Shown here piece after piece: positions 1-64,000 of a DNA stretch of 64,000 nt. Source of the stretch: Sipunculus nudus (taxonomy: Eukaryota; Annelida; Sipuncula; Golfingiida; Sipunculidae); the NCBI GenBank assembly GCA_026874595.1, contig CM049306.1, forward strand, positions 39,742,019-39,806,018, read 5' to 3'. The notes beneath the pieces are model-generated. The model was not told the DNA's origin, did no database searches, and saw nothing but the letters and a program-made list of their open reading frames with translations. The position numbers were made by a program, and so were the translations under genes. Position 1 is the stretch's first letter. Each line of letters begins with the position of its first letter.

Positions 1-44
1 TCACTAATTCGGCCGGAGGCCGTTGGATTTTCTTCATTCCTCCA

Positions 45-367
45 ATGTTCTTAGACATACTACCACGGAATCAGGTTAAACGATCCAATAAAAAACGGTT
101 ACACCGATTTATCACTTGTTATATGACAAGGCAGCAGCTCAGCCAAAACCTTTCGACGCCGGCCATTCCAAATTCGTCACGTAAGGTCATGCCACTGCGC
201 ATCACTTGCCTGTCAACGAAAGCCACTTCCGCCACCGTTTGGAATGGACAACGTCGAAATTCAGACATCACTAAAAAAAGGTTATTCAGGCAGCTTGTAT
301 TAGTGGTTGAAAACAATGGAAATAGGATGGGTATGATTCTGTAACTCCCGTAGTATTGAAAAATCAT
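45..367. other. Overlapping open frames, unrecognised
   Basis: Both strands are open here: a 99-codon frame on + from 45 and an 82-codon frame on minus ending at 119. The stretch is richer in GC than its surroundings. I recognise no domain in either frame. It could be the eroded remains of a mobile-element coding region cut by the window edge, or chance. I do not call a gene. Confidence 0.2.
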
Positions 368-958
368 TTGGATTATGCATAAAAGGAAAATAAAGCAAAT
401 ATAAGCGGGTCGAAAACGTAACTTCCCTTATTATCGCTCGAAAGGTTTTTTGCCCAGTTACCTACCTTGTGTCATAATACAAGAGAGAGCACGGTATTAC
501 CCTTTTATTATTGGGTCGTTTGACCTGATTCCGTCGTAGAATTTTTTAGAACATTTGAGAAATGAAGACTTTATTATAAATAGGGATTCAAGCGCCTGTG
601 GTCAAATTAACCAGAGTTTTGAAACGGGTGTTTTGCAACTATACACATTTAAGCTCACGCACAGATTCGCCCTAGCTGACATGTTTTTTTTCTGTTTGTC
701 AACATTGACGCTTGTTCCGCGTTTGTTAATAGTTTGTATGTACAAAAAAGCTCATACATCGGGAACTAATGACTTTTATATAATTTTTTATATATATTTT
801 ATATACATTGTCTCATAGCAATACCTAACTCATTAATATGTATGCAGAGAAAGCCAAAAATCACTAGGCAGAAGGAAAGCCAGAACGTTCTGCAGAATAG
901 ATAGGTGAATAGCCGGTGTTAAAAGGATTTCGAAGGAAATAGCTTCTTCTGCCTGGGG

Positions 959-1106
959 CCTGGACAGCTGAGCGGTAAAACGCTCGTCCTTCTCCGCTGG
1001 CGACCACAGTACGATCCCAGGTGCTGCCGCAAGAGTGGGTTGAAGTGGCTCGTCCAAGGCGATGGTTCTCTCCGTGCTCTCCGGCTTCCTCCACCTCTCT
1101 CAATCT
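959..1106 (+). mobile_element. tRNA-derived SINE, copy 1
   Basis: A Pol III-type head is visible: an A-box-like segment at 968-981 (gctgagcggtaaaa) and a B-box-like segment at 1009-1019 (gtacgatccca). The downstream body contains the conserved blocks ctcgtccaaggcgatggtt and cctccacctctc. The same order of blocks recurs at 49849-49990, which makes this a dispersed family and not a single tRNA gene. No intact cloverleaf can be drawn, and the overlapping minus-strand open frames are by-products. Confidence 0.7.
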
Positions 1107-1115
1107 TCAACTCTA

Positions 1116-4050
1116 TCAGTATCTTCTATTTTTGCCTTAAATATCTAACTGCATACCGACTCGATCTGTCATACTTTGTTGCTGCTGAGGAAGCAAGTGC
1201 GGGCCGGATTTTCCGGAGGCCTGTGACTGGCTCGAGCGCCGACTTAATTCACTGTCAGTCAGTCAGCTTCCAATGTAACACTAAAATGTCACAAAACAAC
1301 AACCACAAGAGCCCGTGCAGTGTTCAGAGTCTACGAAAATCTAAATTTGTATATTGGAAAGAAATAACGTGTGTTTGTTATAAAAATGTGATACCTAGGA
1401 TTTCATACCAAGGTACAGAGATTTCACATTTCGTTGTTACAACATATTACTGATGGAAAGTAGTTCCCATGTTGTAAAACCATAGATGTATGAGGAAAAT
1501 GTATCTGAATAAACAGTATCGCATCTTCTTAGTATTAAGTCAGGCACAGAGAAATCGAATCTTGGTCATAAGGTGTCAAGTTCTGTATATCATTTTAACC
1601 TTAAAAATTAAAAAAGATTTAGGCATCTGTAAGCAGAAAACCCATAATTATAAACATCGTATTTTTCTTACTAATGTTATAAACTGTAAACCCACAACGA
1701 ACACAGACTAGGGACCATGGGATCGGGGAAAGAGACCTGGACACCGAATGTTTTCACCCGACTGTCATCTAATCCCTTATATCAAAGTTTATAGGCGTAT
1801 TCGATTGGGCGTTTTTTTGGGCACGGTTAGCCCTTGTAGCACATGTTGTATTCGATTTGCATGTTGAAGCGTCTCCGTGAAGCTTTCCGGTTTCATAATT
1901 CATGTGAAATTATCGCGTGACCCAACTCAGGCCTCCCAATAAGCAACTACGCAATAGCGCTGAATGAAGTACACTTAACCGTTTAAGTACCATTCTTTCT
2001 TTATTATTTTATGACGTGAACTTTACGGAAATCGTCGCAATTTAATCATGTATTAAACAAACTTCACCATTCAACACAGCATTTATAAAATTTAAACTTT
2101 CTGGTCAAGATAACCGCCAGGCCCAGGGAACGCTAGCGTGGTCAACAGCACACACAGGCGCGAAACTTTTTTTAAGTGAACGTTCACCACTAATATGTTT
2201 ATATTTGTTTAAAGTCTGTTAAATAAAATGAGATCCTTAATGCTTTTGTAATCTAAAATAAACGATTTTATACACCAATTATACCTTCATACACTTTCAT
2301 TTACCAGAGCTGTAAGTCTGTAACGTTCTATATTTCCGTGCAACACAAAGTCATTCGATTGGCAATTTTCCGTGAAACACTTTTTGGTCACTGTACATTT
2401 GGACGGAGCTTAAATTATCTTTACAAAAAAATTTCCAGTCGAATACTCCTAATGATCCTACAACAGAATCAAACAGTATGGAAATATATATAAAGAAAAT
2501 TTTACACAGAGAGCAAATCCCTATATATGCTCTCTTTGTTTGAAAAGTCACAAGAAGAAATATAAAAACATACATTCCGTTCATCTTGAAAAAACCCTTT
2601 TTCTTGAAATCGATGGTTTTGCACTCGAGGGACATAAGTAAAGGACCACCCATAAACATGTTTTTAACCCAAATATGGATAAAGAAATAAAGTCGTCAAC
2701 CCCTACAAGCCTCATCTTCCTAATGTAGGAGGATCAAATACAGAATAATACTGATGCACCTCTAGCTATAGCAACATCCAAAAGGAGCCCAGTTTGGCTT
2801 TGAAATAGAGTAACTGCTTCAGCCACACGGCTTGGCGTATTGATTTTGGCGGTACCTTACGTAGAAAACAAATGGGAAAATGTGATTTCTTGACATGAGT
2901 GATATCAGTTCTATTTGATCCGCCCCCTTTAAAATCCCACTAGAACAAAATTGTCCATAACAGAAGCGCGAGCACATTAGAAGGGATGCAGCAATACGTT
3001 ACATTATAGAATATTTAAGTCAGCTCAACACGGCTTGTTGTATATATGTATCCCTTGGTATTTGAGGTTTGTAGTGAAACATTCATGAAGTACTTGTAAA
3101 CATTTCAGGACAGGAAGATTAAGTAACCCAGCAGACTCAACAAGCTTCCCTTGGACAAACGCTTCAAACAATGCTTGTCGTGAGTGGTCCCCCTGAGAAC
3201 TAATCTCTGCAGGAAGCCATAACGTTTAGCAACACTAGCGTGCCTTGTTTCAATATGACCCTCGGTTTGTACAGTGTTCTCCTGGCCCTGGCTGCCCAAC
3301 GCAATTTACATCACCAAAGTAGGACCTGAAAAATTTGGGCTCATACTACCAATAAGGACATTTCGTGTATGGAAATTCTACTAATATTAAACACTTTACT
3401 CATCCAACATACAGGTGTTCTCTTCTGGGTCTTCTTAACAAATGCTGAATTTGCTCTTAAGACAATATGGATTCATCTAGCGATATTTAGACGCTGCTTT
3501 TTCATAGTGCAGGAAAGGTCTCAAATGGAGCATTAAACGAAAATTAAAAAAAAAAATATAACGACTTGAGGCTTTTTATTCTAATCTATTTTATTGTGCA
3601 GAATGGTTCCAACTCAATGGGTAAAATAAGTTCAGTTAGGGGAGTAAAATTTATATAAAAACATGCATATATTTAGAATATTTTATTGCCTGCAGGGCAC
3701 TAGATATTTCAAAGAAAATTTTATTAATATCATGAAGCTATGCTATTTATGTAGAAGTCTTACTGCTGCATGGTTTACAGGGAGAATTTACAGCATCTAA
3801 TATCGTTGTCTCAATACAAAAATTTATCTTTGCCATTATCTTTATTAGGATAAATTTATAAAAAACTTTCGGAATGATTCTTCTCATTATGTTTATCATA
3901 CCGGACAAGAACGAAATTTGTATACCTTTTTCTCTTTACTGATGCTGCAAGCTTGGTAATTTCATATTTACGTTCAATAATAGATTAGTTGCATCACATT
4001 CCTGCAGCCGTCGGTATCAGATAACGAAGAGTCTAACACAAAGACACGTA
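1116..4050. other. No gene seen
   Basis: AT-rich single-copy-looking DNA. The open frames here (for example 1490-1711 and 2351-2659) are short, low in complexity, lack a supported splice context and have no recognisable domain. I see no RNA gene. Confidence 0.5.
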
Positions 4051-4052
4051 TT

Positions 4053-4209
4053 ATAGAAAATATAAAAGACAATGGTTGTTCCTTTAGATCTTCCAAAATA
4101 ACCCATTGTTGATCCGTGATGACGATGTGCAATAAGAATTCAAAGAGAATACATTGGGTTATTTTGTAAGGTCCAAAAGGAAACAACTATGTCTTTTATA
4201 TATTTCTTT
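4053..4209. repeat. Foldback (imperfect inverted repeat)
   Basis: The segment 4053-4112 is the approximate reverse complement of 4152-4209. The shared core is gggttatttt, then an aaggaacaa-type block, then gtcttttatat, with roughly 80 percent identity by eye. The loop is about 40 bases. The similarity fades gradually outward. It could be a decayed MITE or a local inverted duplication. The minus-strand open frames at 3974-4186 and 4159-4383 share their related sequence because of this repeat. Confidence 0.55.
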
Positions 4210-4389
4210 AATACGAGTCTGCAACAAGTAGTCCCGGCGATCCCATTGATTCCCAACTAGAAGAAGTTGGTTTTGAGTGGAAACGACCTCTGGTGGAAGT
4301 GTTAATGTTCCTGTGAACATGAACTCGCCAGTCGCGGTTTCCGGTGGGTCACATGAGATGTCCGTGAAAGGAACTTTTAACAAAGAGAA

Positions 4390-4950
4390 CAGTTTAAAAC
4401 TTAACCTCGCTCTCGTAAATTAACGCCACACGGAAATGGCAAATGTAGGTTAAGTGCAGTGGCTAAGAAATCAAAGCACAAGAGGCGGTGATGTTGTGAA
4501 AAGATGAAAAGAGTAGGAAATCTAAAGCGTGCTTTTTGGCTGGTGACAGACCAGCTTGTTTTCATAAGGTTCGACATAAACCAGAAGGATTAAACCTGAC
4601 ATGATACAGCTCGCGAAACGTAAATGACAGACGGTTACCTCTACATTTAAAAAAATCAAAACTTTCAAAACTATATTTATATATATATATGGACGCACCT
4701 CACAATTACCTTGATCAAATATATAACTAAAACCCTTGTAAGCCTTCGCATGTTGCCAATTTTATATGTATTTTTTGTTTGTCCGGTAATAGCCAAGATA
4801 TCATAGATCAGAAAAGACAGCATGTATTATTATATAAAATGTGTAAGTTGTTTTCATTTTTTTTTAATGTTATTCCTTATGTTTGTGTATCCAGTGTTTG
4901 CACATCGTTTTATATATATTCGGATGAACCAGTTAATACTGTATATTAAA
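4390..4950. other. No gene seen
   Basis: AT-rich DNA with a short (TA) run near 4679. No supported coding or RNA feature. Confidence 0.5.
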
Positions 4951-4952
4951 AC

Positions 4953-4955
<3 letters not shown>

Positions 4956-4991
<36 letters not shown>
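4956..4991. repeat. (TA)n microsatellite
   Basis: Uninterrupted alternating TA of about 35 bases. It gives a false Tyr-Ile repeat at the end of the open frame 4822-5019. Confidence 0.95.
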
Positions 4992-4994
<3 letters not shown>

Positions 4995-4999
4995 CCTTC

Positions 5000-5900
5000 A
5001 ATTTGAAATAATAAATTAATTAAATATTAACTATTTAAAATTGGCATATAGCAAAATTTTCGCATGTAAAGGATTCTGGTCCTGTGCAAGTCGTGTATCG
5101 ATCAGTGAAGGAAGCGCTTGAACGCTTATAGACAAATCAATTATAAACCAATACAGATACATAGAGAGCCATGCAGAAATAATTTCATTACTTGCTCTGA
5201 CACCATGACAGACGTCACTGGCGTTTCTTTTGAGCTAAAACGTGTCCCTTTTAGTGTTTTGCCAATAACGGGCGCTGTTCCGCAATTAGTAGGAGTTCCC
5301 CTAGGTTACTCAGCTATGCATGGCCCATAATAAAACAGTCAACTGCCAAGAACATTGAGCATAAAAATATTATTAACTGCTGATTAAGTAATACTCTGCC
5401 CAAAGGTGTTTTTATTCTATTACACCGTACCAAACGATACGCTGGGATCCTGAGGAGATTCAGGATGTCATGGCAACGGCCGTGATATGCCGCTAAGTTT
5501 GCACTATTAAACAATTAGGAATGGCTGATGAAACTTGTTTAGTTAACTTTTAACTTCATCAAAACATAAATCAATCATGTGTTTCATCCTTAGCAGCATA
5601 TTTGGTGTTTACATACATTTTCATCAACTGGTTCCTTTTAAACGTGATGCGAACAAAGCGCCATATATTAAGAGAATTATCCTGGGAAATAAATAATTTG
5701 TGGGACTGCTGGATGCCATCTACTCAGCGTAATGGAAACTTCACCATTGCAGCTATTTGGCTGTTTCCCTCGGTTCTGTGCAAGTCAATATATAAATATA
5801 TATAGTCAACCTGACTAAAAGACCACCTGTTTAATATGACTACCTGTCAATCAACACCACGTTTGAGTGAACCCAAAACATTCACTTTGTTCATAACCCA
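5000..5900. other. No gene seen
   Basis: Three short open frames (5118-5330, 5314-5514, 5602-5805) lie here without splice or domain support. I see nothing else. Confidence 0.45.
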
Positions 5901-5905
5901 CTTGT

Positions 5906-5908
<3 letters not shown>

Positions 5909-5963
<55 letters not shown>
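5909..5963. repeat. (TA)n microsatellite
   Basis: Pure TA alternation of about 54 bases. Confidence 0.95.
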
Positions 5964-5967
<4 letters not shown>

Positions 5968-5969
5968 TT

Positions 5970-6860
5970 TGAGACCCTGTAAAGGTACATATTTAAGCAT
6001 TAAGGATAGGAAATTAAATTCCCCAAGTGAATAAAATAGTAGCGATTGCTTTCCTTAGAGTGATATATGTATATGGTCTGGATATATATATGGTAACTGG
6101 GCAGGTGTTTATTAGCCAATAAGATAAATTCTTAAAAGTACAGTCATGTTACATCGACCCATTATGGACAGCGAATTGACGGAAGAACAACTAACATGTA
6201 TTTCCTTTGGTGATAATTTCCCCGTAATTATTGCACAGGACCGCCAGCTGAGCGCCTCTAGAGGGTCTGTCGCCGAAGCGCTTTGCGTCCCTGGGAAACC
6301 GCTCTTCTAATATCCAGTCCCGGTGTCCTGTTTTATGAAAATTACCTTCCCGCTGGAGTTGCATCGTTCTGTTGTGGCATATGTCCGGCTAAGCGGATGA
6401 GGTTCGCGCACAGAGAGCCCGTTTATTCCGTGTTATCGATTTGATCTTGGTAATAAACCTTCCCCTTCATCAACACTCCCTCGCCTACTCGCTGATCGGA
6501 GCCCAACTCGGCAAGAAATATTTACTGCACCACTAGCCTGGTTATTTTGACACCGTATTCATAACACGGATGTTCTTTTCTTGCCACATTGGACTCTCTT
6601 CTTCTCAGCAAATATTGATCTAGTATTATCTACCTTGTTTGCATAACAGCCGCCTTACAGCTCTTTGTTAAGAGACTTTCTGTCATTATTACCTTTTATC
6701 TGTTATATGACATTTATCAAAGCTTTATATTATTGCCATGTACAGTCCAGTGCCGCACGCACATGCAGCTTTGACATGGTCTTCCAGAGTCGTCGTCATT
6801 TTCTCATGATAATATAGAGGTATACTTTTTCTATTGTCACGAACCAGAGACTTCGTATTT
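5970..6860. other. No gene seen
   Basis: The part at 6235-6500 is noticeably richer in GC and CpG (gaccgccagctgagcg, tgtcgccgaagcg). It has no long open frame and no convincing exon. It could be an eroded repeat or a regulatory island. Confidence 0.4.
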
Positions 6861-6875
6861 TAAAAGTATATATAT

Positions 6876-7637
6876 CAGGGTTTGGGCCAGGTACAAGTGG
6901 AAGTACCTAGGTACAGGTACAGGTACATTTATTTGAGGATCAAGTACTTCAAAGACGTTTTTACGGCATAAATTCACGTATATGCAAGTTAACATGCCTT
7001 TTTTTCTGTCAAACACTACCGAAGTCATTTACTAAAGTATATTTTTTTTAGAACATATTAACTGTATGGCACCATACGTTCACAAAAATTATATGTAAGT
7101 GTATTAGAAGTCCATTGAGTGCACCAAGTAGTGTATGACACCATACATTCACAAACATGAAATGCAAGTCTAAAGAAAGTCCTTTAAGTATACCAAGTAC
7201 AGTAAGACAGGGATTATTCTGAAACCATACTTCACAAACAGGATATTTGTGTACTAAATGTTCATTAAGTGCACGAAGTATAGTATAATCAAATGATTTG
7301 ATTAATAAGTGGTTACAGCTGATTTCACACTTGTGACCATTCTGGAGGTGTGACAACAATTCAATTCATGAGCAGTTTATCACACTAATGGTTTGCTGAT
7401 TATTTTACACTACAGGTAACCAAATTTAATACTCAAAGAGAAAAAAAACTAAAAACAATGAAAATATGAAAATGTACCTGGAGTACCTTGTACCAGGTAC
7501 AGGTACTTTAGTTCCAGGTACAGGTACAAGGTACTTCCTACTCATGACTGGCAAGTACAGGTACAGGTACAGGTACTCTGAAATGTGTACCTAGGTACAG
7601 GTACAGGTACAGGTACAAGTACCTGGCCCCAACCCTG
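6876..7637. mobile_element. Non-autonomous hAT-like element with GGTACA blocks
   Basis: The ends are inverted repeats: the left end starts CAGGGTTTGGGCCAGGTAC at 6876 and the right end is its near-perfect reverse complement finishing at 7637 (gtacctggccccaaccctg). The flanks are ATATATAT (6868-6875) and ATATATAC (7638-7645), an 8-base duplication with one difference, although the AT-rich context weakens that test. Just inside both ends lie tandem GGTACA/GTACCT blocks (about 6891-6927 and 7475-7625). The middle (about 7060-7290) holds three or more degenerate units of about 75 bases with the shared motif ccatacattcacaaa. No transposase is present, so it would depend on one encoded elsewhere. 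Confidence 0.7.
7060..7290. repeat. Degenerate ~75-base tandem repeat inside the element
   Basis: Recurrent order of motifs: ccatac.ttcacaaa, then atgcaagt or its variants, then gtgcaccaagta. About three copies are visible, all inside the 6876-7637 element. Confidence 0.55.
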
Positions 7638-7749
7638 ATATATACATGTGTGTATTTAAAAATAACATTTAAATCATAGGGTGCGAATACAGATCTCGTT
7701 GAGAACATATAATACATAATATTATTTATATATACAATATATTCATTTA

Positions 7750-7789
<40 letters not shown>
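7750..7789. repeat. (AT)n microsatellite
   Basis: Alternating AT of about 40 bases. Confidence 0.95.
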
Positions 7790-7791
<2 letters not shown>

Positions 7792-7799
7792 TCTCATTC

Positions 7800-9240
7800 A
7801 GATATTTTTCGTTTTTAAAATGCAAGCCCCTCGGTGTCTCGGCCTGAGCAATACTCAATACTGAGCGATAATTAAATAGACAGCAAAGTAATAATAGTTT
7901 GACCTCATGACCATCATCTCCAATTATCTTTTGTATACTCTTATTACATTTGATTATAAGACATATTAAAACTATTGGTACATTAACCGTTATAAAAAAT
8001 AACCTCTAAACCTGCTCCTCTTGTTTTTATCATAATATTGCTCAAATGATAGATTATCTTGTTTTCTTGTGTAATATGTGTCAGCTTAGAATAATCAGCT
8101 GAAAATGATAACGCCAACGTCAACGCAGGATTAGGCCTAGCTCACAGTTAATGAAATATAATGCTTCTTGTAAATCTGAAACCACCGGCACTCGCAATCG
8201 AATGTTTGCAATAAGACTGGTAAGAAATCAAACGGCCACAGGGATAACGTGATGAATTGTCGTGATTTTCTCTTATATTTGTCATTTGAAGCCGATCATG
8301 AAGAATGAGGGCTATCCAAGTAGACTGGACTGGAATTACATTCATTTCATAATTAAACAGTATTATGAAAACTTAACATCGTTCGGTAGGTACCTGAATC
8401 GGCTTTTCGTGTGAAAAATATTGGGTAATGTTAAAAAAAAATATATGATAGCTTCGAGTGAAACATTTTTATTGTCACATACGGACTTCGGAAAAAAATT
8501 GATGGAAAATTATATTTTTATCCAAAGTTGTTTTCTAGCTGTATCAAGTCTGTCGATCCAAGCATGCAGACCTAATAATACATTTTGAATTAAAGGTATT
8601 TTTGTATTTCGTTCATTTGAAAAAATAACATGGTGTTTTATATCACAAATTCACTTGAAATACCTAAAGGAAAAGGCTAAAAACATGAAATGCCATATAT
8701 TGTTAACATGATCACAAGTCATCATTATGCATTATGGTACTTTGGGTTTTTTCTCTGCATTTTGTTAGTAAAATTATGTTTTGAAAATAAGAGCAAGGGC
8801 AAATAAAATCACTCGTTTACATTTTAATTTTTGTAGTAGATGTTCCATTAAATATAATATTGATTCTGATTACTTATAGTCTATTGAACGAGTACTTAGA
8901 TCCCCATATGATATGGATGTTTTGTTATCATTCAGCCTTCTAGATTTCAGGTTTTAAATGTATGGCGCTTGGAATAATCTTACATTCACAACTTGTAGTT
9001 ATCTATCAACCAATTTACCAATATATCAATATGTCTGTCTATGTGTCTATGTACCACCCTTACTAGTCATAGTTCTTCTCAAATACAAGTTTCAGAAAAC
9101 GATTTCCATCAACCATTTCGTGCAAAACAATGATCACTCCATTGGAGATCTTTACAGAAAATAAAGTTGCAATTCACAGAAATCAGTGACAAATATTTCA
9201 GTTTTAACAGAAATCTCCTTAAGTGACAGGAGTGGTTAAC
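7800..9240. other. No gene seen
   Basis: AT-rich DNA. The open frames 8148-8345 and 8958-9164 are short, with no domain or splice support. Confidence 0.45.
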
Positions 9241-9247
9241 TTATTTT

Positions 9248-10330
9248 TTGTGGAGCCCTTCTATGTGGCCGTCCCAGGTCCACTGCCTTTACAGTTTCTC
9301 GCGCCTTTTTCTCATGTCGAAATTGATCGTCTGCTGTAGTTTGCTTCACGCCGTGGCCAGGCGACGATCCATCGGGTATCGTTCTATTGCCAAGGGATTA
9401 TTTAAGAGATATCTAAGTGCCAGGGGCTGTAGATTGGTGGTCAGAGAAAGCTATTCGGGACAGGCCGGTGTCTCTATAAATCGTCTCATATATTGATTAC
9501 TAGATATTTCACTTTTATGGCCTTTCATGAATCATAATGCCTGGAAAAGATCTTGGAGCACCTTCGCTACATGCCCCCTGCAGACCAGCTTAATTGGTGG
9601 GTGCTGGCCAAAGTTCCCCTCTGTTCAACCCACTTAAAAGGGCGTAAGTGTTATGATGTTACCCCTATTGGCGCCAAAAATGGAAGATAAGCCTCCCAAA
9701 CCTACTTAACGATGGTCATGCAAACTGTTTGCTTCAGCAGATCACATGATGGCAGTAGAGGCAGAAAAAAACTCCCTGTAAATCTCTCGCTTCAACGAGC
9801 CAGTGGCCGACCACATCAAGACACATTAAACGAACTGCGTCACTGAACCCCTGTAGAACGTGCCGCTCAGTAGTCAGGAATCTTGGCTTGGCATTCAAAA
9901 CATCCTCAGATTTCCCGACCCACAGATAATGCCGGCGATAAAACACCAAAAGGCCATCGAACAATACGTGTGGACCTCAACTTTCTGGTGGCTTTCTGTC
10001 TGGCTCTCACAAGGGAAATCATCCGAGAGCACCAACCCGGACACAACTGCCGCCAGGTCCCATCATTTGAAGTTTGACCTTTACCGTCTTTGCGGTAAAT
10101 GTCACCGAGCTATTTTCAAGAACCTCCTCTATTACAAGGAAAAATCTCTCAATCGTTCTTGGCCTGATAGATTTGGTTTTCGATTCTTCCTCGTAATGCA
10201 CACAGAGTGAGCAACCCAATATTGTATGCCATAATGGCTTTGAGCGAATGCCAAGCACTGTGGTCTGGCTACGAAGCGCCATCTCCCGATAGATATCCAA
10301 ACCAGAAAACTTCATCTAATACCTGGAAGA
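9248..10330. other. GC-richer block with overlapping open frames, possible decayed element
   Basis: The composition here is richer in GC and CpG than the flanks. Both strands carry overlapping frames: + strand 9248-9496, 9860-10210 (116 codons) and 9883-10077; minus strand 9734-9964 and 10019-10315 (98 codons). The minus frame at 10019-10315 has the most protein-like composition, and a frameshift near 10019 would extend it. On the minus strand an acceptor-like ttccag sits just upstream of its Met. I recognise no family. It may be an eroded transposon coding region or an exon of an unknown gene. Stops and frame changes argue against an intact gene. Confidence 0.25.
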
Positions 10331-10453
10331 CGGTTTTCTCAGTGTGAATAATTTACCTCTGAACTGAATAATTTGGCTCAGTTATTATATCTGTTGAGAT
10401 CAACGTGCATATTTTTTACATTATGAGTGAAAATTAAGGATTAAATCCTACTC

Positions 10454-10680
10454 CATAGGCGGATCCAGGATTGAGGAAAAGGTGGGCTCCGACCCAGGAG
10501 GACTAATGATAAAACCTAAAAAAAATCACCAGGTCCCGAAATGGGGGGGGGGGGGGTCCAGATCGCAAACTTTTATCTGAAACCCTCTAAAAAGGTTGCT
10601 GTGGCTAAAAAAAAAAGGGGGGGGGGGGGTAGTCCGGAAACCCCCAGCCCCCCCCCCCCCCCCCCCCGGATCCGCTTCTG
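10454..10680. mobile_element. Short hAT-like MITE with GGCGGATCC ends
   Basis: The left end reads cataGGCGGATCCAGG at 10454 and the right end reads GGATCCGCTTCTG, finishing at 10680. The pentamer TACTC lies immediately outside both ends (10449-10453 and 10681-10685), a partial target duplication. The interior carries runs of G, A and C (10543-10556, 10610-10630, 10651-10667). The copy at 33323-33535 shares the interior blocks ctaaaaaagattgttg.ggct and the left end, so this is a family. It has no coding capacity. Confidence 0.65.
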
Positions 10681-10689
10681 TACTCAGGG

Positions 10690-11020
10690 ATATACATGAT
10701 GTTTAAGTTCAGGTCTTATAAAACTCGTGGTATCATACCGAAACTTTGATGACAATAAGTTAGGAAATTTCTATATAATAGAAAATGTCTCAACATTTCT
10801 CATCTCTCAGCTTAAACTATCATTCATTTTGCCATCAAGAATTTAATTAAATGTTTATGCAGGGTCTATGGTTATATTCTTGGCACGTAATGTCCTATCG
10901 TCAAATACCTTGGTACTATTTAGCTTTACAAACTTAATTAAAATAAAATAAAGCCCAAATGATATATACATTCAGAATCTTCATAATCTTCTGAATATCG
11001 TCTTTTAGATCTGCTATATA
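10690..11020. other. No gene seen
   Basis: AT-rich DNA with no supported feature. Confidence 0.5.
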
Positions 11021-11022
11021 TT

Positions 11023-11026
<4 letters not shown>

Positions 11027-11082
<56 letters not shown>
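11027..11082. repeat. (AT)n microsatellite
   Basis: Pure AT alternation of about 55 bases. Confidence 0.95.
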
Positions 11083-11085
<3 letters not shown>

Positions 11086-11089
11086 GTTT

Positions 11090-12140
11090 CTGTTAGTAGT
11101 TTAAAGATTTACATCATAAAGCAATAATTTCATTTTACTTTAATACGCGATTTAGCTAACATTTTGCAATTAGCGTATTTCATCAATAGCATCATCTTAA
11201 TATACATACAAATATACCTCAAGGGTTTCGATTGTATATTTATATTCTTCCTTTCTTCTTAAATTTTAACTTATTGATTATTTTTTTTTAATTTGGACAA
11301 ATTAACAAATGATAATAAGAATGACCTTCCATAATAAAGTAAGATATCGAAAAGAGAAAAATAACACGTGCTAGATTACATGATTTAAAACGTATGTGAA
11401 AAATGGAAAACATTATTCCTTGATGGTGAGAAAATCACTCTGAAGATATGGTGTCAATGACTGAAATACTGTTTGAGAAAATGACCAACATCTATTTTGA
11501 AAGAGTAATTTATCCTGATTGGCTAACTGGAATGTGAATGCTGGTTTTCAAATGGATAAAAAGAAACTAAAAATGGCAAAAATAAGATAAGAAGCTAATG
11601 ATCCCAGGGCCTATCCTTAGCATGTCACATTTTTAAACTGGCTGCAGCAATAATTGTCGATAAAATGGCCTGTCATATCATGATCAGCAATGCTTAAGCT
11701 GTAAAAACCTGTTAAACTGCAGTTTACAGTCCCAGTCATGTCCAACCTACATTTGCCAGTCAAAATGCTAATTCCGAACGTGTTGTTTCTGTGGGGACAT
11801 ATATGGTTTAGTATACTCCCAGCTTGAGGCTGACAAGTCGGTTAAAATACCAATATAACTTAATGATGATGATTTACTTTGTTGACCACACATATATATG
11901 CCATGGTGGATGATACAGTGGCCTATATAGCTGTTCACAACGTTTTGTTACGATTTTTGAGCGATAATTAAAGTTCATTCGGATTCGAAATAAGTTCTGT
12001 TTAACCTTGATGGTGAGTAACGCTTTTTTACACATTAAGCTTGTGTATGGTTTAAGATTTGCGATGCCAGGTCTATATCTTGAAGGAAATTAATACATTT
12101 GATTCCTGATGAGAGTTTCTCTCTTGGCTACAACAAATTT
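11090..12140. other. No gene seen
   Basis: AT-rich DNA without a credible open frame or repeat. Confidence 0.45.
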
Positions 12141-12180
12141 CGAGGCCTAAAAAACCTGCCTGGAGCTAAAAAAAATTATA

Positions 12181-12555
12181 TTGTTTGCCATTGCAAAATA
12201 CTTCACTAATGCTTTTGCCGTGCTGCGACCATGTTCACCTTGTAGGAATGAAAGTGTCTCACCACCCTTCCGCCAGGTGTCGGTTCTACTCGAAACAAAC
12301 CTCTTCCTGACAGGCACTGTGGGCGGGAGGGACAACTTGTCTCAACTGTCAAACTTCAAAATCAAAATTTGTTACATTTCAAGGAAACATCTTCTTAAAA
12401 AAATATTTATTCAGTGTCCTCACCACGAAAATACCCATGGGTATGTAATATGCCTTGAAACAACAGTGATCCAACATATCATTAAGGATTACATTACGCT
12501 TCACTACATTTTAGCTACGGCATTGGGTTATGTAGCAGCCGTGATGCATAGTTAA
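12181..12555 (+). other. Open frame upstream of the membrane-protein exons, unresolved
   Basis: A 124-codon open frame. Its first part (about 12225-12360) is richer in GC and follows a possible acceptor at 12242-12244 (ttgtag). No good donor follows, and the later part looks like ordinary AT-rich DNA. It could hold an upstream exon of the gene that continues at 12764, but the phase cannot be fixed. The minus-strand frame 12147-12335 overlaps it. I recognise no domain. Confidence 0.15.
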
Positions 12556-12763
12556 GGCCAAATTGAGACGCCTAGTGTGGTGTCTCCCTGAGCAAACGGA
12601 TGATGAAAATAAATTTTGTAGGGCACCGCTTGATGACTTTATACCACGATGGACTGGAACTATATTTTTGTGTGTATATGTGTGTATTTTTATATTTTAT
12701 TTTGGTCTATTAAATACATTGATGTTCTGGCCTGTCACTGACACTCTGTCTATTACTTTTCAG

Positions 12764-12826
12764 AATACTGTCGACCATACGCTACCAGGTCACTCAACTT
12801 CCAATGGATCGCTTACGGCTGTGGCG
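12764..12826 (+). CDS. Membrane-protein gene, penultimate exon (partial gene)
   Basis: A 63-base exon is bounded by a pyrimidine-rich acceptor (tattacttttcag, AG at 12762-12763) and a consensus donor (gtaagt from 12827). Read in the phase that fits the terminal exon at 14448 (two bases, 20 codons, one base), it has no stop and ends in Ala-Tyr-Gly-Cys-Gly, which leads directly into the hydrophobic helix of that exon. Both borders are then phase 1, the usual arrangement for extracellular segments of animal membrane proteins. A second frame is also open, so the phase assignment rests on compatibility with the next exon. Earlier exons and the start codon were not found. Confidence 0.55.
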
Positions 12827-12872
12827 GTAAGTAGAGGATCTTTGTAGGTTGGCCATCCTAGTACCTTAATGT

Positions 12873-13029
12873 AATGGCGTCAATGTTTCAGCAAAGGGGG
12901 TTGAGGTTGAATTGCAGGCTTGGAGTTAATCAAAAGTGGGTCAACTTTTTTTTTATAAACTTTCCACTTGCTAAAAAGGGGGTGTATACGTATACCCCAC
13001 CCCTACTCTTCCTGTATTGACGCCCATTG
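12873..13029. mobile_element. MITE in the intron of the membrane-protein gene
   Basis: Terminal inverted repeats read AATGGCGTCAATG at the left (12873) and TATTGACGCCCATT at the right (to 13028). The interior is about 155 bases with G-rich and C-rich patches. The ends resemble hAT-type termini, but I see no clear 8-base target duplication. Confidence 0.5.
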
Positions 13030-13039
13030 ATTTACATAG

Positions 13040-13930
13040 AAAGAAGGAAGAACCGTCTGCGGTGTAATCAGATTACTTAACACGTTGGACTCTCAGGGAA
13101 CTTCTAAGACGTCACTCGGAACATAAACTTACACGATCGTTGACACAATGGCCATCAAACGTGTAGATATAAGTGTTCAGTGTGACACTCGCTGTCTAGT
13201 AAAGGTGATTTAATCTGACAAATATTCAAAGCAGCTTAAAATAATATCTTACTTCCCCACCGAAAGGGCCATTTTGATTAATTTGCCAACTTCAATCGGA
13301 TCACCTGTGCAGCTACAAAAACCGAGGTAAGCTCAATAGTCCGATTAATTACAAAATCCACCCTAATATTTTAGCTTACACAGGCGTGGTTCAACCTAGA
13401 CCCGTAATACCCTTCGCTGTAGCTTTATTCATTTTCACATGTGTCGTGTGATTATGATAACGTGTTGTCTAATAAATTTTCATTAATGAGTCCATTACTT
13501 CCTTTATATTTGTTGCTAGCTTGTGATAAAACTTTTGAAACCGACTACAGTTTTTTTTGTAGCAAACTGATCTGGGCACGAGTGAAAGGTTCATGAGCCA
13601 GCTTTGGGATGTAATGCTACTAATATTTTAGCCTTTTAATTCAAAATTTCCCCGTCTAATGCGTGCCGATGTTTCATGGTGTTGCACATTGTAATAAATA
13701 TTTAAACTAATGCACTTTAACTCTTTTGACAATAATTATTGTAACATCTTTTCTGGCTAAGTGATATTGGATAAATGGTTAGAAATATCTAATTTGCTTC
13801 AGTATTGACCAGTAAAAGGTTTATTGTTCCTTCCCCGATAACAACATGATAGAAGTCATTTAAATATTGAATGTAATTCTTCATAAATTAAGATTTATAG
13901 ACATGGAATGGAATATACCACCTATTGATC
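13040..13930. other. Intron, no further feature seen
   Basis: AT-rich intron sequence of the membrane-protein gene between the 12873 MITE and the tandem array. No open frame of note. Confidence 0.45.
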
Positions 13931-13933
13931 ATT

Positions 13934-14447
13934 CTTATTTAGTTATTTTGAGGAGCCTTTCTAGTCTGACAACGTACCCCTCATATACCCCCTATTGATA
14001 ATTCTTATTTCGTAAATTCAGGAGCCTGCCTAGTCCTCTAAAGTACCCCTCATATACCACATACTGATCATTCTTATTTAGTAAATTTGAGGAGCCATTC
14101 TAGTCCAAAAATGTACCCCTCATATTACACCTGTTGATCATTCTTATTTAGTAATTTTGAGGAGCCTTTCTAGGGCCGACAACGTGCCATTCATATAACC
14201 CCTATTGATCATTCTTATTTCGTAATTTCAGGAGCCTGCCTAGTCCTATAAAGTACCCCTCATATACCACATACTGATCATTCTTATTTAGTAAATTTGA
14301 GGAGCCATTCTAGTCCAAAAATGTACCCCTCATATTACACCTGTTGATCATTATCATTCTTATTTAGTAATTTTGAGGAGCCTTTCTAGGGCCGACAACG
14401 TGCCATTCATATAACCCCTATTGATCAATCTTATTTCGTAATTTCAG
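13934..14447. repeat. Tandem array containing copies of a splice acceptor
   Basis: About seven to eight units of roughly 70 bases, each with the order tgatcattcttattt, gtaattt.aggagcc, tagtcc, gtacccctcatata. They are grouped into a higher-order period of about 210-225 bases made of three variants, distinguished by ggagcctgcc, ggagccattc and ggagcctttc. The ggagcctgcc variant occurs at 14021, at 14231 and at the true exon junction at 14447, each time preceded by ttcag. The array therefore overlaps the acceptor and the first codons of the terminal exon. It ends where the exon sequence becomes unique. Confidence 0.85.
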
Positions 14448-14656
14448 GAGCCTGCCTAGTCCTGTTCCTGCTGGTGGTCATACTTGCAGTGAAGGTCGTC
14501 CTGCCAGACTGCTGTGTCAAGCCCCGGGATCCCCCTCCCGTGACTAATATGACCGTAGCAGCAGGACCACCCATCACTAAAGTCCCCGTGGAGGACGAGA
14601 AGGAAGAACTCGGCCAGAAAGTTCCGGAGAAAGATGAAATCAGTATAGACTTCTAG
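14448..14656 (+). CDS. Single-pass membrane protein, terminal exon
   Basis: The acceptor aatttcag ends at 14447 and the stop TAG is at 14654-14656. In the phase continuing from 12826 the exon begins Gly-Ala-Cys-Leu-Val-Leu and forms one hydrophobic helix of about 20 residues (LVLFLLVVILAVKVVL). A Cys pair follows (PDCC, a possible palmitoylation site), then a cytoplasmic tail of about 45 residues that is proline-rich (DPPPV) and then acidic (VEDEKEE). This is the layout of a type I membrane protein with a short tail. AATAAA at 14937-14942 supports this as the gene's 3' end. I recognise no family, and no catalytic or signalling motif stands out. The upstream array holds alternative acceptors, discussed as a finding. 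Confidence 0.65.
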
Positions 14657-14936
14657 AAAGAGACACATAAGCCGCCTGTAGAGGGAGATAGGAACAGTGT
14701 CTATTTACTGTGGGATTCCAGGAAGTTGTCCTAGGAAGATAATTTAGATATATTTAATGATTATTGAATTACTGTAATATAATGAACAAACAAGATTAAT
14801 GAAAAATCTGTTGGTGTATGCCATACCACAATATTAATTTATTGTCGTTAAATGAACAATGTAGAAAAAAAGATTTCAAGAAGATACAGTTCATTTCTGT
14901 AGTGTCTGGCACAATAGAATAAGTGCAGTTTAATGA

Positions 14937-14942
14937 AATAAA
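14937..14942 (+). terminator. Polyadenylation signal AATAAA
   Basis: A canonical hexamer about 280 bases after the stop of the membrane-protein terminal exon. It gives a 3' UTR of ordinary length. Confidence 0.5.
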
Positions 14943-14949
14943 TTACTGA

Positions 14950-16850
14950 TAAATTAATAATCTGTATATTATACAGAGGTAGACAGACCCTAATACAGGG
15001 AGACCTAGAGGAATCACATCTAGAGAACTAGAGGAATCATATTAAGCATGATATAGTATCATATATCAGAATATGATCATCGTATAATCAATACTTTATT
15101 ATAAAATGATTCCAGGAGATGAGTAAGACCTACAGAATCAGTGTACTGAGTAGAAAAGGTCGTCATATCTTGATTCTTGGTATTACACGATGTAGTTACG
15201 ACGTGAAACATTATGAAAATCTATCAGGATCATTTTAATCGTCCTTCTATTTTTCTGGGTCATATTTTTTTTTTCTACGGATGAGCACCAGGTCAGTGAT
15301 ATTGATTATTTTGTGCTCCATCCTCGACCCCTTCGAGGAATCGTGAAGGTACGATGGACCAGACCAGAAATGATCGCCCTCTCGCTCCAAAATGTTTGCT
15401 CTGGGAGTCCGAAGAAAATGTTTGATTTAATATGGCCTAAGAGAAATATATATTTAAATGAAGTGTATTAACTAAAGAAGTATATCAGATGTTTATTTAG
15501 TATTAACGTCTAGTTTCAGAGGCAACCTTATAAAATAAGGCTAAAAGGCAATTTAAGTGTTTCCACAAGCACCGTTTGTCTAGGTATGCGGTGTTTTTAT
15601 AATGGGTCACCGCAACGATTGAAACAGATTTGCAAAGAATCTGACCGACTGCCTTACCCTTACACCAATTCTTGGCTCCATCAGTCACCCATATTCCTTA
15701 CAGTTAAATTGATGGATCAGTTGTTATATAAGGCATAAAGGTGTATATAAAATACCATCAGGTAATGGTAATCTGGCATATTGTTAATCCCTTATGACAT
15801 CAGGTGCTTATGTAGAATTATAAAGAAGTCACATGGATGGGCGGCGGGGGAGGGGGTTATTATTTTTGGGTGTGAGGAGATATGACTGGAGACCGCATTG
15901 GCCATCAGATGGCGCTTCATAACAAGTAACCAAAATACTTTAACCAGCCGCCTTGTGTTCATGGGAGGTGTAAATGGACTAAATAACAATTAAAAAAGAG
16001 AGCTGATAGACGTGTTTTCCACTAGAAAAGGTATGGGATTAATTCCTTTCACTGTGGTGAACAAACATTCTAGTATTGTATTTGTCCATGGATTAATAAC
16101 TGTTTAGCGATATTTTGAATAACCCGTAGAGAATTATATGATTGTGCGAGAATTCGTGACAATATGGCGGTGGTATTTCTTTCAGTAAAGTCATGTTTTA
16201 TCACGCCTTCATCAGCCATTCTCCCGATTATGTTGCAAGGGAATTTTTGTTGGGTTATCCACAAAAGCAGCATTTTTTTATGCATGTTATTCACAATGTT
16301 CAATACAATGTTCATGATAAGTGGTGTATGTATACATATATGTAGTGGGTGGCGTGAATGAAGTGGGTGGCGTAAATAATAATCTGTTTTTATTTGGCGC
16401 TGGAAACAAATTTATATTACTTTCCACTTGTTCTCCATGCAGATATGGTGCTTGTGGGCTTATGCAATTATTTATAACATATTGATACTTTGTGTTGTCA
16501 GTAAAGCCACTATTACCACTAATACTGGCAGTATATTATGAACATCAGGGGGCGGTACTATCCTTTTTGCTCAGTGGCGTACATTAAATGACAAAAGATA
16601 TGATTTTTACATATTAATTTGTCAGAATATATTGATTAACGACATATAATCTAAAGATTAGCTAGATAACTCGCTTGAAGTACACAAAAAAAAGCCTGTG
16701 CACGCTTAATGTATCATTGAGCTGGTTTATGGGCATAGTTACGAAATTATGCGTTAGATATACATTAAAACACAACGACTTCTCTATGTGATGAAAGGTA
16801 CTTTGTTCGTGATGCAAGCCCCGTGAAGGTCGGTTGTGTATTTAATGTAA
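14950..16850. other. No gene seen
   Basis: AT-rich intergenic DNA. Short frames at 15503-15688, 15792-15989 and 16070-16315 lack splice or domain support. Confidence 0.45.
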
Positions 16851-16851
16851 G

Positions 16852-16900
<49 letters not shown>
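16851..16900. repeat. (TA)n microsatellite
   Basis: TA alternation with one phase change in the middle (ataatat). Confidence 0.95.
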
Positions 16901-16904
16901 GTCA

Positions 16905-18850
16905 GTTCACATATAGGCAATTGGTGTCATTGTGTTGGATACTACGGCTTCAGTTGCACAATTGTTGGACAGAGCTGAAAAATTCAGGCGGTGTCTATAT
17001 ATGAATATAAGGTATCACTAGATTTTTAATGACCTCTAACACTATGGGAGTGGTCAAGTAGTTTAGATAAATTACCTAAGCCCAATGGCGGGCGAGAGAA
17101 GTTGTGAATTTCTTTAATGATGCACATGTATAGATATTTTGAAACGCTTTAAATATTTTTAAAACTTTGGTTGACTGAAATATTCAGAAAAAAATTCCAA
17201 TACCAAGCTTAGCCCGAGAAAACTGATGCCGACTCTTACACCATAATTGATTGAAAATAGCGACATACCCCCCTCACCCCCTTGATACATAGTAAACATA
17301 GTCCTTCTTGACACAGAGTTTATTATTATATTTATAGGTATTAAAAAATGATTATACAAGGTATACTTGACCCTGTTTCTGTTGCAAGCACATTTAAGAG
17401 AAAAGAAATAATGATTGTTGATTTATGTCCTGGATAAATCGTAGTTTACTTGCGCATATTTCGGCAAGAATAAAGATCACACAGCCAGAACTGTTAATTG
17501 GTAAATGCATGTTTTTCTATCAATTACAATAATTAACGGCACATTTGACTTAAATACCAATACACCAAAGAAAAGTGAAGTAAGACGCTGAACCAATCCC
17601 TATTCAATATAATGGCTCTTATGTAACAAAAGCAGAAACCTTGATTTATGATTTGATGCTATAGAAATGCCTAGACAATATGCTGTATAGGATATAACTA
17701 GAAACAATTCCCGCTGTTTTTTTTTCGTACTGACTGGCAACCGTGTGATTTCAGTTATTACATTCTAGGCAGCTGTAGAAGGATTCATGGAAACGTTAGA
17801 CGAATGTGTCAATATTGGTTTCATATCTAAAAAATAATAAGATGCGTTCAGTATATATTAAAGGAATGGGATATAATGATAAGAATAATGATATGCAGAT
17901 TGAACAGCCGTCCACCCCTCTAAATGCTATCGTCATTTACCGTCCCTTCCCGCCTAATATACTAGTAGAATCAATAGAGGTCAAGTGGTTCTACTGTCCC
18001 GGATGTAATTTTGCTGGATAGTATAAAATACGTTTATTCTAAATGCAGGCTTCAAACTTTTTAGCTGATAATACAATATACGGTAGTTTTGCCCTAGACA
18101 TAAAAATTACCACTACTATATGCGCTGCATGTCGAAAGCTGTGTATATATAACTGTTTATCTTGTACGTAATACTGATGTAGTCCTGTACATTTTAGATC
18201 ACTATACTGGAAGTTAAATTAGCATTCATATGTAGGTAGGTAGGGCGTATTTTATTCTAAGACACTATTTTATATCTATTTGGTACAAGTTCCTGCTCTT
18301 CCATATCGGTCTTTGTAAATCTATATTTGCACCGCATTTAGAGCTGGCTTTTTGTGGTATTTTAAATACATTTGCTAGAGATATTTAACACGTGGGCGTT
18401 TGTATGAATGGATTTATCTGTATTGGCATCAGTGCAATAAAAGGTGTGTGAATGTCAGACAGTCTTTGTGTTTTATATCTTCATATGGAGTTTTGTACTT
18501 TAATTACATAAAGAAAGAATTAAAGGTATAGAACGCTGTCAAGTGGGATTTTGTATGATTTTTCAAAAGTTATTTTCAAATATTTCCTTCATTCGTTTTA
18601 ATCATTGTAAAGCAATACTGAAATTGCGATTTTCAGAAACAAAATGAAATAAGTGCAAATAAAAATGCGTAAAAACAATACAACAGATACATTTTCATTA
18701 TGTTTATAAGTTAAATATGCAGAACATGCAGAAGCCGGAAAGTTGCCCGCAGATTTAATATGCGGCTTGAACACATAATAACGGCCGCGTGTTTACGTAA
18801 ATCCCTAAAAAAACACAAACGATGGCTTTCCTTTCCTCTACCTTCACTAA
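16905..18850. other. No gene seen
   Basis: AT-rich DNA. The open frame 17806-18021 has no supporting context. Confidence 0.45.
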
Positions 18851-18853
18851 TTT

Positions 18854-18914
18854 TTTTCAGCTTACGCCACTACATCCAGATATTTTTCAGCTTACGCCAC
18901 TACATCCAGATATT
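18854..18914. repeat. Perfect two-copy 30-base tandem duplication
   Basis: The unit tttttcagcttacgccac followed by tacatccagata is repeated twice with no visible difference, which points to a recent slippage or duplication event. Confidence 0.9.
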
Positions 18915-19242
18915 TTCAATACTGCAATTCAAACGTTACTATCAACCAGAATCTGGACATCTGCATCCCTCTTGATCTGATATTGATGATTTACACACCA
19001 ACCGTTCACAATACTTCTCTTCATACAACGTAACTGAAATCTCTTTTCAATACACACACAACATTCCTTACTTTAACCCTACACTGCCCCCCCCCTCCAT
19101 GACTTTAAACGGGTATATCAGCTAGTTGTAATATATTTGAAATATGCCATACAGACCCTAATAATTTGAAATGTGTCATACAGACGCTAAACAGGTACAT
19201 GTATATAGCTGTACAAAGTCAAACAATTTTTGCGTATATATA

Positions 19243-19305
19243 TATGCGTGTGTGTGTGTGTGTGTGTGTGTCTGCGAATCGTCCTCCCCCCCCCCCCCCC
19301 CCCCC
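19243..19305. repeat. (TG)n followed by poly-C
   Basis: Alternating GT at about 19249-19271 is followed by a C run of about 20 bases at 19286-19305. Confidence 0.9.
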
Positions 19306-19309
19306 GAAG

Positions 19310-19760
19310 AAATATTGAAGTCACTGTACCCACACCATTGTGTTTGATTAGTGCAATATATTTCACAGGATAAGAAAATAAGAATTATAGATAAGTACGG
19401 ATTAAATATTACATTTTTTTCTCTAAGTAATCAAACTTCAGGAGGTTTCGGTCCTTACCCATTCATTTATTTTAAAAGCCAATATATGTTTGTGGATATA
19501 TAGATTTAAGTGTAAACAACATAGGGCTGCAAATCGGCGCATAATGCCCTACTGAAAAAAAATATCCGTATTAAGCGATCGATTGCTGATAAAATGTTGG
19601 TATTGGTACAGAAATAAAGATACTATTAAATACATGATGAAAACAGTAACGTATAATCAATAATAAGAGATAAAGAAGGACTATTCATATTATAATTTTG
19701 TGAGGCACTGATGTTTCAGTTAGTTTTTAGGTGTTTTTATCAACGTTTACATTTGTTACA
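19310..19760. other. No gene seen
   Basis: AT-rich DNA upstream of the GC-richer block. No feature seen. Confidence 0.45.
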
Positions 19761-19768
19761 ATTTCCTT

Positions 19769-20530
19769 GTGGTATTAACAGGGTTACGACAAACAAGTAC
19801 CTGTTTGTGGCCAGATTCCGTAAACATGGGCGCTGTTAACAGATTATCACCCAACGCTTTCAAGCATCATCCAACTACCATTATGGTTGGTTATTCAAAG
19901 AGAGCTGTTTTAACAGCAGAAGCTCGGCTCAGCGGTGTGGAGACAGCGGGGGAAAGGCTCACGCTGGGTTCTTTATGAAATCCTTCTCACGTCACGGCGA
20001 GGTCCCCTGCCCATTAGCCGATGTTCCCAGACGACACTGCCAAATGCATTACAACTTAGTAACCCTGACGAGATTGTTGATATAATCAGGTATCACAACA
20101 GCCAGGCTGTTATATGCGGGCATCCCAGGGACTGAGAGTTCGTTCATAGAATCTACCTAATGGAAACAAAGGCAGTCCTTTGAAGGAGACAGCGTGACAA
20201 AACCCGCGCCCCAGGATTACCGACTTGTTAGGGTCATCGTTGAGTGGCACTGGCAGGTATTCTACGGAGCGCACACAAATGAATTACTTGTTTTGAAAAT
20301 TGCGTTGCAGCATCTTGGATATTAAACGGTTAACTAAAGTACTTTCTGACAAGAAGTTCGCCGAGGCTTCCAATTAACAAATCAAGTTTCCACAGTGGCC
20401 TAAAAAACCCATGTGTTGTATGAAGGGCCCGGAAAAGGCGTGTGGTTTCGTTACGATGTCATTTTATGGAAAGCGATGGCCCCGACTATCCAGTGCTCAG
20501 CGTCTAGCTTCCAGCTACCAGGGTAACCGT
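19769..20530 (+). promoter_or_regulatory. GC-richer island upstream of the MGC-protein gene, possible promoter or 5' UTR
   Basis: Composition is richer in GC and CpG than on either side (for example cgtcacggcgaggtcccc). Two short + frames (19769-19978, 19935-20135) have no recognisable domain. The block lies directly upstream of the first coding exon at 20591, which itself starts after an acceptor-like sequence. A non-coding first exon and promoter here would fit. This is inference from composition and position only. Confidence 0.3.
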
Positions 20531-20594
20531 GTACACAAGATGATTACAAAACTGTGCACGGCTTAGGGTATATAATTTTCTATTTATCAGCACC

Positions 20595-20900
20595 ATGGGA
20601 TGTACATCTAGTCGCAATAGCAGTCCAGACGGAGCCAACGCTGGAGAGAATGAAGCGGAGAGGTTTGAGTGGCAATTGCAGTTCGCGTGGGAATCCACTG
20701 AAACGGACTCGAACTTCCGGACAAATTCCTCTTACACCGATCTAACATGTGTTGACACTGGCAATAGCATGCCTTCAATAGGTCAAAATGGGGGTCCTCC
20801 CATATGTGTTGCCGGGCAACAAACCGTTTCTGGCCCTTTATTGGAAGTGCCAGGCAAGAAACAGTCAATGGGCGCAAAAAGCAATAAACTTGCACCTGGG
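20595..20900 (+). CDS. Small lipid-anchored protein, exon 1 (Met-Gly-Cys start)
   Basis: The start at 20595 has a strong context (caccatggga). Just before it, ttttctatttatcag (AG at 20589-20590) looks like a splice acceptor, so a 5' UTR intron is likely. The 102 codons begin MGCTSSRNSS: Gly2 with Ser5 or Ser6 fits N-myristoylation and Cys3 fits palmitoylation, which would place the protein on the inner face of membranes. Residues about 19-33 (EAERFEWQLQFAWES) could form an amphipathic helix. The rest is Ser, Thr, Gly and Pro rich and probably disordered. A consensus donor gtaagt starts at 20901, phase 0. Length and start resemble small membrane-anchored adaptor or anchoring proteins, but I recognise no specific family. 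Confidence 0.7.
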
Positions 20901-20939
20901 GTAAGTGAATATAGTGACTGACATCTACAGTCTGTTTGT

Positions 20940-20942
<3 letters not shown>

Positions 20943-20992
<50 letters not shown>
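20943..20992. repeat. (GA)n microsatellite
   Basis: About 25 GA units only some 40 bases after the donor at 20901. It also creates a false Ser-Leu repeat frame on the minus strand (20608-21033). Confidence 0.95.
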
Positions 20993-20994
<2 letters not shown>

Positions 20995-20999
20995 TATGT

Positions 21000-21690
21000 T
21001 ATCACGCAGATGTGTATTTTTATATTTTTCCAAATTATGATCATTATTGCATATTTAATTCATAAAGTGATCTATGTACAAATCGCCTCTTTATTGACAA
21101 ACACCCTTTTTTAGGCTAAAAGATATTTTGTTCTCGGGCACTTCCCCCCCCCCCCCGAAATTCTTGCAGGAGGATTTATTTGATTATAAAATAAATTTAC
21201 TAAAACGGGTTAACAAACCAAAATTTAATTGGAATTTGTTTTTAATTTTTATTGAAAGAAATGTAGGAGCGGCAGCGCCTAAAAATTCTGCTGGAAAAAC
21301 AAAGTAGAACAAGTTCCCGATGATGGGCAATGAGGCTCAGCTGAATGTGACATACAGTTGACACATGCATTCATTATTGATGTAAACGTAAAATCTCTTG
21401 AAAATATTGGATAAGGAACCTTGAACAAGGACTACAGCATGACTAAAGTGCTCAAAATCATGCTTTTTGCCATTGGTCCTCAGAAAAGATGTTTCAGTGA
21501 CCATATTTAGGCTTTCCAACAAGATTTTACCAATAACTCCCCCCTGGATGCTAAGTTTCTACGTCCAACTGCAATAATTTTTGCCCATCTGACTAAAAGA
21601 GTTCTAAAATTATGTTCTTTCGCATAGCTCACATAATGTAAGTCACACTGACATTGTTTAAGGTTTCCAGGGAATTTGTACAGGAACCTA
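21000..21690. other. Intron of the MGC-protein gene, no further feature seen
   Basis: AT-rich intron sequence with a C run at about 21147-21157. Minus frames at 21337-21522 and 21507-21695 are unsupported. Confidence 0.45.
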
Positions 21691-21697
21691 CCCAAGT

Positions 21698-23266
21698 GGC
21701 GGATCCAGGATTTTACTTTTGAGGGTACACAACTGCCAGAAGGATATGATTTGTTTAAGTATTTCGCTCAGCATCGCCCTACAAATGGAACGTCGAATGA
21801 TTCATACAAAATTAATCAGGCCCTTCGTTCAGTCTGATTTGTGACCTTATTAAGTGACATTTGTGAAAGTAAATCTGCGATAAATGGGTATTTAAATATG
21901 AAAAAAATTTAAAATCTTAAATTAATAATGTCGAAATAACTTTATAAAAATCAATATATCTCATTAAACAGCATAATTAAAATTTAATACATGGCATGTA
22001 ATGATTTTGAGATCCTGCAAAAATAAAAATTCTTTTCAATTCGACAGCATTGTATCCATAAATATTGAGCGGCAGTGGCAATAGATATGAATCCCTGAAA
22101 CATTTTAATTGTAAACAGTTCTTCATTTAAATAAATGTTAAACCTAATCACAACTGAATTTACATGAAGTTCCACCCATCTCATATTGATCTAACGATGA
22201 ATACGTTTCAGAAATATTAATACCAAACAATTTAAATCAAAGTTACTGAATCTTCACACATACGACAAATATAAATTTAACATTTAAACACTTCTATATT
22301 ATTTGAGCAAAGCGGCAGGGAAAGCTGGTTTTGTATAGAATAAAGAACACTGAGATTGGAAAATAGAGAAACTCAACCCTGAAATGAAATTGAAGCATTT
22401 TTATTAACATGACTAAATATATAATAATTTCTTTGGTGGGTTTCACCCCACCCCCAACCCTCAGAAATTCATTCTTTCAGTATACTGCCCTATTTCGATA
22501 CTTTTCCACCACATCCGAATCTATAATTGCCTGGAATCGCAGATTTATAAAATTATATCATTATCATTCCATAAAGCACACCTTGTATACGGACACAACA
22601 AACTGAGAAAAAAATCCTGAAATCATATTCATACTACCAAGTCTGTGACAGCTGCTTTTCACAGCTACCACATACTTGGTATAATGCCGATGCTGAAAAT
22701 ATGCGGCAAATTTTTTTTTTTTTTTCATGTAATTATTCGTCCCAACCCCTACATTTAGCTGTTTCTGTATACAACTTGAACTGTCCGTACTATATGTCAG
22801 ATATTTAAAGTAGAAACTTTGCCTTGCGAAATATGTAGAACTACCCAAATTACATAAAATATTACAGAATTCCTTTAACTACACCATAAAGTATGGCTTA
22901 TTTCTGGCCATAGAGGTGATTTACCTTTAATATTTAGTCATTTAATTACATGCAATAGGTAATATCAAAAGTATTGGATAGGGAGCATTTCTATTTGGAA
23001 AGATATTGGGCAATGTAGTCCAGTGACCAAAGGGCGTTTCCAGTCATTGGTATTGCCGGGGTCCTCTTGAAAAAAGATGGGGTTACTGTGAGAAAATAAG
23101 TAAGGGGGCCAGCTCGGGATAAACATTTTCTCTGGTGAATTTAGATGAAAGAGTGTATGAAATATGGAAAAGGGCAACAAAAAACTTAAATATAAAAATT
23201 AATAAAATTACTAACGGTAAAGGGTGGGGGGAGGCACGTGCCCCTCGTGTCCCCTCTGGATCCGCC
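21698..23266. mobile_element. Possible hAT-like insertion with GGCGGATCCAG ends, inside the intron
   Basis: GGCGGATCCAGG at 21698 and its inverse CTGGATCCGCC ending at 23266 match over 11 bases. Similar ends bound the MITEs at 10454 and 33323. I could not find a target duplication, so these may be the ends of two different elements. The interior (about 1.55 kb) is AT-rich with no transposase. A poly-T run lies at 22712-22725 and a G-rich patch lies near the right end. Confidence 0.4.
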
Positions 23267-23301
23267 TATATCGCTTGAACCAACTTTTTGGTCCTAATTA
23301 T

Positions 23302-23303
<2 letters not shown>

Positions 23304-23359
<56 letters not shown>

Positions 23360-23360
23360 A
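23304..23360. repeat. (GA)n microsatellite
   Basis: A GA run of about 55 bases with an AA interruption near 23340. Confidence 0.95.
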
Positions 23361-23607
23361 AGCAATGTAAAAGAAAGAGAATATGTAACAGAATGAACCT
23401 TGAATTTTTTCTCAACTGAAATTTTCACTGTAAAGGTAAATACAAAACTGCATGTGCATGAACGTATTATTTACAGGAACATTACTTGCACTAAACAATG
23501 CTTACTCTAGCATATATATCCGGTAATCTGAATATTAAAATGTTAAATCTACTGATATTCAGTGTATGTGCCGGCGTACAATGCAATTTAATGTCTCTCT
23601 CACTCAG

Positions 23608-23673
23608 GATTGCCTTACACCTTCGGGAAACCAAGACAGCTATGATGACGTCACCAAGCGAAACGGCCACTAA
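23608..23673 (+). CDS. Small lipid-anchored protein, exon 2 (C-terminus)
   Basis: A pyrimidine-rich acceptor (tctctctcactcag) ends at 23607. In phase 0, matching the exon 1 donor, there are 21 codons (starting DCLTPSGNQ and containing SYDDVTKR) and then TAA at 23671-23673. The full protein is then about 123 residues. The SYDDV segment is a possible tyrosine-phosphorylation or SH2-type site, which is inference only. The intron is about 2.7 kb and holds a GA repeat and a possible hAT-like insertion. Phase match, splice consensus and absence of stops together support joining the two exons. Alternative or additional exons inside the intron cannot be excluded. Confidence 0.6.
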   Translation, partial: DCLTPSGNQDSYDDVTKRNGH

Positions 23674-23679
23674 TTAGTG

Positions 23680-24500
23680 ATTCAAAAAAGCATTTATTGG
23701 GGAAAGCTTTGAAGAATCAAGAGAGAATATCAGCTCTCGGCTGTGATATTAAGGAGGGCGACATTGGCATATCTACATGCATGCGCTGAAATATTTTATT
23801 GTACCGAAGTACAAGTATGTTCAGACTCACTCAGTGATTTTTGCTTTATTCAAATAATGTAATTGATGTATGATCTTTCTACGTTCAGCAGTTTAAGTGG
23901 TGTTAGCTTGAACAGTTGGTGTTCAGTTGCAGTTCACTGCAGATATACTGGATTAATATATATCTATATGACATATAGAGGATTTAACAAATAGCTTATG
24001 ATTGCCTTATCAGAAAATACAGAAATTAAGGCGGTATAACCAGGGTTATATATAATGTAAGTTTTTGCTTATTTCGGAATACTTGAATGATGTCTGTATT
24101 GACCTTCCCATTGGACATAAGATCTCACTTGTCAACATATACTGGGGTAAAATGGACCATACGGAAAAATGGATGTTAACATATACTCCGGGCGGAGGAG
24201 AGATTTTGCTTATTCAGGAATACTGGATAAACATGATATATGTAAACAAAAATGGACTTTTGCGTGTATAATGTATATTAGGGCGTGGTCTACGCAGGAA
24301 TACAGGATGTGACTTTTGTTATATCAGTTAGTTGTTATATAAGTCATATATATTTGATTTGTCAAGGAATACCGGATAAATGAGTTGACATGTCGGATGA
24401 AAATATAAATTTAAATAAGCAAATAAATAAGTGGATTACACTTACTTAGAAAATGCTTGATTTAAGATCTGCCTTATCTGGATAACTGGGTGCAAGGCAA
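23680..24500. other. Probable 3' UTR and flank
   Basis: The first canonical AATAAA I find after the stop at 23673 is at 24422-24427, which would give a 3' UTR of about 750 bases. An earlier variant signal is equally possible. Scattered atactggat-type motifs from 23950 on look like the eroded edge of the minisatellite that follows. Confidence 0.35.
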
Positions 24501-24519
24501 GACCAGCCGTGGGAAAAAA

Positions 24520-24945
24520 GGGGGATGCAGCGTATGCGCCATCCTTAAAAACTGGGTGCGTTATCAGTAAATACGGGATGTAGGATATGCGTCATCCATG
24601 GACAAGGGTTGGAACACTTAGAATCTGGATGTCATCTGGGATGCTGGATATGCGTCATCCTTGGATACTGGATGCAGGACATGCGTCATCCGTTGGTACT
24701 TGATGAAGGATATCCGTCAGCCTTGAATAATGGATGTGGAATATGCGTCATCCCTTGATGTACAATAGGCGGCCGTTCTTGAATAATGGATGCGGAATAT
24801 GCGTCATTCCTGGATGTACGATATGCGGCCGTTCTTAGATAATGGATGTCGAATATGCGTCATCCCTGGATATTGGATGTAAGATATGTGTCATCCATTA
24901 ATATGGGATGTTGTTCATGCGTCACCCTTGGATCATCTATATTGG
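24520..24945. repeat. Degenerate minisatellite, GGATATGCGTCATCC core
   Basis: About ten to twelve copies of a unit of roughly 35 bases with the core ggatgcaggatatgcgtcat and a linker like ccttggatactgg. The copies at 24755-24840 carry a variant ending gcggccgttctt. The degeneracy points to an old array. Related fragments (atactggat) extend beyond both sides. Confidence 0.8.
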
Positions 24946-24949
24946 ACTT

Positions 24950-26205
24950 AGGTTATGCCGTTATAGATTATGCAGGAATATTGAGTGTAAGAAAATTTAC
25001 ATATCTTGATACTGAATGAGATTTGATTTATCCAGGTATGTCAGGTAAGGTTTTTGTGGGCAAAAATACCCTATTTGTAAACCATGACGTATCCCTGATA
25101 TACTGTCTAATCTAGCTATACTGATGTAGGATTTAATTAGTATTTCTGGATAAAACTTAACCTATCTACCATTGGTTGAGAAGATTGAACTTAACCATGA
25201 AAATGTGTAATTGTTTACTTATGCATGCAGGGATACTGGATGACTAACAAGGAACATCTGGTTAGTTAATGGGAATTCTGAGTTAATTGGAGCCGCGGAT
25301 TGATGACAGGACAATATTTAACTTTTTATGCAGAACAAAGGGATAATATTCTTAACAGCAGGGTAGTGACAGTTTTCAACAGCTTTAATGTAAATAGCAA
25401 ACGCATTCCTAATCCAATGCGTCCCCAAAGATAATCCCCCCGATTGATTTTTAATAAACAGAGCCCATTTACATAAAATATAATTTTTTATTTATTTTTC
25501 CACAATACAAAAACATATTTTTGTAGAAGAAATATAAGCACTTCTGTAAGTAAAGTCAAGATCTCAACGTATTGAACCGGAATTTATTATGGGTACTTTC
25601 ATAAATACTAAATAATAAAAGGAAATCTTGTATTGATCTATTTATGGCGGTCAGGGTCATTGGTCATATGCAAAAACAAATTCAATTAACAGCTGCTGAT
25701 TGGATGATGTCATGTTAATAGTCTAAAAAAATCACCAGTTTAAATAAAGATGGCTGCTCATGCAGGGACAAATCATATCTGCCAGATCATTGTAAAGAGG
25801 CTAAAAAATTTTGAAATATAAACTGGGGAATGATTGTAAAATTTTAAATTGCCATACTAGGTTGTCACTTCCATATGTAGTTTTCTGGGGTTTTATTGAA
25901 AAATATAAACTTTTAAGAAAATTATCTACGAAAAACAGTTCTACAGCAGGTGGTGAAACGGACAATACAAACGATAAGATCTAGTATTTAGGGCACTGGA
26001 CGTGGGAAATGAAGGTCTCCCTGTTGGAACCTGTCAGTGGTTCGAAAGCAGAATAGGTAAATCTCAATAAAACCTGGGAGATTTGTTCCATTGTCTTGGT
26101 GAAAGGTTAGTATTCCTAGTTTACTCATGACAATCTACGTAAAAACCTAACATTAAGAATAAATGTTTACCATGCAGATATCATTCATATCGAAGGATTA
26201 CCCTT
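24950..26205. other. No gene seen
   Basis: AT-rich DNA with a few atactggat-like remnants near 25240. No open frame of note. Confidence 0.45.
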
Positions 26206-26210
26206 ATCCG

Positions 26211-26662
26211 GGATCCCCATTCACTGAAGCCCTCATTACGCGATAAATCTAACCTCCAATTAGCTAACATTGTTTTTACATGTACTTATGGCCTCATCAT
26301 TAAAAACACCGAGACACACCACTATAACTATCAACTGAAGGCCATATTATTCATACTGGACACGGTTGCGAGGGTCCATTTTAGGATGAAAGTGATCAAA
26401 ATAAAAGAGGGGAATTGGTACACAGTGACTCTGTTGTTGGATCTAAATTGTATTATAATTTTTACTGTCATCTGGTTTGCGCGAACGAATATCCGTTCTT
26501 GCGAAACCCAAACGCGCAGTTTGTCCAGGCCTGCATTCCCATTCAGTGGAGCCCTCATTACGCCATAAATCTGTTCTTAAATTGGCTAATATTATACTTT
26601 ATATGTACTTATGGCCTCCCCATTAAGAGATATTGTGAGTTACACCACTATAATTAACAATT
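26211..26662. repeat. Direct duplication of ~125 bases
   Basis: The segments 26211-26332 and 26535-26662 share gccctcattacg.cataaatct, atgtacttatggcctc and caccactataa in the same order, about 325 bases apart. The sequence between them is not visibly repeated. The open frames 26331-26558 and 26386-26568 lie between and over the copies and are unsupported. Confidence 0.65.
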
Positions 26663-26669
26663 ATCTTAT

Positions 26670-28600
26670 TAATTCAAATTCGCAGATTCATAAACAGTTA
26701 AACAGATATAACGAAAAAATTTATGTTTTACAATTTTTTTTACTCTTTCCAGTGATCTCACTGATCAGATGTGTCGCTGCATTAGTGGCCATCTTTGTTT
26801 TTGCTGGTCATTATTTTTTAGTGTTTACAAGACATAATCCAATCAGCAGTTGTCAGCTGTTTTTTGCGTGTGACCAACGAATATGCCCGCCAAAAACACG
26901 GCTGTTACATTGTAAAATGTAGACTGATATCTCTTATTTAAAAATGATGCCATTATATAAATACTGTGTGAAGTAGGTGTTCATTTCCCTTGTTGTAAAT
27001 AAGGCCCATAAATTGTCTATTCTTTATTATCATTTTCCCCCTCGAAATGTAACTAATAACAATTTGAAACGGAGTATAACATGTAAATATTGCTGGAAAA
27101 TTATAATTAAATGATTATTTATGCTACTGTTTTAGATATTTCTTTGGTTTTGTCCTTATTCTCCTTGTTTCTCGTGTTGTTTGTTGTCCGACCATGTGTT
27201 GTACATCACCGGCATCATGGTAGCCCGAGATGTCCGACGATCATTTTCTGTTCGTCCTGTGAATGTTATGTTTATGGCCAAATATTTTGCCTTTCTCCCC
27301 AATGCGGTTTCTGTTGTTCCCGGTCAGGCGTGTGAACACAAAACGCTTTTTTTCCGAAATCAGTGTGGATGGTGTATGCCTTCACAGTACTTTAGAACAT
27401 TTGTGGCGCCTTCCTTCTTTTCTTTCAGTTGAGTTTACCATAAAGGGGCTACCTGGGAATACTGGCATCATCCAGTCAGGTGCCACGTCCGTACTATTGA
27501 AGGTGACCTGTTATAGTCATTGTCATGATGCTTCTGGTTTCAGTCTTGTCCAAAACGTCCAGGTTCAAAATCCATTTCGCAAATTATTTGGGGAGGGATC
27601 TCAGGCAGCGATTGCGGAAACGTTGCAGCCACATTACGTGTGTTCTGTACTATGTCCAATTCTGACAATAATAAAAAAGGCTTACACGGACAATTGCCTT
27701 GTATACTTTATTATAGTGGCGAATTAAGTGTATAAAAATATCCAGGGGCAGCCGAATGTCCTACTGATCATCCACAGGACCTCTCTGTTGAACGCATCTT
27801 ACGCCTAATTCAGGTTGGGGAAACCGGCATACATGTTCTGTCACCTTTACTTCTCTTTCACAATCCGGACTGCAAATATCATATCATGTCAGTAGTGCTA
27901 TGGACTAGGCGGAACCTACAGTCTCTGACAGGCTTTCCTCTGAGACTGTGGAAATTCGCACTCAGATCTTGCCAGCGATAGAAAAAAGCTGTTTTTTTTG
28001 CCCTTGTTATTTAACACAGGTATTTAATTGTGGTATCTTTGAATATTTGTGGCATACCCTCTTCCGACAAAGAATGTTATGGACTGTTCCCTTTTGCTGC
28101 TAGTCCTAATGAAGATTTATCCAGAAATTCTACTCACTGTAAGGTCTTTCTTCCATCTCTTTCAGTTGGCAGAGTTCTTGATTACTTATGATTTGGGAGA
28201 AGCTGATGATTGTATGTCTCTGCTGGAACTGTTCCAGAGTATCTGCATGTACTGTAGAGGGTCCATTTATAAGAGGGATGAAATATTCCTTCCAACTGTC
28301 ACTGATGGCGCTCTTCTCTTAACACTGTGGCAGAAAGCTTGGTCTTGATGGATCATACGTTGGGTTAAAGGAATAAAAAATCTTATAGTTCATGCCTGCC
28401 AAATCACTTTTTTTTAGGATTTACTGGAATAGCTGATACTCTTTTGCATTCTCAATTGTATCCTCCAAAACAAAGTTTTGTGGATACTAAGTATTTACGT
28501 GGGTTCCGCCGCCGATGCGTTCGTTTCCGGAGACCTCCTCTGAGACCCTTGGACCGATCTTTCCGAAACCCAGCACAGATATTCGTCTTTGTAATAACAG
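26670..28600. other. Open frames without recognised function
   Basis: This stretch holds several + strand frames, the longest 27263-27727 (154 codons) and 28049-28348 (99 codons), in slightly GC-richer DNA. A pyrimidine tract with AG at 27427-27428 (ttctttcag) and a phase-compatible frame after it are visible, but no partner exon could be fixed. I recognise no domain. The frames could be exons of an unknown gene or remnants of a repeat, since degenerate repeats begin immediately downstream. Confidence 0.2.
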
Positions 28601-29390
28601 CCCGTATCTCAGGAGTGGTTAAGTGTATATAGAGCTTGGATACCTCCACCTCGCACTCAAGACTGGTGGCGCCATCTCTAATAGTATTTGCGTGGAATCC
28701 ATACATGCATTTGCTTTGGGTAAAAGTCACTCATATCTCAGGAATGTTTCAATGTATTGGTCTTAAATTTGGCATGTCTATCCATCATTGAGTTTTCTCA
28801 TAGAAAAGACATGTGGTGTCACCTACCTTTCCATTTTGTTCAGAATACATTGATTCCCTTTTCTCATGAGTAGTTTGCCGTATTGGCCTGAAATTGTACA
28901 TGTCCATAGATCTTAGACACCTACATCTTGTACTCAAGACTGGTGGCCCCTATCTGCAATTGTCTACGCATGGTATCCATCCGTGCGTTTTTTTTGTTAG
29001 AAAATTGTTCATATCTCAGGAGTGGATGGATTTATCAGCCTGAAATTCCACATGTCCACAGAGTTTGGATACTTCCATCTTGTAAAAAAGCATGGTGACG
29101 GCACCTACAATCGTTTTCACATAGCTTTGATCCATCATAGACAAGACAGCAGGGGACAATTACCTTTTCTTTCGTAGAATATATTGCAATTTTCTCAGGA
29201 GTGAGTTGATGTATTCACCTGAAAATTTGCACATCCATAGATCTTGAAATGGTTTATCTTGTTTACGAGACTGCTTTGGCCACCTACAATCAATTTATCT
29301 CGTATCCATCTGTATATCTGTTTTTGGTGTAAATTGCACATATATGAGGAGTTTAATTAGCATCACAAATTTGCCACAAATTTGGAGTCA
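28600..29390. repeat. Degenerate long-unit tandem repeat
   Basis: The anchor atctcaggagtg or a variant recurs near 28607, 28735, 28861, 29012, 29193 and 29340, that is every 126 to 181 bases. Each is followed by a block like gtattggcctgaaat, then catgtccatagatc, then ctcaagactggtgg. Units differ strongly, so the array is old. The minus frame 28452-28730 is a by-product of it. Confidence 0.7.
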
Positions 29391-29579
29391 TGTCATGTCA
29401 GGAACATGCAATGACTGTGATTTGGGGGATTCCTGTAGTCGGCTGTAGACTTCCCGTTTTCTAATTTCAGCAGCACTCTTTTTCCCTCTCTTATCAGTGA
29501 AAGAATTCCGACAATACTATTTCTCCCCTGCTTTAACAGTCCAGTTAGAACGAGAATGGGACTTTTCGGCTAAGAATCA

Positions 29580-29720
29580 ACAGTAAAAATCGGTAGATGG
29601 GAGGCAATGTCAAGAATTTTCCGGCCGGTCTTTATCCGACCCGAAAAATCCATGCATGTGATGACGGAAAAAAGTCGGCCGATTTTCGCTCTTTCCTTTC
29701 CTCCTTTCATCTTTCATGAG
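29580..29720. repeat. Dispersed repeat with CCGGCCG/CCGATTTT motifs
   Basis: The segment atcggtagatgggaggcaat followed by ttttccggccgg is related to sequence at 40765-41060 (ttccggccgattttttat, cattgtcaaggattttt) and to 42826-42885 (atcggaagatgggagg). It appears to be one dispersed family in different orientations. Confidence 0.5.
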
Positions 29721-29724
29721 GACA

Positions 29725-30340
29725 ATGACAACTAATCTAGGACACGAATGGTCGGAAAAACATGAAGTGAAGGGCACGCTAAATCGGTAGGTGTGCGGGT
29801 CAGTGCCGGCCAGCGAGCCTTCAACGTAACGATTATAAGATCGCCGTTGATATTTCTGTGGGTGAGATAGGCAGGAAGCCGGTCTGTGCCCACAGTTTTA
29901 TTGGTGGATCTATCAATAAAGCACAAGGTGAAAATATAATTAAAGCCAATGCCAGATTTCCGTTTAAGTATCTGAAGTCTATTGAAAGACTCAGATTGAT
30001 AAGTTGTTCAGATGTACGAGTCGCTGTCGTTCGCCTAGTTGAAAAAAGCCGTTCTTTTCATTTTAAATCTAGATGACATTCGCCCTCTAAAAAGTCTTGA
30101 TTTCTTTACAAAGCAACTGTATATTACAACCGCAGATCTAAGGCACAATCAATTTAGCTGGTGACCGAGTCACTGCATACGAGTTCATATTCCCGTGGTT
30201 GCAGGGAAACAATCTACTATTAAACAACCTAATTCAATGCATTGGCGCTCTTGTCAATTCAATATTCCACATAAGAATCGATTTCCTTTCTTCGCAAATA
30301 TATTTTATCATGTAATACAAGATTAACTGATTTTTAAAAT
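29725..30340. other. No gene seen
   Basis: Short frames on both strands at 29732-30076 lack any domain or splice support. Confidence 0.4.
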
Positions 30341-30349
30341 GTGATTGCT

Positions 30350-30362
30350 CACACACACACAC

Positions 30363-30420
<58 letters not shown>
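30350..30420. repeat. (AC)n then (AT)n microsatellite
   Basis: Compound run: AC at 30350-30362 and AT at 30367-30420. Confidence 0.95.
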
Positions 30421-30423
<3 letters not shown>

Positions 30424-30849
30424 CACGTAATAATACTAAGGTTTGTTTAAATTTTCAGCTGAGCCTTGGTTTTTATAATCTGGTCGGAACTGACTTGGAT
30501 GTTTCCTGATCATCGCCCGGATTACCGTCTTGGACCGTTTATTCTCGTCTTTGCGCTGTAGATCCCACGTTTGACGTATAATAGTGTAGACGGGGATGTA
30601 TTTCCGTAGGAATTTGATGCTCAAATTGCGAAAATGACTGATTTAACATAATATATAAATATATATTTAACAAAATAGGAACTAATGAAAAATGTTAGGT
30701 AACACATTTTCAGATCCCTCTAACACCGAAAATCCAAGATGGCCGTCTTCACCCAGGGGAAATATTGAGTGTTGGGGATAGAGTGTACTAGCACGTGTAA
30801 CAGAACGGCGTTTTCTCGGGAACTGAAGAAGCTAGCGCTTGCTTTCAAT

Positions 30850-31215
30850 TTATGTTCACTTAAGCTGATGAATGAATGCAGGTTATAATTTTTTTATGAA
30901 ACCTGTGACTCCAAGGAATCCAATATGGCCACCACTGCAGTCATAATATAGAGATAATGCTATTATACTGTAATTGTCGCTTAAAACTTAATGATATTGG
31001 ATCGAGTTATACGTTTTTGTGTTCTGTCGATTGCAACCAAAAAAGAGTTTTATAAGTTCTGTGACCCCAGGGAATCCAAAAGGGCGGCCATGGCAATCTT
31101 AACATAGAGATAAAATAAAATAACATAATGATAAAATAGTGTAACTGTCGCATAAAACTTGATGATATTAGATAACTGGATCGATTTATACTTTTTGAAT
31201 GCACTGTTTATTCTG
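30850..31215. repeat. Tandem duplication of ~165-base unit
   Basis: Two units share the order gtgactccaaggaatccaa, atggcc, catagagataa, gtaactgtcgcataaaactt, gatgatatt, ggatcgatttata. An inverted relative lies at 33020-33200. Elements of the motif (aaaatccaagatggccg) also occur at 30727. Confidence 0.7.
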
Positions 31216-31219
31216 TTAA

Positions 31220-33015
31220 TGCAACTAACCAGGAGTTGTCGGAAGCTCACAGAGGGTACGCAAGGTCAAAGTCAGATGTATGTATACTAAAATTTTGAAG
31301 CATAAAAATATCTTGGTCACTACACTGTCATATGTTATGTGATATGGTGAACAAAAGGAAATAGGCCTAAGTCCCACCAAGGTTTAACCACATTATCCAA
31401 AGAAATTTAATGGAATAATTGTTGTGGAGCAGAAAATCTTCATATTTCTTATGTGTATAATGCCTCAAAATTTTCCTCTTTAAATTGCATATTTAAAACT
31501 CCTCACTATACAGGAGGCATTATTTTTTATCAAGGTTTTCATATCGTGTGCACAGAGAAACGTTGGGAAGAAAACGTTTGAGGTTTTCATCATACAATTA
31601 TACTGCTGTGTTATTACCGGTGTTTTGATTAATGAAAAGACAATTGATTTCAACACAATTGATTTTTTAATTTCATTGTCTTTAATCCCCCGAGATTAAC
31701 AACGATATTACCAACATATATTACAGGTATCTAAGAGTATGATCATGCGGTAGAGTGTTTCCAAATTAAGGAGGGAACCATCACCAGAGATCTTTCATTG
31801 TTTCTTTCATTGGTCCTTAAAGGTACATGTATTTGAATTCGCCAGATGCCATTTACATGTACACACTTATCATTTTTTTACGGACCGTACTAGTATGACC
31901 CTGTGCACGTGCAGATGTGTGGTCTCCTTTGGTTTGCCGCCTTTCTATTTCAGGGCAGCATCTTTTCTGTTTTACTTTTTCAATCTTTTTGTGACAGTTA
32001 CAATAGTAGCTGACCTATTTCCGCCGATATTCAGGTAAAGGTAAACTCCAAAGATATCCAGACAGAGGTTTCTACTGAAGCTCCTCGAAATGTTATAGGC
32101 GTCTGGAATAGTTATAATTCCATAGATTTTTCCTGTATCAGGATCATCAAGGCCGTTGTAATTTTTTTTTATTATCCACACAAATTGATGTCAAAATGGT
32201 TATTTTGCATTGATACTGTTGACGATTAGTACTAAGCAATAAATAAGCAGAGAACCAGCAATATGTGAAATATATAACATTTACATTAATTTTATGTTTT
32301 AAATTGGTCCAATCACCTATCTGACCTTTATAAACTAAAGGTAATCCCTTGGAAATTTTATACAAAATAGGTCAGAAAAAATGTTGATATCTCGCACACA
32401 GGCTGCTTGTTTTGTATATATCAACGTGTTTATAATATGTGGGGGCCCGCCAAAATAAAACAAATTCAACAATGGAATCGGTCAGCAAGTCGGATAGGCG
32501 AGAGTTTTGCAAATGGCGTTTGGCAAAATAACCTTTCTGCCTCCGCATATATGCCACATACCATGTTAGGTTACATTTTTCCGCTTTTGTCAACATTGCT
32601 GTGTTTACAAACATGTGGTTGATCAACAAGTTCATACATCCTTGATGTAGGTATTAATAGAACTTTCCAAAACCAGAATTATGGTTAGATCATTAATATA
32701 TACACAGAGAGGACCAGAAATCACAAATTCACTCTCAAAAAGGTAGGTGAATGGCCACCTTTATGCTCCATTTGAAAATCATGTGACAGTATCTTAGTGC
32801 AATGTATTTTAATATCGTTCCTATGATATGTTTGTCTGCCAAGACATTTATTTATACTGTTGACTTTTTGAAAACATTATTACATATATAGGACAGCGTT
32901 GTACCCAAGATGTGTAATGTTATTTTTAAGATCGGTGGTTGGTAAATAAGTTTGACCGTGACCTTGAATACCCTCCCTCACCTTTGGACAGCCCCTGGAG
33001 TGGTTGGTATTATCA
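31220..33015. other. No gene seen
   Basis: AT-rich DNA. The pairs of opposing frames at 31972-32365 and 32372-32635 are unsupported. Confidence 0.4.
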
Positions 33016-33019
33016 ATAC

Positions 33020-33200
33020 ACATTAAAAATCTTATAAATCGACCCAATATTATTCATTTTGATACGATAGTTACATTATCAAAGCAATATCTAGGCTTTA
33101 GTATTATGATGGCGGCCATCTTGGATTTTAGGGGGTCAGGGGGTTGATAAAATTTGTTACCTACGTTTTTTCATCAGCTTACACATAAATGAAGTGAAAA
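33020..33200 (-). repeat. Inverted copy of the 30850 repeat unit
   Basis: Read on the minus strand it carries taagctgatgaa, ctaaaatccaagatggccgc, tagatattgctttgataatg, gtaactatcgtatc and gggtcgatttata, in the same order as the units at 30850-31215. Confidence 0.6.
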
Positions 33201-33322
33201 CAAGTTCTATCTCAATTTGGGCATTCAATTCCTACGGGATCGGGATTTTGCTACATGAGTGACTACGCTATATTGCATTTTCGCCTCTTAAAACTGCTGT
33301 CCCTTTCCCATAGGCTGAATTA

Positions 33323-33535
33323 GGGGCGGATCCCGGATATTAGACACGGGAGGCTCAAACAAGGGAAAACTAATAAGAAACAAAAAAGGTAATCTGATCA
33401 AGAAAGGAAGGGGCCAAGGCAAGAAAATTGGTTTAAACCCCTAAAAAAGATTGTTGCGGCTCAAAAGGAGGGCATATCCGGATTACCTTGGACCTCCTCC
33501 TCCCTGCGGTTGCCACTATATCTGCTGTTGACAAT
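33323..33535. mobile_element. Second copy of the GGCGGATCC MITE
   Basis: The left end ggggcggatcccggat is followed by interior blocks that match the 10454 copy (gggaggctc, aaaactaata, acccctaaaaaagattgttg). The right end has decayed: a canonical ggatccgcc is missing, and ccctgcggttgccact stands in its place. Confidence 0.55.
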
Positions 33536-33659
33536 CTTTCAGCAAATTACTCCCTCTGGTAAATACCGTTTTGTATCAAAAGTTCTGTACTCACAAACTT
33601 CAACTGTTTCTCTGTATTGTTATGTACGTCAATGAACGATTCTGCCTGCAATGTACACT

Positions 33660-33815
33660 GCATTTAAAGAAAAATCCTGCCTATGACGTTTTCCTCCATA
33701 ACGCTAAATCCTTCCTATGACGTTTGCAGTCCGTAACGTAAAATCATTCATGCCACGTTTGCTGCAACGTTAAATCCATCTTGTCACGTTTGCCGCCCTT
33801 AACGTAAAATTCTGA
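33660..33815. repeat. Degenerate ~36-base tandem repeat with ACGT cores
   Basis: Four to five units like aaatccttcctatgacgttt plus gcngtccgtaacgt. Each keeps an ACGT-containing core. Confidence 0.6.
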
Positions 33816-34229
33816 GCTTGATGTATGTTTGGCTGCCTGTATATAAAGTACTTGACTGTGATACCAACCTTGCAGACGGCGGTCAAAACTAGAATATGCT
33901 TAAAGAATAAGCAGCTGTGTAGGTGTGTAAATGTATTTATGTGTAGGCAGTAAGTTTCCCGAAACGTTCAATTTAACCATTGTACTTACTCACTGCCACC
34001 ATTCGGAAACCGCCTCAGGGCATATGAGAGAATACATGGCTAGATGAGGTGTACTAAATGGGTACCTTCTTCTGTGGCCTCAAGACGATTGAAGTGCCCC
34101 AGGAGTGTTTCTGCTTTTGCGTTTAAATGGTTGCTCTTTCTTGGAGAGGCACAGGTTGTCCGATGGAACATCCAGGAGACTTGAATAATATCAGAGTTTT
34201 TCCGGCGAGCGCGTGACCTCTGGTCGTCT

Positions 34230-35110
34230 TGTTCAGTTGTTTCCGCAACAGTTCTGAATAACTGGCTGGGCCGATTTTCTTCCCTTTTTTGTGGTAACAA
34301 CGCAATATGTGCAGTTGATGCACATTGTTTTAGTTTAAGGGTTAAGTATTATCTTCTTTTTTTGCAGACCAGGACACGAGGCTGATTCTGTAAGTGCTAA
34401 AACGCACAAAAACCTGTGTAACTCGCAAAATATGGGTCTCAGTGACTTAATTTTTGGTAAGCTAGGGGATTTACCAATTATCTACCAGGATTTTACGTAA
34501 AAAATATCCAGGTCAAGTGGTCATGATTTGTACCTTGATAACATCTAGCAAACAGTACTTTCTGAGTACAAAAAATACAATAAAGCGTAAAAATAACGAA
34601 TTCGTAGAAGGCACCACCAGTCTTCCACAGCTGAAAGGGCTTTTAATGATCAATAAGCTAGCCAAATTTCAGAAAGATCCATGCAGTCGTTACTGAGATA
34701 TATTATCTTAAGTATTAATTTCATACATCAACAGCTGAAATTGTTGATTTTTTTCGATTGTGTTCGCAACAGTTCTATACTGAACTGGCTAGGGCGCTTC
34801 TTCTTTTTTTGCATGGTAACAATGTTATAGGTGCAGGTAAGGCACAATGTTTTACCTGTAGGGCTGACCCGAATTTTTTTGTTTTGTAGGCCAGAACACT
34901 AATAAAAGTCAGATTTTCTAAGTGCTTAATACACACAAAAATGTGTATAACTAACAAAATATAGGTCACCTTAAACTATTCTTTAGAATGCAAATAGATT
35001 TACCAAGGACTAATATTGATGTCAAGTAAGAAATGCCTAGGTCTAACGGTTACAACGGACAGAGGGACGACCGGTCGGACAAAGGGAGATGACCTATGGT
35101 CAGCTGAACT
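34230..35110. repeat. Composite repeat, two ~530-base units
   Basis: The segments 34230-34520 and 34765-35055 share ttcgcaacagttct, aactggct, ggtaacaa, gcacaatgtttt, a pyrimidine run ending in gcag or gtag, and cacacaaaaatgtgtataact. The part between (34505-34720) has the motif ggcaccaccagtct, which also recurs in 41160-42800. The right end (ggacgaccggtcggacaaag, then gtcagctgaac) matches the right end of that second array. The hAT element at 35160 lies immediately beyond. Confidence 0.65.
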
Positions 35111-35151
35111 ATAAACAGCTTATGAGAAGTAACTTTGGGCAAACAGGGTTA

Positions 35152-35159
35152 CCTTGGAG
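35152..35159. repeat. Target-site duplication, left copy
   Basis: CCTTGGAG, identical to 37955-37962 on the other side of the element. An 8-base duplication is characteristic of hAT transposition. Confidence 0.9.
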
Positions 35160-35189
35160 CAGTGGCGTACCTAAGGGGGGGGGGGGGGG

Positions 35190-36345
35190 GCGGCAGGGGC
35201 GGTCCGCCCCGGGCGGCACATTTTGGGGGGCGGCATTTCGGGGAATTAGTATAATGAGTGGCATAAGGAGTTGCTCAAAAAGTACAAATTTGGCTTATTT
35301 TGTCCAATTTGAAGTATTTCAGGAATTATAAACTGGGCAGCGGAACCTACCAAATGATTAGCGAACAATTTGCACATATAGGGGAGGGGGCGGCATTTCG
35401 GGGAATTAGTATAATGAGTGGCATATGGAATTTCTAAAAAATACAAATTTGGCTTTTTTGTCCCATTTCAAGTATTTTAGAGATTATAAACTGGGCAGTG
35501 GAACCTACAAAATGAGCAGCGAACGATTTGTTCATTTTAGGGGGCGGCATTTCTGGGATTTAGTACATAACCAGTAGCATAAATTCCTCAAAAAGTACAA
35601 ATTTGGCCCTTTTTGTCCCATTATAAGTATTTTAGAGATTATAAACTGGGGAGTTGGACCTACAAAATGATCAGCGAACGATTTGTACATTTGGTGTGTA
35701 GGGGGGGGGGGGGGGGCATTTCTGAGATTTAGTATAATCAGTGGCATGAGGAGTTCCTCAAAAAGTTCAAATTTTGCCTTTTTGTCCCATTTTCAAGTAT
35801 TCTAGGGATTATAAACTGGGCAGTGGAATCTACAAAATTATCAGCGAACGATTTGCACATTTTTGAGGGCGGCATTTATTGGATTAAGTACATAATCAGT
35901 GGCATAAGGAGTTCCTCAAAAGTACAAATTTGCCCTTTTTGTCCCATTTCAAGTATTTTATAGATTATAAACTGGGGAGTTGGACCTACAAAATGATCAG
36001 CGAACGATTTGTACATTTGGTGTGTGTGTAGGTTGGGGGGGGGGGGGGTAGCATTTCTGGGATTTAGTATAATCAGTGGCATGAGGAGTTCCTCAAAAAG
36101 TTAAAATTTGGCCTTTTTGTCCCATTTTTCAAGTATTCCAGGGATTATAAACTAGGTAATGGAATCTAAAAAATGATCAGCGAACGATTTGCACATTTTG
36201 GGGGGCGGCATTTATTGGATTTAGTACATAATCAGTGGCATAAGGAGTTCCTCAAAAAGTACAAATTTGCCCTTTTTGTCCCATTTTCAAGAATTTCAGG
36301 ATTAAAAACTGGGCTCTGGAACCAACCAAATTATTTCTGGAAGGT
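35190..36345. repeat. Seven-unit tandem array inside the hAT element
   Basis: The anchor ggcggcatttc or a variant lies near 35231, 35391, 35545, 35717, 35870, 36050 and 36206. Spacing alternates between about 155 and 175, so the real period from the third unit on is a dimer of about 330. Each unit also has ttagtataatcagtggcat, aaaagtacaaattt, tttttgtccc and ggattataaactgggcag. Several units carry G runs of 12-17 bases at the same place. Confidence 0.9.
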
Positions 36346-36439
36346 CTCTATAGAGGCAAGATATACGCAAAAAATGAACATATCTGTAGTTATTCTTTGT
36401 TAGATCTGTGGTCTTGCAATGTCGGAACGCCATCAATAA

Positions 36440-36740
36440 ACTGACCAATCATGCAAAGGCCAGCATTTCAGGACGGTCGTCGTTTACAGAAATCCCTGGC
36501 AGCAGCTGGTAATCACCAGGGAAAAACCCTGCCTGAAGACCAATGGCCCCCTGTGGTGGGGGTGGGGTGTCTGTCGTCCACATTGTGCGAACAATATTTT
36601 GACGAATTTTGTTGCTCTTTCCTTGGAAAGTATAAAGAATTTCCATTCTTGGACCCTAGAATTTCCGAAATTCCATGATATTTAAACGGTCTGAAACAAC
36701 CTGAAGTCCCCTTTTCAATGATTCTCCCTACACTCACACA
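36440..36740. other. Overlapping small frames in the hAT interior
   Basis: A + frame at 36451-36678 (75 codons) and minus frames at 36449-36646 and 36513-36737 overlap in a GC-richer patch. The patch could be a captured host exon or part of an ancestral internal sequence. I recognise no domain. Confidence 0.25.
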
Positions 36741-37299
36741 AGTCTCGTTAAAATACAGACATTTACACTATCATGTTTATAATGAATACTACCTAAATGC
36801 CTGTCTTTTGATTACCCAACATGACCTGCATGATCTTTTATGTAACGTGAAAAAACACAACGAACACCCAGACCTATGTAGGAATTATTTTAACTGTAAG
36901 ATATAATTCTATTATAACTGTCCGACGGGATGAATTCCCCTTGCCGCTTATAGCTACATGTTCAATATACGTATCAAGCATCAGTTTTATTTTTAGAGTT
37001 CAAAACTTAAATTAAAGACAATTGTCGTATATTGTGACAAATTATTTAAAATTAAAATATAGTATGTATTTAAATGATATAATTACTTGAAATTTATTTA
37101 AATACTTTATTGAATAACAAATAGTCATAAGTTAACAAATAAAACCTCGAGTTAAAGTGTGCATAATCACTATAATTCTAAAATGATTTTGATTTAGCCT
37201 TGAATTAAGGTATGCTTTTAACTTTGAGGAAATTTTGTTAAACCAAGTCAGTTTTTCCAAACATTTGATTTTTTATGTGAAAATATTAAACATGCCCTG

Positions 37300-37301
<2 letters not shown>

Positions 37302-37369
<68 letters not shown>
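37302..37369. repeat. (AT)n microsatellite
   Basis: Pure AT alternation of about 68 bases inside the hAT element. Confidence 0.95.
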
Positions 37370-37371
<2 letters not shown>

Positions 37372-37954
37372 CCTAACTCATGAAACGCGTTTTTAGTAAA
37401 GACTATAAAGTGCCTTGCAAACAGCAATACCATGCATATCTCAGTAGCTCTATTAGGTGTACCGGCTGTCATATGCGATAACAAGAGGTGGAATTATAGA
37501 TGTGACAAGGTATATATGTATATGCGTTGAGAATGGAATAATACCAAATAAAGTTTTTTTTCCCCCAAGTTGAGTATAAAGTAATCATGAATTGTGTTTA
37601 CATGAATGATGAATGATCACATTATATGTGTATCCTGCAGTTTAATCTGTTTTGGTTACAATATATTCGTTTTATTCCTTTTTGTTCACTTCATAATGAA
37701 ATATACTTGTTTGAACTTCGAGCGATCTGTTGATTTACAGAAGCTAAGAGATGTTTGCTCTTTAATATGTGGAGGAAGAATTCCCTGCCAGTGAATCCAT
37801 CCATATAATTGCGTTGCTGTCAAATACAAACCTGTAACAAGGATATTGGACATGATTTGTTTCAATATGTTATCCAGTTTTGTATAATGTTTTGTTAGAG
37901 GGGCGGCTATTTCTAAGACCGCCCCGGGCGGCAATGAGGCTAGGTACGCCGCTG

Positions 37955-37962
37955 CCTTGGAG
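37955..37962. repeat. Target-site duplication, right copy
   Basis: CCTTGGAG, identical to 35152-35159. Confidence 0.9.
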
Positions 37963-38230
37963 CAGTTATATCAATAACACGGGTATGCATTTAACCCTGT
38001 AAAATAGAATAACTATATTAAGGCAGAAGAATGGATACCACTTGCAAGACGCACCTAACCAGTGAACAGGATGATAACCGATGATTCCCTGACATTTGCG
38101 TAATAACAGGTAACACTACCCTAGTAAAAGATTGTAAATGTTTACCTTGAAAACAAGGCAATGTGAACAACGTCCCTCGGAAACCTCTTAAAAGCAGATT
38201 GTGACAGATTTGAGTGATTATTACCTAAGT

Positions 38231-38234
<4 letters not shown>

Positions 38235-38290
<56 letters not shown>
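38235..38290. repeat. (AT)n microsatellite
   Basis: Pure AT alternation directly before the next hAT element. Its last bases form part of that element's target duplication. Confidence 0.95.
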
Positions 38291-38294
<4 letters not shown>

Positions 38295-39195
38295 TAGTGG
38301 TGGGTTTCGGTTCCTTTTTCATATTCGATCATCGGTTTGGGCAAACCGATCGATGATCGATTATTAATCGGTTCAGACAAATATAAACAAATATGCAATT
38401 ATCTGTCAAACTGTACTCTCTTAACAGAGCCCGTATGTCTAAGTAATTCCACCTAATGAAAATAAGTCTTTTTTTTATTTTCCTGTTATAACTAAGCTAC
38501 GCTATTCAAAGTTTCATTTAATTAATTATAATAATCAAGAATTAAACCACATTCCAGGACATCTACTTGCTGGCCCTCATGAAAACTCCCGCGTATCATT
38601 TTAACTTCACCACCAGCAAGGACTTTCATTTTATAACAATTATGACGACTGCCGACACGCATACTGGTTTCACAGGCCCGCCAGGAAAATTACAGACCTA
38701 TATAAGTTTTGGTAAAAATTAAAAAAAAAGTAATTGAAAGCTAATTATATTATTACTCATGCGGCAGCGGTACCTGGCATCAGTTGAAGAGATTATTTCT
38801 AAGAGAATCTCGCAAAATTGGCATAGACCTGGAGAATTTTGGAGCATTTTAACGCCATATCGCCCAAATTTTGCAATGAACATTTCGTTAGAAAAATCTC
38901 CGCTACTTCTGCAGCTCCCTGCCAGTTCACAGAGGTTAAATAAGTCCTCCATTCTCTCATCTACCGTGTCATACTCAATTATATACGGAGGTTATTTTGG
39001 AACACAGACTCATTATATGAAGCGCGGAATGTTGTAAAAAATGAAGGAATAATTTTTGCCTATAATATAAAGACATTCTGGAAAAAACAATCATGAGTAT
39101 GATGTAATCGATAGTTGCCTTTGGTAATATAGCGCTTGAAAGTGGCAGCAAGCCGACTGATTTTAAAAAAAAACTCGATGATCGGCCCACCACTA
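38295..39195. mobile_element. Non-autonomous hAT element (~0.9 kb)
   Basis: The ends read TAGTGGTGGG (38295) and CCCACCACTA (to 39195), a perfect 10-base inverted repeat. Inside both ends are gatcatcg/cgatgatc blocks. ATATACAT occurs immediately outside each end (38287-38294 and 39196-39203), a perfect 8-base duplication. The interior has opposing frames (minus 38719-38952, 77 codons; plus 38759-39037, 92 codons) with no recognised domain. No complete transposase is present. Confidence 0.85.
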
Positions 39196-39209
39196 ATATA
39201 CATAATATC

Positions 39210-40610
39210 TACTACAGGGTCTGACTGCAGAACAATTTACAATCTATGGAGGTGTGTTTACGTCTTATGATCGGTCCCGGATTTGCTCCAGGTATTCAGA
39301 CAAGTTTATTGATAGCCACGATCACAACTGGGTTACTATTACCTAATCACAGAAAGGGCAAATTCCTATCGGATATAGAATAATGTAAAACAGAACTTCC
39401 TCAAGGAAGTGTTTTTAACACCAAGTTAGAGCTTCCAAGCTTAGAGCTACAATATGAAACCGTTCTCGGAGTCTCTTCCAATTACAATATTTAAATTGGC
39501 CGGGACTAAAAACCTGTTATAAAAAATTAAAAATATATCTGCGATTTAGTTTTTCTTGCTTATAATGCTTTAATAGTTTTTAACTTTATTTTTAATTCCA
39601 AGTAAAAGTAACATGTCTGATATTTGCACATGTTGAAAACGACAAGTCAGAAAAAATATATTTTTATATTATAATAAAAGGGTCTTTTTTCATAAAAATT
39701 TTAATTTCATGAAATGTTTTTAACATTCATAAATGGTACATGCCGGTTATATGCCCTGTTGTTTCCTCAATGTAGGTTAATGCTAAAGCATTTTCTTGAA
39801 TAACTCAGATTCACAATGTTCAAAAAGCATTATAAGTGTCCCAAGATTTGATACCAGGTAATGCGCTTTTAGCTGAATCTTAAAAAAGAACTGATGCCAC
39901 CACCATACCAAATTATTGCTTGTGTCAAGACATTAAACATTTCATCTTGTTCCCTTCATTTTATCTTTTCCTATAGCAGAATAATTTTTGGCCAAGCTAA
40001 CTGAAAGTTATCTGAGCTGTAGGGATAAGTATATAACTATATATCTCTTTGACAGTCGATCTTTTAACAGGGCACACATCACAAGTACAAGGAAAATAAT
40101 AATCCTCTGTGGAAATTCAAAATTAGGTCCTGTGACCTACATATTCTAAGAATTAAGAAGCGAAAACGCGCGTTTGAGCACCTCCGCAGATCAGATTAAA
40201 GTCCTATCAGTTAAATCCAGATTTGTAACGTACAACTTAATGGAATGTGATTAATATCGGACTACACGATGATCTTGAAAAGCTTTAACTAATATAGAAG
40301 GCTGGTGGCGCCATATTTTTTCCCCATCTTTTACGTTTATTTTTTAATTTTCGCGTTGACAGCAGCCTACACCCATGGTATTTTATTATCATTTATCATT
40401 AACTGTGATTATTCATGGTCTAGTTTTTTTAATTATTTAAAATAAAATAATACATGGTATGACATAGATGTTTATGTTCATTGCGCATTTTAATATCGAT
40501 CGAAAGTTAAGTCACATCGGCCGATGATTTTGCGCCATCAGCTGTGGGATTAACGGATTGGCTGGATCGTGACAGTTCATTCGATCGACCGCTGGCGAAA
40601 ATTCATCGCC
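39210..40610. other. No gene seen
   Basis: AT-rich DNA. The part at 40490-40620 (atcgatcgaaagtt, gatcgaccgctgg) is rich in GATCG motifs, but no structure was resolved. Confidence 0.4.
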
Positions 40611-40621
40611 AACATCGTCGC

Positions 40622-40650
40622 GCAACACACAGACACACACACACACACAC
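40622..40650. repeat. (CA)n microsatellite
   Basis: Alternating CA of about 28 bases. Confidence 0.9.
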
Positions 40651-40764
40651 TTGTATATCAAAGTTTTTTTTTTGTAAAATGACACAGGCCTGAAGATTAC
40701 GAATGCTTGTTCATTATTCTTCTTTGTAAGAAGAATATTTTTTTTTTTATTGTCACCCGATATT

Positions 40765-41060
40765 TTTTTACCGGCCGGATAAATCTACAAGTTTCCCCGG
40801 CCCTTGAATGGCCGCACACCTACCGATTTTTCCTGCAGATCAACAAATTTCTCCTGTCATTTTGGTCACTTCTAATTTTGTCTCGAGGATTATTAATGGG
40901 GTCAGAATAATAAAAAGAAGGCAAGGTTGGTTGTAAAACATCCGATTTTTTTTCGGTTGCGTCATCACATCTTTCCGAAATTTCCGGCCGATTTTTTATC
41001 TGTCCAGAAAATTCTTGACATTGTCAAGGATTTTTGCAGCCGATTATTCTTGCCGGATTT
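40765..41060. repeat. Dispersed repeat with CCGGCCG/CCGATTTT motifs, copy 2
   Basis: Contains ttaccggccggataaat, acctaccgatttttcc, tttccggccgattttttat and agaaaattcttgacattgtc, all related to 29580-29720. The open frames 40707-40910 and 40927-41136 run through it and are by-products. Confidence 0.5.
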
Positions 41061-41159
41061 TAAAAGAAGTGCCCCAATGGGTCGTGACGCACAGCCGACT
41101 GACATGTTGATAATATGTCCTTGCAAAGACAACTAATTAAGATAGGTGGCATCATTGTT

Positions 41160-42800
41160 AATGCATATTAGCTTAAGTTCATCGAGATCCATAAGCACAA
41201 CAAATTTGATGACAATCCAACCAGCCTTTCATGAAGAATCTGGCAATTTGTGTGTATTTTGCATTATTTTTGGGGTGCCCCCATGGTTATGATTTGCGCC
41301 CTACTTTGGTATCAATTTTTTCAATTATTCTGAGGGGTGCTTATATATGATTTGGGCCCTGTTAACAGACGACCACATCTTTGAAGGTCTCAAAAATAAA
41401 GATAAAAATGCGTAAAAATTAAAAGAAATCCAGGTGGCACCACCAGTCTGCAGGAACTGATGAAACACTCCATGATTCATATGAATGGAAAGAATAATGC
41501 TGATCAATGCACTAGTTGTTCAGATACCGGAGCTTTTGTGTCAAATTTTCAGTTATTCTGGGGGATACTTCTGAGCAACCCATTGCTCGAACCATATGGG
41601 TGACAGAGACCAAATTTCAGGTTTCCAAAGAGACTATTTATGGGCCTCCCAACATGTCAAAAAAGAAGAATCTAGGTCAAGTCGTTACGATTTGTGCCCT
41701 GTTAACAGATGACCGCATCTTTTTAGGTCTCAAAAATAGATAAAAAAATAGTAAAAATCGAAAAAATACAGTAAAAAATAGTAAAAATCGAAAAAAATAC
41801 CAGTATGCAGAAACTGATGAATCACTCTATGATCAATATCCATGCATAGAATCATGGTGATCAATGCGTTAGTTGTTTAGATACTTGAGCTTTTGTATCA
41901 AATTTTCTATAATTCTGGGGGGGGGGGGGGGGTACTTGGAAGCGTCATAGCTCACAGGTTTTGGGTAACAAAGACCTAATTCCAGGTTTCCAAGGAGACT
42001 TTTATGAGTCTCCCTGCATGTCGAGACAGAAGATTCTAAGTCCAGTGATTACCATTCGTGCCCTGTTAACAGATGACGGCATCTTTTAAGGTCTCAAAAA
42101 TAGAGAAAAAAAATCGAAAAATACAGGTGGTGCCACTTTTCTGCAAAAACTGATTAAACACTCCATGATCAATATTCATGCAAAGAATCATGGTGATCAA
42201 TGCATTAGGTGTTCAGATATTTAAGCTTTAATATCGAATTCTTCATTTTTCTAGGGGGTACTTCGGAGCCCCAAAGCTGGAAGAATATGGGTAACAGAGA
42301 CCTAATTCCAGGTTTCAAAGAAGACTTTTCATGGACCTCTCTGGATGTAAAGTGAGAAGATTTCAGGTCCAGCGGTTAAGATTTGTGCTCTGCTAACAGA
42401 TGACGGCATCTTCTGAGGTCTCAAAAATAGAGAGAAAAAAAAAATCGTAAAAAATCGAAAAATACAGATGGCGCCACCAGTCTGCAAAAACTAATGAGCA
42501 CTCCATGATCAATATCCATGCAAAGAATCATGGTGATCAATGCATTAGGTGTTCAGATATTTAAGCTTTTGTATCAAATTTTTCATTTTTCTAGGGGGTA
42601 CTTCGGAGCCCCAAAGCTGGAAAAATATGGGTAACAGAGACATATTTCCAGGATTCCAAGGACCTCTCAGAATGTCAAGTTACAAGATTCCAGGTCCAGT
42701 GGTTACGATTTGTGCCTTGTTAAAGGACAGACGGCCGGACGGACGATGGACAAAGAGTGATCGCTATAGCTCATATGACTTACAGTCAGCTGAGTTAAAA
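41160..42800. repeat. Composite tandem array, ~330-base units
   Basis: About four to five units share ccatgatcaatatccatgca, gaatcatggtgatcaatgca, ttaggtgttcagat, a tttttctagggggtactt block, gggtaacagagacc.aattcca, gatttgtgccctgttaacag, gatgacggcatctttt and ggtctcaaaaatag. The array ends with ggacggacgatggacaaaga, atcgctatagctcatatgac and cagtcagctgag. The composite repeat at 34230-35110 shares the ending and several inner motifs. A G run lies at 41917-41932. Two open frames (41516-41743 and 42549-42857) are related to each other only because they lie in the repeat. Confidence 0.8.
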
Positions 42801-43012
42801 AATGCGACCGACAGCACCCTAACATCTACCGATTTCTCCGGAAAATCGGTCGGATAAATCGGAAGATGGGAGGACGGCTTAAGGGCATATACATCTATTA
42901 ACATAAAAAAGGTTGTCACTCTTTTTTTCTTGTCTTTCAAAAAATTTAGCACACTTCAAGAATAGTCAACTTCTCTCATATAGAAATACCATATGGATAT
43001 TTGTTCAGCTGC

Positions 43013-43022
43013 TATATAAAAG
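43013..43022 (+). promoter_or_regulatory. TATA box
   Basis: TATATAAAAG lies 136 bases before the Met codon at 43149. A transcription start about 30 bases downstream would leave a 5' UTR of about 100 bases. It is isolated from the long AT repeats, so it is less likely to be chance. Confidence 0.5.
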
Positions 43023-43080
43023 ATTGTCTTGGTAAAAAGATTGTAACAGTTGCCATGTTTCTTCGTGCTTCCGTACAGGT

Positions 43081-43110
43081 GTGACGTCACAGAGGTCTTC
43101 ATTACGTCAT
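43081..43110 (+). promoter_or_regulatory. Two CRE-type sites
   Basis: The palindrome GTGACGTCAC at 43081-43090 contains the full CRE TGACGTCA, and ATTACGTCAT at 43101-43110 contains a second CRE-like site. They sit 12 bases apart between the TATA box and the Met codon, so they would lie in the 5' UTR if the TATA box is used. Confidence 0.5.
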
Positions 43111-43148
43111 CGATTTTGCGGTTAATCCTGCTGTACAGATTTATCAAG

Positions 43149-43556
43149 ATGTCGAATAAAACTGCATCAGCATCATCATCGGCATCAAACGGTCAAAACA
43201 TGAAACCTATATTTGGACCACTTCTACCCTTAACGGGTCTTTGGGATGAGCGGGAGTCTCTGATAATACCCACGACCACCGAAAAATGGACCGAAAAAGA
43301 ACAGCTTCACAACCGTGTTAACCAGCTGTTGACAGAGAATCTCAATCTGAAATTAACCCTCAAGGAAAAGGATGACGAAATAAAAAACTTACAAGAAAAG
43401 GTGAGCGAGAACGAGGCATACAGAAAATCACTCAGTAACTTTTTGGGCTTGCTTAAAACCTCTGACATTTTAAACAGAAACTTAGGGGTTTCCCATGTTG
43501 GAGAAAATGAACAAGTTGACAGTCCTTCACACAGCTGTATGGATGAAGTAGACTGA
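43149..43556 (+). CDS. Small coiled-coil protein, single exon
   Basis: I start at Met 43149 (atcaagATGtcg). The frame is open upstream to 43050, but that part lies over the CRE sites and reads as non-coding. The protein has 135 residues: a Ser/Ala-rich start (TASASSSASNG), a Pro/Leu segment (GPLLPLTGLWDERE), then from about residue 48 to 98 a Leu/Glu/Lys pattern typical of a coiled coil (LLTENLNLKLTLKEKDDEIK region), and an acidic C-terminus ending MDEVD. The composition is uniformly coding-like and no stop interrupts it. Promoter motifs upstream and AATAAA downstream frame a compact intronless unit. A retrogene is possible. An acceptor-like tgtacag at 43133-43139 would also allow a spliced 5' UTR. 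I recognise no family; a homodimerising coiled-coil role is inference. Confidence 0.7.
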   Translation: MSNKTASASSSASNGQNMKPIFGPLLPLTGLWDERESLIIPTTTEKWTEKEQLHNRVNQLLTENLNLKLTLKEKDDEIKNLQEKVSENEAYRKSLSNFLGLLKTSDILNRNLGVSHVGENEQVDSPSHSCMDEVD

Positions 43557-44007
43557 GCTGCTGATGGATTTATATTTATTGGCAACGTGTTGCGATGGGC
43601 TTTGTTCAACATATTTCGATGAAACAGTTCGATGGGCTTCCTCATTATACATACAGTATCAGATAAAGAGAAAGTAATACTTTATTCAAGATAAGTAATA
43701 TGTTGTGTCATCTAAGGCAACAAATAAGACTGATTAAACTTTTACTTTCCTTAAACTACTTTACATAAAGTGATTTCGATAAAAACTGCATGTGATATTT
43801 TACACTGATTTAATACCTTTAATATATACTCATGTTAATGGGTAGTGTTAATATTCAAATATTTTTACTATTACTATTTTTATATAAAAAAATATAAATA
43901 ATCTTTGTATCTGCGGTGTATAAAACAAACATGCTATGTGTGTCATACTCGGCAAATGCAATATATCAGTGAGAAGTTAAATTTATCATTTATTGTCTAC
44001 ATCAGTA

Positions 44008-44013
44008 AATAAA
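44008..44013 (+). terminator. Polyadenylation signal AATAAA
   Basis: A canonical hexamer about 450 bases after the stop of the coiled-coil gene, giving a plausible 3' UTR of 43557 to about 44030. Confidence 0.55.
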
Positions 44014-44039
44014 GCTTTCTTTTGGGTATTACTGTATTT

Positions 44040-45120
44040 ATGTCTTTATTCATGTCTTGCCTAACGACATTTGGACCAGGAATTTCGCATTTTCTCATTC
44101 TTGCATGTCCGAAATAAGTCGTCAGTTTTGATATCTAGTACAAGATGTAATTGAATGCATTTTTAACTTTCTCTTACTTTGTTTCTCTAATGATATATCA
44201 TTATAGACAGGTTGTTTTCTTCAAGCTTTTTATGTTGACGCATTTCTTTATATTTTATGAACTGTTCTTGATTAGAAATTCGAATACAACTATAACTACA
44301 TATTATGACAGATACCTTTTTTTTGTATTTGGCAACCTCTCCATGCCCACTAGCCCTTTTATTTGTTAATCACAACCTTTCTGTGGCACTTGTCTGACGT
44401 AGCACCTGTCAGCTGTCATCGTTTATGTTGTTCGAAACCATTTAACAGGGGACACCGTTTACGAAATATAATGGTACATAAAGAGAAACAACTATCACAC
44501 ATAGCGCTGTACATCCAATAGTTCCACTCCTCAGAAAAGCGATATGATCTTTTTCCCGGTCTTATAATAGAAAAGCGTGTCCGAAATCTGAATGCAACTT
44601 CACTACACATTTGAAGAAAGATTGAAAGGTTGTGATGCTAACACTTGTTGTATTGAGCCGGAGTTTCCTTGAAATGAACTTCCTGTCACAATTTCGGTCA
44701 CCCTGATTCCTGAGCCACACTTCCAATATCACAAGCCCGGTAACATGGACGAGACCGGATTTGCATTTAAGAACGTATTTGAAGTGATATACCAGACTAG
44801 GCTTTCTATTCCGGTATGTGCAACATAAAAAAGAGAGACCAACAAAATATGTTCTTTGGGGGATAATGATAAAAAGTATGGATAGGAGACAAAAAGCTAC
44901 ATTTATTCTTTATAAAGTGCAGATCGAAAATTAACTTCATAAATCATTTCCCGTAATTCTGCATGGGGATCACGTTGTCATGGACAACGATTCCCGAAGG
45001 CCAATAACAGCTCAGGAAGAGCCGTTCTATCAGCTTTTCCATGAGAGTATGTCGTTTCTGTCCACACAAAAAAAAATCAAAGCAGCAAAGGTTATTTGTG
45101 GCCGTTGCCCTTAACTCAGA
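44040..45120. other. No gene seen
   Basis: AT-rich DNA. Frames at 44151-44369, 44416-44610 and 44944-45244 are unsupported. Confidence 0.4.
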
Positions 45121-45129
45121 TGTCCATAA

Positions 45130-45262
45130 AAACGTGTCGAATACGGCTTCCCAAATATCGAATTCAACATGCAGTATTCGATACACTTCGCGCGCGTTCA
45201 TACTGCGTCAGATAACAAGTGGTATTCAGTGCCATATTCGATAAAATATTCGATTCACTTTT
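45130..45262. repeat. Cluster of TATTCGATA-type motifs
   Basis: The motif attcgat or its reverse complement atcgaat recurs about six times (gtcgaatac, atatcgaattc, agtattcgataca, catattcgataaa, atattcgattc). This is an array of short palindromic blocks like those in several other elements of this window. Confidence 0.55.
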
Positions 45263-45307
45263 GTTATAGGTTCTGTTCGCAATTATAAAAGGTAAAAAAG
45301 GTGGGGC

Positions 45308-45352
45308 TTTATAGTCTGATATCACCGACGATGTCAGTCTCATCCGACTTTA
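45308..45352. repeat. Dispersed short repeat, copy 1
   Basis: The order tttatagtctg, tatca, gatgtcagtctcatc, gacttt recurs at 63926-63972. It contains a potential hairpin between agtctg and cagact-like segments. Confidence 0.45.
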
Positions 45353-45446
45353 CACTTTGCCTTCCTGGCCTGTTCATTTTTGTAGCTTTTCTCGGCTCCC
45401 TGGGGAGCTTACAACCCAAGCTGCCATATTAGGCGTTAGAAGGTTA

Positions 45447-45630
45447 TTCGTCCCATATTTGCCTTCCTCCCATGACTAGTACCCATTCACTCCTGGGTCG
45501 GGAGAGCGCACCCTTGTGGTAAAGACTTTGCCTTGGAGTATTAGCGCAGACGGAGGTCAGAACGGGACGCGAACCAACGACCCTGCGGTCACAAGTCCAG
45601 CGCCCATCCATTACGCCACCACGCTCCATA
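45447..45630 (-). mobile_element. tRNA-derived SINE, second family
   Basis: On the minus strand a tRNA-like head is visible: an A-box region ggtggcgtaatggatgggc (about 45606-45624) and a B box ggttcgcgtcc (45565-45575). A body with ctccaaggcaaagtctttac and ggtactagtcatgggagg follows. The acceptor stem does not close, so it is not an intact tRNA gene. The 120-codon minus frame 45444-45806 runs through it and is a by-product. Confidence 0.65.
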
Positions 45631-45669
45631 TACTGCGTCATTAGCACACCAGAGTTCGGTCCAAAATTA

Positions 45670-45830
45670 CTCGTACTCATAGTACTCGTACTCGTGAGTA
45701 CTTTTTTTGAGTACTTCGTACTCGTACTCGAGTACTTTTTAAAAATCACAAAAGTACTTGTACTCGAATACATTGAAAGTATTCGGTACTTATATGAGTA
45801 ATTCATGAGTACTTTTGGGTATTAAAATTT
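45670..45830. repeat. GTACTC/GAGTAC hexamer array
   Basis: At least ten copies of actcgt, gagtac or tactcg blocks, partly palindromic (gtactcgagtac). No clear ends or target duplication were found, so whether it belongs to a transposon is open. Confidence 0.65.
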
Positions 45831-45839
45831 CTAAATAAA

Positions 45840-47050
45840 CTTTACTTTCAATTGATAATATTAGTAATAGTTTATTATAATATATTAAAGTAAGATATTA
45901 AAAATAATGTATAATATATATAATATCATATATAATAGAACTTAAGGTAATTTTCTGTTACTATAATTGAACTTATCACAACATTTTTGCATGGATTACT
46001 ACCACTATTACTATTACTTGGCTTCTATTATTAATACTATTACTTTTATTTTATATAAAATATAAATTGAACTATTTTATTATTAATACATCCATGCAAT
46101 CCATGTGTACAGTATTACATATTTCCAGTAAGATAGGTACAACATAGTGTTCAATAAAACATGAAATCAGCAAATTCATACTGAGTTATATTTTAACAGA
46201 AAAATTCTAATTATTGAAAGATCCCAAAATAAAAAAGCAAAGGTTTGCCAAAATTCAATAGAATTAAATATACTCAGAACCTGTTTATCATAACATAAAC
46301 TCCACAGTGTTCCAGGGACTAGGCTAATCAAGCTTGGACTACTTTATACTGAGGAAGTGGTTTTGTTAGCGGGGTTTTATTTTTGCGCTTTAAGCGGGAG
46401 CTAGATTTGCACTAAAATAAGAACACGCGTAAATTCGATGAGATCGTTCGGAAGATTACAGGTTCTCGCCTGACACACAGTCATGTGGGCCTGGTAATCC
46501 CTCCACGCATTGTCTCTTGAATTGAAGCTTCTTGAACCAGAATGTTAGAGTAGTCATGTTGTTATAAGAGTTCATAGCGATTCCTCGAGAAAGACCCCTC
46601 TTAATGATTTTTTTAAACAACTGTGAAATAATAAGTAACATTTTAAGAAACCCCTAGCCCTTCCCATATCTTAGAAGTACGACTGAGCTGAGAGCGACCT
46701 GCGACTGATGTCAGTTCTGTTTGTTGTTCTAAGCACACGTATGCGTGTATAGATTAAGATCCTATTTTGTACACATTGCGGAAACGGGATTTAGCAGGCA
46801 TACCTTTAACGTTCACATTGCGTTGGTGCGAATTACGTATTAATGAATTGAGTTTCAATACACCTATCGATGTGGTTTCACCGGTAAGGATCGAAACACA
46901 AATCAAGGATGAATGTGGGTGCGGTGTGAACAGAAATAGTATTTGGTTGTAATAAAACGGATTCGATACCATATTTAGTGAATATAGAATATGGGTGTAA
47001 CAGGTGACCGGTGAATATCCTTATTTATAATAATTAATAAAATAAAAATC
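45840..47050. other. No gene seen
   Basis: AT-rich DNA. Minus frames at 46456-46641 and 46754-46972 are unsupported. Confidence 0.4.
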
Positions 47051-47057
47051 GATCACA

Positions 47058-47130
47058 TTTGACCTTGAACTGTGACCTTGAAGGTTAAATGCCTCCTTGA
47101 AACCTTGCAACCTTGAAACCTTGGATCACG
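47058..47130. repeat. CCTTGAA repeat with paired nuclear-receptor half-sites
   Basis: TGACCTTGA occurs twice, separated by four bases (ttTGACCTTGAactgTGACCTTGA), followed by further ccttgaa units. TGACCTTGA is the complement of TCAAGGTCA, the extended half-site bound by ERR and NR5A-type receptors in animals. A simple tandem repeat explains the pattern equally well. Confidence 0.4.
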
Positions 47131-47139
47131 ATCATACTT

Positions 47140-48290
47140 TCTAGCTGGGTTGCCAGCCTTTTAAGGGTCCTGGCGGGTCGCCTATAAGTTAAACACGGTA
47201 TAAATTATTACTGTTCAGAAGTCTGAGCAGTTCCATAAATTTCTTAAGAGACTATATATCCTGTCACAAGAACTGTTAAACTAAGATGAGTGCATGTGTA
47301 ATACTTCTGCGCTACAGTTCATTTTGCGTTGACCATGTTAAGATTCGAGTAAACCATCACCTGTCTTAAACTTTGCTTCTTTAAGTAAATGTTGAGCAGT
47401 GTTATTGGGGGCAAACAGCTGATACATCCTGTGTCAGTATGGTTGCGTGACAGTGGGTTAGTGTCATCGTCACTTATAACATAAATGCGGTCACTAGTGA
47501 ATATTAGCTCTACTGGAACCTTGCTATCATGACAAATTTGGGGCTTGTTATAAAAAACACAATGCAAGAAAAACTAAAGAGATAAAAAAATAATTTCTGT
47601 CAAGAAGTAAGTTAAGTTTATGCAAGATCTGTATATATATATTTTATAAGCAAATTTGTTTTATCATATGTGGATTAAGTAAATGTTTGCGTGACCTTGA
47701 GTGACGCACAAGAGAGTCACTATTACATCACAAAATAACTTAGTACCTAGGAAATGTACACGTATGTTTCTGTGTCAATGACAATGTTACTGTGATCAAA
47801 CAATAATACTAGTAAGGTACTAAATTTTTTCTCATGGCTCAGGAAACATGGCTGGGGATTTATTTCAAGCTGCAACTCACACGGTGACTCATTGGTTACA
47901 AATTTATCGATATAATTCAAAGTTTAAAAAAAAATAGATAAAATGACTTAAAATAACTTTGGCCTTTGTATACATGAATGAAGAAATGAAAAGCAAAAGG
48001 GTGTAACACGGAGAGCTTTGCATTGAGACCTGTAGAAGTTTTACTTGGGACATGATCAACACCAGCTGTGACACTGAAACTTACAAGACATGATTTGTTA
48101 ATTTCTTGATGCCTGGACACACCTGCATACACTTACCAAAAAGGTCAACTCTTCACAAGGCCCCACTTTCATTGGCCATACTTCAACTTTATTATCTGTA
48201 ATAACTAAAAATTTCGTGACCGTGCCCTGTTACCTATAAATACATTCCAATATATTTTTGTTTAGTTGCCGGACGTGGGGTACTTAATCT
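47140..48290. other. No gene seen
   Basis: AT-rich DNA. Minus frames 47319-47567 and 47917-48132 are unsupported. Confidence 0.4.
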
Positions 48291-48299
48291 TATACCGCT

Positions 48300-48710
48300 C
48301 CGGGTATATAAGCAAGAGCACCAAAGCAGCAATCCTACAGAGGAGCTGGTGCTTATCCCCCCCCCCCCCCCCAAGACCATTTGGAGGGATATAGGCAAAA
48401 GCACCAATTAGCAATCCTACAGAGGAGTTGGTGCTTATCCCCTCCCCCCCTCCCCCGAAGACCATTTGGAGGGATATAGACAAAAGCACCAATTAGCAAT
48501 CCTACCGAGGAGTTGATGCCCCCCGAATACCATTTGGAGGGATATACGGTTGGCTAAAGCACCAATTAGCAATCCTACCGAGGAGTTAGTGCCCCCCCCC
48601 CCCCCCCTCCCTGAATACCATTGGAGGGATATAGGCAAAACCACCAATTAGCAATCCTACGGAGGAGTTAGTCCTACCCCCCCCCCCCCCAACACACACA
48701 CACACATGCA
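48300..48710. repeat. Tandem array with poly-C in every unit
   Basis: Four to five units of about 85-115 bases share agcaccaattagcaatccta, c.gaggagttggtgct, a C run of up to 15 bases, and gaccatttggagggatatag. Unit length varies mostly with the C run. The minus frames at 48262-48647 arise from it. Confidence 0.85.
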
Positions 48711-48719
48711 TTTTAAAGG

Positions 48720-49190
48720 GATATGGGCAAAAGCCTATATATAAAAAAGCCTGTTATTTATATATGTATAATTTTATGTTCGCTAAGGATATTAAACGTA
48801 TCCAAGTTTTGCGAACCAGTAGCATGACCGAGAATTATACAATGACCTTGAGGTCAGAGAGACCCCCCTCCCCTCCCCCACAGTACCGAACTGAGTCTCG
48901 CTCAATATCTCCAGACAAGCACCCCTCTTAATACGGATAAGGGGGGGGGGGGTGCTTGTCCCACACTCCCACTCGTCCACCACATATTAGGAAAGAAATG
49001 TTTTCATTTTTTAGGACTATATTATTCATTATTAACATTATATTTAAACACGCAAAAATACGAGCAAACATTTATGACAATCCAGTGTGGCAATTGACAC
49101 ATTCATGCAATATCCAAATATTTTTTTCCGGCTTAAAATTTTATTTTCAGGAAAGATATTTCTTTCTGGTACAGTTTTTGTTGTTGTTAT
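48720..49190. other. No gene seen; C/G runs
   Basis: Contains a G run at about 48941-48951 and the everted half-site pair tgaccttgaggtca at about 48843. Nothing else is supported. Confidence 0.4.
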
Positions 49191-49193
49191 TGG

Positions 49194-49208
49194 AGGGGGG
49201 GGGGGGGG
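49194..49208. repeat. Poly-G run
   Basis: A G run of about 14 bases. Overlapping frames at 48956-49296 read through it as poly-Gly and are not credible. Confidence 0.9.
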
Positions 49209-49219
49209 TCAAGACATTT

Positions 49220-49840
49220 CATTTACGATTACTCTTGGGCCAAATTTTCGCGGCAGAATTGTTTGTGGGCCAAAATTTACTATAAAGATCATGTGACTAT
49301 TACATTTCTTGATTGTCTCCTTTTTATCTCAGAGATAAACGCTGATACAACATTCACGAAGTGTATTTTGTACAATTAAATGTATGATTTTTCAATTGAT
49401 TTATTTATCAATCATTATTTTCATGAATCTAAATGTAACAACAGAAGCAATTTTATCAAGTAAAAGCAGAGTTATTTTAATATTTGTAATTGTAGGTTGG
49501 CTATGTATGATTTATTTGGAAGAATTTAAAATTCAACCAGATATCCAAAATATGCTGGCGGGAATGATGAATCCCGCTGCATTGACATCGACAAGGCTTT
49601 ATAACGTTTCTATAATACTGGTAGTCTGGTACACAAACATACATTTTCATACCCAAACCATCACCAACCCCCCCCCCCCCACACACACACACACGTGAAA
49701 ATAACTAGCATTGTGAATTTTTCGGATTAGTATGGTGATATTTTTAACATACACGCAACGGGGGCCCCTTTTTACAACTAAAGCCCTATTTTCAATATCA
49801 GGTCTGACATTTTTTGTCAGGAAGGTGATGTTATTGTACA
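49220..49840. other. No gene seen
   Basis: The + frame 49384-49698 (104 codons) ends in a poly-C plus (CA)n tract at 49668-49694. Its hydrophobic start is typical of AT-rich DNA. I do not support a gene. Confidence 0.35.
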
Positions 49841-49848
49841 TGACTTGA

Positions 49849-49990
49849 AGTCTGGACAGTCGAGTGGTAACACGCTCAGCTGTATTTGTTGGCGACCCGG
49901 CTTCGATTTCCAACGGGGCTGTATAATAGTGGTTTGCCCGTCCAAGGTCGATTGTTTTCTGTGGGTTCTCATGTTCCTCCACCTCTCAAT
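49849..49990 (+). mobile_element. tRNA-derived SINE, copy 2 of the 959 family
   Basis: Shares with the copy at 959-1106 the blocks ctggacag, gagtggtaacacgctc (A-box area), ggcgacc, cttcgattt (B-box area), cgtccaaggtcgattgtttt and ttcctccacctctcaa, in the same order and strand. Confidence 0.7.
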
Positions 49991-50009
49991 CCATGTAAAA
50001 CATCTTGTA

Positions 50010-50570
50010 TTAGTTATTATAACAATTAGGACAATCCATGTAAAAGAAACAAACATTAAAGTTTAATACATATATCATACACCTAAATCTGTATACCTAT
50101 TTGTAAGGAAAGAGCCCTTTTATCTTGAATAGGCTTAAATGGGGATTTGATGAGTATCCATACTATATGACACACAAGAACAATTATGTCTTCAAAATCA
50201 AGGTCTGACCAATTTCATTTTATACGAAGACACACTGAGGGTCAGATCAACACAAACACACACATATACACTCAGCTGTTTCCAGTAGGATCCTTCATGT
50301 TTACTTCAGAATATCGATCGTTCGGCTAATATGTCTCAGTAATGACGCAGCACAACGGCAGCTTATTGTGATCCGACAGGACCGTATAATGGACATCAGA
50401 CGTTAATAGCTTTGATGACAAACTTCACTCACATAGTCTGCATGCGCTCTTAATTAAAGACATATCTGGTGCTGTATTACACGCACACACATATATATAT
50501 TTATATGGGGTTAGCCTCCGGTGAAAAGTGCTCAATGGCCTTCAGACAAGGTCAGATCGAGCGATATAAC
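50010..50570. other. No gene seen
   Basis: AT-rich DNA without a supported feature. Confidence 0.4.
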
Positions 50571-50575
50571 ACATA

Positions 50576-51485
50576 CAGAAAAACAACACTGTAAATTCAC
50601 TACAAACTGTTTCACGGGTACGCTCTCTACACAGCGCTTTACCTATATATAGGCCTACTACCTATATCGTAAGCGCTGTTTGTTTTGACCTCGTTTCCTG
50701 AGTATCTACACCAGAGGGGAGCACTGTATTTTGGTCCAATCAGATGAAACCCCGTTCTGGAAGACACGACCTCTTTGGTTGGCTGAAATGGTCACATGAT
50801 TAATTGATGGCAAATATAAATGCTATTGGCAAATTTTTAGGAGTTTTAGAGGCCATTGTGTATGAGTTAGACCACAAAATAATTCCATAAATAGTTGTGG
50901 TCCTCTTGACTGCGTGTAAATAATGCCCGATATGCGACACATAACTGATGTGACTAGGAATCTACATAATTATCAGGCCGTGTTGCCAGCATGACGGTTT
51001 ACCAGCCAAGCGAGGAATACACGGAGCAACTGTTGTTACATTTGTTTTGAGTGACAGCTCATCGCCCCGGCAACCGTTTGAATTGGCCACAATCTGTGGC
51101 ACAGGCGCAGAGAGAATGGCTCTACACGTGGTTGGCACAGGTCCTTGTGCACATAGGATACCCGGCCGGTGAGCTGTAAACAAAATATAACAACATTAGC
51201 TCCGTGCACGCCTCGATGGCAGAAATGGTCAAACAAGACGGAGGAAAAATCAGTAGCTTCTGTAGAAGCGCGAGATTTCCGCTTCCTCGGGAGCGTATTT
51301 TACGGGATGCCACCCGATCCTCAGGTGAATGTTTTTAGAATTTAAGAATCTCGTAATCTCGTAGAATCTCGTTAGGTCTTGACTTTTCAAACCATTCCGT
51401 TAGCTTCAGTCTAACAACATTTACCTGAGGATCGGGTTGCATCCCGTGAAACAGTCTGTAGTGAATTTATAGTGTTATTTTTCTG
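50576..51485. mobile_element. Inverted-repeat-bounded segment, possible DNA transposon
   Basis: The arms 50576-50618 and 51443-51485 are reverse complements over 43 bases with three differences (cagaaaaacaacactg... against ...agtgttatttttctg). A second inverted repeat of 32 bases (51303-51334 with 51415-51446; core acccgatcctcagg) is nested at the right end. No clear target duplication is visible; a TA dinucleotide is possible. The interior is GC-richer, has CCAAT-like motifs (50736 and nearby) and contains the candidate minus-strand exon at 50962-51181. It could be a transposon that carries a host exon, or an inverted local duplication. Confidence 0.6.
50962..51181 (-). CDS. Candidate secreted Cys-containing peptide, exon 2
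   Basis: On the minus strand a strong acceptor (tatattttgtttacag) ends at 51182. Continuing in phase 1, about 72 codons follow to a TAG at 50962-50964. The residues include five cysteines and an Arg-Gly-Asp in the context GCRGDE. Two bases (CT) complete the codon left open by the exon at 53554, so the join is in phase. The GC-rich stretch is open in other frames as well (minus 51036-51236, 51122-51313, and a + frame), which lowers the weight of the open frame itself. It lies inside the inverted-repeat segment 50576-51485. I recognise no peptide family. Confidence 0.3.
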
Positions 51486-51491
51486 CAATGT

Positions 51492-51546
51492 TTTATATAT
51501 ATATATATATATATTTATTTATTTATTTATTTATATATATATATCG
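51492..51546. repeat. (TA)n/(TTTA)n microsatellite
   Basis: TA run, then atttatttattt, then TA again. Confidence 0.9.
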
Positions 51547-51549
51547 CGA

Positions 51550-52095
51550 AAGGTAAAACTATGTACCTTCTCAGTCCTTTGTAATTCGGTTTCTTTTGTA
51601 ACTGCTATTGAAGCAATAAACAGGCTACTATAATATGACACATAAATCCCGGACTCGGTTTTTGGGCCGCCGTTCCTGCGGTTGCTTAAATTTATGTATT
51701 GTTTACTGCGGAGACATGAACTTAGCAATCTCGTGTAATATTCATATCCCTCTGATTCCAAATCAATAATATGAAATATGCAGTGTCTCAACAATAAGTA
51801 CGTGACGACAGAGTTTTGTTCGTCAACCAGAAAGAATCAGGGTCTTTGGGTTCAAGTAAGCATGTTTTCATTGTCCTTATTTTTCAGTCATCAATGTTGA
51901 TATCAACTTGAACTTAAATGTTCACACGTAGCACTGAAATATTTTTTTAATTTATATACGTTAATATTTGGTTATTATTTCAAAGAATACACGTGTAGGT
52001 CTACAGTCCACTTATATACTACTGTGTATTATATCGCATAGAACATTGTACCTTGTTATATATAACACGCAACGAAAAGAAAAGTGTATCTGGTT
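51550..52095. other. No gene seen
   Basis: The minus frame 51531-51794 (87 codons) has no domain or splice support. Confidence 0.4.
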
Positions 52096-52104
52096 CAATG
52101 AATA

Positions 52105-52568
52105 CTGTGGTTGCCTTTTTGTTCGCGAGGGTTTTAATTTCGCGATATTCGCGATTGGGAAATAATCGCGAAAATGAAACCCTCGGGAATAATAGGCCAA
52201 TTGAGTATGTCCTTCTTATATATATATATATATACACTATATATATATATAGTGTAGCCAATTAAATACTTGTATGTGAATAGGTAAGAACAGTGAGAAA
52301 TTTAATGATAAAATTCATCCATGGAGGTATAGGGAAAACGTTCCCTTAGATTTGATTTACTCTGTATGTGCTGTGTGTACGGGCCCATCGTTATATGAGA
52401 AGAATATTACAAACTCATCACTTCTCTCATTTTATGATACACACAGCTATTGCTTTGCCAAAGATTTGATATAGGTTCTGGTGAGATCGCGAAAATGAAA
52501 CCCTCGCGAAACATTAAAAATGGAGAAATCGCGAAATTTCAGCCTCGCGAATATAAAGCCAACCACAG
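52105..52568. mobile_element. MITE with TTCGCGAGG ends, TA flanks
   Basis: The left end CTGTGGTTGCCTTTTTG (52105), then ttcgcgagggttttaatttc, is inverted at the right end (gaaatttcagcctcgcgaat, then aaagccaaccacag to 52568). TA lies on both sides (52103-52104 and 52569-52570), which fits a Tc1/mariner-type target. Inside, the blocks cgcgaaaatgaaaccctcg (about 52169 and 52488) are a further direct repeat of end sequence. A self-complementary tatacactatatat... stretch lies at 52216-52256. There is no coding capacity. Confidence 0.75.
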
Positions 52569-52579
52569 TATTGTTGCCA

Positions 52580-53400
52580 TGTATAGGTTCTCCATTTAGT
52601 TCCATAATTCTGTGTATACGTCATTTCTGGATAAGTTTAATCAGAGAAACATATTTGTTTTGGCGGGGTGGGGGTGGGGGTGCAACACGCGTATATTTCA
52701 ACGAGCTATATATTGTTCTGTCGTTAAAACCTCTTATTAAGTATGCTAAAAATAGAAGCCATTTTTATTTGTTTTGAGTTAAAACATATATTATGCCGTA
52801 TAAGCTTTTCAAGTCACTTTTCGTCAAACACAGCACGCTATGCGACTCAATATATAGATATATCAGAGAGAAGTAGATCTGCCCGTAATGGACCCGCGAT
52901 ATTCGTTGCGCTTTGTGTAGCATGTGTACAAAGTAAAGTAGAGAGTGAAAAAAGTAGAAAAAGTAGAGATCTAAGAAAATGCTAATTAACTGATTGGCTA
53001 ATCCCCGAATTGTGTGACATGTGACTGACAAACAACCTGAGAAATGTCAAAATAGTATTCTTGATCATGGGAACGATTCGAAACTTTCTTTAATTTATAG
53101 TTCCATTAAACCATGCATGGTCATTTGACAATTCGTGAGATTATATGAATAGTTTCATTCTTCATTTTAACAACAAGAAAAGAGAAGATAACTAAGAAGT
53201 TTCAATGTACTTTCTTATTTTTTCTGCTCTCCCTGGTTTATAAACAATTAGTTGGAGTTCAGAAAGTTGTAAAATATGAAAGTCAGTCCCATTAATTTGC
53301 TAAAAATAATCAATGTAAAATTCCTATCAAGCTTCTAAAATTTGATTACAATTATTGCAGTTTTTCAGCAGTTTTAATTGGTACTCCTCATGGGAAAAAA
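52580..53400. other. No gene seen
   Basis: AT-rich DNA with G-rich patch at about 52664-52681. Opposing frames at 52743-53031 are unsupported. Confidence 0.4.
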
Positions 53401-53438
53401 ATCTTCTTGCGCTTATATTACAACAGCTTACTCCCCAG

Positions 53439-53528
53439 AGTGCTGAGAAAGACTACAAGAAAAAAAGGCCCAAAAGACCATGCAGGAAGTGGGACGAGAC
53501 TGACATCGTTAGTTATATCAAACTGTAA
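53439..53528 (+). CDS. Candidate terminal exon, basic C-terminus
   Basis: An acceptor-like cttactccccag ends at 53438. In phase 0 the 29 codons are strongly basic and then acidic (KDYKKKRPKRPCRKW, then DETDIVSYIKL) and end in TAA at 53526-53528. The composition looks protein-like and could include a nuclear-localisation-type stretch. No partner exon upstream was identified. It overlaps a longer unsupported + frame (53407-53781) and lies in the proposed minus-strand intron, so at most one of the two models may be right. Confidence 0.22.
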   Translation, partial: SAEKDYKKKRPKRPCRKWDETDIVSYIKL

Positions 53529-53553
53529 ACCCCCATCCTTTATATTTTCTTAC

Positions 53554-53611
53554 CTTTACATATCAAGTAAACTAGAATCAATGCTATCAGGAACGTTACA
53601 GCCTTTAACAT
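53554..53611 (-). CDS. Candidate secreted peptide, signal-peptide exon
   Basis: On the minus strand an ATG at 53611 (ggagaATG) opens 19 codons: Met-Leu-Lys and then a hydrophobic core (AVTFLIALILVYLIC), followed by a consensus donor (aag/gtaag) at 53554/53553. The exon leaves one base over, so it is phase 1, the usual phase after a signal peptide. It is phase-compatible with the acceptor at 51182 about 2.4 kb away. The frame is also open upstream of the ATG (GEGPDLEWR), so the segment could instead be an internal transmembrane exon. Confidence 0.3.
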
Positions 53612-53799
53612 TCTCCATTCGAGGTCTGGCCCTTCACCTATCCCACTTGGTAACAATAATATCCCTCCCTTTACGAATCCTTGTTTATATCAGTGTCACC
53701 TCGGCTCCTTATGAAACAGTCTTACGAGTGATGTGTCGGTCTTTAATGGATTCTCACGAGAGGAAGAAAAGAAAAAAATAATGATTAATGATAAAAGGC

Positions 53800-54280
53800 C
53801 TCATTTAATGACTTTGGGGCAGTCGTAAAACAAAGTCATATATTAAGTATTCATGCGTCGGTCTCGGCACCACCAGGACGATAGAAACAGAATAAAGACT
53901 TGGTTGATATCACGACTCCTAATAAGATAGAGTCTACGTTCATGGCGTCGTTAAGATTGTCATATGTTTAAATGGTTTAAAAATTTATTCTGGTACAGTT
54001 CGATATTGCCCACGTATATATTTTCTCACGTACTTACTAGATACTAAATACCAAACGTGAAAAGACAAACATAGTTCAGGCAATGATGTTCCACAAAAAT
54101 TTGTGTATGAAAAGGCAACAGCATGTCCACTGTAAAAAAAATTGTTTTTACCGCGTTCACTTGGCCTTACATCCTTTGTATTCCCCAGATTGTCATTGCA
54201 AGAATATAAGCGTACATTGTAAATTTGGTTAAAATATGGGGATCAAATACGGGTAGATGACAGGGCACCTTGCCTAGCAG
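53800..54280. other. No gene seen
   Basis: AT-rich DNA without a supported feature. Confidence 0.4.
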
Positions 54281-54285
54281 TATTG

Positions 54286-54420
54286 TAGGACTTGGACTAG
54301 AGTCCGGACTTGAGTTCACTTTTCTAAGAATTCGGACTCAGATTTGGACTCGAGGGTCCTAGACTCGGACTTGTACTCGGAAATAAGGACTCGAGAAATC
54401 AGGGTGAGTCCAGCTCTAGT
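54286..54420. repeat. GGACTCG/GGACTTG hexamer array
   Basis: About ten copies of ggactcg, ggacttg or gactcgga. The outer blocks ggactagag (about 54294) and ctctagtcc (about 54413) are inverted relative to each other, so this looks like a small palindromic element. No target duplication was found. Confidence 0.6.
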
Positions 54421-54487
54421 CCAGGAGAAAAAAACTGTCACAAGCTATAAAGACAGACACCCACATCCACACACACACACATACACA

Positions 54488-54610
54488 TAACTGTAGGAAA
54501 AACGCTTTCATTATAAGAAAGGTCGACGAACCGGCTGAGCTTGTTGAATATTGTTGGGAATCGTTGGAAATCATTTGTGAAACCTGATGTTAGCAAATAT
54601 CTTTGAGCCA
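54488..54610 (-). repeat. Low-copy repeat, related to 58212-58347
   Basis: Read on the minus strand: ggctcaaagatatttg, taacatcaggtttcacaaat, gattcccaacaatattcaac, aagctcagccggttcgtcga, tataatgaaagcg. The same order of blocks is present on + at 58212-58347 with moderate divergence. The reading frame open at 58238 is closed here. Confidence 0.75.
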
Positions 54611-54689
54611 AATATAAAAATATCCAGTATATAAGATCCCTCAAGCTGAGTTCTTAATACACCTTCACAAACATTGCAGGATATCTAAG

Positions 54690-54845
54690 TCTACCGCTGT
54701 TGCCTCAGGTTTCTCACACTGCAAGTATCCAAGATGGCACCCTTGTCCAGCCACATTGAGGATTGGCGGATTCGAACCAATACCTCTTGATTTATATCGG
54801 CTCTGTATTCAGACACGCTGACCACTCTACCAGGGGAGTAGTTCC
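54690..54845 (-). mobile_element. tRNA-derived SINE or tRNA pseudogene
   Basis: On the minus strand there is an A box tggtagagtggtcagc (about 54820-54835) and a perfect B box ggttcgaatcc (54768-54778). The spacing is tRNA-like, but the acceptor stem does not pair. The downstream part (ctggacaagggtgccatctt) continues as a body. Confidence 0.6.
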
Positions 54846-54849
54846 TGAT

Positions 54850-55645
54850 GGCTCTGGTTGAATACATAACACACCTGCCAAAGGTAAATGAACGGAAAAA
54901 AAAGAGAAAGTCGAAAGTTTTCAATCGTTGGGTTTAACGATTTCCCCCGTCAGACATTTGCTTCGCTATCTCTAGATACTCCAGCTCCAGCAGTCCATAC
55001 ATTTAAATAATTAATCATTAATGTTTGTTAAAGTGAAGTACGTTTTATTCTGACTAGCTGCTGCAATTTCGTTTATTTTCAGTTACATAAAAATAAGAAT
55101 GACGGTTAACTTGAATAAAATGGGCATTACAACAATTGAATACCGAATGCGTGTACCGGAGTTTAAATCTTTGTTTACTTTCACATTTCAAGTGAAATAT
55201 GGACGAGAAAAAAAAATCACTGTCGCCATAGGATTTCAGCTTTAAATTTTAATGAATAATTCATTCCAGACACATTTGGCTTGCCAAAACATTAAGACCA
55301 TTTGCGAGAATACAAATAAGCTCTGCGGACAACGAAGCGGTCAAAGCCCATGTTCTATTATTTATATACTGAAAAAAAGCCCTGTCGTACGGTTTTTCTT
55401 TTAAATGGGGCCACAAGGGCTTTATTCAAAATGTTTAATATTGTAAAACTTTCTTTGTATGAGTTGCACTAGAAAGCTGACTGTAAAATGTAAAAACACA
55501 TTTCCTAGACTTTTTCAACCACTTCTCACAGATTGCTAGCATTCACTACACTGTCAACATATTTCAACAATACAGAGAGTTAGTTACAAGTTAGTACAGG
55601 CCGAGCCTCCCGAACACTGTCTGTAACGGAGGTGACTAATTACCA
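54850..55645. other. No gene seen
   Basis: AT-rich DNA without a supported feature. Confidence 0.45.
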
Positions 55646-55650
55646 CCTTT

Positions 55651-55673
55651 TCATTATTATTATTATTATTATG

Positions 55674-55714
<41 letters not shown>
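55651..55714. repeat. (ATT)n microsatellite
   Basis: A trinucleotide run with one G interruption. Confidence 0.95.
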
Positions 55715-55715
<1 letters not shown>

Positions 55716-55719
55716 TACC

Positions 55720-56135
55720 TTGTGAGAAACGGAGGGTTACTGTTTGTCTATGTTTGTGTGTGCGTGTCTGCAAAATATATGAAGAACGATTTAGTGGAAT
55801 TGATGGAAATTTGACATAAAGTGTGGAAGTATGAACATCTCATAGTGATCATAATTTTGCTGGGATGAGCTGTTTTTTTAAGGGCTTGGTAGTATATTGT
55901 TAACCACCGGTGATTATATCATGCGATCATAAACGGCCATCTCTGAAACGCGATTATTTCACTGAGTACATTGATGTCAAAGGCAGTTTTCCTGGAAAGG
56001 TGGCAGTTAATCAGCACAGAACAATTTTTTCAAGACACGTTTTCATTGATAAAAGGGCTAGGTTATATAGGTTAACATTCCAGAGCAACATCTTCACTGA
56101 CATCGCGAAGGGTTTAGGTCAATATACTCTCCGTT
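55720..56135. other. No gene seen
   Basis: The + frame 55910-56185 ends as a poly-Tyr product of the following repeat and is not credible. Confidence 0.4.
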
Positions 56136-56137
56136 TT

Positions 56138-56139
56138 TA

Positions 56140-56184
<45 letters not shown>
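56138..56184. repeat. (TTA)n microsatellite
   Basis: A trinucleotide run of about 45 bases. Confidence 0.95.
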
Positions 56185-56185
<1 letters not shown>

Positions 56186-56210
56186 AATTGTTATTATGAT
56201 TTTTATTATT

Positions 56211-56295
56211 ATGGCTGGGTATCGACTACAAATTTCGTATTGCAATATATAGCGATATTTGGTAGCGTACTGCCATACGTATTGCGATATTTTCA
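56211..56295. repeat. Cluster of ATTGCGATATT/GTATCG motifs
   Basis: gctgggtatcgac is followed by cgtattgcaatata, agcgatattt and tacgtattgcgatattt. These short partly palindromic blocks next to a gctgggta start resemble one end of a hAT-like element. The other end was not found. Confidence 0.4.
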
Positions 56296-56329
56296 TTGTA
56301 TAAAATCAGTAAATGAGTGTGTTTTTGTA

Positions 56330-56353
56330 TTATATATATATATATATATATAT
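56330..56353. repeat. (TA)n microsatellite
   Basis: A short TA run. Confidence 0.9.
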
Positions 56354-56359
56354 CATTAA

Positions 56360-57835
56360 TATTATTATAAATATTTCTTTATACTCCTAAATGTAATGCC
56401 ACAATAGACGTTTATGTAGATCAGTTTATTTCAAACACGAAATACAGCAACATTACTAGCTTTGATGTACTGTTGTTTATAATACTCAAAGAAGCATTTA
56501 AACTCAATGTTTTCTTTAGGCCTTTTGGAATGTACTAATGGTGTTATAAATAGAAAATTATTTCTGTTTATATAACTACACACACACTGACTCAATTACT
56601 GATCAAATTATTAATCACAGTATATGCCTCAGGGTCATAATAACCGCCTCTAGTCTCATTGTCTGGTTCTGCTATCTTGAACCACTAAATACACATGTAA
56701 TAATCTGACAGAAGTGTTTCTTTGGAAAAGCATACAATTCAGGAAAAGTTACAAAAATGTCATCCTTTATGCTGTCAAACTAAATTATCATAAACACTCA
56801 ATACATGTTACTTAAACACAATGTTCCCCGGCTACCCCTTTGTGGTTTCATGTCCGGGGTTTCTAAATAGGAAGTTATGGAGACCCAAGGTATACCTTGT
56901 CCTGTGATTAATTTCATATATTTTTATAGCTGACCGGGCCAATAACAACAGATGTCAACGCGCTGCCAGTTTCCAGCTGTGTCAACTTTATAGAGTCCTG
57001 ATGCACTGGACGGTCTTCTTCTGCACTGACAGAGTCTGAATCAAGCGTGAGTGCTGTTATCCCGGAGTGGCCAACTGCGTCTTGGTATCAGCGGTGAGAT
57101 CACTGTATGCTGAAATGACACCAGTCATCATACAGTGGCTCGCGTCATCGTTATAGTTAAAGTTATTTTCGCGTTAAAGGTGTCATTTGTGGCTGTTGCC
57201 CTAAACAAAAGGCATGAGTTAATGTGCGTTGGACATCACTGGTTAAAATTAAATGTTTTATATTGTATTTAAGAACATGACATCAAAAAAATATCGGCAC
57301 ATAAATTAAAAATATAAAGTCTTTCACACGCACTCCATACACTAATACTTCAAGGTACCCGCATTTCTGCCAATGTGTTTCAACATCTTAAAAAAATTAA
57401 TAGTCACCTTTGGATCTGCAGAAACCTGCCTTGTCTAAGCCTCAGACGTTTATTTAGCCTTTCAGTCATGTTTGCCCAGACAAGTTCAGTCAAAAGCTTA
57501 GCTAGTCATGAAGGCCGGGTCTACATATCACAGATAATACATTTTAATAACAATTGCTCACGGTTTTCTATTTTGATAACGTAAAGAAACAGTAAGTAAT
57601 AGATCTTGTCGATGCTACTGCGACCTCCGACGTCCAGGAAGAAAGAGTTTATTGTTGGCTAATTATCATGTCTCGAATCGATCTCCTTAGCCGTGTCTGT
57701 TTGACTGCGTGGTCTTAATACAAATTCTGATAAGGGCATCTTTATAGATAAATTGATAACGTATATTGTTCTCATACCGTATAAACAAAAATCAGATGAT
57801 AAGTAGTGCCCTAATGTATGCCATATATATGTATA
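56360..57835. other. No gene seen
   Basis: The part at 56990-57120 is somewhat GC-richer, with no supported frame. The + frame 57375-57584 has no domain or splice support. Confidence 0.4.
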
Positions 57836-57836
57836 C

Positions 57837-57838
<2 letters not shown>

Positions 57839-57882
<44 letters not shown>

Positions 57883-57996
57883 GTATATATAAATATATAT
57901 ATATATATATATTTATTTATTTATTCATTTATATATAGTCCAAGTACGGCTTTACTTTTCAAAATGTTAATCACTGCAAAAATTTATATTTCAATG

Positions 57997-58043
<47 letters not shown>
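57839..58043. repeat. Two (AT)n microsatellites
   Basis: AT runs at 57839-57915 (with interruptions) and 58001-58043. They create a false Tyr-Ile repeat frame (57766-58053). Confidence 0.95.
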
Positions 58044-58044
<1 letters not shown>

Positions 58045-58211
58045 TATAAATAATATATATAATATAAACCAACAAACCTGCCCTGAAGCCTAGAATTATT
58101 CATTTGTTGGCTTCTTGCTCTCGTAAACCGGATGCATTCACTGTGGCTTCGTGAATCTGTCAAGTAGCGAATCCTTACTGTATTTTTTTAATAATCAATA
58201 CTGTTATATAT

Positions 58212-58347
58212 GGCTCAAATATATTTGGAAACATCAGGTTCCACAAATGATTCCTAACGATACCCTACAATTACCAACAAGCTCAACCGGGTCGTCAAAT
58301 ACTGTATGCAGTACATGCAGTATAATGAAAGCCTTTCATCTACAGTT
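58212..58347 (+). repeat. Low-copy repeat, related to 54488-54610
   Basis: Blocks ggctcaaatatatttgg, aacatcaggttccacaaatg, attaccaacaagctcaaccg, tataatgaaagcc and ttcatctacagtt in the same order as on the minus strand at 54488-54610. It covers the first half of the candidate exon 58238-58501. Confidence 0.75.
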
Positions 58348-58501
58348 GATGCGAGATCAAGGTTATACTCAGCGTTCAAAGGATTCTCGGGTATATGAAA
58401 TGTTAATAAAAGACGCCCCCGCTCCTGTTACTGCTGTTCAAGTGTATAGTTCATATGCTATTGATAAAACAGGCGTCCTTTGTACACGGTTTATTATAAA
58501 G
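58238..58501 (+). CDS. Candidate internal exon, unknown protein
   Basis: An acceptor-like ggaaacatcag ends at 58237 and a consensus donor (aag/gtaagg) lies at 58501/58502. The 264 bases between are open in phase 0 at both ends (88 codons). The second half reads as ordinary protein (SRVYEMLIKDAPAPVTAVQV). A shorter version starting after tttcatctacag at 58343 is also in frame. The first half belongs to a repeat whose other copy is not open in this frame, which argues for a repeat-derived or false exon. No flanking exon was found and no domain is recognised. Confidence 0.28.
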
Positions 58502-58594
58502 GTAAGGTCACAGACTAATACCTAGCCATTCGTCTCTCCACCCCTGTCAGTAAAAATCGACTAATTGGAGCTGATTCAGAGAGGGCCTCGAGCG

Positions 58595-58621
58595 CCCCCC
58601 CCCCCCCCCCCCCCCCCCCCC
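58595..58621. repeat. Poly-C run of 27 bases
   Basis: The longest uninterrupted C tract in the window. Its exact length is likely unreliable in an assembly. Confidence 0.95.
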
Positions 58622-58629
58622 GTTGAGCT

Positions 58630-60945
58630 GAAACATCTTTCAATTTATATTTCTTTTCCCATTTATTGGTAATCAATTTTCTTACGACAATTTCTTGTTT
58701 ATTCCCTAGCAATCAGATTATTAGATTATGCACAGTTCATCACTTTCCAATTCATAAGCTGAGGATATTAATGAACAGCTTTGAGTCTATATTAAGATAG
58801 CATTTAAATATTTCTATAACGAGTCTTTCTGTTATTTCACTCTGCTGGGTCATAACACCGAGGAACCCCACAAATTGAATTCGCCCGTGAGGCACGGCCT
58901 TCCCATTAGCCTGTAGAGAGGCTGGTTAAAAGTTTGACAGACGACTTTAACATTTTAACAATTATTTTACCACGAGAATTACTTTTAAAAGCTGGTGATA
59001 TTCTGCATAAGTTTATATTTTTGTAAGTTATAAACAGAAATGCACATTTCCCCATTGACATCAACATTTTACTTTACAGTTTATATCCCTATTTTTAAGA
59101 ACTATAAATATTAAAGCCGGTCACACATTAATATGCCCCTCCAACCTCAACTGAAAATCCTCATATCTTTTTAACAGGTGCCTCAAAATGCCCTCTTCAT
59201 ACTGCATAATTAACAAAATTCCCAATATTGGAGGGGGACACGAATTAATTAATTTTAAGGAAAGCATGGTGGAAGAGATGGAATAAAAAAATGTATATAC
59301 ATTAAATTTACAAAACAAAATTTCAAGAACTTAGATTTAATAATACCCATAATAGCCATGCACCAAATATGAGCGCCCCCCTGTTCTCGAAGATCTGGAT
59401 CTGCCAATGCATGGACAGTCCATGATCATCTCGGTCGATTCACGCTTCTGTAGCAAGAATAAAAACGAACATTTGAATTAACTAAACATGCGTTAACATT
59501 CAACAAAACAAGTATACAGGCTGTTTTCTTAACTCCCACGAGGACTCTGGTACTTTTACATTTTCAACCCCAGTGTGTTGTTTGTCTATTTGATTGTTTG
59601 TTCGTCCGCTTCTGAATTTGTGTATTTCCCCTGTATACAGCACATCTAAGTATGACCAGCATTGAAGAGATGTTAAGCTCTTAAGTCTGTTTAGAAACTT
59701 CAAGAAAAATGTACTGGTCTAGAAACGTTCGTTAAAATATTTGAACTTTTTAATATATTGCATTTTTGATGTAAACAAAGTTTGATTGGGAAAACAGGGT
59801 TAACCCCTTTATTAATACTTCACCTGTATATGAAATATTCACAACTATATGCAATATATATAACATCAAATTATACATGTAAAGGAAAGAGTGAAAGTGA
59901 AAATGAAGACAACTATTTCAATATTAGTACTGGCTAGAGCTGAAATGTAACATGATACAGGCATCGATATTTTACAGCTATAATAATAATATGGTCATTA
60001 CTTTCTAAGTGTTATTCTATATAATGATAGCTTGACGTTCACTGTACAAATTATCACATTTTTATGTCTATCAAACAAACACTCAAAACATTTTAGAGGT
60101 TACCAAGATAATCATTGATAAATTTTAGTATTTAGACTGTGATTTTCGTCCATAGTGTCTATGGATCATCTAATTTACTCAATAGTTGAGTGAAGGCTTA
60201 ACTGGAGTTCTATGGGAGATTTGTCTTGTTGTTTCGTGTAATGAATCACCTGACCTGGTTACTTCCGGTTTGCTTGGTGTATTATGAGTCAGGCGCATCC
60301 ATTACCATTTGTGACCTCTTATCCTGGTCAAGCTGGTTCCGGTTGCCCGGTAACCACTTCAGAGCAGCTCTACTCACGATGGTCGCAAGACAATAATCTT
60401 CGTCCATAATCGTTAGTTAGACATAATGGACGTAATGGACCCTTTTCATATTATTTGCTCCCAACATGGTGAATGCTTAAGAAACTTGGAACTCCAGTCC
60501 GGCTAAGCGATCGTAAATATAATGATTTTAGATTGAACACCCAGTAACAGGTGATAAAGTTTGTATATAAAACTGTCTTTGCATATATTGTGTCATATCC
60601 AAATTCTGTAACCTGTACGATGGGCTTTCTCTTAACAATAACAGCGGAACATGGTTACATGAATAGGGCGGCACTTAAAAGATAGAGTAGCATTTAAACT
60701 GACCTGTCAACAATACGTGGGATTGTAAACAGAATCATATGTATAACCTGAGCAAAACAACACATTCTTCAATCACTGATTGGCTGGTCAATTGGAGCTA
60801 AGACTTTCTTGACAATTATATTTTAAGAAAATGTAGGTGATGATAAATAGTAGGTGACAATAAAAATGCCGGAAGATATTTTATTATATATGTATATTTT
60901 AAGATGATTTTATTCTTAAATGCATACTTACGGCAAGATACAAGA
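58630..60945. other. No gene seen
   Basis: AT-rich DNA. Near 59390 a hAT-like end (gatctggatctgccaatg) is possible, but no partner end was found. Minus frames at 59121-59318 and 59500-59703 are unsupported. Confidence 0.4.
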
Positions 60946-60949
60946 TAAA

Positions 60950-60977
60950 AATATATATATATATATATATATATATA
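60950..60977. repeat. (AT)n microsatellite
   Basis: AT alternation of about 27 bases. Confidence 0.9.
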
Positions 60978-61009
60978 AGATCTAATACAGGGTGTTCTGA
61001 GGTTTCCAA

Positions 61010-61600
61010 ATATGTACCAACAGTACAAACGGCCATTGTTGAGTGGGTTTAATACCAGTGGAACAGTGCAAACGACCTATGTTATGTGGGTGTAACACCA
61101 ACTGTAGACGCTCTTTTTTAGTGACTGTAAGATAAGATTAAGTCCATATTGCCTTTGAGAAGTGAATCTTAAACATGTATCAGCTGAACAGTGCAGAGAG
61201 TTTTGTTAAGTAAGTTAAACACCAAATGAACCATACGGATGGTCTTTGTTAAGTGGGTATAACACTAGCTGAACAATGCAGACAATCTTTTCAAGTTTCT
61301 GTAACACAAGATTAACGTTATATATTTCCTTTGTTAAATGAATCTAATAACAGCTTAATTAGCAGTCAAAATTGTCATGGTTCAAGATCTTGTAATACCA
61401 ACGAAACACTGCTGATGGTCTTCCTTAAGTGAACAGATCATATGGTCATAGATAAGATGTATATATAAGTAACATATTGCAAAGGACCTTTGTTATGTGA
61501 ATGTACGTGTTTGAACAGTGCATATGCGCACGGTTGAGCAAACAGTAACACAAGATGAACGGTTAAAATGGTCCTGGTTAAAGACTGCAGTACTGTTAAG
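61010..61600. repeat. Degenerate ~45-60-base tandem repeat
   Basis: About ten diverged units share gaacagtgca, a ggtctttgttaagtg block, and gggtataacaccaactg-like sequence. Related motifs reappear at about 62055-62090 (aaacagtacaaatggtctt). This is an old minisatellite. Confidence 0.7.
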
Positions 61601-61954
61601 ACGACTTCTGCAGCAGTAGATCAATAAAGCTGGTGTCTGTTAGTAATAATTAATAGTGCCAGACCTGCCTGGTAGCAAAACGCATATGCCACAAGCGCTT
61701 TGTTTTCGAGGGCCCGTCACTAAATGTTAATCCATTGGAACCGTGTAATCCAAATTGATTCTATTAAATTACATTCTGAACTGTAATGAAGAAGGCGCAT
61801 TTCCCAAATTATTATTGAATTTATTCTCGGAAAAACTATATCATGTAACTTTTGGTTTGTTACAATCTTAAATGTGAAACTTTTGAAAAATGTGAAAGGA
61901 AAAAGGATATAAACTACGTTACAACTCGATTTAATATTTATGGACATTTTTTAA

Positions 61955-62011
61955 ATTAAGGCCCCCCTAAAAATATGATACATGCCCCGCTTTGTCTAAA
62001 TCCGGCCCTGA
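61955..62011. mobile_element. Possible solitary hAT-like end
   Basis: The sequence ggcccccctaaaaatatgat ... tttgtctaaatccggccctg ends at about 62011. Its reverse complement starts cagggccggatttagac, a typical hAT-type terminus. The other end was not found. Confidence 0.35.
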
Positions 62012-62014
62012 GTA

Positions 62015-63065
62015 ACACTGACTGAGATTTACACATGGTATGATATGAATGATTATAATACTAGCAAAACAGTACAAATGGTCTTCGTTGAGGCAAAAGC
62101 ACGGGTACATGAACATAGCCTGTGGACGATAATAGAAGGATAACAGAGTCCCTCCCGTCCCTGCTGTCCAAACATTTCTTAGCACCAATCAAATTTGTTT
62201 TTCATTTGAGTTGCTTTTCTTCTGGTTTATCTGCACTTATCTCATAAAAAGAACACAGTCTAATAACACATCTTCTTGGCATCCGTTTCCGCTGATGGAA
62301 TTATGGCACTTAATAATACATCGACTAATAATTTGCTTCGTTGAATGCACTTGTACCTTGTTGAGCACATAGGTGTAAGGAGCAAATGATATGGATGATA
62401 TGTTCAATGTGGATCCCTGATCTAAGACTAGTAGTGTGGATGTTTGGGCTATTAAGTACAGGATTAATGTTATTATACCTGTATGAATCTAACGGGTTAC
62501 TATGCCATCCTTAAAATGATACGTTCACATGAGTGAATAGTTGTGGCCCTTGTGAACCTGACTAGAGCTAATGGAATTCGTCTGCTGCGTGTTCCTTTCA
62601 GGCTACTAGCAAAACAAAAATGGGAAGTCAGCCCTTTCCCGTGTGTATTCCCGAACGTACTGTCACAAATATCAAAAGGTGACAGCGGAAAGGTTCGATA
62701 ATGTCAACCGTAATGTTGTCTCTTACTTGCAATAACACCCACTTCAAACTCCCCCCTGTCCTTGTTTACAACAAGTATGTACTGAAATCACTCGGGAGTT
62801 TCTATCCTTTCCCCCAACCTTTTGTTACACCCCTTCCACATGGCAGATGAAAATGACATGCAGCCAATTTACATTCTGAGAGTTCACATTGCATCTAACG
62901 AATCCGAATCAGCCAGGCCGGTTTGAATCCTGTCGAGTAGATGGTTTCAAAATGGTTTCGGTCCAAAACGAACCAAAGACATCATAAAAATGGCGTGCGC
63001 TACAAAATGTCTGCTTATACACCAAAGACAGGACTCCTTTTTTCCCCATGGCAACAATTGATATA
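62015..63065. other. No gene seen
   Basis: The segment ccggtttgaatcctg (62919-62933) resembles a Pol III B box, but no A box was found before it. No gene is supported. Confidence 0.4.
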
Positions 63066-63068
63066 GAC

Positions 63069-63091
63069 GTTCTCTCTCTCTCTCTCTTTCT
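63069..63091. repeat. (CT)n microsatellite
   Basis: A short CT run. The overlapping minus frames (62909-63279) read it as Arg-Glu repeats. Confidence 0.9.
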
Positions 63092-63099
63092 AACACATT

Positions 63100-63920
63100 C
63101 ACACACGCACACATCAAAATACACACAGATAACACATGAACATTTTCAGAACACGAATTACCGAAAAGGATACACGGGTAGCCTTGTTGAAAGTCTAAGA
63201 GAATCAAAGATTTCCACTTTCCAGCAAAAAGATGTTTCCTAAAAGTTAGTCCAATTCTCAGAACGAGATTTACTGGCAAAAACCCACTCGCAGAGCAGGT
63301 AACTAATCCTACGTTTTATACTTTTTTATTACAAGGCTGAGCGAGCCAAAACAGGAATGTAATACCATAAACACTGCTTCTCAAATACAAAAGGGCTTTA
63401 ATTACACGATGAGAGACCTCAAGATTAAAATAAGTTTAAGGAGAGTACTTTGAAATAAATATGTGAATGTTACATAGGCGCATAGAGTCTTTTGGATCAT
63501 TACTCAATACTTTACTCAAATTCCTTACGGATTCTTGGACAATTTTCGGTACATTAGCCATTATCATCTTAGGGATCTTGTATTACGCTTAATGTCTACG
63601 TTTTCTCTAGAGGAGAAAAAAAAACTGGCAAATGTAACATTACCATAAGAGGGCAGCGTGAGGGGGTAGAAAAAATACTTGATCATAAGGTTCCACGGCT
63701 ACAGAACTTGAAAGGCAGGAAGATGATTCAGGAGAAATTATTGTGCTTCACAGAGAAGAAAATACGCAAAAGGAGCACAACCCTGAACGCAAAGCTGATA
63801 GTAACCTCTCCAAGTCCTTGACATTCAGTTTTGAGGATTAATGGACCACGTCATGGAAGCATCAGCCATGGGCCCCCGATTTACAGTGCCATATTAATAA
63901 GACATATAAAAGGAAAAAAA
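63100..63920. other. No gene seen
   Basis: No supported frame or repeat. Confidence 0.4.
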
Positions 63921-63925
63921 AGTAT

Positions 63926-63972
63926 TTTTTATAGTCTGGTATCCCTGAATGTGGCAGTCTCATCAGACTTTT
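63926..63972. repeat. Dispersed short repeat, copy 2
   Basis: tttatagtctggtatc followed by gtggcagtctcatcagactt, related to 45308-45352. Confidence 0.45.
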
Positions 63973-64000
63973 TTTTCATAAAATGCTCGGGTGAACAATA

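Follow-up and report, generated by a model that had tools for sequence, protein, structure and literature searches.

A minisatellite that straddles an exon edge in the human 6-16/G1P3/IFI6 gene reportedly multiplies a splice donor. One minisatellite that multiplies splice donors is already in print, as far as the reference lists of two articles indicate (PMC2572611; PMC2915984). The number of repeats in an intron can also change splicing, as described for TERT VNTR6-1 (PMC11830802) and for intron 5 of canine LHX3 (PMC3223203), where the repeats act, in the parts of these reports considered here, via G-quadruplex or intron length and not via splice-site copying. For AChE-S and AChE-R, it is splicing at the 3' end that determines whether the form is attached or soluble, the latter variant including an intron and exon 5 in frame in the part of the article considered (PMC3678781). 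Finally, neuroligins are described, in the section cited, as having a non-catalytic cholinesterase-like ectodomain, one membrane helix, a cytoplasmic tail and a C-terminal PDZ-binding RV (PMC2570956).

The locus analysed here lies in a 64,000-nucleotide stretch of Sipunculus nudus DNA (contig CM049306.1; hereafter the window). Its tandem units cross an exon-intron boundary and carry extra splice-site sequences in register with it, so that it is, by layout, a splice-site-multiplying minisatellite. Like the donor-multiplying minisatellite, as far as that case is outlined in the lists cited above, it multiplies a splice signal; the signal is, however, the acceptor of a last exon instead of a donor, units of about 70 bp are arranged in a 210-bp order, and a membrane helix is predicted to be lost. 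The predicted protein belongs to the same domain family as AChE, for which the choice of 3' end sets attached versus soluble in the account cited, but copies of one and the same acceptor would do so here, and the protein is predicted without the catalytic serine. In a narrow test, restricted to titles and abstract openings of the open-access literature, no clear example of an acceptor being multiplied ahead of a membrane exon was found.

Should the extra acceptors be used, membrane retention or release would depend on a fast-changing repeat, the coding sequence being unchanged. If they are not, 35 bases of local identity would be insufficient to define an acceptor. The near-identical acceptors, which share one intron at distances of about 210-430 bases, constitute a natural experiment on acceptor choice before a last exon, for which an array-free neighbour gene provides a built-in comparison.

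The tandem array and the last exon

The array and the end of the predicted gene are composed as follows.

12764..12826, + strand: predicted coding exon 3, encoding a stalk (YCRPYATRSLNFQWIAYGCG); entry of 2 nt, exit phase 1
12827..14447, + strand: predicted intron 3, with a GTAAGT donor, a TTCAG acceptor and the array at its end
13913..14463, + strand: tandem array of eight units of about 70 bp in a 210-bp higher order (TRF, unit alignment)
14038..14247, + strand: 210-bp block, cut by us at a shared GTCCT
14248..14463, + strand: 216-bp block, near-copy of 14038..14247, with the true acceptor and the opening 16 bases of exon 4 at its end
14448..14656, + strand: terminal coding exon 4, encoding the helix GACLVLFLLVVILAVKVVL and a tail ending in SIDF, stop TAG; top coding score in the window
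14937..14942, + strand: likely poly(A) signal AATAAA

TRF reports the array with a period of 70 at 13913-14462 (score 608) and also with a period of 210 at 13919-14463 (score 945), and such an eight-unit repeat is far beyond chance. The original prediction had described a repeat unit spanning the intron end and the first codons of the last exon, and the alignment of the eight units, which end 16 bases inside exon 4, bears this out; the repeat is real, but the start given for it, 13934, falls 21 nt inside the array. The exon-like starts, anchored on AGGAGCC, are found at 13953, 14022, 14092, 14162, 14232, 14302, 14378 and 14448, with unit spacings of 69, 70, 70, 70, 70, 76 and 70 bases, and AG|GAGCC is kept throughout (8/8 units). 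In units 2, 5 and 8, the intron part ends in TTCAG and is followed by GAGCCTGCCTAGTCCT; the five other units have TTTGAG or a similar GAG instead of TTCAG.

Likeness amounts to 90-99% among the three TTCAG units and to 99% between units 3 and 6, and units 4 and 7 are identical across their aligned part, as compared with 68-84% for the other unit pairs. At the level of blocks, 14248-14463 and 14038-14247 are identical at 208 of 210 aligned bases, and the duplication that produced the last block is considered recent, since only two substitutions and six inserted bases separate the two. The duplication keeps the register of the exon: every step contributes an acceptor together with 16 exon bases, and the last copy is the only one to continue into the exon proper.

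No other copy of the array was found in the 1.43-Gb assembly by a DNA search in which very common words were skipped, the single match being the locus itself. A genome search allowing up to three mismatches, with a pattern that fits the TTCAG units only, gave six matches (five forward and one reverse), versus one with the reversed control pattern. Three of the six are the array locus; the other three belong to another repeat family, which has about 26 bases in common with the array. An origin of the unit from a repeat family was rejected, these off-locus matches being of a different family. Furthermore, RNA folding of the array revealed no structure beyond that of shuffled sequences. All of the 100 shuffles fold more stably than the array (z +2.98), and nothing therefore suggests that its splice sites are hidden.

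Extra acceptors and their possible use

The candidate acceptors provided by the array, besides the true one, are the following.

14022..14041, + strand: decoy exon start 1 (unit 2), CAG|GAGCCTGCCTAGTCCT then TAA; acceptor score 4.39
14232..14251, + strand: decoy exon start 2 (unit 5), matching the true site over 16 exon bases before TAA; acceptor score 7.32
13943, 14082, 14152, 14292 and 14368, + strand: TTTAG sites, moderate acceptor candidates in the five non-TTCAG units

Exon-like starts had been announced at 14022, 14232 and 14448, together with a donor at 12826|12827, and these coordinates are exact. The two extra acceptors of the original prediction are both present, but their number is a minimum, as the five TTTAG sites stand besides them. 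Site 14232 and the true acceptor 14448 are identical over 35 bases, 19 upstream and 16 downstream. With a generic weight matrix, whose frequencies were not trained on Sipunculus nudus, both score 7.32, at the 97.1 percentile of the 3354 AGs of the + strand of the window, and the four TTTAG sites that were scored (14082, 14152, 14292 and 14368) reach 6.25 each, versus 7.32 at the true site. The nearest other AG upstream lies beyond 57-58 nt in the TTCAG units and at 10 nt (TTTAG) in the five others, and a branch-like YTNAY motif is located 24-31 nt upstream of the exon-like start in every unit (8/8). That the array has multiplied an acceptor, as originally proposed, is supported; the acceptor itself probably pre-existed (see below).

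Translation bears out the predicted truncation: splicing from 12826 to either decoy would give GGACLVL and then a stop, at 14039-14041 or 14249-14251. All five TTTAG sites also lead to an early stop. More generally, every AG site listed between 13893 and 14390 meets a stop before the tail, which is reached only from 14448 and from 14451, the 3-base neighbour of the 14448 acceptor. At 14448, the exon ending at 12826 joins in phase and reads through the helix of exon 4 as anticipated; with a hydropathy of 3.0 across 19 residues, this helix is more strongly hydrophobic than any other in the predicted protein.

The predicted decoy product would end after GGACLVL, at about 604 aa, with its domain intact and its helix absent. 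A soluble or degraded product had been proposed; the loss of the helix is indeed predicted, but decay is not. As the best donor within the array scores 2.01, the decoy exon would still be the last exon, and decay via a downstream exon junction was set aside for the same low donor score. Since the decoy stop would lie in the last exon, junction-dependent decay is not expected, and secretion is likelier.

We lean slightly towards the following scenario. In the gene for a cholinesterase-like membrane protein, a minisatellite would have grown in place over the existing acceptor of the last exon, and every expansion by 210 bp would have left behind a complete acceptor (branch-point-like motif, AG-free zone and TTCAG) and 16 exon bases, followed by a stop. 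Because 14232 is locally identical to the real acceptor, the splicing machinery would join some transcripts to this site, the youngest of the extra acceptors. The decoy-spliced messages would then specify a complete ectodomain lacking both helix and tail, and hence a secreted form, instead of being degraded. The decoy acceptors would be a tolerated by-product of repeat growth, regulation not being invoked; regulation through the decoy sites is unlikely. Judging from sequence, some use of 14232 is somewhat likelier than none. As the functional exon sits last, production of the full-length protein requires passing two good and several moderate acceptors. The survival of the full-length exon behind the decoy sites is a point against their use, and, should the protein be required, features that are not visible locally may make the decoys weak in the cell.

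The main alternative, which is doubtful but deserves consideration, is that the extra acceptors are silent and only 14448 is used, the array being neutral intron clutter and the terminal exon being defined by its sequence past base 16 and by coupling to the poly(A) site. Exon sequence past base 16 directly adjoins the true site only, the TTCAG form is absent from five of the eight units, and the more diverged decoy, 14022, is also the weaker one (4.39 versus 7.32), as unused copies would be. However, the 35 bases shared by 14232 and 14448 speak against silence, and a terminal exon initiated at a decoy would still include all the downstream exon sequence.

It seems unlikely that the array works as a heritable dial, each 210-bp block shifting the product from the membrane-anchored towards the secreted form and copy number varying functionally among individuals. 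Every block does add an acceptor in register with the membrane exon, and substitutions between the final two blocks amount to about 1%, pointing to a young duplication that could still vary between individuals. Isoform ratios are, moreover, altered by intron repeats in TERT VNTR6-1 (PMC11830802) and in canine LHX3 (PMC3223203), according to the parts of these reports considered. Yet there is no sign that the decoys are maintained, the more diverged one being weaker: the lower score of 14022 (4.39 versus 7.32) is no less compatible with unused copies that decay than with a maintained function.

Gene model and predicted product

The esterase exons of the gene were found by a scan of the 20 kb upstream of the window. 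Four exons can be joined with an unbroken frame (-18923..-17374, -1494..-1313, 12764-12826 and 14448-14656, relative to the window), two of the introns being about 16 and 14 kb long. We chose the start codon at -18923, the frame being open farther upstream, with an earlier ATG. The predicted product is 667 aa long and begins with a hydrophobic stretch; its one strong helix, at residues 599-617, opens with array-encoded residues.

Exon 4 looks like genuine coding sequence. Under a codon model derived from 14 of 30 kinase loci (the 16 others, with stops in the cut stretches, were dropped), its frame scores 19.6 bits, a value reached by only 2 of the 3468 stop-free 68-codon windows of the 64 kb. 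An overlapping window at 14447 is listed first, the second of these two top-scoring windows is taken to be exon 4 itself, and the next distinct place scores 14.3 bits.

Exon 3 is the weakest part of the gene model. Its codon score is neutral (0.01 bits), and its three frames score nearly equally, so that its frame depends on phase. It ranks 17th among 173 exon-frame candidates in 36 kb, being outranked by the esterase exons and by two short candidates near -14485, and the splice-site sum of another pair, near -9662, comes close to its own. These observations, like the long introns of the model, would fit an error at exon 3, 12764-12826 not being joined to exon 4, but such an error has, in our view, a slight chance only. 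The acceptor and the donor of exon 3 are strong (at the 99.1 percentile among the 3354 AGs of the + strand and at the 99.72 percentile among its 3521 GTs, respectively), its phases are compatible with the upstream exon 2 and with exon 4 and fit throughout the model, and the exit of exon 2 and the entry of exon 4 of the neighbour gene define a corresponding intron in the same phase.

The two exons located in the window gave, when submitted alone, no Pfam match above the cut-off and one below it. The complete predicted protein is a full-length member of the COesterase family (PF00135), with an E-value of 3.3e-129 and 432.6 bits versus a cut-off of 27, its residues 32-560 matching profile positions 7-515 of 515. 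The catalytic Ser is replaced by Glu at residue 231 (GIEAG), the aligned Glu and His being retained, and the predicted protein is thus devoid of the combination of an active carboxylesterase/cholinesterase, i.e., Ser in GESAG with Glu and His. GES[AS]G is present in four of the five family members that were fetched, the exception being the neighbour gene. The gene product is therefore predicted to be a cholinesterase-like membrane pseudoenzyme.

The closest solved relatives of this protein are cholinesterase 6emi (5.3e-77) and neuroligin 8g7d (2.7e-71), and, among the best 60 of 160 structure matches, cholinesterase (262.9 bits) comes before neuroligin (244 bits). Neuroligins have a cholinesterase-like ectodomain without the catalytic residues, one helix and a tail, and the same is predicted here. 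However, they end in RV, according to the section cited (PMC2570956), whereas the predicted protein ends in SIDF; furthermore, its stretch between domain and helix comprises less than 40 residues and its best solved relative is a cholinesterase. As its tail is without RV and the sequence rank is not decisive, the predicted protein was not filed as a neuroligin.

The neighbour gene and the age of the acceptor

A second esterase-like gene is located about 29 kb upstream, on the same strand (matches on contig C1 at 39693174-39694415 and 39723095-39724642). Its COesterase match (2.5e-74) concerns profile positions 14-421 of 515 only, a part of the gene having been read, and its Ser region is lost. 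The two neighbouring esterase-like proteins share 25% identity. Exon 2 of the neighbour has exit phase 1 and contains FWN, a motif of the domain end; its last exon has a 2-base entry and a CAG|GA start, with a helix directly after. The last three exons of the neighbour rest on motifs, alignment and phase, exon 3 having been picked among candidates for fitting phases and splice scores, but the phase agreement between exon 2 exit and exon 4 entry is independent of this choice. The third exons of the two genes gave no clear alignment with each other. TRF found no array in the neighbour stretch, where it reported a TA run only, and the array did not match the last intron and exon of the neighbour.

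As an array-free neighbour has a like junction and the array was not found elsewhere, the acceptor probably predates the array. Most likely, the exon boundary is the older element and the array grew across it, a conclusion based on shared structure and not on aligned bases. The array alone cannot show the direction, because all eight units contain AG|GAGCC, but the reverse order, with an older repeat from which the exon start was recruited, is highly improbable: in the array-free neighbour, an intron of like position and phase is followed by the same GA and immediately by a helix, and the searches described above found the array nowhere else in the assembly.

The two adjacent genes form a tandem pair of predicted membrane pseudoesterases (neighbour: contig C1, 39693174-39700432), unlike four family members from other contigs, which keep the serine motif. 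Between the two genes, about 24-28 kb upstream of the window, open frames resemble by eye a retroelement, with zinc knuckle, reverse transcriptase and integrase-like stretches.

Esterase matches amount to 82 overall, including the gene studied. Clusters of esterase genes are found on contigs C9 (20.26-20.34 Mb), C4 (79.7-82.6 Mb) and C3 (32.0-32.3 Mb), the bulk of the domain lying within one large open exon; in two of the clustered genes, an intron lies, by eye, no more than about two codons from the position of intron 1 in the present gene. In two C9 paralogs, over 10 kb each, homologues of exon 2 were found and no clear last exon with a membrane helix. Weak matches to the tail on C9 (genome-wide E 0.014, 37% over 50 residues, in a 135-aa open frame) and on C3 (E 0.17), which cover the exon 3-4 junction without an intron, could not be tied to an esterase gene and are probably due to chance.

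The window contains three further minisatellite arrays with mixed or higher-order periods, reported by TRF at 24639-24933, 35216-36313 and 48306-48690. An open frame at 43047-43553 (169 aa) includes a coiled-coil-like stretch, its Pfam matches, DUF4806 among them, all being below the cut-off. Another one, at 20544-20918, without a Pfam match at E 0.1, contains MGCTSSRNSS, by eye a possible N-myristoylated start.
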